Source: Sphingomonas corticis | GTDB taxonomy: Bacteria; Pseudomonadota; Alphaproteobacteria; Sphingomonadales; Sphingomonadaceae | Length of the DNA: 64,000 nt | Direction: 5' to 3' | NCBI RefSeq assembly: GCF_012035195.1 | Contig: NZ_JAAVJH010000005.1 | Coordinates: 248,001 to 312,000, forward strand | In this document: one piece after another, positions 1-64,000 of the stretch | How the letters are laid out: the number at the start of each line of letters is the position of its first letter | Position numbering within the stretch: the first letter of the stretch is position 1 | Translations under genes and position numbers: made by a program | Notes under the pieces: model-generated | What the model was told of the DNA's origin: nothing | The model's input: the letters and a program-made list of their open reading frames with translations, nothing else | Database searches by the model: none

Positions 1-1
1 C

Positions 2-1291
2 TGGGTCGAGGATCCCGAGTTCGACATCGAATATCACGTCCGCCACATCGCATTGCCCAGGCCCGGCGACTGGCGGCAGCTGTGCATCCAGGCGGCGCGG
101 CTCCACTCCCGCCCGATGGACCTGACGAAGCCGCTGTGGGAATTCACGATCGTGGAGGGGCTCGACAATATCGAGGGCCTGCCGCCGGGCTGCTTCGCGC
201 TGGTCAGCAAGGTGCACCACGCCGCGATCGACGGGATGAGCGGGGTGGAGATGTCCGCCGCGGTCCACTCCACCGACGCCGACGTCGCCGATCCCGACAC
301 CGCCGACACCTGGCGTCCCGACAACATGCCCCAGGTCGCCGACCTCCTCGTGCGCAGCTACGTCAACAATCTCGTTCAGCCGATGCGCGCGCTGGAGACG
401 ATCGGCCGCTCGCTGCCCGGCGTGGGGCGCCTCGCCAACGAGGTGCGCAAGGGCGACGTCAGCGTCCGCAACACCCGGCCAGCGCCGCGCACCCGATTCA
501 ACGGAAAGGTCGGCGCGCACCGGGTGTGGGATGCGGTGCCGTTCCCCCTGAAAGAGGTCCGCGCGATCAAGGATGCGGTGCCGGGCGCCACGGTCAACGA
601 CGTGATCCTCTCCATCGTCGGCGGCGGACTGCGCAGCTACCTGCAGGGCAAGGACGGGCTGCCCAGGGACACGCTGACCGCCATGGCGCCCATCTCCGTG
701 CGGGGGGAGGGGGAGAAGGCGGCGATGGGCAACCTCGTCTCGGCCATGGTCGTCGGTCTCGGCACGCAGATCGAGGATCCGCTGGAACGGCTCCGCTTCG
801 TCCACGCGGAAGCGACCAACAGCAAGGCGATGACCAACGCCATCGGGGCGAAGACGCTCAGCGACTATAGCCAGCTGATCCCCTCGGGCCTCGCCGGCCT
901 GGCGGCGCGGCTCTACACGCGTGTCGGCGCCGCCAACGCCCATGCGCCCGCCTACAATTGCGTGGTCACCAACGTGCCGGGCGCCCGCGTGCCGCTCTAT
1001 TTCTGCGGCGCGCGCATGGTCGCGATGTACGGCACGGGGCCGGTGTTCGACGGCATGGGGCTCATCAATCCGGTCTACAGCTACGGCGACACGATCGCGG
1101 TGTCCTTCACCGCGGACCGCGACATGATGCCCGATCCCGACGCCTATGCCGCCGGGCTGCGCGCCGCATTCGAGGCGCTGAAGGCGGCGGCGGTGAAACC
1201 AACGCCCGCGCCGACGATTGACCGGGATCAGGAATGGCCGCTGCCGTCGAAGAAGAAGGCGGCGGCGCGCAAGGCGACGGGAGCAGCATGA
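2..1291 (+). CDS. Wax ester synthase/diacylglycerol acyltransferase (WS/DGAT), 5' end outside window
   Basis: Acyl-CoA-dependent acyltransferase of the WS/DGAT family, which esterifies fatty alcohols or diacylglycerol to make neutral storage lipid at the inner face of the membrane. The frame is open from base 2, so the N-terminus (roughly 60 residues by comparison with the usual position of the active site) lies upstream. The catalytic HHxxxDG motif is intact (HHAAIDG, about residue 72 of the visible part). The C-terminus ends in a Lys/Ala-rich tail. The stop overlaps the next start in ATGA, so it is probably translationally coupled to the phasin gene. Neutral-lipid substrates are inferred from the family; the exact acceptor is unknown. 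Confidence 0.93.
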   Translation, partial: WVEDPEFDIEYHVRHIALPRPGDWRQLCIQAARLHSRPMDLTKPLWEFTIVEGLDNIEGLPPGCFALVSKVHHAAIDGMSGVEMSAAVHSTDADVADPDTADTWRPDNMPQVADLLVRSYVNNLVQPMRALETIGRSLPGVGRLANEVRKGDVSVRNTRPAPRTRFNGKVGAHRVWDAVPFPLKEVRAIKDAVPGATVNDVILSIVGGGLRSYLQGKDGLPRDTLTAMAPISVRGEGEKAAMGNLVSAMVVGLGTQIEDPLERLRFVHAEATNSKAMTNAIGAKTLSDYSQLIPSGLAGLAARLYTRVGAANAHAPAYNCVVTNVPGARVPLYFCGARMVAMYGTGPVFDGMGLINPVYSYGDTIAVSFTADRDMMPDPDAYAAGLRAAFEALKAAAVKPTPAPTIDRDQEWPLPSKKKAAARKATGAA

Positions 1292-1704
1292 TGGCCGACG
1301 ACCCCACCAGCACCGCCACCGATCAGGCCGCGAACGCGGCGGGCGATGCCGCCGACCGCCTGCGCGCCGGCGCGGAGAAGGCGCGCGAGGGCTTCCAGGA
1401 TCACGTCGTCGAACCCGCCCGCCGCGCCGGCGAGGCGATGCGCGAATCGGGCAAGCGGATCGCCGACAATTCGTCGACGATCGGCGTGAAGATGATCGAC
1501 CAAGCGGAAACGAACACGCACGAGGCCTTCGCCGCCATGCGCGCCGCCGCGCAGGCCAAGGACCTGTCCGAGGTGATGAAGATCCAGGGCGACTATCTGC
1601 GCGAGCAGGGACGCCGCAGCATGGACCAGGCCCGCGAGATCGGCGAGCTCATCATGCAGTTCGGCCGCGACGCGGTGCAGCCGTTGAAGGGGAAGGCGGA
1701 GTGA
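1288..1704 (+). CDS. Phasin family protein
   Basis: Small amphipathic helical protein of 138 residues matching the phasin family, which coats polyhydroxyalkanoate or lipid granules. The start is the ATG inside the ATGA overlap with the acyltransferase stop; an in-frame upstream ATG at 1234 lies deep in the previous gene and is unlikely. The middle is rich in Ala, Glu and Lys with the usual phasin layout (a KxxGLxxxD-like helix, then a segment resembling AxxxKDxxEVMKIQGDYLR). Coupling to a WS/DGAT suggests it acts on neutral-lipid bodies, although PHA granules are the best-known phasin target. It lacks a signal peptide, consistent with a cytoplasmic granule protein. Confidence 0.85.
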   Translation: MMADDPTSTATDQAANAAGDAADRLRAGAEKAREGFQDHVVEPARRAGEAMRESGKRIADNSSTIGVKMIDQAETNTHEAFAAMRAAAQAKDLSEVMKIQGDYLREQGRRSMDQAREIGELIMQFGRDAVQPLKGKAE

Positions 1705-1988
1705 GGCGCGCCTTCATGGTGCCGGCCGCGCATGCCGCGTTGACGATCGCCGCGGTGCTCGCGCTCGCGCCGGCCCCGGCCGTCGCGCAGGCGCCCGATC
1801 CCGTGGCCGTCAGCCAGGCGTTGGTGATCCGCGGGACGATGGAGGGTCACGCCGAACGCGACCGGGCCCGCCTGGAGGGTCGCGCGGCCACGCCGGCCTT
1901 GTCGAAGAAGTGCGCGGCGGCGTGGAAGCGGAGAGACCAGATGAACCGGGCGGAACGGCGGCGCCTCTACGAACTCTGTCCTCGCTAG
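1701..1988 (+). CDS. Small secreted protein of unknown function
   Basis: 95-residue product starting at a GTG that overlaps the phasin stop (GTGA); an ATG at 1716 is the alternative. It has a clear signal peptide: a basic start, a hydrophobic Ala/Leu core, and AxA-type cleavage near VAQA. The mature part is short, highly charged and has two cysteines, one near the middle and one three residues from the end, which could form a disulfide in the periplasm. I recognise no domain. Its place as third gene in the acyltransferase-phasin unit is the only functional hint. Confidence 0.6.
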   Translation: MRRAFMVPAAHAALTIAAVLALAPAPAVAQAPDPVAVSQALVIRGTMEGHAERDRARLEGRAATPALSKKCAAAWKRRDQMNRAERRRLYELCPR

Positions 1989-2068
1989 GGCAGTCCGGAC
2001 GGACCGCGCGCCGCAGTCCGATCCCCGCCCCGCTGACCGCGCGCTGATCTTGTCGCGTCCCGACGCGA

Positions 2069-2545
2069 CTACAGATGCCCGGCGAACGCCGCCAGTACGT
2101 CCTCGTACAGCTTGCGCTTGAACGGCACGATCACGTGCGGCAGGTCGGCCGGCTCCACCCAGCGCCATGCGCGGAATTCCGGATGCGCGGTGTCGATGCG
2201 GATGTCGGCGTCCTCGCCGTCGAAGCGCAGCAGGAACCAGCGCTGCCGCTGCCCGCGATACTTGCCCTTCCACACCTTGCCGATCAGCTCGGGCGGCAGG
2301 TCGTAGAACAGCTCGTCCGCCGCCTCCGCCACCAGCGTGACCAGTTCCGGCCCGACGCCCACTTCCTCGCCCAGCTCGCGGATCGCCGCGGTGCGCGCGT
2401 CCTCGCCGGGGTCAATCCCGCCCTGCGGCATCTGCCACGCCTCCAGCGTGGTATCGATCCGCTGCCCGACGAACACGCGCCCGTCGCGGTTCATCAGCAT
2501 GACGCCCGCGCACGGGCGATAGGGGAGGGAGGCGGGATCGGTCAT
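2069..2545 (-). CDS. rppH: RNA pyrophosphohydrolase (Nudix)
   Basis: Nudix hydrolase of 158 residues that removes pyrophosphate from 5'-triphosphate mRNA, starting RNase E-dependent decay. The Nudix box is complete (GGIDPGED then REL-EEVGV, about residues 42-64). The N-terminal [21 protein letters not shown] segment is typical of RppH/IalA, as are the Trp/Gln-rich substrate loop after it and the late segment FRAWRWVEP. Length fits the family (about 155-175). It lies convergent to the small secreted protein and upstream of an esterase on the same strand, with a 31-base gap, so the two may be co-transcribed. Confidence 0.93.
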
Positions 2546-2576
2546 CGCCGCCTCCTCGCGCCCGTCGCGCGCCCGG

Positions 2577-3551
2577 TCAACCCGCCGCCTGCGCCATCAC
2601 CCGCGCGCCCTCGGCCTCGACGATCACGTCCTTCACCGCGGCAAGATAGCCCGCCACGTCGCCCTGGCTGGACGGCACCGCCTGGCGCAGCGTGACGAAG
2701 CCGTGGATGTTGCCCACCGCCTCGCGGTACGTCACCGGCACGCCGGCGAGCACCAGCGCGGCGGCATAGGCGCGGCCCTGGTCGCGGATCGGGTCCAGGC
2801 TGGCGGTCACGATCACCGCAGGCGGCAGGCCGACCAGCTCCCCCACCATCGGCGACCCGCGGAAATCGGCGAAGTCCGCCTGATAATGGTCGGCGAACCA
2901 GATCATCGTGTCGCGCGTCAGCAGGTAGCCGTCGGCGAAGTCGTTGAACGAGGGATATTCCCTGCTCATGTCCGCTGCGGGATAGATCGGGGCCTGCACG
3001 ATCACGGGCACCGCCGCCGGCCGGTCGCGCAGCGCCATGGCGCTGGTGATGGTCAGCGTGCCGCCCGCGCTGTCGCCCGACAGCACCAGCGCGGTCGCCG
3101 TCCGCCCCAGTTCCGCGGGGCTGGACGCGACCCAGCGCGCCGCCGCCTCGCAATCCTCCGGCGCGGCGGGCCATTTCGCCTCGGGCGCCAGACGATAGTC
3201 GACGCTGACGACGGGCAGGTCCAGCCGCCGCGCCATCTCCGCGGTGAAGCTGGCGTGCGTGTCGACGTTGCCGATCACGAAGCCGCCGCCGTGGAAGAAC
3301 ACGACCACCGGCCCGGGCTCGCGCGTTTCGCGCGGGTCGAACAGCCGTGCCGGAATGTCGCCCGCCGGCCCGGGAATGGCGAGGTCGCGGATCGTGCCCA
3401 GCTCGCCCACGGGCGGGTCGGCCACATCCTTCATCGCAAGATACATCGCCCGCGCCGCCTCCGCCGTGCCCTCGTGCGTCTTCGGCCCCGGTATGCTGTT
3501 CAGATAGTCGAGGAAGCCGCGCACGTCGGGGCGGACATAGGGGGCGGTCAT
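2577..3551 (-). CDS. Alpha/beta hydrolase, hormone-sensitive lipase (bacterial HSL) family
   Basis: Esterase of 324 residues. The oxyanion-hole motif HGGGF (about residue 90) and nucleophile motif GDSAGG (about residue 160) place it in the HSL family; the Asp and His of the triad are probably in DPIRDQG and GNIHGF near the C-terminus. No signal peptide, so cytoplasmic. Family members hydrolyse short acyl esters; the physiological substrate here is unknown. It is divergent from the deacetylase gene, leaving about 50 bases for both promoters. Confidence 0.9.
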
Positions 3552-3600
3552 GCGGGTCGATCCTCTCGTATCGTTGTCGTTCGCAACCTATCTTAGCCGC

Positions 3601-4488
3601 GTGATCCCCGTCGTCCACCACCCATCGTACGTCACCGAGGCGCCCGCGCGGTCCACCTATCGCTGGGGCAAGAACGGCGCGATCCGCGACCTGCTGCTGG
3701 CGCAAGGCGCGGGCGTCGCCTGGCACGAGCCCGAGCCGATGCCCCCCGCCTGGTTGGAGGCGGCGCACGATCCGGGCTACGTGGCGGAGGTGCTCGCCGC
3801 CGCGGTCCCGCGCGAGAAGGAGCGCCGCATCGGCTTTCCCGTTACCCCGGCCGTGGCGCGCCGCGCGCAGACGGTGCCCGGCGGCACCTGGCTCGCCGCC
3901 CGCCTGGCGCTGGAGCACGGCTTCGCCGCCAACACCGCCGGCGGCAGCCACCACGCGCTCGGCGACACGGGCGCGGGCTATTGCGTGTTCAACGACCTCG
4001 CGGTCGCCGCGCACCGGCTGGCCGCGGAAGGGCGGCGCGTGCTGATCGTCGACGTCGACGTCCACCAGGGCGACGGCACCGCGGCGCTCACCGCCGGTCA
4101 TCCGCAGATCGCCACCTACTCGATCCACGCGGAGAAGAACTTCCCTGTCCGCAAGGCGCGCTCCACACTGGACGTGCCGCTCGCCGACCATACCGGCGAC
4201 GCGGCGTACCTCGCCACGCTGGAGGCGACGCTGGCTCCGCTGATCGCGGAGGTGGCGCCGGACGTGATCCTCTACCAGGCCGGCGTCGATCCCTTCGCCG
4301 ACGACCGCCTCGGCCGCCTCTCGCTCAGCGACGACGGCCTCGTGGCGCGCGAGCGGCTGGTGGCGCGGCTGGCGCAGGGCGTGCCGGTCGCCAGCACGGT
4401 GGGCGGCGGCTACGGCGACGACGTGATGGCGATCGCCCGCCGCCACGTCCGCGCGATCCTGACGCTGGGCGAGGCGCTGGGGCGCTGA
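3601..4488 (+). CDS. Histone deacetylase-family (HDAC/AcuC/acetylpolyamine amidohydrolase-like) protein
   Basis: Zinc-dependent deacetylase of 295 residues. Family features seen: GGSHHA with the tandem active-site histidines, the zinc-ligand segment DVDVHQGDGT, the third ligand Asp in QAGVDPFADD, and the late GGGY. I chose the GTG at 3601 because the next residues (IPVVHHPSYV) match the usual start of the family; an ATG at 3550 would overlap the divergent esterase start. Bacterial members remove acetyl groups from small amines or proteins; the substrate cannot be told from sequence. Confidence 0.9.
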   Translation: MIPVVHHPSYVTEAPARSTYRWGKNGAIRDLLLAQGAGVAWHEPEPMPPAWLEAAHDPGYVAEVLAAAVPREKERRIGFPVTPAVARRAQTVPGGTWLAARLALEHGFAANTAGGSHHALGDTGAGYCVFNDLAVAAHRLAAEGRRVLIVDVDVHQGDGTAALTAGHPQIATYSIHAEKNFPVRKARSTLDVPLADHTGDAAYLATLEATLAPLIAEVAPDVILYQAGVDPFADDRLGRLSLSDDGLVARERLVARLAQGVPVASTVGGGYGDDVMAIARRHVRAILTLGEALGR

Positions 4489-4492
4489 TCCT

Positions 4493-4570
4493 TCACCCTC
4501 CGCTCGGCCCCAGGAGCCGTTGAGCTTGTCGGCGCCTCTCCCCGGCACGAACGGAGAGCCTCGAAGGAGG
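4493..4570. repeat. Intergenic repeat, family C (degenerate copy)
   Basis: Convergent intergenic stretch containing the core TGAGCTTGTCG also found, complete or inverted, at 35021-35180 and 41583-41664. It carries GGCACGAACGGAGAG at its other end. It is more diverged than the other copies, so arm boundaries are approximate. No T-tract is present, so it is not a classical terminator. Confidence 0.5.
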
Positions 4571-4572
4571 GA

Positions 4573-5343
4573 TTACCCCTGCGCCGCCCGTGCCGCCCGC
4601 GCGCTCTCGTTCAGCCCCTGGAACGTCTGCTCGAACCGCCCTTCCGCCTCGGCGCTCCGCAGCATCTTCGCGCGCTCCACCGCAATCTCCGGCGGCGTCG
4701 GCTGCGTCGCGAAGCCGGCCAGCGTCTCCTCGACGAAGGCGTCGAGCGGCATGTAGCCCGGCCGGTTCTCCTGCCCCGGCGTCAGCGTCGTCTGGACGCC
4801 CGGCGGCGCCAGTTCGATCACCTCCACCTTGCCCTTCAGCGCATCGCGCAAGCTGACGGTGTACGAGTGCAGCGCCGCCTTGGTCGCGCAATAGACCGCC
4901 GCATCGACCAGCGGCACGAAGGCGAGGCCCGACGTCACGTTGACGATCGCCGCGTCGCCTTGTGCCGACAGATGCTCCACCAGCGCGTCGATCAGCCGGA
5001 TCGGGCCGAGCAGGTTGGTCGTCACCGTCGCCTCCGCGTCGGCCAAGTCGCGCTTGCGGTCGATCGGCTCCAGCCGCATGATCCCGGCATTGTTGACCAG
5101 GACGTTCAGCGCCGGGAAGTCGCGCAGCACCCGCGTGGCGAAATCGGCCACGCCGTCCGCACTCTCCACGTCCAGTTCCACGCCGTGCATCCGTTCCCGC
5201 CCGGCGATCGTCTCGTCCAGCGCCGCGCGTCGTCGCCCCGCGACGATCACGACGTTTCCCGCATCGTGCCAATGCTGCGCCAGCGCCGCGCCGATGCCCG
5301 ATCCGCCGCCCGTCACCAGGATCGTGTTGCCGCTCGTCTTCAT
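4573..5343 (-). CDS. Short-chain dehydrogenase/reductase (DltE-type SDR)
   Basis: Classical SDR of 256 residues: NAD(P)-binding TGGGSGIG near residue 11, NNAG in strand 4, catalytic YCATK near residue 155, and the preceding Ser in NVTSG. An Arg-rich segment after strand 2 (AGRRR) suggests NADP preference. The C-terminal VQTTLTPGQ segment resembles DltE/YbbO-type oxidoreductases. It stands alone, divergent from korA. Substrate unknown. Confidence 0.88.
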   Translation of the reverse strand: MKTSGNTILVTGGGSGIGAALAQHWHDAGNVVIVAGRRRAALDETIAGRERMHGVELDVESADGVADFATRVLRDFPALNVLVNNAGIMRLEPIDRKRDLADAEATVTTNLLGPIRLIDALVEHLSAQGDAAIVNVTSGLAFVPLVDAAVYCATKAALHSYTVSLRDALKGKVEVIELAPPGVQTTLTPGQENRPGYMPLDAFVEETLAGFATQPTPPEIAVERAKMLRSAEAEGRFEQTFQGLNESARAARAAQG

Positions 5344-5458
5344 GCGTGCCTCCTCCAGTCGGCACGCGTAACGCGCATAGTGCAGGTTGGACCCGCACCT
5401 CGCGAATCTTCACTGGACGTGCGGTTCGACCGGCGTAGAGACCGTGGCGAGAAGAGGA

Positions 5459-7513
5459 ATGTCTATGGCCACCGCCATCCATGAAGTCTCGCCGGCCGAC
5501 GCGTCGGCACACCCTGCCGCGGAGTCGATCGTCGTCCGCTTCGCCGGGGATTCCGGCGACGGCATGCAGCTGACCGGCGGGCAGTTCACCCTGTCGACCG
5601 CGCTGGCGGGCAACGATCTCGCCACCTTTCCCGATTTTCCGGCGGAGATCCGCGCGCCGCTCGGCACGCTCTTCGGCGTCAGTGCCTTTCAGATCAACTT
5701 CGGCTCCACCGCGATCGAGACCGCGGGGGACATGCTCGACGTGCTGGTCGCGATGAACCCTGCCGCGCTGAAGACCAACGTGGACGCGCTGAAGCCCGGC
5801 GGCCTCATCATCGCGGACGAGGGCGAGTTCAACCAGCGCAACCTCGACAAGGCGAAATACGCCGCCAATCCGCTGGATGACGACAGCCTTGCGCGCTGGC
5901 AGGTGCTGCGGCTCAACATCTCGCAGCTGACGGTCGATGCGGTGAAGCCGTTCGGCCTCGGCAACAAGGACGCGCTGCGCTGCAAGAACATGTGGACGCT
6001 CGGCCTCGCGCTGTGGATGTTCGATCGCGATCGGCAGCCGCTGGTCGACTGGCTGAAGGCGAAGTTCGCGAAGGCGCCGACGCTGGCGGAGGCGAACATC
6101 GCCGCCCTGAACGCCGGTCACGCCTATGGCGAGACCGCGGAGCTGGGCGGCGGCGTGCGCCAGCATGCGGTGCCCGCGGCCCCGGCCGAGCCGGGCCTCT
6201 ACCGCACCGTCACGGGCGCGGAGGCGATCAGCCTCGGCCTCGTCGCCGGCGCGCAGCTGGCCAGCCTGCCGATGTTCTTCGGCGGCTATCCGATCACGCC
6301 GGCGTCGGCGATCCTGCACCACCTGTCGCGGCTGAAGGAATTCGGCGTCACCACCTTCCAGGCGGAGGACGAGATCGCCGCCATCGCCAGCGCGATCGGC
6401 GCCAGCTACGCCGGCCAGCTGGGCGTCACCTCCTCCTCCGGTCCCGGCATCGCGCTGAAGGGGGAGGCGATCGGCCTCGCCATCATGACCGAGCTGCCGC
6501 TCGTCATCGTCAACTCGCAGCGCGGCGGGCCGTCGACCGGCCTGCCGACGAAGACCGAGCAGTCGGATCTCTACCAGGCGGTCTACGGCCGCAACGGCGA
6601 CGCCCCGATGCCGGTCATCGCCAGCCGCTCCGCCGCGGACTGTTTCGAGGTGGCGATCGAGGCGGTGCGGATCGCCACGCAATACATGACGCCCGTCATG
6701 CTGCTGACCGACGGCTATATCGCGAACGCCGCCGAACCGTGGAAGGTGCCCGACACGTCGGCGCTGGAGCCGTTTCCCGTCGCCTTCCTCGAACAGGCGC
6801 CGGCCGACGGCTTCCTGCCCTATGCCCGCGACGAGAAGCTGGCGCGCCCGTGGGTGAAGCCGGGCACGCCGGGCCTCCTCCACCGCATCGGCGGCATCGA
6901 GAAGAAGCAGGGCACCGGCAACATCGACTATTCGCCCGCGAACCATCAGGAGATGACGGACACGCGCAAGGCGAAGGTGGATGGCATCGCCGTGCCCGAC
7001 CAGCAGGTCGAACTGGGCGAGGCGAGCGGCAAGCTGGTCGTCGTCGGCTGGGGCAGCACCTTCGGCCCGATCCACCAGGCGGTCCGCCGCGCGCGTCGCA
7101 AGGGGCTGGACGTGGCTCACGTCCACATCCGCCACATCTGGCCGATGCCGGCGAATCTGGGTGTCCTACTCAAGGGCTATGAGCATATCCTCGTGCCCGA
7201 GATGAACACCGGCCAGCTCAAGACCGTCCTGCGCGACCAGTTTCTCGTCGATGCCAAGCCGCTCAACAAGGTGTCGGGCCAGCCCTTCCGCATCGCCGAG
7301 ATCGAGGAGGCGATCGCCGCCTATTTCGACGGTGTGCCGGGCAACGAGGGCGGAGAGGTGCCGGTGAACGCGCAGCAGCTGCCCACGCCCCAGTCGGGCC
7401 ACGACGACGGGACGCTGCGCGGCACCTCGTCGCCGCAGAGCGACCCGTCCGCCACGACGCGCGACGGCGACGCGACACGACGCGACGCCGACGCGCCGCA
7501 ATCCGCGGGCTGA
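5459..7513 (+). CDS. korA: 2-oxoglutarate:acceptor (ferredoxin) oxidoreductase, alpha subunit with fused gamma domain
   Basis: Large subunit of a 2-oxoacid:ferredoxin oxidoreductase, which oxidatively decarboxylates 2-oxoglutarate (probable) to the acyl-CoA with transfer of electrons to ferredoxin. Order of domains: N-terminal gamma/POR domain (RFAGDSGDGMQLTGG, about residues 25-200), then the pyrimidine-binding alpha domain starting near GYPITPAS, with SSSGPG and QRGGPSTGLPTK, then a transketolase C-like domain. The start is ATG 5459 (AGAAGAGGA just upstream); ATG 5465 is two codons later. The last roughly 50 residues form a Gln/Ser/Asp-rich tail outside the fold. The korB gene follows after 74 bases. 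Confidence 0.93.
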   Translation: MSMATAIHEVSPADASAHPAAESIVVRFAGDSGDGMQLTGGQFTLSTALAGNDLATFPDFPAEIRAPLGTLFGVSAFQINFGSTAIETAGDMLDVLVAMNPAALKTNVDALKPGGLIIADEGEFNQRNLDKAKYAANPLDDDSLARWQVLRLNISQLTVDAVKPFGLGNKDALRCKNMWTLGLALWMFDRDRQPLVDWLKAKFAKAPTLAEANIAALNAGHAYGETAELGGGVRQHAVPAAPAEPGLYRTVTGAEAISLGLVAGAQLASLPMFFGGYPITPASAILHHLSRLKEFGVTTFQAEDEIAAIASAIGASYAGQLGVTSSSGPGIALKGEAIGLAIMTELPLVIVNSQRGGPSTGLPTKTEQSDLYQAVYGRNGDAPMPVIASRSAADCFEVAIEAVRIATQYMTPVMLLTDGYIANAAEPWKVPDTSALEPFPVAFLEQAPADGFLPYARDEKLARPWVKPGTPGLLHRIGGIEKKQGTGNIDYSPANHQEMTDTRKAKVDGIAVPDQQVELGEASGKLVVVGWGSTFGPIHQAVRRARRKGLDVAHVHIRHIWPMPANLGVLLKGYEHILVPEMNTGQLKTVLRDQFLVDAKPLNKVSGQPFRIAEIEEAIAAYFDGVPGNEGGEVPVNAQQLPTPQSGHDDGTLRGTSSPQSDPSATTRDGDATRRDADAPQSAG

Positions 7514-7587
7514 CGCACGGAAATGCGCCAGCGCCTCAACAGTCTCAACATTCGCGCGCCGCAGCCCGCGGCGATCGAGGTGTCCCG

Positions 7588-8607
7588 ATGAACGACATGA
7601 CCCCAATCGCGACGAAGCCCAAGGACTGGGAGACCGATCAGGAGGTCCGCTGGTGCCCCGGCTGCGGCGACTATGCGATCCTGAAGGCGGTGCAGCGCAC
7701 CATGCCGGAGATCGGCGCGCGGCCGGAGAATACCGTGTTCGTGTCCGGCATCGGCTGTTCCAGCCGCTTCCCTTACTACATGGAAACCTACGGCTTCCAC
7801 ACCATCCACGGTCGCGCGCCGGCGGTGGCGACGGGGGTGAAGCTGGCCAATCCCGACCTCGACGTGTGGATCATCACCGGCGACGGCGATGCCTTGAGCA
7901 TCGGCGGCAACCACACGATGCATCTGATCCGCCGCAACCTCGATTGCCAGGTGCTGCTGTTCAACAACGAGATCTATGGCCTCACGAAGGGGCAATATTC
8001 TCCCACCAGCCGCGTCGGCACGCAGTCGCCATCGACGCCGTTCGGCTCGGTCGATCGCCCGGCGAATCCGTGCGCGTTCGCGCTCGGCTCGGGCGCGCGG
8101 TTCGTGGCGCGCGGGATCGACGTGCACAAGAACCTGGTCGGCGTGCTGAAGGCCGCCTACGCGCACAAGGGCACCAGCTTCGTCGAGATCTTCCAGAACT
8201 GCATCGTCTACAACGACGACGTCTTCGCGCCCTTCACCGACAAGAAGCAGGGTGCCGACCAGAACCAGCTGTGGGTGGAGGACGGCAAGCCGCTCGTCTT
8301 CGCGGGCGCTACGAAGGGACTGGCGCTCGACCGCGACCGGCTCGCGCTGAAGGTCGTGGCGGCGGACGACCCGGACGTGATCGTCCACGACAAGACGAAC
8401 CGCACGGTTGCGCACCTGCTGGTCGAAATGCCCTTCGGCGAGTTCCCGATGGCGCTGGGCGTGATCTACGAGGACCCGGCACCGACGTTCGAGAGCGCGG
8501 TGGTGGCGCAGAACGAACAGGCGAGCGCGGGCAAGAAGCCCGACCTCGCCAAGCTCCTCGCCAAGGGGCAGACGTGGATGGTGGAGAAGGAACCGCACGC
8601 GGTTTGA
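7588..8607 (+). CDS. korB: 2-oxoglutarate:acceptor (ferredoxin) oxidoreductase, beta subunit
   Basis: TPP-binding beta subunit of 339 residues, partner of korA. CPGCGDYA near residue 23 and the TPP/Mg motif GDGDALSIGGNH with a downstream FNNEIYGLTKGQ are intact. It has the short form typical of KorB, without a separate 2x[4Fe-4S] ferredoxin domain. GAGGTG lies upstream of the start. No ferredoxin or delta subunit is encoded nearby, so the electron acceptor must be supplied from elsewhere. In aerobic sphingomonads this enzyme could act alongside or in place of the NAD-linked 2-oxoglutarate dehydrogenase; that role is inference. Confidence 0.94.
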   Translation: MNDMTPIATKPKDWETDQEVRWCPGCGDYAILKAVQRTMPEIGARPENTVFVSGIGCSSRFPYYMETYGFHTIHGRAPAVATGVKLANPDLDVWIITGDGDALSIGGNHTMHLIRRNLDCQVLLFNNEIYGLTKGQYSPTSRVGTQSPSTPFGSVDRPANPCAFALGSGARFVARGIDVHKNLVGVLKAAYAHKGTSFVEIFQNCIVYNDDVFAPFTDKKQGADQNQLWVEDGKPLVFAGATKGLALDRDRLALKVVAADDPDVIVHDKTNRTVAHLLVEMPFGEFPMALGVIYEDPAPTFESAVVAQNEQASAGKKPDLAKLLAKGQTWMVEKEPHAV

Positions 8608-8616
8608 AGGTAGGAT

Positions 8617-8657
8617 CTCACACAAAGACACAAAGCCACGAAGGAAGAAGAGAAAGG
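8617..8657. repeat. Left arm of inverted repeat bracketing the GxxExxY gene (family D)
   Basis: Begins CTCACACAAAG and continues as an octamer array of form CACRAAGN (three units), then an AAG-rich run ending AAAGG. The reverse complement of 9053-9088 matches it with four mismatches over the first 32 bases plus a length difference in the AAG run. The last base is the first base of the GTG start of the bracketed gene. Confidence 0.85.
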
Positions 8658-9052
8658 TGCGCGACGACGGGTTGGAGGAACTGGCTCGGATCGCGGTCGA
8701 TTGCGGATTCCGGCTCCATGAGGGCCTCGGCCCCGGTTTGCTCGAGTCGGTCTACGAGGCCTGCCTCTGCCAAAGCCTCGCGAAGCGAGGCTTGAAAGTG
8801 GATCGGCAGGTGCCGATCCCGATCCGCTACGACGGTTTGATCCTGGAAGAGGGGTTTCGCGCCGACCTGCTGGTGGAGGGGCGCCTGCTGATCGAGCTAA
8901 AATCGACGCAGTCCTTCAACCCCGTTCACGCGAAGCAGGTGCTTACCTATCTGCGCTTGATGGACCTGCCGCTTGGCCTGCTGATGAATTTCGGCGGGTA
9001 CACCTATCGTGAAGGTGTCCGCAGGGTGGCGAACGACTATTTCCGCACCTGA
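8657..9052 (+). CDS. GxxExxY family protein (PD-(D/E)XK-like fold)
   Basis: 131-residue protein with the name motif GLLESVY (about residues 27-33) and a PD-(D/E)XK-like core: an Asp in FRADLLVEG followed by IELKS (about residues 72-86). Such a core suggests a nuclease or nuclease-derived fold, but no activity is established for this family as far as I know. The GTG start takes its G from the end of the left repeat arm, and the stop ends directly before the right arm, so repeats and gene form one compact cassette. It separates korB from the photolyase gene and has no link to either. Confidence 0.88.
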   Translation: MRDDGLEELARIAVDCGFRLHEGLGPGLLESVYEACLCQSLAKRGLKVDRQVPIPIRYDGLILEEGFRADLLVEGRLLIELKSTQSFNPVHAKQVLTYLRLMDLPLGLLMNFGGYTYREGVRRVANDYFRT

Positions 9053-9088
9053 CCTTTCTTTCTTCGTGTCTTCGTGCCTTTGTGTGAG
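9053..9088. repeat. Right arm of inverted repeat bracketing the GxxExxY gene (family D)
   Basis: Begins CCTTTCTTTCTTCGTG and ends CTTTGTGTGAG, the reverse complement of the arm at 8617-8657. It starts one base after the stop codon of the bracketed gene. The octamer NCTTYGTG is repeated three times. Confidence 0.85.
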
Positions 9089-9141
9089 GCCCCTTCTTCG
9101 TTCCGCCGGAACAAGCCGAGCGGATCTAACGTAAGGCAGGA

Positions 9142-10476
9142 ATGACCAGCCTCCTCTGGCTCCGCCAGGACCTTCGCCTCCACGATCAGCCCGCGCTCGT
9201 CGCCGCCGCGCACGAGGGAGCGGTGATCCCGGTCTACGTGCTGGACGACGAGGGGCCGGGCCAGTGGCGGATCGGCGGGGCGCAACGCTGGTGGCTGCAC
9301 CACAGCCTCGCCGCGCTGGCGAAGGCGCTGGAGGCGAAGGGCAGCCGCCTGATCCTGCGGCGCGGCAAGGCGGCGGACGTGCTGGCGAAGCTGGCGGAAG
9401 AGACCGGCGCCGACCGCATCCACGCGCTGCGCCACTACGAACCGTGGTGGCGCGCGGCGGAGGAGGCGCTGGGCGACCGCCTCTGCCTGTACGGCGGCAA
9501 CCACCTCGCCCGGCTGGAGGAGGTGACGACGGGCTCGGGCGGCCAATTCCGCATCTATTCCTCTTTCTGGAAGGCGTTGCAGGCCCATCTGCCTCCCGAG
9601 GAACCGCTGCCGATGCCGCGCAGCATACCGGCGCCGGACACGTGGCCGCGATCGGACACGCTGGCGTCATGGGCATTGTTGCCGGCGAAGCCCGACTGGT
9701 CCGGCGGCTTCGCGTGGGAGCCGGGCGAGGCGGCGGCACTGGCGAAGGTGAGGGCGCTCGACATCGATGGCTACGACCACCGCCGCAACCTGCCCGCGGA
9801 CGAGGAGGGGACGTCGCAACTCTCGCCGCACCTCCACTTCGGCGAGGTGTCCGCCCGCACCGTTTGGCACGCCACCGAGCGCGGCGACGCGACCTTCCGC
9901 AAGGAGCTGGCCTGGCGCGATTTCACCAGCGGCGTGGTGCTGGCGATGCCCCGCTACGCCGACGAGAACGGTCGGCCGAAATACGACAGTCTGCCTTGGC
10001 GCCGCGCGCCGAAGGACCTGAAGGCATGGCAGCGTGGCCGCACCGGATATCCGATCGTCGACGCCGGAATGCGCCAGCTGTGGACGCTCGGCTGGATGCA
10101 CAACCGCGTGCGGATGATTGCCGCCAGCTTCCTCGTGAAGCACCTGCTGATCGACTGGCGCGAGGGCGAGACGTGGTTCTGGGACTGCCTGGTCGACGCG
10201 GACTACGGCAACAATGCGGTCAACTGGCAATGGGTCGCCGGCACCGGCGTCGACGCCAATATGTTCGGCCGCATCATGGCGCCGCTGACCCAGTCGGAGA
10301 AGTTCGACGCCGGCGACTACATCCGCCGCTGGGTGCCCGAGCTCGCCGCCCTGCCCGACGCGGCGATCCACGATCCCGATGCGGCGGGGTGCCGGCCGGA
10401 GAACTACCCGGCAAAGATCATCGGCCATCGCGAGGCGCGCGAGCGGGCGCTGGCGGCGAACGCGAAGGTGCGATAA
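9142..10476 (+). CDS. phr: Deoxyribodipyrimidine photolyase (class I CPD type)
   Basis: Light-driven repair of cyclobutane pyrimidine dimers. The 444-residue protein has the N-terminal antenna-binding Rossmann domain (LLWLRQDLRLHDQPAL) and C-terminal FAD domain with the hallmark TGYPIVDAGMRQL, GWMHNR and the electron-transfer Trp region (NAVNWQWVAGTG, then DANMFGRI). These favour a photolyase or a closely related cryptochrome; the Trp-rich core fits repair activity. Start ATG is the first in frame after AAGGCAGGA. It precedes cfa by 10 bases on the same strand. Confidence 0.93.
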   Translation: MTSLLWLRQDLRLHDQPALVAAAHEGAVIPVYVLDDEGPGQWRIGGAQRWWLHHSLAALAKALEAKGSRLILRRGKAADVLAKLAEETGADRIHALRHYEPWWRAAEEALGDRLCLYGGNHLARLEEVTTGSGGQFRIYSSFWKALQAHLPPEEPLPMPRSIPAPDTWPRSDTLASWALLPAKPDWSGGFAWEPGEAAALAKVRALDIDGYDHRRNLPADEEGTSQLSPHLHFGEVSARTVWHATERGDATFRKELAWRDFTSGVVLAMPRYADENGRPKYDSLPWRRAPKDLKAWQRGRTGYPIVDAGMRQLWTLGWMHNRVRMIAASFLVKHLLIDWREGETWFWDCLVDADYGNNAVNWQWVAGTGVDANMFGRIMAPLTQSEKFDAGDYIRRWVPELAALPDAAIHDPDAAGCRPENYPAKIIGHREARERALAANAKVR

Positions 10477-10486
10477 CCGCGCGCGG

Positions 10487-11680
10487 ATGGACGCGCGGAC
10501 GGGCACTCGGATCGGCAGCAAGGGGCGGGTGGCGCGTGCCGTGGCGGCGCCGTTCCACCGCATCCTCGACCGCATCGACCGCGGGCTGGAGTCAGGCGCG
10601 ATCGAGGCGGCGCTGCCCGACGGCACGCGCCGGCTGGTCGGCGGCCACGCTCCCGGCCCCGTGGCGCAGATCACGCTGCACCGCTGGCGCGCGCTGTGGC
10701 GGCTCGTCAGCGGCGGCTCGATCGGCTGGTACGAGGCGTGGGAGGCGGGCGACTGGTCCAGCCCCGATCCGGTGCCGATCTTCGACCTGTTCATGCGCAA
10801 CCGCGCCGCGCTGGGCGACGTCGCCCGTGCGCGCCCCGCCGCGCGGCTGGCGATGCGCGCGTGGCACCGCTTGCGCCGCAACGACCGCCGCGGCTCGCGC
10901 CGCAACATCGCCGCGCACTACGATCTCGGCAACGATTTCTACCGCGCGTGGCTCGACCCCTCGCTCACCTATTCCAGCGGACTGGGCGAGGGCACGCTGG
11001 AGGCGCGGCAGGCGCGCAAGCTCGCGCGCGTGCTGGAGCGGACCGGGGCGCGGCCGGGCGATCGCGTGCTGGAGATCGGCTGCGGCTGGGGCTCGTTCGC
11101 CGCCGCCGCGTCCGCGGCGGGGGTCGGCGTCCACGCGCTGACGCTATCCACCGAACAGCGAGACCAGGTGGCGGCACGCAACCTGCCCGGCGTGACGGTG
11201 GCGCTGACGGACTATCGCGACGTGACCGGCACCTTCGACGCGATCGCCAGCATCGAGATGGTGGAGGCGGTGGGGCCGGAATATTGGGGCACCTATCTCG
11301 ACGCGATCGCCCGCCTGCTGCGGCCGGGGGGACGCGCGGCGATCCAGTTCATCACGATCGCCGACGACGTGTGGCCCGCCTATGCGCGCGGCGTGGACTT
11401 CATCCAGCGCTACGTCTTCCCGGGCGGCGCGCTGATCCACGAGCCGACCTTCCGCGCGCTGGCCGAACGCGCCGGGCTGGCGTGGCAGGACCGCGAGGCG
11501 TTCGGCCTCGACTATGCGGAGACGCTGCTTCTGTGGCGCGAGCGCTTCGATGCGGCGACGCTGCCGCCGCGCTTCGACCCGCGGTTCCGGCGGCTGTGGC
11601 GCTACTATCTGATGTATTGCGAGGGGGGGTTCCGCGGCGGCGGGATCGACGTGGTGCAGGTGACGCTGGCCAGGCGCTAG
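10487..11680 (+). CDS. cfa: Cyclopropane-fatty-acyl-phospholipid synthase (SAM-dependent)
   Basis: 397-residue enzyme that adds a methylene bridge across cis double bonds of membrane phospholipid acyl chains. Seen: the typical entry motif AAHYDLGNDFYRAWLD (about residues 143-158), SAM-binding EIGCGWGSFA (about residue 193), TLSTEQ, and the late QFITI region. The C-terminal YYLMYCEGGFRGG is also characteristic. I chose ATG 10487, ten bases after phr; the frame stays open upstream but inside phr. Adjacent phr plus cfa suggests a stress-protective pair, which is inference. Confidence 0.92.
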   Translation: MDARTGTRIGSKGRVARAVAAPFHRILDRIDRGLESGAIEAALPDGTRRLVGGHAPGPVAQITLHRWRALWRLVSGGSIGWYEAWEAGDWSSPDPVPIFDLFMRNRAALGDVARARPAARLAMRAWHRLRRNDRRGSRRNIAAHYDLGNDFYRAWLDPSLTYSSGLGEGTLEARQARKLARVLERTGARPGDRVLEIGCGWGSFAAAASAAGVGVHALTLSTEQRDQVAARNLPGVTVALTDYRDVTGTFDAIASIEMVEAVGPEYWGTYLDAIARLLRPGGRAAIQFITIADDVWPAYARGVDFIQRYVFPGGALIHEPTFRALAERAGLAWQDREAFGLDYAETLLLWRERFDAATLPPRFDPRFRRLWRYYLMYCEGGFRGGGIDVVQVTLARR

Positions 11681-12036
11681 CGCCCGCCCGCCTCCAGCAG
11701 CCGACGCGGCGCGGCGAGTTCCCAGCTGCGCGCGACGCGATCGTCGACCAGCGCCCAGTCGACCTCCCCCGCCAGGTTCACGCCGACCCAGCCGGATGGG
11801 CCGAGATAGGCGGGACGCGAGTAGGTCTCCGGTGCCGCCTCGATCAGCATCGCCTGCTCGTCGCTGCCGCCGGTCCGCACGCAGACGACAGTCAGGCCGT
11901 CGCCGTGGTGATCGTTGCGGAACTGCGCGAACTGCTTGCCCGCGACGAAGAAGGTGGGCTGGCCGTGGCTGGCGCGCTCCTCGGTCTCGGGCAGCGCCAG
12001 GGCGGTCTCGCGCAGGCGGGTCAGCGGGTCGGTCAT
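11677..12036 (-). CDS. MmcQ/YjbR family DNA-binding-like protein
   Basis: 119-residue protein of the MmcQ/YjbR (DUF419) family, with a CyaY-like fold. Typical features are the start LRETALALPETEERASHG, the middle FVAGKQFAQF and the W-rich segment GPSGWVGVNL. The family is predicted to bind DNA, but function is not established. Its stop overlaps the cfa stop by four bases (convergent), and its start lies four bases inside the end of purN on the same strand. Confidence 0.85.
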   Translation of the reverse strand: MTDPLTRLRETALALPETEERASHGQPTFFVAGKQFAQFRNDHHGDGLTVVCVRTGGSDEQAMLIEAAPETYSRPAYLGPSGWVGVNLAGEVDWALVDDRVARSWELAAPRRLLEAGGR

Positions 12037-12590
12037 CGGCGGACGAACTCCTTCAACGCCTGGGGATAGAGGCGGTGCTCCGCTTCCAGCACCCGGGCGG
12101 CCAGCGTGGCGGCGTCGTCGTCCGGCAGGACCGGCACCTCCGCCTGCGCGATCACCTCGCCCCCGTCCAGCTCCTCGGTCACGACATGGACCGAGGCGCC
12201 GGCGATCGCGTCGCCCGCGGCGATGGCGCGGGCGTGGGTATCCAACCCCTTGTACCGGGGCAGCAGCGAGGGATGGATGTTGACGATCCGCCCGCGCCAG
12301 CGCGCCACGAAATCATCGGAGAGCAGGCGCATGTAGCCGGCCAGCGCGATCCACTCCGCCCCTGCCTCGCGCAGCGCACCGTCCAGCGCGGCCTCGTAGG
12401 CGGGCTTTCCCACCGTCTTCGGCGACAGCGCGAACACGGGGATGCCGCGCTCCAGCGCCCAGGCGAGGCCGGGCGCCTCCGGCCGGTCCGAGGCGACGAC
12501 CACGACCTCGTAGGCGCCGTCCGCCGCGGCGACGAGCGACTGCATGTTCGATCCCCGGCCGGAGATCAGGATGGCGACCTTCGCCGTCAT
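12033..12590 (-). CDS. purN: Phosphoribosylglycinamide formyltransferase
   Basis: 185-residue GAR transformylase, third step of purine synthesis, using 10-formyl-THF. Seen: the N-terminal [13 protein letters not shown] phosphate loop, the catalytic region [16 protein letters not shown] (Asn and His), and [10 protein letters not shown] with the conserved Asp. Its ATG sits in an ATGA overlap with the purM stop, so the pair is translationally coupled. It is transcribed before the YjbR-like gene. Confidence 0.96.
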
Positions 12591-13690
12591 GCGTGGTGGG
12601 TCGCGGTCCAGTCGGCACGCGCGCTCCACGTCTCCGCCGACCCGCGGACGGTGCAGCCGCGGTCGCCGGCCTCCACCATGCCGATGCGCGCCACGGTCTC
12701 GCCCGCCTCCGCCAGTGCCGCGGCGACGGCGTCGGCGTCGTCGGCGGCGACCACCACCGCCATGCCGATGCCGCAGTTGAAGGTGCGCGCCATCTCCTCG
12801 GGCTCGATCGCACCCTGTGCCTGGAGGAAGGCCATCAGGCGCGGCTGCGCCCAGGCGTCGGCGTCGATCGTCGCGTGGGTGCCCGCGGGCAGGACGCGCG
12901 GCACGTTCTCCAGCAATCCGCCGCCGGTGATGTGCGCCAGCCCCTTGATCCGCCCCTCGCGCAGCAAGGGCAGCAGGCTGGCGACGTAGATGCGCGTCGG
13001 CGCCATCAGGTGATCGATCAGCAGCCGGTCCTGGTCGAACATCGCCGGTCGGTTCAGCTTCCACGCCTTGTCCGCGGCGAGCCGGCGGACCAGGCTGAAG
13101 CCGTTCGAATGGACGCCGGAGGAGGCGAGCCCGAGGATCACGTCGCCGGCCGCGATCGTGGCGCCGGTCAGCACCCGGTCGCGCTCCACCGCGCCGACGC
13201 AGAAGCCGGCGAGATCGTAGTCGCCATCGGTGTACATCCCCGGCATCTCCGCCGTCTCGCCGCCGATCAGCGCGCAGCCCGCCTGTCGGCACCCTTCCGC
13301 GATGGAGGCGACCACGCGCTCCGCCACCGCGGCGTCCAGCTTCGCGCTGGCGTAATAGTCGAGGAAGAACAGCGGCTCGGCGCCCTGGACGATCAGGTCG
13401 TTGACGCACATGGCGACCAGGTCGACGCCGACGCCCTCGTGCCGGTCATGCTCGATCGCCAGCTTCAGCTTGGTGCCGACGCCGTCATTGGCGGCGACCA
13501 GCAGCGGATCGGTGAAGCCGGCCGCCTTCAGATCGAAGAAGCCGCCGAAGCCGCCCAGCTCCGCGTCCGCGCCGGGGCGGCGCGTGGCCTTCGCGAGCGG
13601 CGCGATGGCGCGGACCAGCGCGTTGCCCGCCGCGATGGAAACGCCCGCGTCGGCGTAGGTGTAGGGGGAATTGCGACGATCGTTGCTCAT
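12587..13690 (-). CDS. purM: Phosphoribosylformylglycinamidine cyclo-ligase (AIR synthetase)
   Basis: 367-residue AIR synthetase that closes the imidazole ring in purine synthesis. Family motifs seen: [12 protein letters not shown] at the start, [10 protein letters not shown], the central [28 protein letters not shown] and GLVRRLA-like region, and the [13 protein letters not shown] segment. Full length. It is the first gene of the purMN operon and is divergent from the DUF2066 gene; CTAGGC lies at 13703-13708 upstream as a possible -10. Confidence 0.97.
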
Positions 13691-13755
13691 GGGGCCGACC
13701 GCCTAGCCACATCGCGCTTGGATTTCCACGCCCGCTTCGCCAAAAGGCGCGCAGG

Positions 13756-14976
13756 ATGCGTCGCGCCGTCATCGCCCTTCTCTGCACGGCCTTCGCCGGT
13801 GCCGCCGTGATGGCGCAGATCGAGGGCGGGGACCGCGGCGTGGCGGCGGTGGACAGCAGCCGCGATTTCGAGGTGTCGGGCATCCGCGTCGACACGTCGG
13901 GGAAGGACGCCGATGCGGCGCGGCTCGCCGGCTGGCGCGAGGCGCAGCGGCGCGGGTGGACGCAATTGTCGCAGCGGCTGGGCGCGGGAGGGGGCACGTT
14001 GCCGGACGGCGTGCTGGACCAGCTGGTCTCCGCCATCGTCGTCGACGAGGAGCAGATCGGGCCGACGCGCTACATCGCGCGGCTCGGCGTCCTCTTCGAT
14101 CGCCAGCGCGCCGCCAGCCTGCTGGGCGTCAGCGCGGACGTGCGCCGGTCGCCGCCGATGGTGGTCGTGCCGGTGGTGTGGTCCACCGGCGTCGGCACGG
14201 CGTTCGAGCAGCGCACCGCCTGGCAGGAGGCCTGGGCACGCTATCGCACCGGGCAGAGCGAGGTGGATTACATCCGCCCCGCGGGCAACGGCCCCGACCC
14301 GCTGCTGCTGAACGTGGGGCAGACGCAGCGGCCGGACCGCGCCTGGTGGCGCATGATCCTCGACCAGTACGGCGGGCTGGATGTGGTGATGCCGACCGTT
14401 CGATTGTACCGGCAATGGCCGGGCGGGCCGGTGATCGGCGTGTTCCAGGCGCGGCACGGGCCGGACAACCGCCTGCTGTCGCAATTCACGCTGCGCGTCG
14501 GCGCGGCGCGCGGGCTGCCGCAGATGCTGGACGCGGGCGTCGCGCGACTGGACCGCCTGTACCAGGATGCGCTGCGCGGCGGCTACCTGGGCGTCGACCC
14601 CGGCCTGACCGCGCCGGAGGCGGTGCCGACCCCGGTGGCCACGCCGACACCCGGCGTCGACCCCTTCGCCACGGACGGCGTGGCGGCGAGCAGCACAATC
14701 ACCGTCCAGTTCGATTCGCCCGATGCCGCCGCGGTCTTCGCGACGGAGAGCGCCATGCGCGGCGTGCCCGGCGTGGCGCGCGCGGCGACGACCAGCCTGG
14801 CGCTCGGCGGCATCTCGCTGATGCAGGTCGGCTTTGCCGGCTCGCCCGAGGCGTTCCGCGCCGCGCTGGAGGCTCGCGGATGGCAGGTGTTCGGCACCGG
14901 CACCACCATCCGCGTGCGCCGCGCGCCGCAGCTGCCGCCGCCCAGCGTCCAGCCCGACGCGCAGACGACCGGTTGA
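13756..14976 (+). CDS. DUF2066-like periplasmic protein
   Basis: 406-residue protein with a signal peptide (MRRAVIALLCTAFAGAAVMAQ). The region up to about residue 260 resembles DUF2066 proteins, with a repeated Arg-rich GWREAQRRGW helix and VDEEQIGPTRYIARLGVLFD. A Pro/Thr-rich linker (TPVATPTPGVDP) leads to a small C-terminal domain that resembles a ferredoxin-like fold (AVFATESAMRGVPGV, then ALEARGW). It lies upstream of hdaA and divergent from purM, an arrangement I associate with this gene in sphingomonads and relatives; its function is not established. Confidence 0.75.
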   Translation: MRRAVIALLCTAFAGAAVMAQIEGGDRGVAAVDSSRDFEVSGIRVDTSGKDADAARLAGWREAQRRGWTQLSQRLGAGGGTLPDGVLDQLVSAIVVDEEQIGPTRYIARLGVLFDRQRAASLLGVSADVRRSPPMVVVPVVWSTGVGTAFEQRTAWQEAWARYRTGQSEVDYIRPAGNGPDPLLLNVGQTQRPDRAWWRMILDQYGGLDVVMPTVRLYRQWPGGPVIGVFQARHGPDNRLLSQFTLRVGAARGLPQMLDAGVARLDRLYQDALRGGYLGVDPGLTAPEAVPTPVATPTPGVDPFATDGVAASSTITVQFDSPDAAAVFATESAMRGVPGVARAATTSLALGGISLMQVGFAGSPEAFRAALEARGWQVFGTGTTIRVRRAPQLPPPSVQPDAQTTG

Positions 14977-14986
14977 CGCGGGCGCG

Positions 14987-15619
14987 ATGAACCAGATCGC
15001 GCTTCCCCTGGCCTGGCCGGCCGACGACCGCGACGCCGCCTTCCTCGTCTCTCCGTCCAACGCGCAGGCGGCGCGGACGATGGAGCATTGGGCGAGCTGG
15101 CCGGTGATGGCGGCCTTGCTGGTGGGGCCGCCCGGCTCCGGCCGGTCGACGCTGGCGCGCGTCTTCGCGGCGCGGAGCGGCGGGAGCGTGATCGACGATG
15201 CGGAGCGGCACGAGGAAGCCGCGATCTTCCACGCGTGGAACCGCGCCCAGGCGGAGCGGCGACCGCTGGTCATCGTCGCGGGCGCTGCGCCGCCGGCGTG
15301 GGACGTGCGCCTGCCGGACCTGCGCACGCGGCTGGCGGCCAGTCCGCTTGCCACCATTGGTCCGCCCGACGATCCGCTGGTCGCGGCGCTGATCGAGCGC
15401 GGGTTCGAGCGCGCGCGGCTGGACGCGCGGCCGGAGCTGATCGCGTGGCTGGCGGCGCGGGTGGAACGCAGTCACGCCACCGTCACACAGGTGATCGATA
15501 CGCTGAGCGAGGCCGCGCTGTCGGGGCACCGCCGCCTGTCCATCCCGATGGCGCGCGAAACCCTGGCGGCGGTCGCGACGTTTGCCGAAGGTACGATCCC
15601 GCATGACCCGCCCCGCTAA
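14987..15619 (+). CDS. hdaA: DnaA regulatory inactivator HdaA-like AAA protein
   Basis: 210-residue DnaA-related AAA+ protein. It begins with a sliding-clamp-binding-like motif (QIALPL), as Hda does, followed by Walker [10 protein letters not shown] (about residue 44). In alphaproteobacteria HdaA works with the clamp to convert DnaA-ATP to DnaA-ADP, limiting initiation. The C-terminus retains the sensor/lid helices ([17 protein letters not shown]). The start is 10 bases after the DUF2066 gene; its end overlaps the ppk start by 17 bases. It lacks a DnaA DNA-binding domain, so it is not DnaA itself. Confidence 0.88.
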
Positions 15620-17783
15620 CCTCGCCAGGCTCGACGCCGACGACGACGATCCCTTCGAGGAGGTCGGACACGAGCGCTATTTCAATCGCGAACTGTCGTG
15701 GCTCGCCTTCAACCGCCGCGTGATGGAGGAGGCGTGCAACGAAGCGCATCCGCTGCTGGAGCGGCTGCGTTTCCTGTCCATCTCCGGCTCCAACCTGGAC
15801 GAGTTCTTCATGGTCCGCGTCGCCGGGCTGAAGGGGCAGCAGACGAAGGACGTGGAGCGCCGCTCCGCCGACGGGCTGACGCCCTCGCAGCAGCTCGCCG
15901 CGATCACCGCGGAGGCGGACGCGCTGATGGCGGGGCAGCAGGCGGTGTGGCGCGACGTGCGGGCCGCGCTGGCGCGCGAGAAGATCGAGGTGCTGGGCCA
16001 CCGCCGCGTCGACGAGGCGCTCGACGCCGAGGAGCGCGCCTGGCTGGAGACGCATTTCCGCGAGCAGATCTTCCCGATCATCACGCCCCAGGCGCTCGAT
16101 CCCGCCCATCCGTTCCCGTTCCTGCCGAACAAGGGCATGGCGGTGATGTTCGACCTGGTCCGCCGGTCCGACAAGGAACCGATCCGCGAGCTGGTGATGC
16201 TTCCCGCCGGCATGGCGCGCTTCATCCGGCTACCGGGCGGGACGGCGCGCTACATCGCGGTCGAATCGATCCTGAAGCGCTACGTCGGGCTGATCTTTCC
16301 CGGTTACGACGTGCTGGGCGCGGCGGAGTTTCGCGTGCTGCGCGACAGCGACATCGAGATCGAGGAGGAGGCGGAGGACCTGGTCCGCTACTTCGCCAAC
16401 GCCATCAAGCGGCGCCGCCGCGGGCGCGTGATCCGGCTCGAGCTGGAGACGAACATGCCCGAGGGCCTCGCCGCGGTGCTGCGCGACGAACTGGGCGGCG
16501 CCGATGCGATCGTGACGGAGACGGGAACGTTCCTGGGCATCGGCGACCTCGCCGCGCTGGCGGACGAGGACCGGCCGGAGCTGAAGTTCCCCAGCTTCAC
16601 CCCGCGCTTTCCGGAGCGGATCAGGGAATTCGGCGGCGATTGCTTCGCCGCGATCCGCGCCAAGGACATCGTCGTCCACCATCCCTACGAGACGTTCGAC
16701 GTGGTCCTCGCCTTCCTGAAGCAGGCGGCGAACGATCCCGACGTGGTCGCGATCAAGCAGACGCTGTACCGCGCGGGCAAGCAGTCCGCCGTCATCAACG
16801 CGCTGATCGCGGCGGCCGAGGCGGGGAAGTCCGTCACCGCGGTGGTCGAACTGAAGGCGCGCTTCGACGAGGAGCAGAACCTGTACTGGGCCAGCGCGCT
16901 GGAGCGGGCGGGCGTGCAGGTGGTCTACGGCTTCATCGACTGGAAGACCCATGCCAAGGTCAGCATGGTGGTGCGGCGGGAGGCGGGGGTGTTCCGCACC
17001 TACTGCCATTTCGGCACCGGCAACTACCATCCGGTGACGGCGCGGATCTACACCGACCTCAGCTTCTTCACCGCCGACCCACGCGTCGGGCGCGATGCGG
17101 CTCGGATGTTCAACTACATCACCGGCTACGTCGAGCCGGAGGACATGGAGCAGGTGGTGCTCTCGCCGCGCTCTCTGCGCACCCGGCTGATCGAGAAGGT
17201 GGACGCGGAGATCGCGCACGCGCGCGCCGGGCGTCCTGCGGCGATCTGGGCGAAGATGAACAGCCTGGTCGACCCGGCGCTGATCGAGAAGCTGTACGAG
17301 GCGAGCGGGGCCGGGGTGGAGATCGACCTCGTCATTCGCGGCATCTGCTGCCTGCGCCCGCGCGTGCCCGGCCTGTCCGACCGGATCCGCGTGAAGTCGG
17401 TCGTCGGCCGCTTTCTCGAGCACAGCCGCATCGCCGCCTTCGGCAACGGCGACGCGCTGCCCAACGACGGGGCGATCGTCTACATCTCGTCGGCCGACTG
17501 GATGCCGCGCAACTTCGACCGCCGGGTCGAATATATGCTGCCGATCGAGAACGAGACGGTGCACGACCAGATCCTCGACCAGGTGATGGTCGCGAACCTG
17601 ATCGACAACGAGCAGAGCTGGGAACTGGAGCCCGACGGCAGCTACGTCCGCGTCACGCCGGGCGATGCCAAGGGCTTCAATCTGCATCGCTACTTCATGA
17701 CCAATCCGTCGCTGTCGGGGCGCGGTGCGGCGCTGGAGGACGGCAGCGAGGTGCCGGTCCTGTCGCTGAGACGCCGGGCGTGA
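15603..17783 (+). CDS. ppk: Polyphosphate kinase 1
   Basis: 726-residue enzyme that reversibly makes inorganic polyphosphate from ATP. The N-terminal domain is recognisable ([20 protein letters not shown]), as are the histidine autophosphorylation region ([11 protein letters not shown], about residue 464) and the Arg/His-rich C-terminal catalytic domains. ATG 15603 is preferred; an in-frame ATG at 15582 lies further into hdaA. It ends in a GTGA overlap with ppx, so synthesis and degradation enzymes are coupled. Confidence 0.96.
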
Positions 17784-19270
17784 GCTTGATCCCGTTGCGG
17801 CGCGGCGCGGAGAAGCCGGCGCGCCACGGCGGCGAGCCGCGCTCGGCCATCGTCGACATCGGGTCCAACTCGATTCGCCTCGTCGTCTATCAGGGCCCCG
17901 CGCGCGTGCCCGCGGTGCTCTTCAACGAAAAGGTGCTGGCGGGCCTGGGCCGCAGCCTGGCGGCATCGGGCCGGATCGACCCGGCCGCGATGGCGATGGC
18001 GACCACGGCCCTCCGCCGGTTCGCGGCGCTGGTGCGCGAGATGGACGTGGCGAGCGTCCGCACGGTCGCCACCGCCGCCGTGCGCGACGCGGCGAACGGC
18101 GCGGAGCTGATCGCGATCGCCGAGCACGCCGGGCTGTCGGTGGAGATCCTGTCAGGCGAGGAGGAGGCGGCGGCGGCCGGGCACGGCGTCCTCTCCGGCA
18201 TTCCCGGCGCCAACGGCATCGTCGGCGACCTGGGCGGGGGCAGCCTGGAACTGGTGCGCGTGAAGGACGGGGCGCTGCACCGCCGCGTCTCCTTCCCCCT
18301 GGGCGTGCTGCGGCTGGCGGGGCTGCGCGCGAAGGGGCGGCTCGACCGGAGGGTGGCGCACCTGCTGGAGGAGACCGGCTGGAGCGGGGCGGGGAAGGGA
18401 CTGCCCTTCTACCTGGTGGGCGGATCGTGGCGCGGGCTGGCGCGACTCGACATGGTGGCGACGCGTTACCCGCTGCCGATCATCCACCAATATGCCATGC
18501 CCGCCGCCACAATCGCGCGGCTGCGGCGCACCCTGTCGCACACCGACAAGGCGCGGCTGAAGGAGGTGCCGGGCCTGTCGAGCGGACGCATCCCCACGCT
18601 GTCCGACGCCGCGGCGCTGCTGGGGGTTCTGCTGAAGCACCTGAAGTCGAGCGGGACGATCGTGTCCGCCTACGGCCTGCGCGAGGGGCTGCTCCACCAG
18701 GCGCTGACGGTGCAGGACCGCGCGCTCGACCCGCTGATCGTCGCGACGCGGGACGAGGGGCGGCGGAGTGGCCGCTTTCCCGAGCATGGCGAGCTGCTCG
18801 ACCGCTGGATCGCGCCGCTGTTCGGCGCCGACCGGCCGGAGGACGCACGGCTGCGCCACGCCGCCTGCCAGCTGGCTGACGTGGGCTGGCGCGCCAATCC
18901 GGAGTTCCGCGCCGAGCGGGGGATGGAAGTGGCGCTGCACGGCAATTGGGTCGGCATCGACGGGCGCGGGCGCGCGATGCTGGCGCAGGCGCTGTGGACC
19001 GCGCTGGGCGGCGAGCTGACCCGGCCCGATCCGCTGCCCCGGCTGGCCGGAGAGGCGGCGCTGGCGCAGGCGGCGCGCTGGGGTTTGGCGATGCGGCTCG
19101 GCCATCGGCTGAGCGGCGGCATGGCCGGGCCGCTGGAACGATCCTGCCTATCGCTGGATCGCGGCGCGCTGCGGCTGGCGCTCGATGCCGGCGACGCGGG
19201 CCTGCTGGGCGAGGCGGTGGAGAAGAGGGTGAAGGCGCTGGCGGCGGCGATGGGCGTCGCGGTCGGCTGA
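17780..19270 (+). CDS. ppx: Exopolyphosphatase / Ppx-GppA phosphatase
   Basis: 496-residue ASKHA-fold phosphatase that hydrolyses polyphosphate or pppGpp. The phosphate-1 motif [14 protein letters not shown] is at about residue 26, followed by SGEEEA and the phosphate-2 motif [11 protein letters not shown]. The long C-terminal half contains an HD-like helical region ([11 protein letters not shown]). The start is the GTG in the GTGA overlap with ppk. The choice between exopolyphosphatase and guanosine pentaphosphatase is not settled by sequence, but the ppk neighbour favours polyphosphate. Confidence 0.93.
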
Positions 19271-19327
19271 TTCCGCCTCACCTTCCGCCGCTGCGCCGCC
19301 CCTTGCCAGTTCCGGTGGGAAGCGGGA

Positions 19328-19636
19328 TCAGCCGCAGCTGAGCTTCACGATCGTCCCGGCCGCGTCGGTCTCGACGTTCAGGCGGTCGGCGCGGAAGTCC
19401 ATGGTGACGGCGTCCCCGGTGCGATACCGGCGGACGATCCGCGCACCGCTCAGCCGCTGCGCCTCCGGGGCCGCCTGATCCGCAGGACGCCCGATCAGCC
19501 CCTGCGCGGCGTTCGCGTTGCACTGCGTGCCGGGCGCCGGCATGTCTGTCGAGGGCGGCGTGGTCTCAGCGGCGCACGCGGCGAGCAGGGGCAGCGCGGC
19601 GAGAGGCAAAGCGGCGAGGGGCAGGGGGCGCATCAT
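19328..19636 (-). CDS. Peptidase inhibitor I78-family lipoprotein
   Basis: 102-residue secreted lipoprotein: a hydrophobic leader ending in a lipobox (PLLAAC). The mature part matches the I78 inhibitor family: a Cys near NAAQGLIGRPAD, then ARIVRRYRTGDAVTMDFR, RLNVETD and a C-terminal CG. These proteins are small serine peptidase inhibitors by family; the target is unknown. The start overlaps the rnd stop by four bases, so it is expressed from the rnd transcript. Confidence 0.85.
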   Translation of the reverse strand: MMRPLPLAALPLAALPLLAACAAETTPPSTDMPAPGTQCNANAAQGLIGRPADQAAPEAQRLSGARIVRRYRTGDAVTMDFRADRLNVETDAAGTIVKLSCG

Positions 19637-20805
19637 TCGGTCTCCGTCCGTGTCATCTTCAGCTTGCCGCCGACCACGGCGAAGCCGAGCCGCCCCTCGA
19701 CCAGGTCCAGCGCATCGCGGCCGAACTGGTCGAAGCGCCAGCCGGAGAGGATCGCCAGCCCGTCGCGCTGCCCGGCGGCGAGCAGCTCCAGCTCCTCGCC
19801 GCGCGCGAGAAGCCGGGGCGCGACGTCGATGTCGCGCGATCGGATCTTCAGCAGCAGCTTCAGCAGGTCGGCCACCAGCGACCCGTCACGACCGAGGCCG
19901 GGTTTGCGATCGTCGCGGGCCGGCATCTCGTCGGCGGGCAGCGGCTGCGCGTCGGCGATGGCCGTCATCAGCCGCGCACCGATGTCGTTCGACGCCCAAG
20001 TGGCGGAAAGGCCGCGTACCTTCGACAGGTCGGCCTGCTTCCTCGGCGGATGCCCGGCGAGGTCGGCGATCGTCTCGTCCTTCACGATGCGGCCGCGCGG
20101 CAGGTCCTTGGCCTGCGCTTCCAGCTCGCGCCAGCGCGCGATCGCCTTCAGCCGGCCGAGCACGTCGGGCTTGCGGCTGGACACGCGCACGCGCTTCCAC
20201 GCGACGTCGGGATCGTTGGCGTAATTGGCGGGATCGCCCAGCCGCTCCATCTCCTGGTCGAGCCACGCGCCGCGCCCGGTCTTCTTCAGCCGCTCCAGCA
20301 TCTTCGGGAAGATCTTGGACAGGTGGGTCACGTCGCCGATCGCGTAATCGACCTGCCGCTGGTCGAGCGGGCGGCGCGACCAGTCGGTGAAGCGCGCGCC
20401 CTTGTCGACCTGGATGCCGAGCCAGCTGTCGACCAGGTTGGAATAGCCGATCTGCTCGCCCTGGCCGAGCGCCATGGCCGCCACCTGCGTGTCGAACAGC
20501 GGGTGGGGCGTCTTGCCCGTCAAATTGTAGACGATCTCCAGATCCTGACCGCCGGCGTGGAAGACCTTCAGCACGTCCTCGTTGTCGACAAGGAGGTCGA
20601 GCAGGGGCGCCAGGTCGATGCCCGGCGCCATCGGATCGATCGCCGCCGCCTCCTGCGTGTCGGCAATCTGTATCAGGCAGAGCTCCGGATAGTAGGTGCT
20701 CTCGCGCATGAACTCCGTGTCGACGGTGACGAAGGGCGCGTCGGACAGGCGGGCACAGAGATTGGCGAGCGTTGCGCTGTCGGTGATAAGGGGGTGAACA
20801 TGCAT
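19633..20805 (-). CDS. rnd: Ribonuclease D
   Basis: 390-residue 3'-5' exoribonuclease of the DEDDy type that trims tRNA and other small RNAs. The DEDD exonuclease residues are in VDTEFMRE, HAGGQDLEI and YAIGDVTHL; one HRDC domain follows in the middle (IARWRELEAQAKDLPRG), with a weaker second one near the C-terminus. I start at ATG 20805 (MHVHPLI) rather than further upstream because a promoter-like pair lies at 20815-20843, just before it. Confidence 0.94.
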   Translation of the reverse strand: MHVHPLITDSATLANLCARLSDAPFVTVDTEFMRESTYYPELCLIQIADTQEAAAIDPMAPGIDLAPLLDLLVDNEDVLKVFHAGGQDLEIVYNLTGKTPHPLFDTQVAAMALGQGEQIGYSNLVDSWLGIQVDKGARFTDWSRRPLDQRQVDYAIGDVTHLSKIFPKMLERLKKTGRGAWLDQEMERLGDPANYANDPDVAWKRVRVSSRKPDVLGRLKAIARWRELEAQAKDLPRGRIVKDETIADLAGHPPRKQADLSKVRGLSATWASNDIGARLMTAIADAQPLPADEMPARDDRKPGLGRDGSLVADLLKLLLKIRSRDIDVAPRLLARGEELELLAAGQRDGLAILSGWRFDQFGRDALDLVEGRLGFAVVGGKLKMTRTETE

Positions 20806-20814
20806 AAGCGCGCG

Positions 20815-20843
20815 GCCATAGCCGCTTGTGCGCGGGTTGACAA
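20815..20843 (-). promoter_or_regulatory. Candidate sigma70-type promoter for rnd
   Basis: On the minus strand, TTGTCA (20838-20843) and TATGGC (20815-20820) are separated by 17 bases. The expected transcription start is about 3 bases before the rnd ATG, so the mRNA would be leaderless or nearly so, in line with the absence of a Shine-Dalgarno sequence. Prediction by inspection only. Confidence 0.4.
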
Positions 20844-20884
20844 AGCGGGTTCGAAAAGGGGAGGGCCGCTGCCGTCCATTTCCC

Positions 20885-20962
20885 GTCACCCCAGCGCACG
20901 CCGGGGTCTCGTGCTGCGAGCGCCCTCTTGCCGCCTGAGACCCCAGCTTTCGCTGGGGTGAC
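20885..20962. repeat. Inverted REP-like dimer, family A
   Basis: Two 26-base units in opposite orientation, each of the form GAGACCCC-N-GGGGTGAC, separated by about 26 bases. Outer arms GTCACCCCAGCG and CGCTGGGGTGAC, and inner arms GGGGTCTC and GAGACCCC, all pair, giving a long cruciform; the right unit alone folds (CCCCAGC tttc GCTGGGG). It lies between divergent rnd and aspS. A single unit of the same family is at 27645-27669. Confidence 0.8.
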
Positions 20963-20980
20963 GTAATCAGAGATCACGTC

Positions 20981-22804
20981 ATGCACGCCTACCGCACTCA
21001 CACCTGCGCCGCGCTAACCGGGGCGAACGCCGGCGAGACTGTCCGCCTGTCGGGCTGGGTGCATCGCAAGCGCGACCACGGCGGCGTGCTGTTCGTCGAC
21101 CTGCGCGACCATTACGGCATCACGCAGATCGTGGCGGACAGCGACAGCCCGGCGCTGGCGCTGCTGGACGGCCTGCGCGTCGAATCGGTCGTGACGATCG
21201 ATGGCGAGGTGAAGCAGCGCTCCGAGGCGACGGTGAACCCGAACCTGCCGACCGGCGAGGTCGAGGTCTACGCCCGCGCCGCCACGGTGCAGAGCCACGC
21301 GCAGGAGCTGCCGATGCCGGTGTTCGGCGATGCCGAATATCCGGAGGAGATCCGCCTCAAATACCGCTTCCTCGACCTGCGGCGCGAGAAGCTGCACGCC
21401 AATATCATGCTGCGATCGAGCGTGATCGCGTCGATCCGGCGGCGAATGGTGGAGCAGGGCTTCACCGAGTTCCAGACGCCGATCCTGACCGCGTCCTCGC
21501 CGGAGGGCGCGCGCGACTATCTCGTTCCGAGCCGCGTCCACCCCGGCAAGTTCTACGCGCTGCCGCAGGCGCCGCAGATGTTCAAGCAGCTGCTGATGGT
21601 CGCCGGCTTCGACCGCTATTTCCAGATCGCGCCCTGCTTCCGCGACGAGGACGCGCGCGCCGACCGGTCGCCGGGCGAGTTCTACCAGCTCGACTTCGAG
21701 ATGAGCTACGTCACGCAGGAGGACGTGTTTCAGGCGATCGAGCCGGTGCTGCACGGCGTGTTCGAGGAGTTCGCCGACTGGCAGGGGAAGGGGCGGTCGG
21801 TGTCGCCGTTGCCGTTCAAGCGCATCCCCTATCGCGAGTCGATGCTGAAGTACGGCAACGACAAGCCGGACCTGCGCAACCCGATCATCATCAGCGACGT
21901 CGGCGAGCATTTCGCCGGGTCGGGCTTCGGCCGCTTCGCCTCCATCGTCGAGGCGGGCGACGTGGTCCGCGCGATCCCGGCGCCGGGCACGGCGGAGAAG
22001 AGCCGCAAGTTCTTCGACGACATGAACGCCTGGGCGCAATCCGAGGGGTTCGCGGGCCTCGGCTACGCCACGCGCAAGGGCGGTGAGTGGGGCGGTCCGA
22101 TCGCGAAGAACCATGGCGAGGAGAAGATGAGCGCGATGGCCGACGCGCTGGGCCTCGGTCCCGACGACGGCCTGTTCTTCGCGGCGGGCAAGGAGGCTCA
22201 GGCCGCGAAGCTCGCCGGCCTGGCGCGCACCCGCGTGGCCGAGCAGCTCGGCCTGATCGACCAGAGCCGCTTCGAGTTCTGCTGGATCGTCGACTTCCCG
22301 ATGTTCGAGTACGACGAGGACGCGAAGAAGGTCGACTTCAGCCACAATCCCTTCTCGATGCCGCAGGGCGAGATGGAGGCGCTGGAGACGAAGGACCCGC
22401 TCGATATCCTCGCCTATCAGTACGACATCGTCTGCAACGGCGTGGAGCTGTCGTCGGGCGCGATCCGAAACCATCGGCCGGAGATCATGTACAAGGCGTT
22501 CGAGATCGCGGGCTACACGCAGGCGGACGTCGACACGAATTTCGCCGGCATGATCAACGCCTTCAAGTTCGGCGCCCCGCCGCACGGCGGCTCGGCGCCG
22601 GGGATCGACCGCATCGTGATGCTGCTGGCGGACCAGCCGAACATCCGCGAGGTGATCGTCTTCCCGATGACGCAGAAGGCGGAGGACCTGATGATGGGCG
22701 CGCCCAACTTCGCCACGGCGAAGCAGCTGAAGGAGCTGAACCTGCGGTCCACGGTCGAGGCGCCGAAAGACGTGGCGAGGGCGGTGGCGCCCGACGCGGG
22801 CTGA
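20981..22804 (+). CDS. aspS: Aspartyl-tRNA synthetase
   Basis: 607-residue class IIb synthetase. The N-terminal OB-fold anticodon-binding domain ([19 protein letters not shown]) leads into class II motifs 1-3: motif 2 in [10 protein letters not shown] and motif 3 in [13 protein letters not shown] near residue 540. The bacterial GAD insertion is present, as in the long bacterial type. Whether it is discriminating or also charges tRNA-Asn cannot be judged here. No Shine-Dalgarno is obvious; the start lies about 20 bases after repeat family A. Confidence 0.97.
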
Positions 22805-22844
22805 CGCGGCGGAACCCGCGCTGGCGTCCGGGCGTCGGCGCGCC

Positions 22845-23306
22845 ATGGCGAAGACGGCGAGCATGGCCGCGCTGCTCCACGTGGCGCTTCAGGACCTTCA
22901 CGCGGGCAAGGCGCTGCTGGTCGGGCGGCTGCCCGCGCTGGCGGAAGCGGCGAGCGACGCGGGTCTGCGCGCCGCCATCGCTGCGATGCGCGAACATGCC
23001 GCGGCGGCGCGCGACCGGCTGGCGGCGCTGAACGCGCAGGGCGGGCCGCCCAGTCTGTGGATGGCGGGCATCGCCGACGATGCCGACCGCGACGCCGGCT
23101 CGCACTTGCCGGGACGGATCCTCGACACCGCCCTGGTCGGTGCGCTGCGCAAGGCGTGCGCGGCGGAGATCGTGTCGCTCGACACCGCGCTGGCGCTGGC
23201 CGTAGCGCAGGCGCCGGGCATGGTGGCGCCGCTGGACGCGATCAGAACGGACACGGTCGCGGACGACCGGGCGCTGCACGACCTGCTGGGCAGATTGACG
23301 CTTTAG
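22845..23306 (+). CDS. Probable DUF892 (YciE-type) ferritin-like protein
   Basis: 153-residue helical protein. The layout LLHVALQDLHAGKALLVGRLPALAEAAS, then a regular helix LRAAIAAMREHAAAARDRL, resembles DUF892/YciE ferritin-like helical bundles, although acidic ligands typical of ferritins are sparse. The assignment rests on the first two helices, so I keep it tentative. It follows aspS by 40 bases on the same strand and converges on selO. No signal peptide or membrane segment. Confidence 0.5.
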   Translation: MAKTASMAALLHVALQDLHAGKALLVGRLPALAEAASDAGLRAAIAAMREHAAAARDRLAALNAQGGPPSLWMAGIADDADRDAGSHLPGRILDTALVGALRKACAAEIVSLDTALALAVAQAPGMVAPLDAIRTDTVADDRALHDLLGRLTL

Positions 23307-23379
23307 TGCGTCGACCGAGGGTCCCCTTCGTGCTCGACGTCCCGACAAACTGCGCGCGAACGGCGGACCGGGGATGCGC

Positions 23380-24735
23380 CTACCGCAGCGCCTCGCCGAG
23401 TGCGCGCACGCGCGCCACCTTGGCGTGCAGCGGCGCCCAATCGTCGTCGCGGTCGATGGCGGACCAGATCGCCTCCACCTCGTCGATCAGCATCGCGCAC
23501 GGCTCGCCTTCGAAGAACCCGGGCCGCGGCTTGCGCACCGGATGGGCCGACAGTGCCGCCCGGACCTCGGCCCAGTCCGCGCCATAGCCGGGCGGCAGGT
23601 CCTGCGCGAACGCGTCGTGGAAGAAGCGGTCGATACCGGCGCCGGTGGATCGCAGCGCCATCTCCACCGCCTGCACCAGCGCGCGGTCCTCCGCCTCGCC
23701 AAGCGGCGCGCGGCCCAGCCGCCACAGGATCGCGCGCGCCACGGCGGGCTGATAGGCCGCGCCGAAGCCGTCGAGCGCGGCGATCAGCGGATCGGCATCG
23801 ACCAGCGGGCGCAGCGCCACCGCCAGCTGCATCGTATCCCAGTGGATCGCCTCCGGCTGGCGACCGAAGGCGTAGAGGCCGGCGTGGTCGAAATAGGCCG
23901 CGGTGAACGCCGGGTCCCACGTCGTCGCGAACCGCCACGGCCCGTAGTCGAAGCTCTCGCCCGTCACGTTGATGTTGTCCGAATTGAGCACGCCGTGGAC
24001 GAATCCCGCTGCCATGTACGCCGCCGCCAGCCGCGCGGTGCGCTCCACCACCAGCGTCAGCAGCCGCACCGGATCGCCGCCGGGCTCGCCGTAGAGCCGG
24101 TCGAGGACGTAGCGCACCAGCGTCCGCAGCCCCTCCTCGTCGCGTTGGTAGGCGAGCCGCTGGAACGTGCCGATGCGGATGTGCGAGTGCGACAGCCGCA
24201 CCAGCACCGCGGAGCGGGTGGGCGAGGGTTCATCGCCCCGCTCCAGCGCCTCGCCGGTTTCGATCAGCGACAGCGTGCGGCTGGTGGGCACGCCCAGCGC
24301 CTCCAGCATCTCCGTCGCCAGGATCTCGCGCACCCCGCCTTTCAGCGTCAGCCGGCCGTCGCCGAAGCGGCTGTACGGCGTCTGTCCCGACCCCTTCGTC
24401 CCAAGGTCCATCAGCCGGTCGTCCCGGTCGCGCAGCTGCGCGAAGGTGAAGCCGCGGCCGTCGCCGATGTCGGGATTGTACTGGCGGAACTGATGCCCGT
24501 GGTAGCGCAGCGCCAGCGGCTGCGGCATCGTGCCGGGCAGGGGAAGGAAGCGGCCGAAGTGCGCGACCCATTCCTCGTCGGTCAGCGGCTCCAGCCCCAC
24601 CTCCGCCGCGGCGCGATCGTTGCGGAAGCGCAGCCGTTTCTCGGGAAAGTCCGCCGCTGCGACAGCATCGTAGAAGCCGTCGCCCAGCGTCGTGAGGTCG
24701 GTGGCGGGGCGATATGCTTGCGGGTCGAACGGCAT
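23380..24735 (-). CDS. selO: Protein adenylyltransferase SelO/YdiU
   Basis: 451-residue pseudokinase that transfers AMP to protein Ser, Thr or Tyr residues (AMPylation), linked in the family to redox stress. Typical motifs: RYHGHQFRQYNPDIGDGRG, LGTKGSGQTPYSRFGDGR, the LRLSHSH-like RLSHSHIRIGTFQ, and VHGVLNSDN with the conserved Asn/Asp metal residues. Slightly shorter than Escherichia coli YdiU (about 480). Start ATG 24735 (PFDPQAYRP) is preferred; 24759 is an alternative 8 codons upstream. I see no C-terminal Cys/Sec redox motif. Confidence 0.9.
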   Translation of the reverse strand: MPFDPQAYRPATDLTTLGDGFYDAVAAADFPEKRLRFRNDRAAAEVGLEPLTDEEWVAHFGRFLPLPGTMPQPLALRYHGHQFRQYNPDIGDGRGFTFAQLRDRDDRLMDLGTKGSGQTPYSRFGDGRLTLKGGVREILATEMLEALGVPTSRTLSLIETGEALERGDEPSPTRSAVLVRLSHSHIRIGTFQRLAYQRDEEGLRTLVRYVLDRLYGEPGGDPVRLLTLVVERTARLAAAYMAAGFVHGVLNSDNINVTGESFDYGPWRFATTWDPAFTAAYFDHAGLYAFGRQPEAIHWDTMQLAVALRPLVDADPLIAALDGFGAAYQPAVARAILWRLGRAPLGEAEDRALVQAVEMALRSTGAGIDRFFHDAFAQDLPPGYGADWAEVRAALSAHPVRKPRPGFFEGEPCAMLIDEVEAIWSAIDRDDDWAPLHAKVARVRALGEALR

Positions 24736-24772
24736 GGGGCGATATGGGGGGCGGGACACGCGGGGTGCAAGG

Positions 24773-25693
24773 ATGGCCGGAGAGAGTAACGCCCATCGCG
24801 CGAAGGCGTGGGACGACCTGTTCTGGTGGTCGACGGACGGGGTGCGGCTCCACGCGCGCGACTATCCCGGCGATGCGGCCATGCTGCCGGTCCTCTGCTT
24901 TCCCGGCCTGACGCGCAACGCGCGCGACTATGCCGCGCTCGCCCAGCGCCTGTCGCCGCGGCGCCGCGTGCTGGCGGTGGAGTTCCGCGGGCGCGGCGAC
25001 AGCGGCTATGCCAAGGACCCGATGAGCTACGTCCCGCTCACCTACGCGCAGGACGTGATGGCCTTGCTGGACCATGCCGGGATCGACCGCTTCGTCGCGA
25101 TCGGCACCTCGCTGGGCGGCATCGTCACCATGCTGCTCGCGGGGCTGGCGCCCGGGCGGGTGGCGGGCGCGCTGCTGAACGACGTGGGTCCGGAGATCGA
25201 GCACGCCGGGCTGGCGCGAATCCGCGGCTACGTCGGGAAGTCGAGCAGCCATCCTACCTGGATGCACGCCGCGCGCGCGCTGAAGGAGGGGAATGCCGAC
25301 GTCTATCCCGACTGGCGCACCGACGACTGGCTGGCGATGGCCAAGCGGCTGTACCGGCTGAACAACGCCGGGCGCATTGTCCTCGACTACGACCTGAAGA
25401 TCGCGGAGCCGTTCCGCCTGCCGGGGCAGGAGGCGGGGCCGGACATGTGGGGGGCGCTGGCCCAGCTCGCCGGCGTGCCGGTGCTGGTGGTACGGGGCGC
25501 GCGCTCGGACATCCTGTCCGCCGCCACGGCCGAGCGGATGGCGGCGGCGCTCCCGCGCGGCGAGGTGGTGACCGTGGCCGGCGTGGGGCATGCGCCGACG
25601 TTGGACGAACCCGCGGTGCACGCCGCGGTCGAGCGGCTGCTCGCGCGGGCGGAAACGGGCGCGCGGACCGGTCCGGGGGAACCCGCGGCGTAG
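24773..25693 (+). CDS. Alpha/beta hydrolase
   Basis: 306-residue hydrolase. Seen: the oxyanion strand VLCFPGLTRNARD, nucleophile elbow GTSLGG (about residue 116), Asp in VVRGARSD, and catalytic His in GVGHAPTLDE. It has the FRGRGDSG motif of the epoxide hydrolase/esterase group and is cytoplasmic. An SDR (40 bases on) and a GH130 protein follow on the same strand, suggesting one operon. Substrate unknown. Confidence 0.88.
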   Translation: MAGESNAHRAKAWDDLFWWSTDGVRLHARDYPGDAAMLPVLCFPGLTRNARDYAALAQRLSPRRRVLAVEFRGRGDSGYAKDPMSYVPLTYAQDVMALLDHAGIDRFVAIGTSLGGIVTMLLAGLAPGRVAGALLNDVGPEIEHAGLARIRGYVGKSSSHPTWMHAARALKEGNADVYPDWRTDDWLAMAKRLYRLNNAGRIVLDYDLKIAEPFRLPGQEAGPDMWGALAQLAGVPVLVVRGARSDILSAATAERMAAALPRGEVVTVAGVGHAPTLDEPAVHAAVERLLARAETGARTGPGEPAA

Positions 25694-25732
25694 CTGGTTC
25701 GTCTCCGCAAACTGCTGCCGCCGGAGAAGCTC

Positions 25733-26509
25733 GTGACCGATATTTCCGAAAAAGACGCCCATACTCAGACACTTGCCCTTACTGGGCGCCGCGCGGTGGT
25801 GACCGGTGGGTCGACCGGCATCGGGCGCGCCATCGCCGTGCTGCTGGCCAGCGAGGGCGCCACCGTCTTCATCGGCGGGTCGGACCAGGGCCATGTCGAC
25901 GATGCGCTCGCCCGCATCCGCGAAGTCGGCACGGGTGAGGGCATCGCGCTGGACCTGTCCCAGGAGAACAATGTCTCGCGCTTCCTGGCCGCCGCAACGG
26001 ACGCGATCGGCGGCTATGACATCGTCGTTGCCAATGCGGCGGAGGCCGCGGAAGGGCTGTCGGACATGGACGAGGCAGCGGTGCGCCACGCCGTGTCGCT
26101 CAACTTCACGCAATACCTGCTGCTCGCCCGCGCCGGCGCGGAGGCGATGGGCGCAGATGGTGACGCAGGGGGCGACATCGTGCTGATCGGATCGATGAGC
26201 GCCTATGCGCTGGGACCGAAATCGACCGTATACGCCGGGATCAAGCACGGGCTGCAGGGCTTCTCCATCGCGCTGCGCCGAGAGCTCGGGCCCAAGGGCA
26301 TTCGCGTCGCCCTGGTCGAGCCGGGTCTGACCGGATCGGACATGCAATATCCCGACATCCCGGCGGACAAGCAGCGCGAGATGATCGGCAAGGACGAGAT
26401 GCTGCGCGCCGAGGACATCGCGGTGGGCGTCCACTATCTGCTGACGCAGCCGCGCCGCGCGGTGATCCAGCGTCTGACCATCGCCCCGCGGATGCAGGAC
26501 GGCGAGTGA
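25733..26509 (+). CDS. Short-chain dehydrogenase/reductase
   Basis: 258-residue SDR, starting at GTG. Cofactor motif TGGSTGIG near residue 25, NAAE (a variant of NNAG) in strand 4, Ser in IGSMSAY, and catalytic YAGIKH. EPGLTGSDMQ after strand 6 is standard for these enzymes. The N-terminal 17 residues are an extension ahead of the fold. The stop codon shares a base with the next start (TGATG), so it is tightly coupled to the GH130 gene, hinting that it reduces or oxidises a sugar or sugar-derived substrate. Confidence 0.88.
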   Translation: MTDISEKDAHTQTLALTGRRAVVTGGSTGIGRAIAVLLASEGATVFIGGSDQGHVDDALARIREVGTGEGIALDLSQENNVSRFLAAATDAIGGYDIVVANAAEAAEGLSDMDEAAVRHAVSLNFTQYLLLARAGAEAMGADGDAGGDIVLIGSMSAYALGPKSTVYAGIKHGLQGFSIALRRELGPKGIRVALVEPGLTGSDMQYPDIPADKQREMIGKDEMLRAEDIAVGVHYLLTQPRRAVIQRLTIAPRMQDGE

Positions 26510-27639
26510 TGCAGGCGACCGCGCCCGACTGGCCGTACGACGCCCTGGTCTTCACACCCGACGACGTCGATCTCTCGCGCTCGCCGCTGGCCGGGCAGAT
26601 CGACGCGGAGACCTATGTGCTCGGCGCGTTCAACCCGGGCATGACTCGGCTGGCGAACGGCAACCTGCTGCTGATGGTCCGCGTGGCGGAGGCGCTGCGG
26701 ACGCCGATCACCGGGGGCACGATCCGCGCGATCCGCTGGGACGCGGGTCGCTACGTTCTCGATGCGTGGCCCCTGGCGCTGGTCGACACATCCGATCCGC
26801 GCAAGTTCATGATGCGCAGCGCGGGGTGGAAGGTGATGGCACTGACCAGCCTGTCCTGGCTGCTGCCGGTGGAGCTGGACGCGGACGGGCGCGAGGTGGT
26901 GTCGGTGCACTACGACCGCGCCATCGCGCCTGCCACGTCCTACCAATGCTACGGTGTGGAGGATGCGCGGATCAGCCGGGTCGACGGGCGCTACCTGATG
27001 ACGACCTGCTCGGTCAGTCCGGAGCGGCACTCTACCACGCTCTACACCAGCGACGATGCGCTCGACTGGACGCTGGAGGGCATCGTCCTCGACCATCAGA
27101 ACAAGGACATGCTGATCTTCGAGGGGAAGCCGCAGGGGCGGTATTGGGCGCAGACCCGGCCGCTCGGCGACCTGTACTTCGCCTACCCGCCGGACAGCGA
27201 GTGGCGCGCGGGTCCCTCGATCAACCTCGCCACGTCGCCCGACGTGCTGCACTGGAAACCATACGACAGCCCCGGCATCCGTCCGCATGCGGCGACGGTG
27301 GCGACGGCGCGCATGGGCGGGGGCGCGCCGCCGGTGCTGACCGATCGCGGCTGGCTGACGCTGTGGCATGGCGTGGAGCCATCGGGCGTGGTGGGCGTCT
27401 ACCGCACCTACTGGACACTGCTCGATGCCGACGACCCCAGCGTGACGGTGGCGACCAGCGATACGCCGCTGCTCGAGCCGGCGCCGGCCCTCACCGAGCC
27501 GTTGAAGGAGCAGATGTACCTGGACAACGTCGTGTTCACGACGGGCATTGCCGACGGCGGCGAACACTGGGTGGTGGCGAGCGGGGAAGCGGACCTCGCG
27601 TGCCGCATCACGCACGTGCCGAAATCGGCGATCCGGTAG
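26509..27639 (+). CDS. GH130-family glycoside phosphorylase-like protein
   Basis: 376-residue five-bladed beta-propeller protein resembling GH130 beta-1,4-mannoside phosphorylases. Family-type motifs include FNPGMTRL near residue 42, YGVEDARISR (about residue 146) and LWHGVEP with YRTYWTLLDADDP. Known members phosphorolyse mannosyl-containing oligosaccharides. I cannot confirm the catalytic Asp by eye, so substrate is uncertain. Start ATG is 1 base into the SDR stop. The group hydrolase-SDR-GH130 is an unusual small operon, with a glycosyltransferase gene downstream on the same strand. Confidence 0.8.
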   Translation: MQATAPDWPYDALVFTPDDVDLSRSPLAGQIDAETYVLGAFNPGMTRLANGNLLLMVRVAEALRTPITGGTIRAIRWDAGRYVLDAWPLALVDTSDPRKFMMRSAGWKVMALTSLSWLLPVELDADGREVVSVHYDRAIAPATSYQCYGVEDARISRVDGRYLMTTCSVSPERHSTTLYTSDDALDWTLEGIVLDHQNKDMLIFEGKPQGRYWAQTRPLGDLYFAYPPDSEWRAGPSINLATSPDVLHWKPYDSPGIRPHAATVATARMGGGAPPVLTDRGWLTLWHGVEPSGVVGVYRTYWTLLDADDPSVTVATSDTPLLEPAPALTEPLKEQMYLDNVVFTTGIADGGEHWVVASGEADLACRITHVPKSAIR

Positions 27640-27644
27640 AAGCC

Positions 27645-27669
27645 GTCACCCCGGCGCGGCCGGGGTGAC
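27645..27669. repeat. REP-like hairpin, family A, single unit
   Basis: Perfect 11-base stem (GTCACCCCGGC with GCCGGGGTGAC) around a 3-base loop, matching the units of the dimer at 20885-20962. Located between convergent genes. No T-run follows, so any terminator role is uncertain. Confidence 0.75.
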
Positions 27670-27679
27670 GGGAATCTCG

Positions 27680-27913
27680 TCAGTTGCTGTCCGAATCGTC
27701 GTCGTCGTCCAGCGCGATGATGACGCCGCCGGCGACCACCGCGGCGGCGAGGACGAGGCCAACGATCGAGCCGGGGGCGGCCAATTCGCTCGACTTGCCC
27801 TTCGTGGCGGTGGCGGCGCGCGACACCGACAGCGACGACGCGGGGTTGGCGAGGGCCGGCGGGGCCGCGAGAGCGACCGCGCAGCCCGCCGCGATCAGGG
27901 TCTTCAGCTTCAT
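27680..27913 (-). CDS. Small exported protein with membrane segment and poly-Asp tail
   Basis: 77-residue protein. A signal peptide (basic start KLKTLIAAGC, then Ala-rich core, cleavage near ALANP) is followed by a Ser/Ala-rich stretch, a hydrophobic helix (GSIVGLVLAAAVVAGGVII, about residues 48-66) and a charged C-terminus DDDDDSDSN. It appears to be anchored with the acidic tail on one side of the membrane. I know of no function. Convergent with the GH130 gene and divergent from the glycosyltransferase. Confidence 0.65.
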   Translation of the reverse strand: MKLKTLIAAGCAVALAAPPALANPASSLSVSRAATATKGKSSELAAPGSIVGLVLAAAVVAGGVIIALDDDDDSDSN

Positions 27914-28056
27914 CTCGTCGATCCTTTTTCCGTCTGTTCCAGCTTGGCCGTCCCCGCTCCTGCCGAGGGCTGCCGGTCGCGCCGTCCCTCCCGGGTCGCC
28001 GCGGCGAACGGCGAACGCCTTGCGCGCTTCTCGCCGGGGTTTAGGACGCGGGGGCC

Positions 28057-29193
28057 ATGGCTTCGGTTCCCACCATCCTCCATCTCCATTCCACCTTCGA
28101 CCTGGGCGGGAAGGAAGCGCGGGCCACGCGGCTGATGAACGCCTTCGGCGACCGGGCGCGGCACGTCATCGTCTCCGCCGTTCCCGACCGCTACGGAGCG
28201 CGCGAGCGGATCGACCGCGGCATCCGCTACGAGATCGCGCAGGACGCGCCCCCGCTGACGGGAACGCCCTCGGTCGCGCGCTACGACGCCATCGCCCGCT
28301 ACATGCGCGGCTTCGACCTGGTGCTGACGTACAATTGGGGGGCGATCGACGGCGTGATGGCGCGGCGCGTGTTCCGCCGCGGGGCACCGCCGCTGGTCCA
28401 TCACGAGGACGGCTTCAACGAGGACGAGGCCGGCGGGCTGAAGCGAGAGCGCAACCTCTACCGCCGGCTGGCGCTCGGCGCGGCGCACGCGCTGGTGGTG
28501 CCCTCGCGCAGCCTGGAGCGGATCGCGCTGGACACGTGGAAGCAGCCCGCCGCCAGGGTCCACCGGATCGCGAACGGCATCGCCACCGCGCTGTACGCCG
28601 AAGACCCGGCGGCGGGCGCGATCCCCGGCTTCGTTCGCAAGCCGAGGGAGGTGGTGATCGGCAGCGTCGCCGGCCTGCGCGCGGTGAAGGACCTGCCGCA
28701 GTTGGTCCGCGCCGCGGGCGGCCTGTCCGCGCGCTTCCGGCTGGTGATCGTGGGGGAGGGGCCGGAACGCGCTGCGATCGAGCAGGCGGCGCTGGCGATG
28801 GGGATCGACGATCGCGTGCTGCTGCCCGGGTTCGTCGATCGGCCCTACCGTTTCATGCGCCACTTCGACCTGCTGGCGCTCTCGTCGAAGTCGGAGCAGA
28901 TGCCGATCAGCGTGGTGGAGGCGATGGCGGCCGGCCTTCCCGTGGTGGCGCCCCCGGTGGGCGACGTGCGCGCGATGGTGGCTCCGGAGAACCTGCCCTT
29001 CATCACCGATCATCACGGCGAGGTGCGCCTTCGGGACGCGATGCAGGCCTTGGCCGCCGACGCCGACCTGCGCGCGCGCGTGGGTGCCGCCAATCGCGAA
29101 AAGGCTCGCGCCGACTACGACGAAGGCGCGATGATCGCGCGCTACGCCGCCCTGTACGAGGCGGCGATGGCGCGCCCCGGCGTCCTGTCCTAG
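28057..29193 (+). CDS. Glycosyltransferase, GT4 (GT-B fold)
   Basis: 378-residue retaining glycosyltransferase. The C-terminal GT-B nucleotide-binding domain shows IGSVAGLRAVKDLPQLVRA, IVGEGPERAAIE and EQMPISVVEAMAAGLPVVAPPVGDV with the EX7E-type glutamates. The N-terminal part begins ILHLHSTFDLGGKEAR, as in group 1 transferases of surface polysaccharide synthesis. Sugar donor and acceptor are unknown. Possible promoter elements: TTGCGC (28020-28025) and TAGGAC (28042-28047), 10 bases before the start. Confidence 0.9.
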   Translation: MASVPTILHLHSTFDLGGKEARATRLMNAFGDRARHVIVSAVPDRYGARERIDRGIRYEIAQDAPPLTGTPSVARYDAIARYMRGFDLVLTYNWGAIDGVMARRVFRRGAPPLVHHEDGFNEDEAGGLKRERNLYRRLALGAAHALVVPSRSLERIALDTWKQPAARVHRIANGIATALYAEDPAAGAIPGFVRKPREVVIGSVAGLRAVKDLPQLVRAAGGLSARFRLVIVGEGPERAAIEQAALAMGIDDRVLLPGFVDRPYRFMRHFDLLALSSKSEQMPISVVEAMAAGLPVVAPPVGDVRAMVAPENLPFITDHHGEVRLRDAMQALAADADLRARVGAANREKARADYDEGAMIARYAALYEAAMARPGVLS

Positions 29194-29269
29194 GTCGCAT
29201 TTTCCGTCGCCACTCGCGCGCTTTGCTCTATAGGGTGACGGCTGGTCAGTAACGGAAGTGGGAAGCAGC

Positions 29270-30673
29270 GTGTTCAAGGGCCTGAAGCCGATCGTCTATG
29301 CCGGCCGCGAAGTGTGGCCGCTGGTGGAGGGCGGCAAGGGCGTCGCGGCGACCAACCATGCCTCCGCCGGTGCCTGGGCCGCCGCGGGCGGCATCGGCAC
29401 GGTGAGCGCGGTGAACGCCGACAGCTACGATCCCGACGGCAAGATCATTCCGCAGGTCTATCGCGCGCTGACCCGGCGCGAGCGGCACGAGGAGCTGATC
29501 GCCTATGCCATCGAGGGCGCGGTGCAGCAGGTGCAGCGCGCCTGGGAGATCGCGGGCGGCAAGGGCGCGATCAACATCAACGTACTGTGGGAGATGGGCG
29601 GCGCGCAGCGCGTGCTGCAAGGCGTGCTGGAGCGCACGCGCGGCCTCGTCTCCGGCGTCACCTGCGGGGCGGGGATGCCGTACAAGCTGAGCGAGATCGC
29701 GGCCTCGTACAACGTCAACTACCTTCCCATCGTCAGTTCCGGGCGCGCCTTCCGGGCACTGTGGAAACGCGCCTATTCCAAGGTGGCCGACCTGCTGGGC
29801 GCGGTGGTCTACGAGGATCCGTGGCTGGCGGGCGGGCACAACGGCCTGTCCAATGCGGAGGACCCGCTGAAGCCGGAGGATCCCTATCCCCGCGTCAAGG
29901 CGCTGCGCGAAACCATGCGCGAGGGCGGCATTCCCGACACCACGCCGATCGTGATGGCCGGCGGCGTGTGGTATCTGCGCGACTGGGAGAGCTGGATCGA
30001 CAATCCGGAACTGGGGCAGATCGCCTTCCAGTACGGCACGCGACCGCTGCTGACGCGCGAGAGCCCGATTCCCGCCGACTGGAAGGAGCGGCTGCTGACG
30101 ATCGAGGAGGGCGACGTCCTCCTCCACCGCTTCTCGCCGACCGGCTTCTACTCGTCGGCCGTGCGCAACCCCTTCCTGCGCAGCCTAGAGGCGCGCAGCG
30201 AGCGCCAGATCGCCTTTTCGACGCAGGAGGCGGGGGACCATGTCTTCCAGCTGGATGTCGGCGTGAAGGGCAAGAACTTCTGGGTCACGCGCGGCGACCT
30301 GCTGCGCGCGCGCGAATGGTTCGGCGCCGGCTTCACCGACGCGCTGAAGACGCCGGACAATACATTGGTCTTCGTCTCGCCGCTCGAGAAGGCGGAGATC
30401 CGCAAGGATCAGGCGGACTGCATGGGCTGCCTCAGCCAGTGCCTGTTCTCCAGCTGGGCGGACACCGAGACGAACTCGACAGGCCGCCTGGCCGACCCGC
30501 GCAGCTTCTGCATCCAAAAGACGCTTCAGGACATCGCCCACGGCGGCGACACGGAAGCGAACCTGATGTTCGCCGGCCACGCGGCGTACAATTTCAAGCG
30601 CGATCCGTTCTACTCGAACGGCTTCGTGCCGACGGTGAAGCAGCTGGTCGACCGCATCCTGACGGGGGATTGA
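29270..30673 (+). CDS. Nitronate monooxygenase-like flavoprotein with C-terminal Cys cluster
   Basis: 467-residue FMN-binding TIM-barrel protein of the nitronate monooxygenase/2-nitropropane dioxygenase type: VEGGKGVAATNHASAGAWAAAGG at the start (split here), GVTCGAGMPYKLSEIA in the middle, and IVMAGGVWYLRDW. It is unusually long for the family (about 320-380) because of a C-terminal extension with CMGCLSQC and a fourth Cys at about residue 414, which may bind a metal or Fe-S cluster. Start is GTG 29270; GTG 29258 is the alternative. Substrate unknown. Confidence 0.82.
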   Translation: MFKGLKPIVYAGREVWPLVEGGKGVAATNHASAGAWAAAGGIGTVSAVNADSYDPDGKIIPQVYRALTRRERHEELIAYAIEGAVQQVQRAWEIAGGKGAININVLWEMGGAQRVLQGVLERTRGLVSGVTCGAGMPYKLSEIAASYNVNYLPIVSSGRAFRALWKRAYSKVADLLGAVVYEDPWLAGGHNGLSNAEDPLKPEDPYPRVKALRETMREGGIPDTTPIVMAGGVWYLRDWESWIDNPELGQIAFQYGTRPLLTRESPIPADWKERLLTIEEGDVLLHRFSPTGFYSSAVRNPFLRSLEARSERQIAFSTQEAGDHVFQLDVGVKGKNFWVTRGDLLRAREWFGAGFTDALKTPDNTLVFVSPLEKAEIRKDQADCMGCLSQCLFSSWADTETNSTGRLADPRSFCIQKTLQDIAHGGDTEANLMFAGHAAYNFKRDPFYSNGFVPTVKQLVDRILTGD

Positions 30674-30719
30674 TCTGCCGCCCTCGCTGCACCGCTCGCT
30701 GCGCCTGCTGGCCGAGGCG

Positions 30720-31124
30720 ATGATCCCGGCGTGCGACCCGTGGTGGGTGATCGGCAGCACGGCCGCGATGCTTCACGGTGCCGCGACCGAGGTGGCTGAC
30801 GTGGACGTCCTGTTGAGCGTCGGCGACGGGGACATGCTCGACAACGAACTCTCGCTCGGCCTGCAACCGGGCTCAGGCGATCCCGTCTTCCGCTCGGCAC
30901 GGTATGGGCGCTGGATGGAACCGCCCGTGCCGGTCGAGTTCATGGCGGCTCTGCGCGTTCGTGGCGGAGACATGCTCGCGCCGAGGACGCGGGTGCCGAT
31001 GGCCTTGTTCGACGGCACCATTATCTACGTACCCGATCGCGCCGAATTGATCGCGATCTTCGAGCTGTTCGGGCGCGACAAGGATTGGGCGCGCGCGGAA
31101 CTGCTGCGCGCGCCCGGTGGGTAG
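30720..31124 (+). CDS. Nucleotidyltransferase-fold protein (MNT-like)
   Basis: 134-residue protein with the Pol-beta-type nucleotidyltransferase signature: IGSTAAMLHG (glycine/serine motif, about residue 11) followed by VADVDVLLS with two acidic residues. The residues upstream of ATG 30720 stay open to about CTG 30675 and look coding (LPPSLHRSLRLLAEA), so the true start may be an unusual codon there. No HEPN partner gene is visible next to it, so a toxin-antitoxin role is not supported. It starts 47 bases after the flavoprotein gene. Confidence 0.65.
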   Translation: MIPACDPWWVIGSTAAMLHGAATEVADVDVLLSVGDGDMLDNELSLGLQPGSGDPVFRSARYGRWMEPPVPVEFMAALRVRGGDMLAPRTRVPMALFDGTIIYVPDRAELIAIFELFGRDKDWARAELLRAPGG

Positions 31125-31129
31125 ACGGA

Positions 31130-31324
31130 TCAGTCGTCGACGACGGTGCCGACCACCGCGCCGCCCACGCCGCCGACCGCCGCACCCTTCTCGACACTGC
31201 CGCCGGTCGCCGCCGCGACGCCGGCGCCACCCGCGGCACCGATCGCACCGCCGCGCAGGGTCGAGCAGGCCGACATGCTGACGGCGGAAGCGAGCAGGAG
31301 GGTGGAAAGCGCGATCTTCTTCAT
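31130..31324 (-). CDS. Glycine-zipper lipoprotein (17 kDa antigen type, short)
   Basis: 64-residue lipoprotein: signal peptide MKKIALSTLLLASAVSMSAC with lipobox SMSAC, then a glycine-zipper region (GGAIGAAGGAGVAAATGG) that likely inserts in the outer membrane. Much shorter than Rickettsia 17 kDa antigens, but the same pattern. Its stop is 6 bases from the end of the nucleotidyltransferase gene (convergent). Confidence 0.75.
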   Translation of the reverse strand: MKKIALSTLLLASAVSMSACSTLRGGAIGAAGGAGVAAATGGSVEKGAAVGGVGGAVVGTVVDD

Positions 31325-31430
31325 GTTCGATGACTCCGTCTTCTTGTCTGGTTGTGCGCGGTTAATGCAGCGCAACATCGCATGTTCCGGCGGAAACGCT
31401 TCGTTACCCGCGCTGGCGCGTTGAGGCGTG

Positions 31431-31931
31431 ATGCCGCGCAAACTGAAGGTCTTCCGCACGCCCATCGGCTTTCACGACGCCTATGTCGCCGCGCCCAGCC
31501 GCAAAGCCGCGCTGGCGGCATGGGGCAGCGATGCCGACCTGTTCGCTCGCGGCGTGGCGGAGGAGGTGACCGACCCGGAACTGATGGCCGACGCGCTCGC
31601 GAGTCCCGGCGAGGTCGTCCGCCGCTCGCGTGGTACCGCCGCCGAGCAGCTGGCGATGACTCCGGCAAAGCGGCGCGCGTCCAGGCGAGCACCCGCCAAG
31701 GCAACGCCGCGGCCGAGCCCCGCCGAGGTCGACGCCGCCGAGGAGGCCCTGGAAACGATGGAGCGGCGGCATCGCGCCGCGCAAGCGGAGATCGCAAAAC
31801 GTAAGGCCGCGCTCGACCTGGAGGAGCGGAGCCTCGCCAGAAAACAGGCGGCGGAACGAGACGCGCTCGAATCGGCGCGGGAACGGGCGAGGGCGGACTA
31901 TGACGCCGCGCTGCGGAAGTGGCGCGGGTAA
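31431..31931 (+). CDS. Coiled-coil protein of unknown function (TolA-like by composition)
   Basis: 166-residue protein. The N-terminal 60 residues look globular (KLKVFRTPIGFHDAYVAAPSR, a small domain I do not recognise), followed by a basic Ala/Pro/Lys linker and a long Glu/Arg/Ala-rich helix likely to form a coiled coil (about residues 95-165). Similar sphingomonad proteins are often labelled TolA-like on composition alone. No signal peptide or membrane segment, so that label is doubtful. GTG at 31428 is an alternative start one codon upstream. Confidence 0.6.
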   Translation: MPRKLKVFRTPIGFHDAYVAAPSRKAALAAWGSDADLFARGVAEEVTDPELMADALASPGEVVRRSRGTAAEQLAMTPAKRRASRRAPAKATPRPSPAEVDAAEEALETMERRHRAAQAEIAKRKAALDLEERSLARKQAAERDALESARERARADYDAALRKWRG

Positions 31932-31944
31932 GCCGGATCGACCG

Positions 31945-33072
31945 CTACAGCGCGCCGTCCGCGATCATCTCCGCGACCACCTCCAGGCACGAGACCGCCA
32001 GCCGCTGCGACCGCGCCGGGCTCCACGCCTCGATCGGGTCGGGGTTCGGATCGTGATCCTTGAACGGCATTTCCAGCGTGATCGACACCGCGCCGAACCG
32101 CTCGGCCAACTGATTCGTCGACATCGACAGGTTCGCCTTGCCGGGCGCGCTCCGGGCGTAACCGAGCTCGGTCTGGAAGTCGGGCGTGTGCGCGGCCAGC
32201 CGGCGACCGAAGGCGAGGAAGCGCTCGCCGTGCGCATCGGTGAACGAGGGAATGCCCTCGAACCCTGCGATGAAGTTCGCCGCGATCGCCTCGTCGCCAT
32301 GCACGTCCAGCGCCACGTCCACGCCGGTCTCGTCCATCCGGCGCAGCACCGCCAGCACTTCCGGACTGCGCTCGACGGTGGGGGCGTGCCACTCGCGGTT
32401 GAGGTTCACGCCTGCCGCGTTCGTGCGCAGGTGCCCGCGTCGCGTGCCGTCCGGATTCATGTTCGGCACGACGTGCACCGTCGCGGCGGCCAGCAGCGGA
32501 GCCGCCGCTTCGCCGGTGAGCCAGGCAAGCGCGCCGTCCATCCACCATTCGGCCATCGATTCGCCGGGATGCTGGCGCGCATAGAGCCACACCTGCTTCG
32601 CGCCGGCGCCGATCCGGAAATAGTCGATCGCCTGTCCGTCGAGGGAGTGACCCAGCACGCGATGCTCCACGCCCGGCGCCTGCGCGGTCCGGGCGACCAG
32701 CCGCGCGTGCTGCTCCATCGTGTAGGGCGCGAAATAGGCGAACCAGGCGAGCGACGTGTCGCCCGTCCAGTCGAACTCCAGCACGCCGCCCTCGTAGCGG
32801 GTGTCGATCGTTCGCCACGTGTCGAGGTCGGTGGAGGCGCGGGTGCGGTATCCCGGCCAACCCATCGGATAGGCGCTCTCGCCCGCGTTCAGGATGCGGA
32901 ACGTCGCCGGTTTGCCGCCGAGGCCGGCGGCGCGGAAGTAGAACCATTGGAAGAAGTCGGACTGATGATCCCGGACAATCTCCAGGTCGACGCGGGTGCG
33001 ATCGCGCTCCTCCGCGATCGCGAGGAGGCGGATGTTGCCGCCGTCGAAGGCGGCGTCGATGGCAATGGTCAT
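31945..33072 (-). CDS. M14-family zinc carboxypeptidase (cytosolic type)
   Basis: 375-residue M14 peptidase. Zinc ligands HPGES (His, Glu) and His in LDVHGDE; substrate-binding NLNRE; likely catalytic Glu in TLEMPFK near residue 328. The N-terminal domain (about 130 residues) is the beta-sandwich seen in the M14-type cytosolic carboxypeptidases, with DFFQWFYFRA. No signal peptide. It is coupled to the lipoprotein gene upstream by a 4-base overlap. Confidence 0.92.
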   Translation of the reverse strand: MTIAIDAAFDGGNIRLLAIAEERDRTRVDLEIVRDHQSDFFQWFYFRAAGLGGKPATFRILNAGESAYPMGWPGYRTRASTDLDTWRTIDTRYEGGVLEFDWTGDTSLAWFAYFAPYTMEQHARLVARTAQAPGVEHRVLGHSLDGQAIDYFRIGAGAKQVWLYARQHPGESMAEWWMDGALAWLTGEAAAPLLAAATVHVVPNMNPDGTRRGHLRTNAAGVNLNREWHAPTVERSPEVLAVLRRMDETGVDVALDVHGDEAIAANFIAGFEGIPSFTDAHGERFLAFGRRLAAHTPDFQTELGYARSAPGKANLSMSTNQLAERFGAVSITLEMPFKDHDPNPDPIEAWSPARSQRLAVSCLEVVAEMIADGAL

Positions 33073-33677
33073 TTCACCTCGATCGTGCGTCCGGAATCAC
33101 CCGGGAAGCCGGAGAAGAGCGCCTGCGCCAGACGCGCGGCGATGGATGGGGTGTCGGCGTCGGGCGCGGTGGTGTCGGTCAGCGACTGCGCCTGCCCCTC
33201 CCACACCGCATCGGCGCCGTGGCGCAGGCGGACGGAGAGCTCGGTCACCACGCCCTCGCGCGCGCCGGACCCGCCGACGGGGAAGCTGACGCCTCCGCCC
33301 ACAGAGCTGCCGCCCCGCCAGCCGCCGGAACCGGCGCCGCCACCCAGCCCGATCTGTATCGGCGACTGGCGCGGGGGCAGGGCCCGGGGCGCGCGGGTGA
33401 AGCCGACGGTGGCGATATAGTCCGCCTTCACGCCGGGCCTCGGCGAGGTGAACCCGACACGCAGCAACTCCGCCTCGACGGCGGCGGCGTAGGTCTTGTA
33501 CTCGATGCTGGCAGGGCCGCCGCCGGGCAGAGGTTCGACCGTCACCGTGCCGCGCTGCGCCACCGCGTCATAGTGGAAGCGCGTCGCCTGCACCGGAAAG
33601 CGCTGCGGCCCGGTGGCGCAGGCGGAGAGCGCGCCGGAAAGGGCGAGGGCGGAGAGGAGGACGAGCGGCGCGCGCAT
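33069..33677 (-). CDS. DUF4136-type lipoprotein
   Basis: 202-residue envelope protein with a leader ending in lipobox LSAC, then a domain similar to DUF4136: [10 protein letters not shown] near the N-terminus, [23 protein letters not shown], a Gly/Ser-rich loop ([18 protein letters not shown]), and a late VELSVRLRH-like strand. The function of the domain is unknown. I start at ATG 33677, where the leader begins ([14 protein letters not shown]). Its stop overlaps the M14 peptidase start (ATGA). Confidence 0.8.
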
Positions 33678-33749
33678 CGGTGGGACCCTTTGGCCTGTTG
33701 TCGTTGCGCGATAGCAACGCTCGGGCCGCACGCAAGCTCCCACGCGCGG

Positions 33750-33776
33750 TTGACTTCGCGAGGGTGCCGATATACC
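33750..33776 (+). promoter_or_regulatory. Candidate promoter for rpmJ
   Basis: TTGACT (33750-33755) and TATACC (33771-33776) with a 15-base spacer, about 42 bases before the rpmJ start. The spacing is slightly short for sigma70. It sits in the only gap between the divergent lipoprotein and rpmJ. Confidence 0.4.
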
Positions 33777-33817
33777 CGCCGCGCTTCCGTTTTCCCGCAG
33801 AAAAAAGAACGATCGAG

Positions 33818-33943
33818 ATGAAGATCCGCAACAGCCTGAAGTCGCTCAAGGACCGGCATCGCGACAATCGCGTGATCCGCCGCCGCGGCCGCACCTACGT
33901 CATCAACAAGACCAACCGCCGGTTCAAGGCCCGCCAGGGCTGA
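33818..33943 (+). CDS. rpmJ: 50S ribosomal protein L36 (Cys-less form)
   Basis: 41-residue ribosomal protein: starts [17 protein letters not shown] and ends [12 protein letters not shown]. It lacks the zinc-binding Cys/His set of the C+ form, as is usual in alphaproteobacteria, so it does not need zinc. It is upstream of the HAD gene by 8 bases. Confidence 0.96.
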
Positions 33944-33951
33944 GCGGATCC

Positions 33952-34572
33952 GTGCCCGTCGCGTCGGTCATCTTCGACGTCGGGCACGTCCTCTACGATT
34001 GGGATCCGCGGATCCTGTACGAGCGCCTGTTCGATGACGAACGGGCGCTCGACGCATTCCTACGCGACGTCGCGACTCGCGAGTGGCACTTCCAGCACGA
34101 TGCCGGCCGCCCGTTCGCGGAGACGTCGGAGGAGCTGGTCGCCCTCCATCCCGACCATGCGGACATGATCCGGCTGTGGGGGCCGCGCTTCGGGGAGCAG
34201 ATCCCCGGCCCGATCCCGGGCATGACCGAGCTGGTGGAGGAGCTGGACGCCGCGGGCGTGCCGCTGTTCGCGATCACCAATTTCTCCGGCGAGTTCTTCG
34301 CGCCCTTCCGCCTGCGCGAGGCGCGGCTGTTCGATCGCTTCCGCGACATCGTCGTGTCCGGCGACGAGCGGCTGGTGAAGCCCGATCCCGCGATCTTCCA
34401 GCTCGCGCTGCGCCGCTTCGGCGTGGCGGCGGAAGAGACGATCTTCGTCGACGACAATGCGGCGAACGTGGCCGGTGCCGAGGCGGTGGGCATCCGCGCA
34501 CACCTGTTCCGGGACGCGGCGACCCTGCGCGGGGAGCTGGAGACGCTGGGGCTGCTCCGCCCCCGACGATAA
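33952..34572 (+). CDS. HAD-superfamily hydrolase
   Basis: 206-residue haloacid dehalogenase-like phosphatase. Motif I FDVGHVLYDWD carries the nucleophilic Asp but has Gly in place of the second Asp-x-Asp position, as in the YihX/epoxide hydrolase N-terminal branch; motif II ITNFSGE; motif III Lys in KPDPAIFQ; motif IV IFVDDNAANV. Starts at GTG 33952. Probably a sugar-phosphate phosphatase, though the substrate is not predictable. Confidence 0.88.
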   Translation: MPVASVIFDVGHVLYDWDPRILYERLFDDERALDAFLRDVATREWHFQHDAGRPFAETSEELVALHPDHADMIRLWGPRFGEQIPGPIPGMTELVEELDAAGVPLFAITNFSGEFFAPFRLREARLFDRFRDIVVSGDERLVKPDPAIFQLALRRFGVAAEETIFVDDNAANVAGAEAVGIRAHLFRDAATLRGELETLGLLRPRR

Positions 34573-34641
34573 GTCCCCATCGGCCGGAACGAACGGGGCC
34601 ATCGCGCACTTGTCCCGCTCCACCACCGAGGGAGCCGGAGC

Positions 34642-35004
34642 ATGGAAGACGATCGCGTTTGGGCGTTCGAGGAGAGCCTGTGGACCGGCGATGCGGCGCA
34701 TTACCGCGAGTCGATCGACGAGAGCTGCGTGATGGTGGTGCCGACTGAGCCCTTCGTGTTCGAGAGCGCGGCGGCGGTCGCGGCGGTCAGCGACACGCCG
34801 CGCTGGACCAAGGTCACCTTCGCCGACGGGCATATCGCGAGGCCGCAGGAGGGGCTGATCGTCATCGGCTATCGTGCCGAGGCCGAGAAGGAGGGCGAGC
34901 GCTACGTCGCCTGGTGCACCTCCACCTATCGGCGGCTGGAGCACGAGGTGTGGAAGGTCGTCCAGCACTCGCAGACGTCGCCGCCCGTCGCGGGGGGTGG
35001 GTGA
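34642..35004 (+). CDS. DUF4440/SnoaL-like NTF2-fold protein
   Basis: 120-residue protein. The pattern of W-x-FEESLWTGDAAHY, MVVPTEPFVFE, and TSTYRRLEHEVWKVVQHSQT fits the DUF4440/NTF2-like fold, often a small cone-shaped barrel binding or altering hydrophobic ligands. There is no clear catalytic residue set. It ends 17 bases before a family C repeat, after which pyk runs in the opposite direction. Confidence 0.75.
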   Translation: MEDDRVWAFEESLWTGDAAHYRESIDESCVMVVPTEPFVFESAAAVAAVSDTPRWTKVTFADGHIARPQEGLIVIGYRAEAEKEGERYVAWCTSTYRRLEHEVWKVVQHSQTSPPVAGGG

Positions 35005-35020
35005 CCCAGTTCAGCGCACG

Positions 35021-35180
35021 ACGGTTCGTGCTGAGGAGGGGCCGAGCCCTTCGACTGCCTGCCAGGGCAGTCGCTCAGGACAGGCTCCGGCACAAAGTGC
35101 CGTAGTCCGAGCCTCGTCTCGAAGCACATGCTCTTCGAGGTGCCGCTTCGACAAGCTCGGCGGCCCCTCGGAGCGAACGG
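35021..35180. repeat. Family C inverted repeat (long copy)
   Basis: Convergent intergenic element. The left arm begins ACGGTTCGTGCTGAGGAG and the right arm ends GCCCCTCGGAGCGAACGG, which pair in part; internal units carry CCCTTCGAC and CTTCGACAAGCTCGG. The core GCTTGTCG recurs at 4493-4570 and 41583-41664. A central dyad (GACTGCC tgcca GGGCAGTC) is also visible. Confidence 0.7.
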
Positions 35181-35196
35181 ATGTGGCGCAAAGCCC

Positions 35197-36669
<1,473 letters not shown>

Positions 36670-36739
36670 CGGGCTTCCTGCTTTGCGCGGCCTGCCCTTA
36701 ACCCCTAACGACCGCGGATCAACCGTGAGGATCACGCAA

Positions 36740-37033
36740 ATGGACCCGCTCGACCGGATCGATGACGCCGCGGCCGCCGCCGCTTTCCGCCGCCTGGTGC
36801 GGCACCTGCGCCACCGCAGCGACGCGCAGAACGTGGACCTGATGGGGCTGGCCGGTTTCTGCCGCAATTGCCTGTCCGACTGGATCGGCGAGGCTGCGGG
36901 CATGGAGAAGGACGCCGCGCGGGAGGCGATCTACGGCATGACCTACGCCGAATGGAAGGACCGCCACCAGCAGGTGGCGACCGCGGAGCAACTCGCGCGG
37001 ATGAAGGACAGCGTGGCGAGGAACGCCGCCTGA
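36740..37033 (+). CDS. DUF1244 family protein
   Basis: 97-residue protein. DAQNVDLMGLAGFCRNCLSDWI is the signature part of DUF1244 (cited in pieces: QNVDLM and GFCRNCLSDW), a small helical family common in alpha- and gammaproteobacteria. Two nearby Cys residues are conserved in that motif. Function not established. It is divergent from pyk and precedes a family B repeat. Confidence 0.9.
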   Translation: MDPLDRIDDAAAAAAFRRLVRHLRHRSDAQNVDLMGLAGFCRNCLSDWIGEAAGMEKDAAREAIYGMTYAEWKDRHQQVATAEQLARMKDSVARNAA

Positions 37034-37036
37034 AGC

Positions 37037-37129
37037 GTCATGCCGGGCTTGTCCCGGCATCGACGGCGCCGCATCCTCGATGCGGGAAGGCTCGCGGCAC
37101 GGTGGATGCCGGACGAGCGCGGCATGACG
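37037..37129. repeat. Inverted REP-like dimer, family B
   Basis: Two oppositely oriented units, GTCATGCCGGGC-TTGTCCCGGCATC at the left and GGATGCCGG...GCATGAC at the right. A related dimer is at 51610-51703. It is between DUF1244 and an amidohydrolase on the same strand; AGAGGGG just after the repeat may be the Shine-Dalgarno for the next gene. Confidence 0.8.
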
Positions 37130-37143
37130 AAGAGGGGCAACGA

Positions 37144-38454
37144 ATGAAGACGAAGATGGCGATGCTGGCCTTGGCATTCGCGACACCCGCCGGGGCGCAG
37201 GCGCCGGCCACCACCTTCATCCACGCCGGCCAGCTGCTCGACCGGCCCGGTCAGCCGCCGCGCGGGCCCAGCACGATCGTGGTGCGCGACGGCAAGGTGG
37301 CCGAGGTGCGCGACGGCTTCGCCGCGCCGGAGGCGGGCGCGACGGTGGTCGACCTGAAGGACCGGTTCGTGCTGCCGGGCCTCACCGACCTGCACGTCCA
37401 CCTGTGGGGGATCGGCGGCGATCCGATGCGCGCCCGGCTGCTGGCGCTGACCCGCGACGACGCGGACGAGCAAATGCAGGCGATCGTCAACGCGCGCACC
37501 ACGCTCCTCGCCGGCTTCACCACGGTGCGCGATCTGGGCGGCAACCCGCGCGGCATCCGCGCGCTGCGCGACGCGGTGGATCGCGGGGACGTGGAGGGGC
37601 CGACGATCGTCAACGCGGGCGAGATGATCTCGATCACCGGCGGCCACGGCGACGACGGCAACGGCCTGGCGGAGCGCTGGGCCGACGCGGTCCACGCGCA
37701 CGAGGTCAACACGTGCGACGGTCCGGACGATTGCCGTCGCGCGGTGCGCGCGCAGATCGGGCTGGGGGCGCAGGTCATCAAGTTCGCCGCGACGGGGGGC
37801 GTCCTTTCCAACGTCGCCGGCGGGCTCGGCCGCGCGATGACGCCCGAGGAGATGCGCGCCATCGTCGAGACCGCGCATGGCTTCGGTCGCAAGGTGGCGG
37901 CGCACAGTCACGCGACCGAGGGGACGCGCGCGGCGCTGGAGGCGGGCGTGGACACGGTGGAACACGCCACCTTCCTCGACGACGAGACGATCCGGCTGTT
38001 CAAGGCGAAAGGTGCCTATCTGGTGCCGACGGAGATCGCGCCGCTCGCCGCGCTGGCGCAGGCGCGGGGCGGCGCGCTGCCGCCCGCGACCATCCCCAAG
38101 GCGGAAGCCGCCGCCGCGTCGATGCGCGAGAGCCATCGCAAGGCGTATCGCGCGGGCGTGAAGTTCGCCTTCGGCACCGACACCGGCGTGTCGAAGCACG
38201 GCGACAATGCGACCGAGTTCGCCGAGTTGCTGAAGGACGGCATGACGCCGGCGCAGGCGATCGCGTCCGCCACGGTCGCCGCCGCCGACGCGCTGGGCCG
38301 CGACGACATCGGCTCCATCGCACCTGGCAAGAAGGCGGACATCATCGCCGTCGCCGGATCGCCGCTGGAGGACGTGACGCGCCTCACCCGCGTCGACTTC
38401 GTGATGCATGGCGGCGCGATCGCGAAACGGCCCGGCGACGCCGGCGGCCGGTGA
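37144..38454 (+). CDS. Exported amidohydrolase (imidazolonepropionase/PHP-like metal-dependent)
   Basis: 436-residue metal-dependent amidohydrolase with a signal peptide (KTKMAMLALAFATPAGAQA). Active-site motifs: DLHVHLWG (metal-binding HxH), a carboxylated-Lys candidate in QVIKFAATGG, His in VAAHSHAT and VEHATF, and GTDTGV with the Asp. Family members cleave cyclic amides or dipeptides. The periplasmic location and AAPGKKADI-type C-terminus (SIAPGKKADIIAV) are usual for the Xaa-Pro dipeptidase group. Substrate not known. Confidence 0.88.
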   Translation: MKTKMAMLALAFATPAGAQAPATTFIHAGQLLDRPGQPPRGPSTIVVRDGKVAEVRDGFAAPEAGATVVDLKDRFVLPGLTDLHVHLWGIGGDPMRARLLALTRDDADEQMQAIVNARTTLLAGFTTVRDLGGNPRGIRALRDAVDRGDVEGPTIVNAGEMISITGGHGDDGNGLAERWADAVHAHEVNTCDGPDDCRRAVRAQIGLGAQVIKFAATGGVLSNVAGGLGRAMTPEEMRAIVETAHGFGRKVAAHSHATEGTRAALEAGVDTVEHATFLDDETIRLFKAKGAYLVPTEIAPLAALAQARGGALPPATIPKAEAAAASMRESHRKAYRAGVKFAFGTDTGVSKHGDNATEFAELLKDGMTPAQAIASATVAAADALGRDDIGSIAPGKKADIIAVAGSPLEDVTRLTRVDFVMHGGAIAKRPGDAGGR

Positions 38455-38514
38455 GGGTTGAGCGGCGGCGCCGGCTCGACTAGACGCGCCGCCGCACCCA
38501 CCAGGGTCAACCTT

Positions 38515-38561
38515 GCGCCGCCCCCGCGCCTCGTCGCGCGGGGACGCGGCGCTTTTCGTTT
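38515..38561 (+). terminator. Rho-independent terminator (long hairpin)
   Basis: Outer stem GCGCCGC/GCGGCGC and inner stem CCCCGCGC/GCGCGGGG around loop CTCGTC, with a two-base bulge, followed by TTTTCGTTT. It lies after the amidohydrolase and before gapR. Confidence 0.75.
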
Positions 38562-38575
38562 CGGGGGAATGTGAG

Positions 38576-38842
38576 ATGGCGGACGATCGCGAAGAGGGTA
38601 TGGGCGGCGGGCGCGTCGCGGCGGACGAGCTGCGGCTGCTGATCGAGCGCGCTGAGCGGCTGGAGGAAGAGAAGAAGGGCATCCAGGACGACATCAAGGA
38701 CGTGATGGGCGAGGCGAAGAGCCGCGGCTACGATCCCAAGGCGATCCGCAAGATCCTGGCCATCCGCAAGAAGAAGAAGGACGAATATCAGGAGGAAGAA
38801 GCCATCCTGACGACGTACATGGAAGCGCTGGGCATGATCTGA
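38576..38842 (+). CDS. gapR: GapR-type nucleoid-associated protein (DUF2312)
   Basis: 88-residue protein of the DUF2312 family. In Caulobacter, GapR binds AT-rich, overtwisted DNA ahead of replication and transcription and aids topoisomerases. Here the characteristic coiled-coil start [25 protein letters not shown] and the later [25 protein letters not shown] are intact, as is the Leu-rich C-terminus. Length matches Caulobacter GapR (89). I start at ATG 38576 with a GGGGGAATGTGAG leader. A terminator precedes it, so it has its own promoter. Confidence 0.94.
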
Positions 38843-38919
38843 CGCCCGGCGCGGACAGGCTTAACGGCTTGTTCGCTAAACCGCGGCTAGGTGACAGGCC
38901 AACGACGCGGGAAGGCCGG

Positions 38920-39456
38920 ATGCGGGCATTGCTACAGGCGGGCTTCCGGGCTCGCGAGGAACGGATCACGGTGCTCATCCCGTCGCGCATGCGCGTCGGC
39001 GGGGCCTGGTCCGACGTCGTCATCCACAACGTGTCGTCGCGCGGGCTGATGGCCGGCTGCGACGACCCGCCCGCGCTGGGCAGCTACGTGGAGATCCGGC
39101 GCGGGGGGGTCGTCATCATCGGCCGCGTGCAGTGGATGAAGCACCGCTTCTTCGGCATTCGCACGCAGGACCGGATCAGCGTGCAGGCGCTGATCCGCGA
39201 ACCCCGCCAGGCCACCCGCCCGCGCCCCGCGAACGACGCCGCCCCGCCGGAGCGGCGCAGCGACAGCCGGCTCGAGCACGAGGCGAGCATGGCGCGGCGC
39301 GTGGAGCGCAGCCGCGCCTTCGCCTCCGCCTTCCAATATCTGACCGCCGCGGTCGTCGTGCTGACGATGGCCGGCATCGGCGGCTCGCTTGTATACGACG
39401 CGCTTTCCCGGCCCGCCGCCGCCATCGAACAGAGCATGCGTCAGGCGACGCGGTGA
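38920..39456 (+). CDS. PilZ-domain protein with C-terminal membrane helix
   Basis: 178-residue protein. The PilZ-like domain (about residues 8-90) has an N-terminal RAREER and the NVSSRGLM (D/NxSxxG) signature, consistent with c-di-GMP binding but with an imperfect RxxxR. A linker leads to a transmembrane segment (YLTAAVVVLTMAGIGGSLVYDA, about residues 137-158; cited as its ends YLTAAV and SLVYDA). The membrane anchor makes it a likely local c-di-GMP effector, though its partner is unknown. GGAAGG precedes the start. Confidence 0.78.
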   Translation: MRALLQAGFRAREERITVLIPSRMRVGGAWSDVVIHNVSSRGLMAGCDDPPALGSYVEIRRGGVVIIGRVQWMKHRFFGIRTQDRISVQALIREPRQATRPRPANDAAPPERRSDSRLEHEASMARRVERSRAFASAFQYLTAAVVVLTMAGIGGSLVYDALSRPAAAIEQSMRQATR

Positions 39457-39476
39457 GCGCCGGCTGACGCGCCGGG

Positions 39477-40931
39477 CTACGCCGCCTCCGCCGGCGCGGT
39501 GGTCCAGCCCAGGTGCGGGATGGTGATGGAGCGCCGCCCGCCCAGGTCCACCCGCGTCACGAACAGCTCGCGGCTCTCGATATAGCCGATCAGACGCCGC
39601 GCGCGTCCCAGCGAACTGGTGCCGTAGGTCTGCGCGATCGCCGCGTCGGACGGGCAGGGCGCGCCGTCCCGCGCCGCGCGGGCGACGAGCAGGAACGGCC
39701 CGAGCATGTCGTCGGGCAGCGTGCCGCCGATCGCCAGCGCCTGCTGCCACTCCGCCTCGGTGACGTCGTCGATCCCGGCGCGCGCACATGCCAGCCGGCG
39801 GGTGAAGCCGGGCAGGTCCAGCGGGGGCCGCGGCACGCCGGCCATGCGACAGCGGACGCCGAAATCCTGGTAGAGTACCGGCGCCTGCCGCTGTAGATTG
39901 TCCGGATCGGCGACGATGTCCGCCAGCACGCGGCCGACGATCGCGTCCAGCTCCGCCGCATCCTTCTCCGGTAGCGCGATCGTGGGCGCCGGGGCGGGGC
40001 GGGCGATCGTCGCCTCCAGCTCGTCGGCGGGCACCGCGCGCCGCTCCGGCGGGGCGAGCGGCAGCATCGGCGCCAGCGGTTCGGGCGCGAAGATCAGGTC
40101 GGCCAGGTCCTCTGGCGGGGCGCTGGGCAGCGGCACCAGCTTGGGGCTGCCGGATCGCGCGGAGGTCTCCACCGAGCCGATCGCCACCGTCAGCGGCCGG
40201 CGCGACACCGCGGGGCCGAGCGCCAGGAAGCGCCCGCGTGGCAGGTCCCGTATCACGTCCGCCTGGCGCCGCTCCATGCCGAGCAGGTCCGCGGCGCGCG
40301 CCATGTCGATGTCGAGGAAGGTTCGCCCCATCAGGAAGTTCGACGCCTCCGCGGCGACGTTCTTCGCCAGCTTCGCCAGCCGCTGCGTCGCGATGACGCC
40401 GGCAAGACCGCGCTTGCGCCCGCGGCACATCAGGTTGGTCATCGCGGACAGCGACGCGCGCCGCACCTCCTCGGCCACCTCGCCACCGGTGGTCGGCGCG
40501 AACAGCTGCGCCTCGTCGACGACGACCAGCGCGGGGTACCAATGCTCCCGCGGGGCGTCGAACAGCGCGGACAGGAACGCCGCAGCGCAGCGCATCTGCC
40601 CCTCCGCCTCCAGTCCCTCCAGGCTCAGCACCACGCTGGCGCGATGCTCGCGCAGCCGCGCGGCGATGCGCGCGATCTCCGCGACCGCATAATCGCCCGC
40701 CTCGACGATGACGTGGCCGTAGGCGGGGCCGAGCGTGACGAAGTCGCCCTCGGGATCGATCACCACCTGCTGAACCTTCCCCGCGGAGCGCTCGAGCAGG
40801 CGGCGCAGCAGGTGCGACTTGCCCGAGCCCGAATTGCCCTGGACGAGCAGGCGCGTCGCCAGCAGCTCCTCCAGGTCCATTGTGACGGAGGAGCCCGACG
40901 TATCGGTGCCGAGGTTTACGCTGACGGTCAT
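39477..40931 (-). CDS. HerA-like P-loop ATPase (DUF87) with C-terminal winged-helix region
   Basis: 484-residue ATPase. Walker A GNSGSGKS (about residue 33) and Walker B ALVVVDEAQLF; the LMCRGRKRGLAGVIATQR segment is typical of HerA/FtsK-like motors. The C-terminal half (from about residue 330) ends in a helical DNA-binding-type region (AQTYGTSSLGRARRLIGYI). It has no NurA or other nuclease partner gene nearby, so pairing with a nuclease is unproven. Start ATG 40931 (TVSVNLG) was preferred over 40946. Confidence 0.85.
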   Translation of the reverse strand: MTVSVNLGTDTSGSSVTMDLEELLATRLLVQGNSGSGKSHLLRRLLERSAGKVQQVVIDPEGDFVTLGPAYGHVIVEAGDYAVAEIARIAARLREHRASVVLSLEGLEAEGQMRCAAAFLSALFDAPREHWYPALVVVDEAQLFAPTTGGEVAEEVRRASLSAMTNLMCRGRKRGLAGVIATQRLAKLAKNVAAEASNFLMGRTFLDIDMARAADLLGMERRQADVIRDLPRGRFLALGPAVSRRPLTVAIGSVETSARSGSPKLVPLPSAPPEDLADLIFAPEPLAPMLPLAPPERRAVPADELEATIARPAPAPTIALPEKDAAELDAIVGRVLADIVADPDNLQRQAPVLYQDFGVRCRMAGVPRPPLDLPGFTRRLACARAGIDDVTEAEWQQALAIGGTLPDDMLGPFLLVARAARDGAPCPSDAAIAQTYGTSSLGRARRLIGYIESRELFVTRVDLGGRRSITIPHLGWTTAPAEAA

Positions 40932-41049
40932 CGTGAAGCCGCGCATGTGGCCGAAGCGCGGGTGGCGCGGCAAGCGATTCGCGGCGATCCGCTGTCCCGT
41001 CGCGCGGCGACGCGCTAGGTCGGCCGGAACACTGGCGGGGGGGGGCGGG

Positions 41050-41589
41050 ATGGGCGGGACGACGGACGAGTGGGCGCAGCGGCTGCTGGGCAAGCCCGAG
41101 GCGATGCTGGACGAGGAGGAGCGGCGCGTCATCTCCGGCATCGAGATGGGCCGCCCGCTCGCCCGCGATGCCGCCGACGTGGCGGACGAGCGAGCGGAGT
41201 TCGGCGACCGGCTGGCGGACCGGGTGGCCGCGATCGGCGGATCGTGGGGTTTCATCATCGCCTTTTCCGCGGTGCTGGTCGGCTGGATGCTGCTCAATTC
41301 CGACGTGCTCCAGCACTTCGGCCTGGCGTTCGACCCCTATCCGTACATCTTCCTCAACCTGATGCTGTCCACGCTGGCGGCAATCCAGGCGCCGGTCATC
41401 ATGATGTCGCAGAACCGGCAGTCGGCGAAGGACCGGCTCGCCGCCGGCCTCGACTATGAGACGAACCTGCGCGCCGAGCTGGACATCCTTCGGCTCCACC
41501 ACAAGCTCGACACGATGGTGCTGGAGCGGCTGGACGCGCTCGACGCGAAACTCGATGCGCTGGCGAACCCCGCTTCCCGGTCGCCCTGA
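41050..41589 (+). CDS. DUF1003 membrane protein
   Basis: 179-residue inner-membrane protein. Two transmembrane segments ([20 protein letters not shown] and [20 protein letters not shown]) separated by [14 protein letters not shown] match DUF1003. Typical of the family, the C-terminal coiled-coil helix [13 protein letters not shown] follows. The last residues (NPASRSP) and stop lie at the start of a family C repeat, so the repeat sets the C-terminus. Function unknown; often predicted as a small ion-related channel, without proof. Confidence 0.85.
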
Positions 41590-41664
41590 GCTTGTCGAAC
41601 GGCCGTACTTTCTTCTATCCGCCGGTGCAGGAAGGGCTGGGCTTCGACAGGCCCAACCCGAACG
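41583..41664. repeat. Family C inverted repeat
   Basis: Left arm begins CGCCCTGAGCTTGTCGAAC and right arm ends CTTCGACAGGCCCAACCCG, partly complementary. Lies between DUF1003 and yebC; the DUF1003 stop codon TGA is inside the left arm. Confidence 0.7.
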
Positions 41665-41680
41665 AAAGCGCGAGAGACCG

Positions 41681-42424
41681 ATGGCAGGCCATTCCAAGTT
41701 CAAGAACATCATGCATCGCAAGGGCGCGCAGGACAAGAAGCGCTCCGGCATGTTCTCCAAGCTCTCGCGCGAGATCACGGTGGCGGCGAAGATGGGCCTG
41801 CCCGATCCCGACATGAACCCGCGCCTGCGCGCCGCGGTGAATGCCGCCAAGGCGCAGTCGATGCCCAAGGACAATATCCAGCGCGCGATCGACAAGGCGT
41901 CGAGGGGCGACACGGAAAATTACGAGGAGATCCGCTACGAGGGCTTCGGCCCGGGCGGCGTGTCGCTCATCATCGAGGCGCTGACCGACAACCGCAATCG
42001 CACCGCGACCAACGTGCGCACCGCCGTCAGCAAGAACGGCGGCAACCTGGGCGCGAGCGGATCGGTGAGCCATGGCTTCGACCGCATGGGCCTCATCACC
42101 TATCCCGCCACCGCGGGCGACGCGGAAAAGGTGTTCGAGGCGGCGCTGGAAGCCGGGGCGGAGGATGTGAGCTCCACCGAGGAGGGGCACGAGGTGTGGA
42201 CCGCCCAGGGCGACCTGCACGAGGTCGCGAAGGCGCTCGAGCCGGTGCTGGGCGAGGCGGAAGGCGCCAAGCTCGCCTGGCGCCCGCAGACGATGGTCGA
42301 CGTGGCGGAAGAGGACGCGGCGACGCTGTTCAAGCTGATCGACGCGCTGGACGACGACGACGACGTGCAGACGGTGTGGGGGAATTACGAGGTCAGCGAC
42401 GCCGTGATGGAGAAGCTGTCGTAA
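41681..42424 (+). CDS. yebC: YebC/PmpR family translation/transcription regulator
   Basis: 247-residue protein starting [20 protein letters not shown], the hallmark of Yeb[23 protein letters not shown] and the acidic [18 protein letters not shown]-terminal segment are all intact. YebC proteins were first called transcription regulators; recent work on relatives points to relief of ribosome stalling at proline-rich stretches. It is directly upstream of the DUF559 cassette and ruvC, the usual order for yebC-ruvC in this group. Confidence 0.95.
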
Positions 42425-42429
42425 AATCG

Positions 42430-42465
42430 AAGTCCCTCCCCTTCAGGGGAGGGGTTGGGGTGGGG
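42430..42465. repeat. Left arm of inverted repeat bracketing the DUF559 gene (family E)
   Basis: 36 bases beginning AAGTCCCTCCCC and ending GGTTGGGGTGGGG. It folds into a hairpin with a TTCA loop and 9-pair stem (one T-G wobble). 32 of 36 bases match the reverse complement of 42828-42863, with three differences preserving base pairing. Confidence 0.88.
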
Positions 42466-42476
42466 AAGATCGGTTG

Positions 42477-42872
42477 ATGACGAGCAAGGCCGCCAAGAAT
42501 CGTCGCAACCCGACCGAGCCTGAGCTGCGACTTTGGCGGCATCTGTCGAACTCGCAGCTGGGAGGCTTCAAGTTTCGTCGTCAGCACGCGGTCGAGGGGC
42601 GCGTCCTGGACTTCTTCTGCCCCGCGATTGCAATCTGTATCGAGATCGACGGCCATACCCACGATGCCGATGACGATCGTTTGGCAGACGATTATCTGCT
42701 TCAACGAACTGGTATCGTCACGCTTCGGTTCAATAACGTGGATGTGATGACGAATTTGGACGGCGTCCTTCAAATGATCCTGACGTGCGCGCAAAAGCTG
42801 CCGTTGCGTTGGCCATCGCGCGGCGTGCTCCACCCCAACCCCTCCTCTGAAGAGGAGGGGCTTTCCTCGTGA
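42477..42872 (+). CDS. DUF559 (Vsr-like) endonuclease-domain protein
   Basis: 131-residue protein of the DUF559 family, PD-(D/E)XK-like. [17 protein letters not shown] and [19 protein letters not shown] are diagnostic; the likely active site is Asp in VLDFFCP with EIDGHTHD later. The gene is bracketed by inverted repeats (42430-42465 and 42828-42863), and its last residues ([13 protein letters not shown]) come from the right arm. It interrupts yebC-ruvC; its stop overlaps the ruvC GTG. TTG 42474 is a one-codon-earlier start. Role unknown; nicking or cutting of DNA is inferred from the fold. Confidence 0.9.
42828..42863. repeat. Right arm of inverted repeat bracketing the DUF559 gene (family E)
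   Basis: Begins CTCCACCCCAACCCC and ends GAGGAGGGGCTT; reverse complement of 42430-42465. Its internal hairpin has the same 9-pair stem and TTCA/TGAA loop, with a C-G pair exchanged for T-A relative to the left arm. It is translated as the end of DUF559. Confidence 0.88.
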
Positions 42873-43375
42873 TTATCCTGGGCCTCGACCCCGGCCTCGG
42901 CACGACCGGCTGGGGCGTGATTCGCGCGGACGGCAACCGCCTCAGCCACGTCGCGAACGGGCAGATCCGTACCGATCCCTCCACCCCGTTGCCGCGCCGC
43001 CTGTCGAACCTGAGCGCCGCGCTGGCCCAGGTGATCCATACCGAGCGGCCGGACAGCGCGGCGGTGGAGGAGGTGCTGGGCAACACCAACGCGCAATCGA
43101 CGCTGAAGCTGGGGCAGGCGCGCGGTGTCGTGCTGCTCGCCGCGGCGGACGCGGGGTTGGCGGTGGGCGAGTATCATCCCTCCACCGTCAAGAAGGCGGT
43201 GGTCGGCACCGGCGGCGCGGAGAAGCGGCAGATCCAGGCGATGATGGCAGTCCTGCTGCCCGGCGCGAAGCTGGCAGGGCCTGACGCGGCCGACGCGCTG
43301 GCGGTGGCGATCACCCACGCGCACCATCTCGCGAGTGCCGCGGGCATGGCGCGGCGGGCGAGGGTGACGGCATGA
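42869..43375 (+). CDS. ruvC: Holliday junction resolvase RuvC
   Basis: 168-residue endodeoxyribonuclease that cuts Holliday junctions symmetrically. [17 protein letters not shown] carries the first catalytic Asp; the Glu pair is in AAVEEVLG; the last acidic residues are in [17 protein letters not shown]. Starts at GTG inside the DUF559 stop. Ends in a 4-base overlap with ruvA (ATGA), forming a coupled pair. Confidence 0.97.
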
Positions 43376-43968
43376 TCGCGCACCTGAAGGGCGTGCTGGC
43401 GGAGACCGGCGCGGACCACGCGATCGTCGAGGTGGGCGGCGTCGGCTATCTCGTCGGCGCCTCGTCGCGCACGCTGGCGGGGCTGGGCGCGATCGGCGAG
43501 GCGTGCCTGCTGCACACGGAGATGCTGGTGGGCGAGGACTTCATCCGCCTCGTCGGCTTCGCCAGCCTGGCCGAGAGGGATTGGTTCCGGCTGCTCACCG
43601 GCGTGCAGGGGGTCGGCGCGCGGGTGGCGCTGGCGATCCTGTCGGTGCTGGAGCCCGCGGAACTGTCTCGCGCGGTGTCGGCGCAGGACAAGGCGATGGT
43701 GGCGCGGGCGAACGGCGTCGGACCGAAGCTGGCCGAGCGGATCGTGCGCGAGCTGAAGGACAAGGTCGGCGGCATGGCGCTAGGCCCTGCCGCCGCCGTA
43801 CAGGCCGTGCCGACGGGCGCGGGTGCCGACGCCGCCTCGGCACTGCTCAACCTGGGGTTCCGTCCGGCGGAGGCGGCGGCCGCGGTGCAGGCGGCGGAGG
43901 ACGAACTGGGTCCGGGCGCGACGCTGGACGCGCTGGTTCGGCTCGCGCTGCGCAAGGCGGCGAAATGA
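43372..43968 (+). CDS. ruvA: Holliday junction DNA helicase subunit RuvA
   Basis: 198-residue junction-binding protein with the OB-fold start [13 protein letters not shown], then helix-hairpin-helix motifs ([20 protein letters not shown] and [17 protein letters not shown]) and a C-terminal UBA-like domain that contacts RuvB ([16 protein letters not shown]). Full length. Normally ruvB follows, but here about 1.4 kb containing a ParA-like gene and a parDE pair separates the two. Confidence 0.97.
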
Positions 43969-44040
43969 GCCGCGGCGGTGGTGCGGATCGTAAGCTTCGC
44001 CGGTTAGGACCGGCCAGACAAAGGCGGGGGTAACGGCCGG

Positions 44041-44790
44041 GTGAGCGCGCGGACGATCGCGGTGTACAGCCTGAAGGGCGGGGTGGGGAAGACGACGCTG
44101 GCCGTCAACCTCGCCTGGGCCGGGGCGACGCTGTCCGCGCGACGGACGCTGATCTGGGATCTCGACGCGCAGGCCGCCGCCACCTGGATCCTCGGCCACG
44201 ACGGCGACGGGCGCGAGGCTGAAGCGGCGATCCGGCGCGAGGTGGACCCGCGCCGGCTGATCCGCGCGACCGCGGTGGAGCGGCTCGACCTGCTGCCCGC
44301 CGACACGTCGCTTCGCGGACTGGACCTCGCCTTCCACGAACTCGACAAGAAGCGGCGGCTCGCACGCCTCGCGCAGGAGCTCGGCCGCGATTACGACCGC
44401 CTCGTCATCGATTGCCCGCCCGGGCTGACCGACACCTCGGACCAGATCATGCGCGCGGCGGACCTGGTGGTCGTGCCGGTAATCCCCAGCGCGCTCTCGC
44501 GCCGCGCGCTGGACGCGATCAGCGCGCACGTGGCGCGCCGCAAGGGACCCAAGGTGATGCTGGCGCCCGTCTTCTCCATGGTCGACCGCCGCCGCGCGAT
44601 CCACCGCGAGGCGCTGGCGCAGCACGCCGGCTGGCCGGCCATCCCGATGGCGAGCGCGTTCGAGGCGATGACCGAGCGCCGCGCCCCGCTCGGCACCTTC
44701 GCCCCACGCGGCTCGGCGGGGGTGGAGGCGGTGGCCGCATTGTGGCAGCGGCTTGAACAGGCGCTGGCCAAGGTGACGGAACGCGCGTGA
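44041..44790 (+). CDS. ParA/MinD-family P-loop ATPase
   Basis: 249-residue deviant Walker ATPase with the signature YSLKGGVGKTT at the N-terminus, switch region IDCPPGLTDTSDQIM and VVVPVIPSALSRRAL. It is a solitary family member: no parB, parS sites or other partition genes are near, so its cargo is unknown. Starts at GTG 44041. A 6-base hairpin GCCGGT-TAGG-ACCGGC at 43999-44014 precedes it and might be an operator or promoter element. Confidence 0.88.
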   Translation: MSARTIAVYSLKGGVGKTTLAVNLAWAGATLSARRTLIWDLDAQAAATWILGHDGDGREAEAAIRREVDPRRLIRATAVERLDLLPADTSLRGLDLAFHELDKKRRLARLAQELGRDYDRLVIDCPPGLTDTSDQIMRAADLVVVPVIPSALSRRALDAISAHVARRKGPKVMLAPVFSMVDRRRAIHREALAQHAGWPAIPMASAFEAMTERRAPLGTFAPRGSAGVEAVAALWQRLEQALAKVTERA

Positions 44791-44807
44791 GCGACTATGT
44801 TGCGGGC

Positions 44808-45059
44808 ATGAGCGAGCTGACCATCTCGATTCCGCCCGTCCTTCGGCAATGGGTCGATCGCCGCGTCGCAGAAGGACCGCATGCCGACGCCGCCGACTAT
44901 CTGCGCGATCTCGTGCGACGCGATCGGGACGATGCGGCCGTCGGTCATGCCTGGTCGAAGGGAATGATCGAGCAGGGTCGTCGCTCCGGCTTTGTGGAAG
45001 CGGAGCCGGAGGCTGTTCTCGCCGCCATCATCGCCGAGGATCCTGACCTTCGTGACTGA
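44808..45059 (+). CDS. parD: ParD-type antitoxin (ribbon-helix-helix)
   Basis: 83-residue antitoxin. Its N-terminal ribbon-helix-helix ELTISIPPVLRQWVDRRVAEG and helix ADAADYLRDLVRRDR match ParD/CopG. The later acidic region (FVEAEPEAVLAAIIAE) would neutralise ParE. GTG 44787, in an overlap with the ParA-like stop, is an alternative start; I prefer ATG 44808 as the family start. It overlaps the parE start by 8 bases. Confidence 0.85.
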   Translation: MSELTISIPPVLRQWVDRRVAEGPHADAADYLRDLVRRDRDDAAVGHAWSKGMIEQGRRSGFVEAEPEAVLAAIIAEDPDLRD

Positions 45060-45354
45060 GTTGCGGATCAGCCGCGACGCGCAACACGATCTTCGTGACA
45101 TCATGAGCTTCAGCAAGGCTCGTTTCGGCGTCGCCGTTGCGCGCGCTTACCTCCGGGGTCTGCACGATGTCTTCGTCACGCTTCGCGAAAGACCGCTGAT
45201 CGGCGTCGCACGTGGGGATCTCGGGCGGGAGGTGCGCGCGCTCAGCTACCGATCGCATCGCATCTACGACGAAACGGAGGGCGGCTCCGTGGACATTCTG
45301 CGCGTGCTGCACCATGCGCGTGACGTGCCCACCGCTGTTGCGCCGTTTCCATGA
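45052..45354 (+). CDS. parE: ParE/RelE-family toxin
   Basis: 100-residue toxin of the ParE/RelE superfamily. [18 protein letters not shown] and the C-terminal [24 protein letters not shown] are typical. ParE toxins inhibit DNA gyrase, and RelE toxins cleave ribosomal mRNA; with ParD next door ParE is favoured. GTG start. Its stop overlaps the ruvB ATG (ATGA), placing the toxin-antitoxin pair within the ruv transcription unit. Confidence 0.85.
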
Positions 45355-46373
45355 CCGACACCGACCGCCTCCTCACCGCCTCCCGCCGCGCGGACGATGT
45401 CGACGCCGCGCTCCGGCCGAAGTCGCTCGACGACTTCGTCGGGCAGCAGGCCGCGCGCGAGAATCTGCGCGTCTTCATCCAGGCGGCGAAGGCGCGCGGC
45501 GACGCGCTGGACCATGTGCTGTTCTTCGGCCCCCCGGGCCTCGGCAAGACCACGCTGGCGCAGATCGTCGCGCGGGAGATGGGCGTCGGTTTCCGCGCCA
45601 CGTCCGGCCCGGTGATCGCCAAGTCGGGCGATCTCGCCGCGCTGCTGACCAATCTGGAGGACGGCGACGTCCTGTTCGTCGACGAGATCCACCGGCTCCA
45701 GCCCGCGGTGGAGGAGGTGCTGTACCCGGCGATGGAGGACCGCGCGCTCGACCTGATGATCGGCGAGGGGCCGTCGGCGCGCTCGGTCCGGATCGACCTG
45801 CCGCGCTTCACGCTGGTCGGCGCGACGACGCGGCAGGGACTGCTGACGACGCCGCTGCGCGACCGCTTCGGCATTCCGGTGCGGCTGCAATTCTACACGG
45901 TCGAGGAACTGGAGCGCGTCGTCACCCGTGCCGCGGGGCTGCTCGACCTTCACGTCGCGCCCGATGGCGCGCGGGAGATCGCGCGCCGCTCGCGCGGGAC
46001 GCCGCGCATTGCCGGGCGGCTGCTCCGCCGCGTCCGCGACTTCGCCAACGTGGCGGGGGTGCTGGAGGTGGACGCAACCGCCGCCGACCGAGCGCTCAAC
46101 CGGCTGGAGGTGGACGCGCTCGGCCTCGACGCGATGGACCGCCGATACCTCACGATGATCGCCGACATCTACCGTGGCGGGCCGGTTGGCGTGGAAACCC
46201 TGGCGGCGGGGCTCAGCGAGCCGCGCGACACGATCGAGGAGGTGATCGAGCCGTTCCTGATCCAGCTCGGCCTAGTCGCTCGCACCGCGCGCGGGCGCGT
46301 GCTGAACGCGGGCGGATGGAAGCACCTGGGCCTCAACCCGCCGGCGGGCAGCCAGGACGGGCTGTTCGACTAG
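45351..46373 (+). CDS. ruvB: Holliday junction DNA helicase subunit RuvB
   Basis: 340-residue AAA+ motor that drives branch migration with Ruv[18 protein letters not shown], Walker [11 protein letters not shown] (about residue 65), Walker [29 protein letters not shown] and the C-terminal winged helix [12 protein letters not shown] are all present. Start coupled to parE by ATGA. Convergent with the TM2 gene: stops overlap by three bases. Confidence 0.97.
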
Positions 46374-46822
46374 CGCGAATAACGCCGCGCGAACTCGTCG
46401 TCGGACATCATCAGGTAGCGGACCGCGTCGATCAAGGCCCATGGCGCGGAGATCACCAGTCCGATCAGGGTCACGCTGAGGATCAGCATCAGCACGGCCG
46501 AGCCGTTGCGCCCGAGGTAGAAGCGGTGGATGCCGAGCGTGCCGATGAAGAAGGCGAGCAGCGCGGCGACGTACTTGTTCCGGTCGTTCGTCGCGGCGGG
46601 ACCGGCCACCGGCGCGGCCGGGATGGCGGACGGAGCGGCGACCGGCAGCGGGAAAATGTTCAGCGCGCGACGGTCGGCGATCTCGAAGTCGACCGTCTGC
46701 CCGATCGTCGGCTCGCCGCGCTGCGCCCAATCCTCCTGCCCGAACGTGTAGCGCACGCCGTCGTCGCCGGCCACCAGCCCCGCGCCCGTCCGCACGTCCA
46801 CGCCCAACACCTGACCCCGCAT
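46370..46822 (-). CDS. TM2-domain membrane protein
   Basis: 150-residue protein. N-terminal half resembles a small cold-shock/OB-like strand domain ([25 protein letters not shown], cited as its ends GQVLGV and GVRYTF), then a Pro/Ala linker, then a TM2 domain: [29 protein letters not shown] with two membrane helices and an acidic C-terminus. Function unknown. I take ATG 46822; an earlier in-frame start would run into the upstream region without similarity. Confidence 0.8.
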
Positions 46823-46943
46823 AGCCACTCCGTTCAGATCGCTCGAAATGTCTCGCCATCCCGGCAACGAATTGCAAGGGCGCGGGGAGGCGCAACGTCG
46901 GCGGTGCCAAGGCGTTGTGCGCTCCACCCGACGAGGATGATCG

Positions 46944-47336
46944 ATGAGCCACGAACCCCCCGTACCTTCCGGAAACCAGTCGCCCTATCCGCTGCAGGAG
47001 GCTCCGCACGCGCCCCAGCCGCCCGCCGCGCCGCCGCTGCCGGGCGCCATGCCGGATGCGGTGCCGCCCGCGATCGTCGCCGCGACCACGCCGCTCGCGC
47101 CCGCCCCGGTGACGATCGCGCCGGCGCCTCCGCAGGTGCCGGCCCCGTCGCCGTCGCGATCGCCGTCGGGATCGCGGCTGGGATCGCCGCTGGGATCGCC
47201 GTCGTCGCGCGCGCTGCCGGTCGGGCGCATCGTCGGTGCCGCCGCGGGAGCGGGCGCGGTCGTGTTCGGCATGGCCGCGCTGTTGTTCCCGCGCGCGCCG
47301 GCCAAGCCGCGCAAGGGCAAGCGCGGCCGCAAATAG
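46944..47336 (+). CDS. Pro-rich hypothetical protein with a membrane helix
   Basis: 130-residue protein. Residues 1-90 are Pro/Ala/Ser-rich and disordered; a 12-base tandem repeat at 47158-47208 encodes an RLGSPLGSP run. A membrane segment (VGRIVGAAAGAGAVVFGMAALLF; ends VGRIVG and AALLF, about residues 92-114) and a basic tail KPRKGKRGRK follow. A purine-rich GAGGATG precedes the start. Base composition is atypically repetitive, so coding status is moderate. No known family. Confidence 0.45.
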   Translation: MSHEPPVPSGNQSPYPLQEAPHAPQPPAAPPLPGAMPDAVPPAIVAATTPLAPAPVTIAPAPPQVPAPSPSRSPSGSRLGSPLGSPSSRALPVGRIVGAAAGAGAVVFGMAALLFPRAPAKPRKGKRGRK

Positions 47337-47403
47337 TCTTGCCTCCGCCCGTTGCGGAAATTGCGACGTGGCACCGCGCGCCCGCGTCTGTTAGCCCGGT
47401 GCC

Positions 47404-49674
47404 ATGCCCCTGTCCGCCGTCGCCTCCGCCCGCGAGATCCTGGTCAACCTGCACGACGTGATGGCCGCGCGCCGTCCGGCGCAGGCGAAGCTGAACGCGG
47501 TGGTCGAGATCATCGGCGAGGCGCTGGATAGCGAAGTCTGCTCGATCTACCTGCTGCGGGAGGGTGTGCTGGAGCTGTTCGCCACCCGCGGCCTGGCGCC
47601 GGAGGCGGTGCACGTCACCAAGCTGGCAATGGGCGAAGGGCTGGTCGGCACCATCGCGGAGCACGGCGAGATCCTGAACCTGGACGAGGCGGCGAGTCAT
47701 CCCGACTTCGCCTACAAGCCGGAAACGGGCGAGGACCGCTACCACAGCTTCGCCGGGGTGCCGATCATCCGGCGAGAACGCTCGGTCGGCGTCCTCGCCG
47801 TCCAGCACGCCGATCCGCGCAAATACGCCGATGTCGAGATCGAAGCACTGCAGACCGTCGCGATGGTGCTGTCCGAACTGATCGCCAATGCCGGGCTGAT
47901 CGACACCGCAGGCCCCAAGGACCGCCCGCAATCCACGGGCACGATCCGCATTCCCGGGCAGAAGCTGGTCGACGGCATGGCCGCGGGCTGCGCCGTGTTC
48001 CACCAGCCGCGCATCGTCATCGAGCATACCGTGGCGGAGGACATCGAGGCGGAGCGGCACCGCGTCTACGCCGCCTTCGACAAGATGCGCGAGCAGATCG
48101 ACCGGATCGCGCGCGAGGCCGAGTTCGGCGTCGGCGACGAGCATCAGGAGGTCATCCAGACCTACAAGATGTTCGCCTATGACGAGGGATGGTCGCGCCG
48201 CATCAACGAGGCGATCGACAGCGGGCTGACGGCGGAAGCCGCGATCGAGCGGGTGCAGCAGCGCACGCGCCAGCGGATGCGCCAGATCGACGACCCGCTG
48301 CTGGCAGACCGGATGCACGACCTGGAGGATCTGGCCAACCGCCTCCTGCGCATCGTCAGCGGGCAGATGGGTACCGCGGCGCAGATGGGCCTCCGGCAGG
48401 ACACGATCCTGGTCGCGCGCAACCTGGGGCCGGCGGAGCTGCTGGAATACGATCGCCGCCGGCTGAAGGGCGTGATCCTCGAGGAAGGGTCGCTGACCGC
48501 GCACGTCACCATCGTCGCGCGCGCGATGGGCGTGCCCGTGCTGGGGCGCGTGCGCGACGTGCGGCGGCTGATCGGCGAGGGCGACCTGCTGCTGCTCGAC
48601 GTGACCGAAGGGTCGGTGCTCGTCCGCCCCTCCACCGCGCTGGAGGAGGCCTTCGACGCCAAGCTGATCGCACGGCAGAAACGCAAGGCGGCCTATGCCG
48701 CATTGCGCGACGTGGCGCCGGAAACGAAGGACGGCCACCGCGTGACCGTCATGGTGAACGCCGGGCTGCGCGACGATGTGGCGGCGCTGGACCTGACCGG
48801 CGCCGACGGGATCGGCCTGTTCCGCACCGAGTTCCAGTTCCTGGTCTCCGCCACGCTGCCGCAGCGCGAGCGCCAGCAGCGGCTGTACCGGGAGGTGCTG
48901 GACGCCGCCGGCGAGCGCCCCGTCGTGTTCCGGACGGTCGATATCGGTGGCGACAAGGCCTTGCCGTACCTCGACCACAGCGATGCGGAGGAAGAGAACC
49001 CGGCGATGGGGTGGCGTGCGCTTCGGCTGGCGCTGGAACGCGACGGGCTGATGAAGGCGCAGGCGCGCGCGCTGCTGGAGGCGGCGGCGGGACGCACGCT
49101 GAACGTGATGTTCCCCATGGTCAGCGAGGCGTGGGAGTTCGACGAGGCGAAGGCGCTGTTCGAGGCGCAGCGCGCGTGGCTGGCGGGACGCGGCAAGCGG
49201 CTGCCGAACGAGATCCGCTACGGCGCGATGCTGGAGGTGCCGAGCCTCGCCTATCAGCTCGACCTGCTGCTGCCCAAGGTGCAGTTCCTGTCGGTCGGCA
49301 CCAACGACCTGACGCAGTTCCTGTTCGCCGCCGATCGCGCCAATCCGAAGCTGGCGGAGCGCTACGACTGGCTCTCCTCGTCCATCCTGCGCTTCCTGAT
49401 GCAGGTGGCCGGGCCGGCGCGGGCGGCCGACGTTCCCGTCGCGGTGTGCGGCGAGATGGGCGGACGTCCCCTGGAGGCGATGGCGCTGATCGGTATCGGC
49501 ATCGACCGGCTGTCGATCACGCCCGCAGCCGTGGGGCCGATCAAGGCGATGGTGCGCACGCTGAATCGCGGGCGGCTGACCGCCTTCATCGAACGGCTGC
49601 TCGCCGATCCGCCGCGCGACATGCGCGGGGCGCTGGCGGCGTGGGCGGCGAGCGAGGGCGTCGAATTGGCATGA
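47404..49674 (+). CDS. ptsP: PEP-protein phosphotransferase of the nitrogen PTS (EI-Ntr)
   Basis: 756-residue enzyme that phosphorylates NPr using PEP. An N-terminal GAF domain (about residues 15-165, SEVCSIYLLREGVLELFATRG) precedes the EI part; the phospho-His region is GSLTAHVTIVARAMGVPVLG (about residue 363) and the PEP-binding barrel has GLFRTEFQFL and VGTNDLTQFLF. The GAF domain distinguishes it from sugar EI and may sense glutamine. No npr or EIIA-Ntr gene is next to it in the window. Confidence 0.96.
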   Translation: MPLSAVASAREILVNLHDVMAARRPAQAKLNAVVEIIGEALDSEVCSIYLLREGVLELFATRGLAPEAVHVTKLAMGEGLVGTIAEHGEILNLDEAASHPDFAYKPETGEDRYHSFAGVPIIRRERSVGVLAVQHADPRKYADVEIEALQTVAMVLSELIANAGLIDTAGPKDRPQSTGTIRIPGQKLVDGMAAGCAVFHQPRIVIEHTVAEDIEAERHRVYAAFDKMREQIDRIAREAEFGVGDEHQEVIQTYKMFAYDEGWSRRINEAIDSGLTAEAAIERVQQRTRQRMRQIDDPLLADRMHDLEDLANRLLRIVSGQMGTAAQMGLRQDTILVARNLGPAELLEYDRRRLKGVILEEGSLTAHVTIVARAMGVPVLGRVRDVRRLIGEGDLLLLDVTEGSVLVRPSTALEEAFDAKLIARQKRKAAYAALRDVAPETKDGHRVTVMVNAGLRDDVAALDLTGADGIGLFRTEFQFLVSATLPQRERQQRLYREVLDAAGERPVVFRTVDIGGDKALPYLDHSDAEEENPAMGWRALRLALERDGLMKAQARALLEAAAGRTLNVMFPMVSEAWEFDEAKALFEAQRAWLAGRGKRLPNEIRYGAMLEVPSLAYQLDLLLPKVQFLSVGTNDLTQFLFAADRANPKLAERYDWLSSSILRFLMQVAGPARAADVPVAVCGEMGGRPLEAMALIGIGIDRLSITPAAVGPIKAMVRTLNRGRLTAFIERLLADPPRDMRGALAAWAASEGVELA

Positions 49675-49762
49675 CGCTGCGTCCGGCGGCGCGCCGGTTC
49701 GGTTGACACGAACCCGGCGCTTTGAAAGACCGAGCCCCGAACCGGGGCGCGCGGAGAAGAGA

Positions 49763-50632
49763 ATGGACGACGGTGAGCATGGCGGCGGCGGTCCCGCGAG
49801 CGGCGCGGGCGCGCCGCAGACGGTGGGCCAGCGCCTGCGCGCCGCGCGCGAGGCGCAGGGGCTGTCGATGGCGGACCTGGCGCAGCGCACCCGCGTGACG
49901 CAGCGCTTTCTCGAGGCGATCGAGAACGACCGGCTCGACCTGCTGCCTTCGTCCACCTACGCGTCGGGCTTCGCGCGCGCCTATGCCCGCGCGGTGGGGT
50001 TGGACCAGGCCGAGATCGGCAACGGCATCCGTGCCGCGGTCGCCGCCGGCAGCGGCCCCGTGCGTCAGCACCGGATCGAGGAGATCGCCGATCCCGCGCG
50101 CGCGCCGTCCCGCGGGCTGGTGGTGGTGACTCTGGGCCTGGCGCTGGCCGTGCTGGTACTCGCCGGCCTCTACTTCGCGACGGGCCTGTTCCGCGGTACC
50201 GCGGAGCGGCCCGCGCAGGCGACGCAGGAGGTGGCCGCCGCGGCCCCTGCCGCACGTCCCGCCGCCGCGCCGTCGCCCACGCCGAGTGCGGGGCAGGTGG
50301 TGCTGACCGCGACGGACGAGGTGTGGATGCGCATCTACGACGGCGCCGACCAGACGCTGTACCTGGGCACGATGAAGCCGGGCGAGCGGTTCGCGATCCC
50401 CGCGGGCGCCCAATCGCCGCAGATCAACGTCGGCCGGCCGGACAAGCTGGCGATCACCGTCGACGGACAGGCGGTCGCCGCGCTGGGTGACGGGCGCCGC
50501 GCGATCAAAGACGTCAGCCTGACGCCGGAGGCGCTGCGCGCGCGCGGCCCGGCGCGGGCACAACCGCTGGTCGCGCCCTCAACATCTCCGACTGCCGCGG
50601 CTTCCGGCGCAGCGACCGGGGCAACGCGCTGA
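49763..50632 (+). CDS. RodZ-like helix-turn-helix membrane protein
   Basis: 289-residue bitopic protein: HTH_25 domain GQRLRAAREAQGLSMADLAQRTRV and FLEAIENDRLDLLP (about residues 24-64), a transmembrane segment at about residues 121-142 (GLVVVTLGLALAVLVLAGLYF), a Pro/Ala linker and a DUF4115 domain (VVLTATDEVWMRIYDGADQ). This is the RodZ layout; in rods RodZ links MreB to the membrane. TTGACA at 49703-49708 is a possible -35. Precedes cpoB by about 65 bases. Confidence 0.87.
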   Translation: MDDGEHGGGGPASGAGAPQTVGQRLRAAREAQGLSMADLAQRTRVTQRFLEAIENDRLDLLPSSTYASGFARAYARAVGLDQAEIGNGIRAAVAAGSGPVRQHRIEEIADPARAPSRGLVVVTLGLALAVLVLAGLYFATGLFRGTAERPAQATQEVAAAAPAARPAAAPSPTPSAGQVVLTATDEVWMRIYDGADQTLYLGTMKPGERFAIPAGAQSPQINVGRPDKLAITVDGQAVAALGDGRRAIKDVSLTPEALRARGPARAQPLVAPSTSPTAAASGAATGATR

Positions 50633-50697
50633 CCGGTACATCGTGGGGTCAGGCGGAAGCGACTAATTGCGCACGATCGTGCGGGGTGGAAGAGACG

Positions 50698-51597
50698 ATG
50701 ACCAAGTGGATGCTGGCCGCGGGCGCGGCGATGGTGCTGGCGCTGCCGGCCGCGGCGCAATCGGGCCTGGAGGGGCGCGTGGGCAAGCTGGAGAGCGAGA
50801 TGCGCGCAGTGCAGCGCAAGGTGTTCCCCGGCGGCGCAGGGGCGACCGTCGCGCCCGAGATCGCGCCCGTCGTGACGCCCGCCACGCCCGACGGCACGCC
50901 CGCGACGACGCCGATCGCGGACCTGACCGGACGCGTCGCCTCGCTGGAGCAGCAGATCGCCGGCATGACCGGGCAGATCGAGCAGGCGCAATACCGCCTC
51001 CGCCAGCTGGAGGAGCAGTTCACCGCCTATCGCACCGCCACCGACGCGAAGCTGGCCTCCGGGGCCGCGCCCGTGGCGGCGGCGGAGCCTTCGGTCACCG
51101 TCCCCGTCGCGCCGCGCCCGGCGGGAGCGAGCGAGCCGGCCGCCGCGCCGGAGACCGCGTCCGGGCTGACGGCGGGAGGCGAGGGAATCGTCAAGCCGTC
51201 GACCGGCGATGCCGCCGAGGACGAATATACCTACGGCTACCGGCTGTGGGCGGCCAAGCGCTACGCCGACGCGGCGACGCAGCTGAAGAAGGTGGCGACC
51301 ACCTATCCCAAACACCGCCGCGCCACCTTCGCGCAGAACTTGCTCGGGCGCACCTATCTCGACGATAACAAGCCGAGCCTGGCGTCGATCGCCTTCTACG
51401 AGAACTACAAGAAGTATCCGGACGGCGAGCGGGCGCCGGAGAGCCTCTACTATCTCGGCAGTGCGCTGCTGAAGCTCGACAAGCCGGCGGACGCCTGCAA
51501 GGTCTACGGCGAGCTGCTCGACGTTTACGGCGACAAGATCACGCCGGCGATGAAGACCAGCGTCGGACGCGCGCGCACGTCGGCGAAATGTTCGTGA
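50698..51597 (+). CDS. cpoB: Tol-Pal system protein CpoB (YbgF)
   Basis: 299-residue periplasmic protein. Signal peptide MTKWMLAAGAAMVLALPAAAQ, a coiled coil (about residues 27-125: LEGRVGKLESEMRAVQRKV and later LEQQIAGMTGQIEQAQ), an Ala/Pro linker, and TPR repeats at the C-terminus (YTYGYRLWAAKRYADAATQL, then SLYYLGSALLKLDKP). CpoB coordinates peptidoglycan synthesis with outer-membrane constriction. GTG 50686 is a possible earlier start. The tol genes are not in the window. Confidence 0.9.
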   Translation: MTKWMLAAGAAMVLALPAAAQSGLEGRVGKLESEMRAVQRKVFPGGAGATVAPEIAPVVTPATPDGTPATTPIADLTGRVASLEQQIAGMTGQIEQAQYRLRQLEEQFTAYRTATDAKLASGAAPVAAAEPSVTVPVAPRPAGASEPAAAPETASGLTAGGEGIVKPSTGDAAEDEYTYGYRLWAAKRYADAATQLKKVATTYPKHRRATFAQNLLGRTYLDDNKPSLASIAFYENYKKYPDGERAPESLYYLGSALLKLDKPADACKVYGELLDVYGDKITPAMKTSVGRARTSAKCS

Positions 51598-51609
51598 GCT
51601 GAGGATCTG

Positions 51610-51703
51610 GTCATGCCGGGCAGTCCCGGCATCCACGGTGCCGAAGGAGCCTCGGATCGTGAGTGTGCGGGACGGTGGACGCCGGGACGAGCCCGCCATG
51701 ACG
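51610..51703. repeat. Inverted REP-like dimer, family B, overlapping the tilS start
   Basis: Units GTCATGCCGGGCAGTCCCGG at the left and CGCCGGGACGAGCCCGCCATGAC at the right (cited as its ends CGCCGGGAC and CCATGAC). The dimer is a sister of 37037-37129. The ATG of tilS (51698-51700) is the second-to-last trinucleotide of the right unit, so the repeat supplies its start codon. Confidence 0.8.
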
Positions 51704-52669
51704 GATCGCTTCCGCAGCGACGTCGCGAACACGTTCGCGCGCGCCTTCGACGGCGTTGCCCCGACAGCAGCGAGGACCTTTGCGCTCGCGGTCTCCGGAG
51801 GGCCGGACAGCATGGCGATGCTGGCGCTGGCGCACGCCGCCTTTCCCGGCCGGATCGCGGCGGCGACGTTCGACCATCAGCTGCGTGAAGCGTCGGCGGC
51901 GGAAGCGTCGATGGTGGCGGACGCCTGTGCCCGGCTCGCCGTGCCGCACGCGACGCTGCGTCCTGCCGCGCCGATCGCAGGCGCCAGTCTCCAGCGACAC
52001 GCGCGCGAGGCGCGCTACACCGCCCTGACCGCCTGGGCGGGACCGGACCGCCCTCTGCTGACCGCGCATCATGCCGACGACCAGGCGGAGACGCTGCTGA
52101 TGCGGCTAAACCGCGCGTCGGGCCTGGCCGGCCTGTCGGCGATCCGCGCCGCGCGCTTCGAGATGGGCGTCGCGCTGCTCCGTCCGTTGCTCGGCTGGCG
52201 CCGGGCAGAGCTGCGCGCGGTGGTGGAAGTGGCCGGGCTGCCCTTCGTCGACGACCCGGCGAATGTGGATCCACGGCACGATCGCACCGCCGCCCGCGCG
52301 CTGCTCGCGCAGGTGCCCGCGCTCGATCCGGCCGCGCTCGCCGCCTCCGCGGCGTGGCTCGCCGAGGCGGAGGACGTGGTCGCGCGCGCGTCGGACATAG
52401 CGTGGGAAGAGCGCTGGCACGGCGGCGATCGTCCGTTCGACGTGGATCACCTGCCGCGCGAGCTGCGCCGCCGCCTGTTGCGCCGCGCCATTGCCGACGT
52501 GCGCCAGCGCCTTCGCATCGTACTGCCCCCGTTCGGCAGTGCGTCGAACGTGGAGGCGACGCTGGAGGCACTGGAAGCGGGGCGGAGCGCGGTACAGGGC
52601 GGGGTGCTGGCCCGTGCGGCTGGCGACGGCTGGCATTTCCGCGCCGCACCGCCGCGGCGATCAGACTGA
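51698..52669 (+). CDS. tilS: tRNA(Ile)-lysidine synthetase
   Basis: 323-residue PP-loop ATPase that changes C34 of tRNA-Ile2 to lysidine so that AUA is read. ALAVSGGPDSMAM (about residue 31), FDHQLREAS, and TAHHADDQAETLLMRLNRASG are hallmarks. The C-terminal half is shorter than in Escherichia coli (about 430), as in other alphaproteobacterial forms. ATG 51698 lies inside repeat family B; there is no clear Shine-Dalgarno. An earlier in-frame ATG at 51638 would extend through the repeat. Confidence 0.93.
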   Translation: MTDRFRSDVANTFARAFDGVAPTAARTFALAVSGGPDSMAMLALAHAAFPGRIAAATFDHQLREASAAEASMVADACARLAVPHATLRPAAPIAGASLQRHAREARYTALTAWAGPDRPLLTAHHADDQAETLLMRLNRASGLAGLSAIRAARFEMGVALLRPLLGWRRAELRAVVEVAGLPFVDDPANVDPRHDRTAARALLAQVPALDPAALAASAAWLAEAEDVVARASDIAWEERWHGGDRPFDVDHLPRELRRRLLRRAIADVRQRLRIVLPPFGSASNVEATLEALEAGRSAVQGGVLARAAGDGWHFRAAPPRRSD

Positions 52670-52684
52670 TCGCACCGCGTTGGA

Positions 52685-52712
52685 TTGCCTTTAACCTAAC
52701 CGCGCCTACATT
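52685..52712 (+). promoter_or_regulatory. Candidate promoter for ftsH
   Basis: TTGCCT (52685-52690) and TACATT (52707-52712) with a 16-base spacer, 22 bases before the ftsH start, in the tilS-ftsH gap. The AGGAAAGGA Shine-Dalgarno follows. By inspection only. Confidence 0.4.
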
Positions 52713-52733
52713 GTCCGGCAGGAAAGGACCTTC

Positions 52734-54713
<1,980 letters not shown>

Positions 54714-54734
54714 TCGCGCAGGCAGAGCGAAGAG

Positions 54735-54767
54735 GGGCCCCGGCAGCGATGCCGGGGCCCTTTCTTT
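54735..54767 (+). terminator. Rho-independent terminator of ftsH
   Basis: Perfect 10-base stem GGGCCCCGGC / GCCGGGGCCC, loop AGCGAT, followed by TTTCTTT, 22 bases after the ftsH stop. It overlaps the stop of the convergent GST gene by two bases. Confidence 0.9.
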
Positions 54768-55392
54768 ACGCCGCCTCCCCTTGGGCGGCCTTGGCGCGGA
54801 GGAACCCGGGCCTGGTCGACACGCGATCCCAGTAGCGGCGGATCTCGTCGCTCCAGCGCTCGTCGAGGTGCAGCGTCCGCGCCAGCAGGAGGGCGTAGCC
54901 GACGGAGATGTCGGCCCCGGTGAACCGCCCCGCGCAAAGCCACGCGCGCCCGTCCGCCAGCGCACGATCCACCGCCTTCAGCCGCGATCCGAACCATTGC
55001 GCGTAATCGTCCGCCGCCTGCGGCAGGCGCCGCTCGGGCGGCTCCAGCCGGCGGTAGCGCAGCACCAGCGTCTGCGGAAAGGTGAGCGTCGCCTCGCCGC
55101 GATGGAGCCAGTCGAGCCACGCGCCGTAATCCGCCTCGTCCGGCGCGACGGCGAGCGGCGAAGGTCCATGGCGGGTGGCGAGATACTCGACGATGGCCGC
55201 CGACTCGGTCATTCGCGTGGCGCCGTCGACCAGCAGCGGGATCGTGCCGATCGGGTTCTCCTCCAGATACTCGGGCGCGCGAAGCCGGGGTGGGAAGGGG
55301 AGGAGGTGGAGACGGTAGGGGAGCGCCATCTCCTCCAGCGTCCACAAGGCGCGGAAGGAGCGCGCGTCCGGGCAGTGCCACAATTCGATCAT
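54766..55392 (-). CDS. Glutathione S-transferase family protein
   Basis: 208-residue GST. The N-terminal thioredoxin-like domain has IELWHCPDARSFRALWTLEEMALPY, the conserved cis-Pro in NPIGTIPLL, and TESAAIVEYL with the gamma-glutamyl-binding Glu-Ser. The C-terminal helical domain follows with AGRFTGADISVGYALLLA. By family it conjugates glutathione to electrophiles; actual substrate unknown. It precedes the acyl-CoA carboxylase cluster on the same strand. Confidence 0.88.
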   Translation of the reverse strand: MIELWHCPDARSFRALWTLEEMALPYRLHLLPFPPRLRAPEYLEENPIGTIPLLVDGATRMTESAAIVEYLATRHGPSPLAVAPDEADYGAWLDWLHRGEATLTFPQTLVLRYRRLEPPERRLPQAADDYAQWFGSRLKAVDRALADGRAWLCAGRFTGADISVGYALLLARTLHLDERWSDEIRRYWDRVSTRPGFLRAKAAQGEAA

Positions 55393-55400
55393 CGTTCCCC

Positions 55401-58400
55401 TCACCAGCTGTCGACGAAGCGGCCCGACGCGCGCGGCGTGGCGGAGGCCAGACCGCGCCGCAGCCAGGTGCGGGTTTCCGCCGGGTCGATCACCGCGTCG
55501 ATCTCCAGCACGCGCGCGACACCGACCGCCTTGCCGCGGTCGTAGCTGGCCGCCACCAGCTCGCGATAGCGCGCCTCCCGGGCGACCGGATCGACGATCG
55601 CGTCCAGCTCGCGGCGGTAGCCGAGCCGCACCGCGCCTTCCAGCCCCATGCCGCCGAACTCGCCCGTGGGCCAGGCAACGGTGAAGGCGCTGGTCTGCAG
55701 CGATCCGCCCGCCATCGCCTGCGCGCCCAGGCCGTAGGCCTTGCGGATAACGACGGCGAAGATCGGGACCGACAATTGCGCCGCCACCAGGAACATGCGC
55801 GATCCGTGGCGCACCGGGGCGGTCCGCTCCGCGTCCGGGCCGACCATGAACCCCGGGGTGTCGATCAGCGACACGACGGGCACGCCGAACGCGTCGCACA
55901 ATTGCAGAAAGCGTGCCGCCTTGTCCGCGCCGTCGCTGTCGATCGCGCCTGACAGATGGCGGCAATCGTTGGCGAGGAGGCCGATCGCGCGACCGTCCAC
56001 GCGCGCGAGACCGGTGACCATGCCCGGCGCGAAGCCGCCGCGCAGCTCGACGAAGCTGTCCGCATCGACCAGCCCGGCGACGACCGCGCGGATGTCGAAG
56101 ACGCGCAGACGGTCTTCGGGCACTACGTGGCGCAGCCGCCGCTGGTCGGGTGCCTCGCCGGCGCGCAGCCGGCCCTGGAAGAAGCCGAGCAATTCCTTCG
56201 CCGCGGCGGTCGCCGCCGCCTCGTCCGCCACGCGCAGGTCGACGACGCCGTTGCCCCACTGCACGTCCAGCGGCCCGATCGCGGTGGGGGCGTGCACGCC
56301 CAGCCCGCCGCCCTCGATCATCGCCGGTCCGCCCATGCCGATGTGCGAGCCCTCGGTCGCGATCGTGATGTCCGCGCAGCCGAACAGCACGGCATTGCCG
56401 GCGAAGCAGAAACCCGTCGTGACGGCGATCCGCGGCGCCTTGCCGGACAGGGCGGCGAAGCTGCGGAAGGTGGGCGTGTCGAGGCCGGAGACGCCGAGCG
56501 CGTCGACGTCCCCCGGCCGACCACCGCCGCCCTCCGTGTAGAAGACGACGGGCAATCGCTGCGCCTCCGCCACCGCCAGCAGCCGGTCGGTCTTGCGATG
56601 GTTCCAAAGCCCCTGCGTGCCCGCGAGGACGGTATAGTCGTAGGCGAGCCCAAGGCAGCGGCCCGCCTCCTCGCCGACGCGTTCCGCGTTGACGGTGCCG
56701 ACCCCGCCGACCAGGCCGTCGTGCGGCGTCTGCGCGATCAGATCGGCGAGATCGCGGCGGCGACGCTGCGCGGCGACGGCGAGCGCGCCATATTCGACGA
56801 AGCTCCCGTCATCGAACAGATCGGCGATGTTCTCGCGCGCGGTGCGCCGGCCGCCGGCGTGCCGGCGCGCGACCGCGTCCGCGCGGTGCTCGTCGCGGCC
56901 GTGGGCATGGGCGGCGATCACCTCGGCCAAATCGGCGCGGATGAGCGCGGGATCGGGGGGCAGGGTCGAGGGTTCGTCGCCAGAGTCCTCCTCGGCCGGG
57001 TCGAGCAGGACGATCGGTTCGCCCTCCGCGACGACCCCGCCGACCGTCGCGGCGACGGCGCGCACCACACCGGCGCGGGGCGCGACCACGGCGTGGCGCA
57101 TCTTCAGCGCCTCGATCGTGGCCAGCTCGGCGCCGCGCGCGACACGTTGCCCCACCGCCGCGTCGATGGCGACCACGACGCCGGACAAGGGGGCGAGCGC
57201 TCCCGATGCCTCCGCTTCGCCCGCCTGCGCAGGGGTGGCGAACTCCTCCGCGATCGCGTCGAACCATCCCGTCGTCACCGTGCCGCCCACCACGTCCGCG
57301 CGCGCCAGCACGGCGGCGAGGACGGGAAGGTTGGTCGCGACCCCCGTTACCTCGCACTCCGCCACCGCGGTCTGGGCGCGCGCCAGCGCCTCCTCCGCGT
57401 CCGCGCCGCGCGCGACGATCTTCAGCAGCAGCGGGTCGAAGCGCGGGTTCACTGCCATCCCGGTCGCGACGGCGGCATCGACGCGGATGCCAGGGCCGCC
57501 GGGCGCGCGCCAGCCGCGGATCGTGCCGGTCGACGGCCGCACCGTACCCCCCGCACCCGGCGTCTCCGTGCCGACGCGCAGCTCGATCGCGACGCCTCGC
57601 GTCACCGGCGGCGCGGGCACCCGCCCACCCGCGGCCAGGCGCAGCTGGAGCCCGACGAGGTCGAGCCCCGTCACCTCCTCCGTCACCGTATGCTCCACCT
57701 GCAACCGCGGATTGACCTCCAGAAAGGCGAAGTCGCCGCGGTCGAGATCGACGAGGAACTCGGCGGTGGCGAGGCCGACATAGGGCCGCGCGGCGAGTAG
57801 GCGTATCGCGGCGGCGACGATCGCCTCCTCGAGCACCGGCGATAGCCCGGGCGCGGGCGCGACCTCGACGAACTTCTGGTAGCGTCGCTGGATCGAGCAG
57901 TCGCGCGTGCCCAGCGCGACCACGCCGCCGTGCGCGTCGCCCGCCAGCTGCACCTCGATATGGCGCCCCCGCGGCACGTAGCGCTCGACGATCACCTCGC
58001 CCGCGCCGAAGGCGGCTGCCGCCTCCGCGCGGGCGGCGGAGACCGCGGCGGGGAGGTCGGCGGCGGCGTCGACGATGCGGATGCCGCGCCCCCCGCCACC
58101 CGCGGTCGCCTTCACCAGAACCGCGCCCTCCGCCAGCGCCGCCGTGCCTTCGGCCAGGACCGGAACGCCCGCCTCGCGCGCCAGCGCCTTGGCCGCGGCC
58201 TTGTCGCCGAACAAGGCCAGCGCGGCCGCGTCGGGACCGACGAAGCGCAAGCCGGCATCGGCGCAGGCGCGGGCGAAGGCCGGGCTCTCGCTCAGGAAGC
58301 CGTAACCGGGGTGGACACCGTCGCACCCGCCCGCCCGTGCTGCCGCGATCAGCGCCTCGATCGAAAGATAGGCCGCCGGACCCTCGCCGGGCAACGGATG

Positions 58401-58541
58401 TGCCGCATCGGCCGCGGCGACGTGCGGCGCGGCGGCATCGTCCCCGGCGTAGACGGCGGCGGTCGCGATCCCCATGGCGCGCGCGGTGCGCGCGATGCGG
58501 ATCGCGATCTCGCCGCGGTTGGCGATCAGCAGGCCCGGCAT
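55401..58541 (-). CDS. Single-chain biotin-dependent acyl-CoA carboxylase (BC-BCCP-CT fusion)
   Basis: 1046-residue protein combining all three functions. Biotin carboxylase first (LLIANRGEIAIRIARTARAM, KATAGGGGRGIR, FLEVNPRLQVEHTVTEEVTG), then the biotinyl domain (Lys in IEALKMRH, about residue 485), then carboxyltransferase (HDGLVGGVGTVN, FCFAGNAVLFG, GEFGGMGLEGAVRLGY). Subunits are usually separate; single-chain forms are known for long-chain acyl-CoA carboxylases. The acyl substrate is unknown but the acyl-CoA context fits. It follows its start with no sign of frameshift. Confidence 0.93.
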   Translation of the reverse strand: MPGLLIANRGEIAIRIARTARAMGIATAAVYAGDDAAAPHVAAADAAHPLPGEGPAAYLSIEALIAAARAGGCDGVHPGYGFLSESPAFARACADAGLRFVGPDAAALALFGDKAAAKALAREAGVPVLAEGTAALAEGAVLVKATAGGGGRGIRIVDAAADLPAAVSAARAEAAAAFGAGEVIVERYVPRGRHIEVQLAGDAHGGVVALGTRDCSIQRRYQKFVEVAPAPGLSPVLEEAIVAAAIRLLAARPYVGLATAEFLVDLDRGDFAFLEVNPRLQVEHTVTEEVTGLDLVGLQLRLAAGGRVPAPPVTRGVAIELRVGTETPGAGGTVRPSTGTIRGWRAPGGPGIRVDAAVATGMAVNPRFDPLLLKIVARGADAEEALARAQTAVAECEVTGVATNLPVLAAVLARADVVGGTVTTGWFDAIAEEFATPAQAGEAEASGALAPLSGVVVAIDAAVGQRVARGAELATIEALKMRHAVVAPRAGVVRAVAATVGGVVAEGEPIVLLDPAEEDSGDEPSTLPPDPALIRADLAEVIAAHAHGRDEHRADAVARRHAGGRRTARENIADLFDDGSFVEYGALAVAAQRRRRDLADLIAQTPHDGLVGGVGTVNAERVGEEAGRCLGLAYDYTVLAGTQGLWNHRKTDRLLAVAEAQRLPVVFYTEGGGGRPGDVDALGVSGLDTPTFRSFAALSGKAPRIAVTTGFCFAGNAVLFGCADITIATEGSHIGMGGPAMIEGGGLGVHAPTAIGPLDVQWGNGVVDLRVADEAAATAAAKELLGFFQGRLRAGEAPDQRRLRHVVPEDRLRVFDIRAVVAGLVDADSFVELRGGFAPGMVTGLARVDGRAIGLLANDCRHLSGAIDSDGADKAARFLQLCDAFGVPVVSLIDTPGFMVGPDAERTAPVRHGSRMFLVAAQLSVPIFAVVIRKAYGLGAQAMAGGSLQTSAFTVAWPTGEFGGMGLEGAVRLGYRRELDAIVDPVAREARYRELVAASYDRGKAVGVARVLEIDAVIDPAETRTWLRRGLASATPRASGRFVDSW

Positions 58542-58601
58542 CCTCTTCCCCTTTGCCCGAGTGTCGGCGGACGGAAGAGGCGCGGCAAGCCCCTTCCTCG
58601 C

Positions 58602-59138
58602 CTATCGCGGTGACAGCGCGGGGACGCGCGCGGCGGCGTCGGCGGGATCGATGCCGGGCCGCGCGCCTGCCGGGATCGTCTCGTCGCCGCGCATCGCCCG
58701 GCCGGCGCGTGCGATCGATTCGGCCAGCCGCGGATAGATGCCGCACCGGCACAGGTTCGTGATCCCCTGTCGGATCGCCTCCTCGCTCGGGCTCGCGTCG
58801 CGCTTCAGCAGCGCGGCCGCGGCCATGACGATGCCGGGAACGCAGAAGCCGCATTGCGGCACGTTGTCGGCGATCAGCGCCAGTTGCACCGGGTGCGCCC
58901 GCTCGCGCGACAGGCCCTCGATCGTGGTGACGAAGGCGCCCTCCGCCTGCGCGAGCGTCAACTGGCACGATCGCACCGCACGTCCGTCGACATCAATGGT
59001 GCACGCGCCGCAGCTGCCGGTGCCGCAGCCGTATTTCGCGCCGGTCAGGTTGGAGGCGTCGCGCAGCGCGAAGAGCAGCGGGGTGGCGGGATCGAGCAGA
59101 TACTCGACCGCTTCGTTGTTGACGGTCAGCCGGGTCAT
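58602..59138 (-). CDS. 2Fe-2S-binding subunit of a xanthine oxidase-type enzyme (IorA-like), partner absent
   Basis: 178-residue protein with two [2Fe-2S] clusters: plant-type CGTGSCGACT (Cys41-type quartet completed by Cys in SCQLTLAQ) and helical CGFCVPG...LCRCGIYPRL. This is the small subunit (IorA/CoxS) of molybdenum hydroxylases such as isoquinoline 1-oxidoreductase. The large molybdopterin subunit is not adjacent or elsewhere in the window. The C-terminal 35 residues are an unusual Pro/Ala-rich tail. The gene is about 60 bases from the carboxylase. Confidence 0.88.
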   Translation of the reverse strand: MTRLTVNNEAVEYLLDPATPLLFALRDASNLTGAKYGCGTGSCGACTIDVDGRAVRSCQLTLAQAEGAFVTTIEGLSRERAHPVQLALIADNVPQCGFCVPGIVMAAAALLKRDASPSEEAIRQGITNLCRCGIYPRLAESIARAGRAMRGDETIPAGARPGIDPADAAARVPALSPR

Positions 59139-59184
59139 GCGCGCGCAGCCTAGGCCGCGCCGCCGATGCTGGCCAGCCGCCGCG

Positions 59185-60315
59185 TCACGTGGACGGGAAT
59201 CCCAACGCCGCGATCTCCTCCTCGCCGAAGCCCAGGTCGCGCAGCACCGCCGCGTCCTGCCGCTCGCCCGCCATCGCCGGGGCCACGGTGGGGCTGGCGG
59301 AGTAGCGCGGAGCGGGGGCGGGCTGCGTCACGCCGCCCGCCGTGACGAACGTGCCGCGCGCCGCGTTGTGGGGATCGGCCACCGCCTCGTCGAAGCCGAG
59401 CACGGGCGCGAAGCAGACGTCGTGGCCCTTGAAGCGGGCGACCCACTCGTCGCGGGTGCCGGTGGCGAACAGGCGCGCCACTTCCTCCTTCAGCGCCGGC
59501 CATTGCCGCGCGTCCATCTGCGCGTCCCACCGCGCGTCGGACAGGCCCATGACGGCGCGGAACTCGGCGTAGAATTGCGGCTCGATCGCGCCGAGCGAGA
59601 CGTACTTGCCGTCTGCGGTCTCGTACGTGTCGTAGAAATGCGCGGCGGTATCGAGCAAGTTCGTGCCCCGCTCGTCCCGCCACCGCCCCATCGCGCGGAA
59701 CCCCCACATCATCGTCATCAGCAGCGCCGACCCGTCGGTCATCGCCGCGTCCACCACCTGTCCCTCGCCGGTGCGCTGCGCGTGGAGGAGCGCGGCCAGC
59801 ATGCCGAAGGCGAGCACCATGCCGCCGCCGCCGAAGTCGCCGACCAGATTGATCGGCGGGGTGGGCTTCTCGCCCGCGCGACCCAGCGCGTGGAGCGCGC
59901 CGGAGATGGCGATATAGTTGATGTCGTGCCCCGGCTCAGGCGCCATCGGCCCGGTCTGGCCCCAGCCGGTCATGCGGCCGTAGACCAGCCGCGGATTGTC
60001 GGCGAGCAGGACGTCCGGTCCCAGGCCCAGCCGCTCCATCACGCCGGGCCGGAACCCCTCGATGATCGCGTCCGCGCCGGCGACGATGAGGCGCACGGCG
60101 GCGATCGATTCGGGCTTCTTCAGGTCGAGCGACACCGACCGGCGGTTGCGCAGCAGCGGGTCCTTGTTGGCGACGCCGATGCCGTCGCCGCGCACCCCGC
60201 GGTCGATGCGGATCACCTGCGCACCGTGATCGGCCAGCATCATCCCCGCGAACGGGCCGGGACCGATGCCGGCGAACTCCACGACGCGAAGGCCGCTGAG
60301 GGGTGGGGTGGTCAC
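59185..60315 (-). CDS. CaiB/BaiF CoA-transferase (alpha-methylacyl-CoA racemase-like)
   Basis: 376-residue protein with the family III CoA-transferase start SGLRVVEFAGIGPGPFAGMMLADHGA, DLKKPE, and the catalytic Asp region VVDAAMTDGSALL (about residue 167). GHDINYIAISGALHALG is characteristic of Amacr-type racemases, which epimerise 2-methylacyl-CoA. GTG start with GGGAGAG before it. Likely to act on branched-chain or bile-acid-like acyl-CoA; the assignment between racemase and transferase is open. Confidence 0.9.
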   Translation of the reverse strand: MTTPPLSGLRVVEFAGIGPGPFAGMMLADHGAQVIRIDRGVRGDGIGVANKDPLLRNRRSVSLDLKKPESIAAVRLIVAGADAIIEGFRPGVMERLGLGPDVLLADNPRLVYGRMTGWGQTGPMAPEPGHDINYIAISGALHALGRAGEKPTPPINLVGDFGGGGMVLAFGMLAALLHAQRTGEGQVVDAAMTDGSALLMTMMWGFRAMGRWRDERGTNLLDTAAHFYDTYETADGKYVSLGAIEPQFYAEFRAVMGLSDARWDAQMDARQWPALKEEVARLFATGTRDEWVARFKGHDVCFAPVLGFDEAVADPHNAARGTFVTAGGVTQPAPAPRYSASPTVAPAMAGERQDAAVLRDLGFGEEEIAALGFPST

Positions 60316-60374
60316 GCGCGCTCTCTCCCGATGTCCTGTCGCCCGGGGTGGTAGAACGCGGCGCTGGCCGGCAC

Positions 60375-60388
60375 AACAAAAGTTACGG
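60375..60388. promoter_or_regulatory. Candidate operator AACN4GTT (CoA-transferase side)
   Basis: AACAAAAGTTACGG; the AAC and GTT halves are inverted around four bases. The near-identical motif AACAAGAGTTACGG is at 63580-63593. Here it lies upstream of the CoA-transferase start on the opposite strand, overlapping a possible TTGTTG -35. Confidence 0.35.
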
Positions 60389-60396
60389 CCCTTGGC

Positions 60397-60744
60397 TCAC
60401 ACCCGGCGGCGGTAGGGATCGTCGAGCCCGCCGATCCAGCCGGCCGACACGGCATGCCCGGCCCGCCGCGGCGTGCGGGCCGCGGCGAGGTCTACCTCGC
60501 CGTCGAAGCGCAGCCCGGCGAGGTGCGGCTTGGACCAGATCACCTGCGCAGCGACGGGTGCCAACACGCCCATGGTGACCCGGACGCGCTCGCCCACGTG
60601 CAGGTCGGCGACGTTGTCGATACAGGCCCCGGTGACGGACAGGTTGCGCACGCGGCAACTCGTCTCCGGGCCTCGCCCCGTATGGATGTCGGCATAGAGG
60701 ATGACGCTGGCACGGCCGGGGCGGGGCAGGGACGCGGTGGACAT
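60397..60744 (-). CDS. PilZ-domain protein (single domain)
   Basis: 115-residue stand-alone PilZ protein. The second signature is present (NLSVTGACI, a D/NxSxxG variant) and the surrounding strand pattern fits (VRVTMGVLAPVAAQVIW and LAGLRF). An upstream RxxxR motif is incomplete, so c-di-GMP binding is likely but unproven. No other domain or membrane segment, so it is a possible diffusible effector. It interrupts the acyl-CoA genes without obvious relation. Confidence 0.75.
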   Translation of the reverse strand: MSTASLPRPGRASVILYADIHTGRGPETSCRVRNLSVTGACIDNVADLHVGERVRVTMGVLAPVAAQVIWSKPHLAGLRFDGEVDLAAARTPRRAGHAVSAGWIGGLDDPYRRRV

Positions 60745-60795
60745 GCCGCCCCGGTAGGCGCCAACCGCAAACGCTTGGTAAAGTGCGACGAAAGT

Positions 60796-61137
60796 CTACA
60801 ATTCGTGCGCGTAGCGGGGCTGGTCGATGGCCAGGCTGTCGAGCGCGCAGGCACGCAGGTGCGCGATCAGCGCGGGATCGTCGGGCGCGATCCTTCCGGC
60901 ACGCAGCGCATCCACGAGCGCGCGGTCCAGCGTTTCCCGATCCCCCTCGCGGTGCAGCAGGGCGGCCAGGCGTCCCGCGGCACGCACGTCCGCCCCGGGG
61001 CCGAGCGCCAGGTCGCGCGCCGCGATCTCCAGCGCGTTGCGGGCGACGCGCAGAGTGAAGGGGGAGGCGCTGCCGTCGACGGGCAGCCAGCGCGCGACGC
61101 CGTCGATCAGGGCCTGCGCGGTCGGGTGGGTCAGCAT
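60796..61137 (-). CDS. DUF6285 protein
   Basis: 113-residue helical protein: TAQALIDGVARWLPVD, FTLRVARNALEIAARDLALG and LIAHLRACALDSLAIDQPRY. This pattern fits DUF6285, a small domain found next to acyl-CoA kinase-like proteins. Its start overlaps the end of the APH-like gene by 7 bases, so the two are probably coupled and act together; function is unknown. Confidence 0.8.
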   Translation of the reverse strand: MLTHPTAQALIDGVARWLPVDGSASPFTLRVARNALEIAARDLALGPGADVRAAGRLAALLHREGDRETLDRALVDALRAGRIAPDDPALIAHLRACALDSLAIDQPRYAHEL

Positions 61138-62117
61138 CGCACGCTCCGTTCGATGATCGCGACGATATCTGCCTCCGCCTCGCTCAGCCGCCGGCCGATC
61201 ACACCCCGTTCCGGTCCGGCGGCGGGATCGGCGGCGAAGCGGGCGTGCATCATCGTCGTCATGACGCCCCATTTCAGGCTGCCCATCATCTGCCAGAAAT
61301 CGACCCGCACGGGGTCGATCGGCTCGCCGCCCGCCGCCTCGTATCCGGCCAGAAGGTCGGCGAGGTCGCCGAACCCGCCGACGCGCCGGCGCGGGCAGCC
61401 GAAGCGCCAGCTGTTGGTGCAGATCCAGCCGAGGTCCTCCGCCGGATCGCCGAGATGCGCGAGTTCCCAGTCGAGCACGGCGGCGAGCCCGCGGTCGGCA
61501 TCGACCATCAGGTTGCCGTTGCGGAAATCGCCGTGGACCAGCCGCGCTTCCCCGCCCGCGGGCGGCAGTCGGCGCTCCAGCCAGCGGAACGCCGCATCGA
61601 TCGTGGGGCGTGCCGCTCCCGATGCGCGCCAGCTCTCCTCGTAATTCGCGAGCGTGGTCCCCGCATCCAGCGTCTCCAGTCCCACCGGGGGCGGCACAGC
61701 ATGGATGCGGGCCAGTGCCTCGCCGCACTGGCGCGCCAGCCGCGCACGGGCGGGCGCGAACGCAGCGTCGTGCGCGATGCGGCGGCCCAGCGTCTCGCCG
61801 GCGACGCGGCGCATCACATAGGCCTCGCCCAGTCCCTCGGCAGGCGTGCAGACGTGGACGACGTGCGGAGCGGGCACGCCTCCGGCGACCGCCGCCGCGA
61901 TGACCGCGGCCTCGCGCTCCAGCGGCGGCTTGCGGCCGGGATGATCGTCCGCCGACGCGCCGCGCCGACGCAGGATCAGCGCATCGTCGCCGGCGCGGAA
62001 CGCCCAGGTCTCCATGCTCGCCCCACCTGTCAGCAGGGAAACGTCCTCGATCGCGCCGCCCAGCGGCAGCGCCGCCAGCCGCGCCGCGATCCCGTCCCTC
62101 GACAGCCTCTCCGTCAT
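61131..62117 (-). CDS. APH/ACAD10-like phosphotransferase
   Basis: 328-residue kinase-like protein. Catalytic loop HGDFRNGNLM and the metal motif LDWELAHLGDPAEDLG match the aminoglycoside phosphotransferase fold. In acyl-CoA dehydrogenase neighbours this branch (ACAD10/11-like N-terminal kinase domains) phosphorylates 4-hydroxyacyl-CoA to allow its dehydration, so it may do so here; that role is inferred. Divergent from the acyl-CoA dehydrogenase, 69 bases apart. Confidence 0.85.
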   Translation of the reverse strand: MTERLSRDGIAARLAALPLGGAIEDVSLLTGGASMETWAFRAGDDALILRRRGASADDHPGRKPPLEREAAVIAAAVAGGVPAPHVVHVCTPAEGLGEAYVMRRVAGETLGRRIAHDAAFAPARARLARQCGEALARIHAVPPPVGLETLDAGTTLANYEESWRASGAARPTIDAAFRWLERRLPPAGGEARLVHGDFRNGNLMVDADRGLAAVLDWELAHLGDPAEDLGWICTNSWRFGCPRRRVGGFGDLADLLAGYEAAGGEPIDPVRVDFWQMMGSLKWGVMTTMMHARFAADPAAGPERGVIGRRLSEAEADIVAIIERSVRC

Positions 62118-62186
62118 TGGCAGTGGTACATCACAGCCGGGCGCGCTACGCCAGTTAAAAGACTCGACTTAATTGGGAGAGGGCAG

Positions 62187-63548
62187 ATGGACTTCGCCTT
62201 GCCGCAGGACCTGCTGGACTATCTGTCCGAGCTGGACCGCTTCATCGACGCGGAAATCCGGCCGCTGGAGCAGGCGGACGACAACGTCCGCTTTTTCGAC
62301 CACCGCCGCGAATATGCGCGCACCGACTTCGAGAACGGCGGGCTTCCCCGCCACGAGTGGGAGGAGCTGATGCGCGAGGCGAAGCGGCGCGCCGACAAGG
62401 CGGGTCACCTGCGCTTCGCGATGGATCCCAAGTTCGGCGGGCGCGGCGGATCGAACCTGTGGATGTGCGTGATCCGCGAGTATCTCGCCGCCAAGGGCCT
62501 GGGCCTGCACAACGATCTGCAGACCGAGCATTCCATCGTGGCCAACAATCCCTTCGCCAAGATGTTCGACGATTTCGGCACGGAGGCGCAAAGGACCGAG
62601 TTCATCGCCGGCACGCTGGACGGCACCCGCCGCGTCACCTTCGGCCTGACCGAGCCGCGCCACGGGTCGGACGCGACGCACATGGAGACGCGCGGCGTGC
62701 CGGAGGAGCGCGACGGCGTTGCCGGCTATCGCCTGACCGGCGAGAAGATGTGGACGACGGGAATGCACGTCGCGACGCACTGCGCCCTGTTCGCGCGGAC
62801 CAGCGGGGAGGACGGCGCGGCGAAGGGCATCACCTGCTTCCTCGTCCCCTGCGACGATCCCGGCGTGAAGGTGGAGGAATATCTCTGGACCTTCAACATG
62901 CCGAGCGACCACCCGCGCGTCAGCTTCACCGACGTGTGGGTGCCGGAAGCTGCGATCTTCGGCGAGAAGGAGAACGGCCTGCCTGTCGCGCAGGCCTTCG
63001 TGCACGAGAACCGGATCCGGCAGGCCGCGTCGAGCCTGGGCGCGGCGAGCTACTGCATCGAGGAATCGGTCCGCTATGCCCGCCAGCGACAGCCCTTCGG
63101 CGAGGACCTGGCGCGTAACCAGGCGATCCAGTTCCCGCTGGTGGAGTTGGCCACGCAGGCGGAAATGCTGCGGCTGCTGATCCGCAAGACCGCCTGGCAG
63201 ATGGACCAGATGCCGCACCACCAGGTGGAAAAGGCGCTCTCCGACAAGGTGAGCATGTGCAATTACTGGGCAAACCGACTGTGTTGCGAGGCGGCGGACC
63301 GGGCAATGCAGGTGCACGGCGGCATCGGCTATTCGCGGCACAAGCCGTTCGAGCACATCTACCGCCACCATCGCCGCTATCGCATCACCGAGGGAGCGGA
63401 GGAAATACAGATGCGCAAGGTGGCCGCCTTCCTGTTCGGCTATCTGGGTCCGCGCCGGCAGGAGTTCGCCGCGCTCGACTGGAGCGACGTCGACTATCGC
63501 GAGCAGCCTCAGGTGCGCCCGCGCTCGGGCGGACAGGTGCTGCGCTAG
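62187..63548 (+). CDS. Acyl-CoA dehydrogenase (ACAD10/11-like)
   Basis: 453-residue FAD flavoenzyme that makes the trans-2-enoyl-CoA. Seen: FGLTEPRHGSDATHM (FAD/substrate loop), EKMWTTGMHVATH, and the C-terminal YRITEGAEEIQMRKVA containing a TEGxxEIQ-type catalytic region. Its start carries the strong GGGAGAGGG Shine-Dalgarno. With the divergent kinase-like gene and DUF6285, it forms a plausible hydroxyacid catabolic module. It is longer at the C-terminus than standard ACADs (about 380), as in ACAD11-like forms. Confidence 0.93.
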   Translation: MDFALPQDLLDYLSELDRFIDAEIRPLEQADDNVRFFDHRREYARTDFENGGLPRHEWEELMREAKRRADKAGHLRFAMDPKFGGRGGSNLWMCVIREYLAAKGLGLHNDLQTEHSIVANNPFAKMFDDFGTEAQRTEFIAGTLDGTRRVTFGLTEPRHGSDATHMETRGVPEERDGVAGYRLTGEKMWTTGMHVATHCALFARTSGEDGAAKGITCFLVPCDDPGVKVEEYLWTFNMPSDHPRVSFTDVWVPEAAIFGEKENGLPVAQAFVHENRIRQAASSLGAASYCIEESVRYARQRQPFGEDLARNQAIQFPLVELATQAEMLRLLIRKTAWQMDQMPHHQVEKALSDKVSMCNYWANRLCCEAADRAMQVHGGIGYSRHKPFEHIYRHHRRYRITEGAEEIQMRKVAAFLFGYLGPRRQEFAALDWSDVDYREQPQVRPRSGGQVLR

Positions 63549-63555
63549 GCGGTGC

Positions 63556-63593
63556 TTGCGCGCAGCGACGAGGCGGCATAACAAGAGTTACGG
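63556..63593 (+). promoter_or_regulatory. Candidate promoter/operator for nitronate monooxygenase
   Basis: TTGCGC (63556-63561) and TAACAA (63579-63584), 17-base spacer; the -10 overlaps AACAAGAGTTACGG (63580-63593), the inverted repeat AACN4GTT seen also at 60375-60388. Position over the -10 suggests a repressor site or a shared promoter form. Confidence 0.4.
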
Positions 63594-63598
63594 AATGA

Positions 63599-64000
<402 letters not shown>

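Follow-up and report, generated by a model that had tools for sequence, protein, structure and literature searches.

In Sphingomonas corticis, a gene for a DUF559 (PF04480) endonuclease-like protein lies between two inverted arms, each of which carries a three-run motif; motifs of this kind frame DUF559 genes widely, and the locus described here is one example across the phylum. We lean towards regarding the gene and its two arms as a single unit of a REPIN-like system whose enzyme has a Vsr fold (EDxHD-like). A wider proposal, on which we come down slightly on the side of doubt, makes DUF559 the nuclease dedicated to BoxC/PIT repeats in Pseudomonadota: a REPIN-type system whose enzyme has a PD-(D/E)XK/Vsr fold, is not HUH-related and reads an intrastrand triplex or its three-strand code, which would account for the dispersal of the repeats. 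The observations comprise the framing of the genes, the match between paired arms, covariation over three strands, the tracking of protein clade by arm type, repeat copy number in relation to the gene and the scarcity of the ordinary REP transposase (RAYT); from these sequence patterns we infer recognition, cutting and movement of the repeats by DUF559.

The arms and the DUF559 protein at the yebC-ruvC locus

The window (the whole 64-kb stretch of DNA that was analysed) carries the DUF559 gene on the plus strand at 42477..42872, encoding 131 residues from the ATG at 42477, with a TTG start at 42474. The left neighbour of the insertion site is yebC (41681..42424, plus strand; Pfam YebC domains) and the right neighbour is ruvC (42869..43375, plus strand), whose GTG start overlaps the DUF559 stop codon. 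The left arm (42430..42465, plus strand) consists of AAG, a pyrimidine (Y) strand TCCCTCCCC (42433-42441), the loop TTCA (42442-42445), a purine (R) strand GGGGAGGGG (42446-42454), the linker TT and a third purine strand GGGGTGGGG (42457-42465), the mirror image of the stem's purine strand. The right arm (42828..42863), read on the minus strand, has the same layout of AAG, CCCCTCCTC (42860-42852), TTCA (42851-42848), GAGGAGGGG (42847-42839), TT and GGGGTGGAG (42836-42828), and it overlaps the 3′ end of the DUF559 gene.

A sequence-only reading of the window had described these arms as alike at 32 of 36 bases when one is inverted, each folding into a 9-pair stem with a TTCA loop. Coordinates, count and stems proved correct on recounting, and the repeat search returned an inverted repeat of 34 nt with 91% complementarity. 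The inverted-repeat score of the locus is 33, and a score of at least 30 is reached by none of 90 outer control windows, which are mostly coding and not an intergenic-matched control. A three-run motif finder applied to both strands of the window returned the two arms and one chance match at 22708 that has no pyrimidine strand. As that reading had also claimed, one difference between the arms (T/C) turns a T-G wobble into C-G in the stem, and in two others (C/T and G/A) a C-G pair is exactly replaced by T-A. The remaining difference (G/A) falls in the third purine run, opposite the replaced pair, and is accounted for by that exchange, since the third run of the right arm changes from G to A where the facing pair changes from C-G to T-A. 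Among known RNAs, the left arm gave a single whalefall-1 match below threshold (18.7 against 37 bits), and phage and defence families gave weak matches only. Further along the window, a ParE-type toxin gene (PF05016, E 1.3e-12; 45058-45354) is preceded by a 90-residue open reading frame (44787-45059) with no Pfam match, which is perhaps its antitoxin.

The window protein matches PF04480 with E 3.5e-24 (85.2 bits against a cut-off of 20.6). Sequence profiles link it to 3hrl (E 6e-36) and, with E 8.6e-5, to I-Bth0305I (3r3p), an EDxHD homing endonuclease; a structure model (mean pLDDT 78.9) aligns with 3hrl (Z 16.4), I-Bth0305I (Z 12.0 over 92 residues) and Vsr (Z 9.8). The Vsr-like fold proposed for the product earlier is thus supported by the predicted structure; Pfam matches up to E 1 include no Vsr model, in a search from which weak matches were filtered out. 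Residues invariant in 38 homologues include R9, E16, W20, R34, R35, Q36, D45, E56, D58, G59, H62 and D67, of which we assume that E16, D45, H62 and D67 correspond to the EDxHD catalytic residues. The last dozen or so residues are encoded by the right arm, in agreement with the sequence-only reading, and fall within the low-confidence region of the model (pLDDT <50, residues 114-130), where this tail is predicted to be disordered. The gene is under purifying selection (dN 0.26 and dS 1.13 against the homologue in genome G008, dS being near saturation).

The profile and fold matches to I-Bth0305I, and the placing of a DUF559 gene among the EDxHD homing enzymes in the accessible part of PMC9403480, speak for a free-standing homing endonuclease that cuts gene-less doublets or arms, after which repair from a gene-bearing copy would use the arms as homology while the repeats spread by other means. 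We consider this rather unlikely. With 131 residues, the protein has no room for the extra DNA-binding modules of phage homing enzymes described in the part of PMC3943268 available to us, and homing leaves open why repeat copy number follows the gene and what spreads the doublets. DUF559 shares the nuclease-domain fold of the EDxHD homing endonucleases and Vsr but differs from them in being a stand-alone gene between repeats and not inside an intron, and the window gene is adjoined by no methyltransferase as far as its neighbours were read (yebC, ruvC).

Three-strand covariation in the arms

Covariation was evaluated on arms of the window's own type (type A), 178 arms from 98 loci with 77 distinct sequences; membership required at least 25 of 34 bases alike, a few arms of other types are included, and the statistics ignore kinship. 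The pair cells of the 77 distinct arms are 29 compensated, 17 wobble-kept, 22 broken and 625 unchanged, whereas column shuffles give a mean of 6.1 compensated cells (maximum 13) and 45 broken ones (minimum 38). Pairing is therefore kept across many loci more often than the shuffles give, as the sequence-only reading had anticipated. Its suggestion of selection on the hairpin stands in so far as structure is kept while sequence changes, but the object of that selection appears to be the hairpin together with its third strand.

This extension rests on two loop-adjacent stem positions. Where these carry a T-A pair, the third strand has A or T in all 20 cells; where they carry C-G, it does so in 1 of 69 (46 distinct arms whose third strand is readable, at positions outside the register rule). 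Shuffling third strands among arms 5000 times, with kinship ignored, gives a mean of 5.7 and at most 12 of the 20. A fixed register yields 10 such cells against a null maximum of 9, and a flexible register over all positions yields 20/22 for T-A against 5/326 for C-G; in the flexible-register test, three of the counted positions are bound to be G by the register rule, which is why the recount used rule-free positions. T-A facing A and T-A facing T are both present, at both positions, and loci L212 and L232 each have two arms with different exchanges, each with its own third-strand match, so several independent exchange events are likely. The hairpins thus seem to be maintained as three-strand motifs, that is, a hairpin with a mirror-image third strand. 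Template-switch repair within the palindrome could also make paired changes, but how it would reach the third strand is not obvious.

Framing of DUF559 genes, repeat copy number and insertion sites

The S. corticis genome has three DUF559 genes, all with inverted arms, which are of three sequence types. Matched inverted arms (score of at least 30) occur at 80/91 loci from relatives and in 0/90 outer windows; left and right flanks of different loci, when mispaired, reach this score in 69/270 cases. Further loci from relatives have matched arms at 32/34, which brings the total to 112/125. This survey covered 126 of 135 DUF559 matches, the other nine being seven in other genera and two in genomes G015 and G025. 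Locus L026 of this set and L274 of the named set were dropped as too near contig ends. Among named Sphingomonadales loci, a set that overlaps the genus set for some genomes, matched inverted arms are found at 75/79 (outer windows 0/76). Such arms are also present at 16/29 class-wide matches, not all of which are DUF559 genes standing alone, and at 46/67 phylum-wide loci (outer windows 0/67; 15/25 outside the class), six of these 67 loci being from the window's family. DUF559 is present in 80/199 genomes of the phylum sample, and 40 of the loci surveyed were hand-picked from lists and are not random. The arms fall into types A-G, which differ in sequence and have the three-run layout in common, some with a second hairpin in the linker. 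In the several sets, the motif points inward at both ends of 70/91, 26/34, 12/23, 63/79 and 34/67 loci, against no more than 6 outer windows on either side in any set. The flanks of these loci also often carry the motif in the opposite orientation (21 and 20 of 91; 29 and 28 of 67). At two loci of one genome (L361 and L385 of G324), the framing repeats are unusually long (scores 197 and 169) and include a second, AT-richer hairpin.

Framing of this kind bears on the reading of DUF559 as a cellular Vsr-like repair nuclease, the repeats being passive terminators or fragile insertion sites, or kept for regulation. The Vsr fold of the model agrees with it, as does the DUF559 protein VsrA of Caulobacter, which in the accessible part of PMC12907096 is tied to DNA damage and cytosine methylation and drives a DNA-damage response without its presumed methyltransferase partner. 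It does not predict the match of arm to arm, which reaches a score of at least 36 in 78/91 true pairs against 50/270 mispaired ones, and we regard it as unlikely.

Arm type also follows protein clade and not genome, another pattern that a repair nuclease does not predict. When left arms are compared with right arms from other loci, their similarity correlates with protein identity (r 0.62, n 81; permutations reach at most 0.087; kinship ignored), and genes of different clade within the same genome (42 pairs) have a median arm likeness of 0.21, equal to that of genes in different genomes. Part of this agreement reflects linked inheritance, since the gene persists at few sites. Copy number follows the gene as well, again unpredicted for a repair enzyme with passive repeats. 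Type-A copies have a median of 21 in 15 genomes with a cognate gene and of 1 in 22 genomes without one (p 1.1e-4 after removal of two arms per genome, kinship ignored), and type-C copies are likewise associated with their cognate gene (19 against 18 genomes, p 6e-4, kinship ignored). Exceptions exist for both types. G015 and G020, whose assemblies are 83% and 79% complete, have 18 and 14 type-A copies and no cognate gene, no type-A-framed gene being found among their DUF559 matches. G025, G024 and G026 have 96, 21 and 16 type-C copies but no intact type-C gene, and three genomes that do carry the gene have at most 4 other type-C copies. In G025, a DUF559 gene near a contig edge has a right end that resembles a decayed type-C arm; this genome remains an exception, and its 96 copies are a candidate either for recent loss of the enzyme or for evidence against a need for it.

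The window unit stands alone in its genome, where its two arms are the only type-A arms found. Beyond these, a search of the genome gave 6 weak type-A matches against 8 in the reversed control, and the window arms are ruled out on this count as a dispersed repeat of their own genome. A second DUF559 gene coexists there with a populous type-C family, to which its arms belong. The type-C doublets of this genome number nine and are 103-111 bp apart, and the pattern CCTCCCC-loop-GGGGAGG occurs at 38 sites, one of them the window's left arm, against 1 in the reversed control. Three sites (L132, L136 and L137) hold tail-less single hairpins such as TATCCTCCCCGGCACGGGGAGG, resembling type-C doublets reduced to their outer ends, and are possibly scars of excision or deletion.

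The insertion site itself was surveyed in 50 of 61 genus genomes, of which G015, lacking a yebC match, was left out. Of the remaining 49, 7 have the gene in the yebC-ruvC gap, 6 a gene-less doublet, 9 a single motif, 9 no more than 25 bp and 18 other sequence. The 98 type-A loci occupy 27 contexts, the three largest with 28, 19 and 16 loci; that of 19 is yebC-ruvC, and downstream of the single loci read from the contexts of 28 and of 16 lie an ABC ATPase gene and a DNA ligase gene. Taken together, the gap survey and the context counts indicate that the gene moves seldom and persists, and that short doublets are numerous. Arm pairs lacking the gene, whose existence the sequence-only reading had made a point of, are thus present at the yebC-ruvC site (6/49 genomes) and dispersed elsewhere. 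Homing would be well served by arms and sites common to gene-bearing and gene-less forms, and a repair nuclease by the long persistence of the gene at few sites and by a gap that draws several repeat types without the gene. A different family of long inverted repeats (GTTCACGCGGAGACGCGGAG and similar; ~200-390 bp) occupies the gap in several genomes (L116-L118, L107, L114, L128, L176 and L179). In G084 (L111), the gap holds a near-perfect palindrome of ~80 bp with two AAGCCCCTC ends that lack third strands; it may derive from a type-A doublet.

Twenty type-A doublets read from relatives, hand-picked and not random, measure 95-147 nt; 17/20 start after AG and 16/20 end before CTT. Among 100 elements, direct repeats of at least 6 bases flank 11%, against 6% of mispaired flanks, and none is convincing as a target duplication; an insertion sequence or MITE with target duplication was rejected on this comparison. 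An 8-base direct repeat is present close to the ends of one doublet (L293).

Relation to known repeat systems

The closest likeness in architecture is to REPIN-RAYT systems (REPtrons), in which dispersed palindromic repeats in inverted pairs also frame one enzyme gene and enzyme and repeat types are matched. Dispersed inverted pairs of the gene-framing type are found here for type A in relatives and for type C in the window's own genome. RAYTs are the known REP-associated enzymes (accessible parts of PMC3733652 and PMC8266576), and the shared doublet layout could mean that an ordinary RAYT moves the repeats with DUF559 as cargo. That is very improbable, and RAYTs as mobilizers are largely refuted by the search for this transposase family: PF01797 occurs in 4/61 genus genomes and is missing from the other 57, among them the window's own genome and G022, which has 97 type-A copies. 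By reading, the arms begin with AAG or ATCC and carry no GTAG tag, the framed gene is PF04480 and not an HUH/Y1 transposase, and a third-strand motif is present. As neither the HUH enzyme nor the GTAG tag is found, the DUF559-arm unit falls outside the REPIN-RAYT class, yet is built like one of its members. CGTC-tagged REPs, which form inverted dimers, many of them in alphaproteobacteria, have no known transposase according to the part of PMC3733652 available; at the 29 class-wide DUF559-like loci no CGTC-tagged palindrome was found save one stray CGTCAT word, and a link of these REPs to DUF559 is not supported.

The arms themselves resemble the repeats named in turn BoxC, PIT and TM_ECO, with 23 copies in E. 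coli K-12 and occurrence in >260 genomes (Holder 2015, PMC4666352, accessible part). As in those intrastrand-triplex repeats, a Y strand, an R strand and a mirror R strand lie in one DNA strand of both arms, and the motifs are intergenic, in many copies per genome, some as inverted pairs. Unlike them, sphingomonad types A-G frame a nuclease gene; their sequences are different, and some include a further hairpin in the linker. According to the same portion of that source, the E. coli motif forms a triplex in vitro, in vivo footprinting gave no support for stable triplexes, and mobility activity near the motifs is not reported. Tests described there gave no terminator or promoter activity of E. 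coli PIT elements, which counts against the reading of DUF559 as a repair nuclease beside passive repeats. No published link between DUF559 and BoxC/PIT-type repeats was found in literature judged mostly by titles and the beginnings of abstracts, which is not proof of absence.

In E. coli K-12 (NC_000913.3), ycjD, a gene annotated as DUF559, is followed 167 bp downstream by BoxC/TM_ECO copy no. 9 (1351204-1351239). About 0.005 copies would be expected within 300 bp, a figure to be read in the light of the proximity having been noticed after the fact, and the copy is on one side only, in the orientation opposite to that of a right arm. The E. coli genome, one of 14 controls in the profile search, gave no PF04480 match despite this annotation.

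Under the REPIN-like reading that we favour, the arms would be BoxC/PIT-type intrastrand-triplex repeats, and the nuclease would most likely recognise its own arm type, single-stranded or extruded and folded as a hairpin with a third strand, and nick or cut at the arm. Replication and repair might then place mainly the short gene-less doublets (95-147 nt among the 20 read) at new intergenic sites by a presumed copying step, and the gene-bearing form only rarely.

DUF559 is a widespread family of unknown function, and its link to the repeats provides a testable partner for both; E. coli K-12, in which ycjD and BoxC copies are both present, is a laboratory strain suited to such a test. The three-strand covariation provides evidence from natural sequences for the upkeep of a triplex layout, beyond that of a hairpin. 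If the link is true, a second, unrelated kind of REP-framing nuclease would stand beside the RAYTs. The like framing of most relatives of the gene that were surveyed suggests an enzyme that acts on, and perhaps spreads, a common bacterial repeat of so far unexplained origin.
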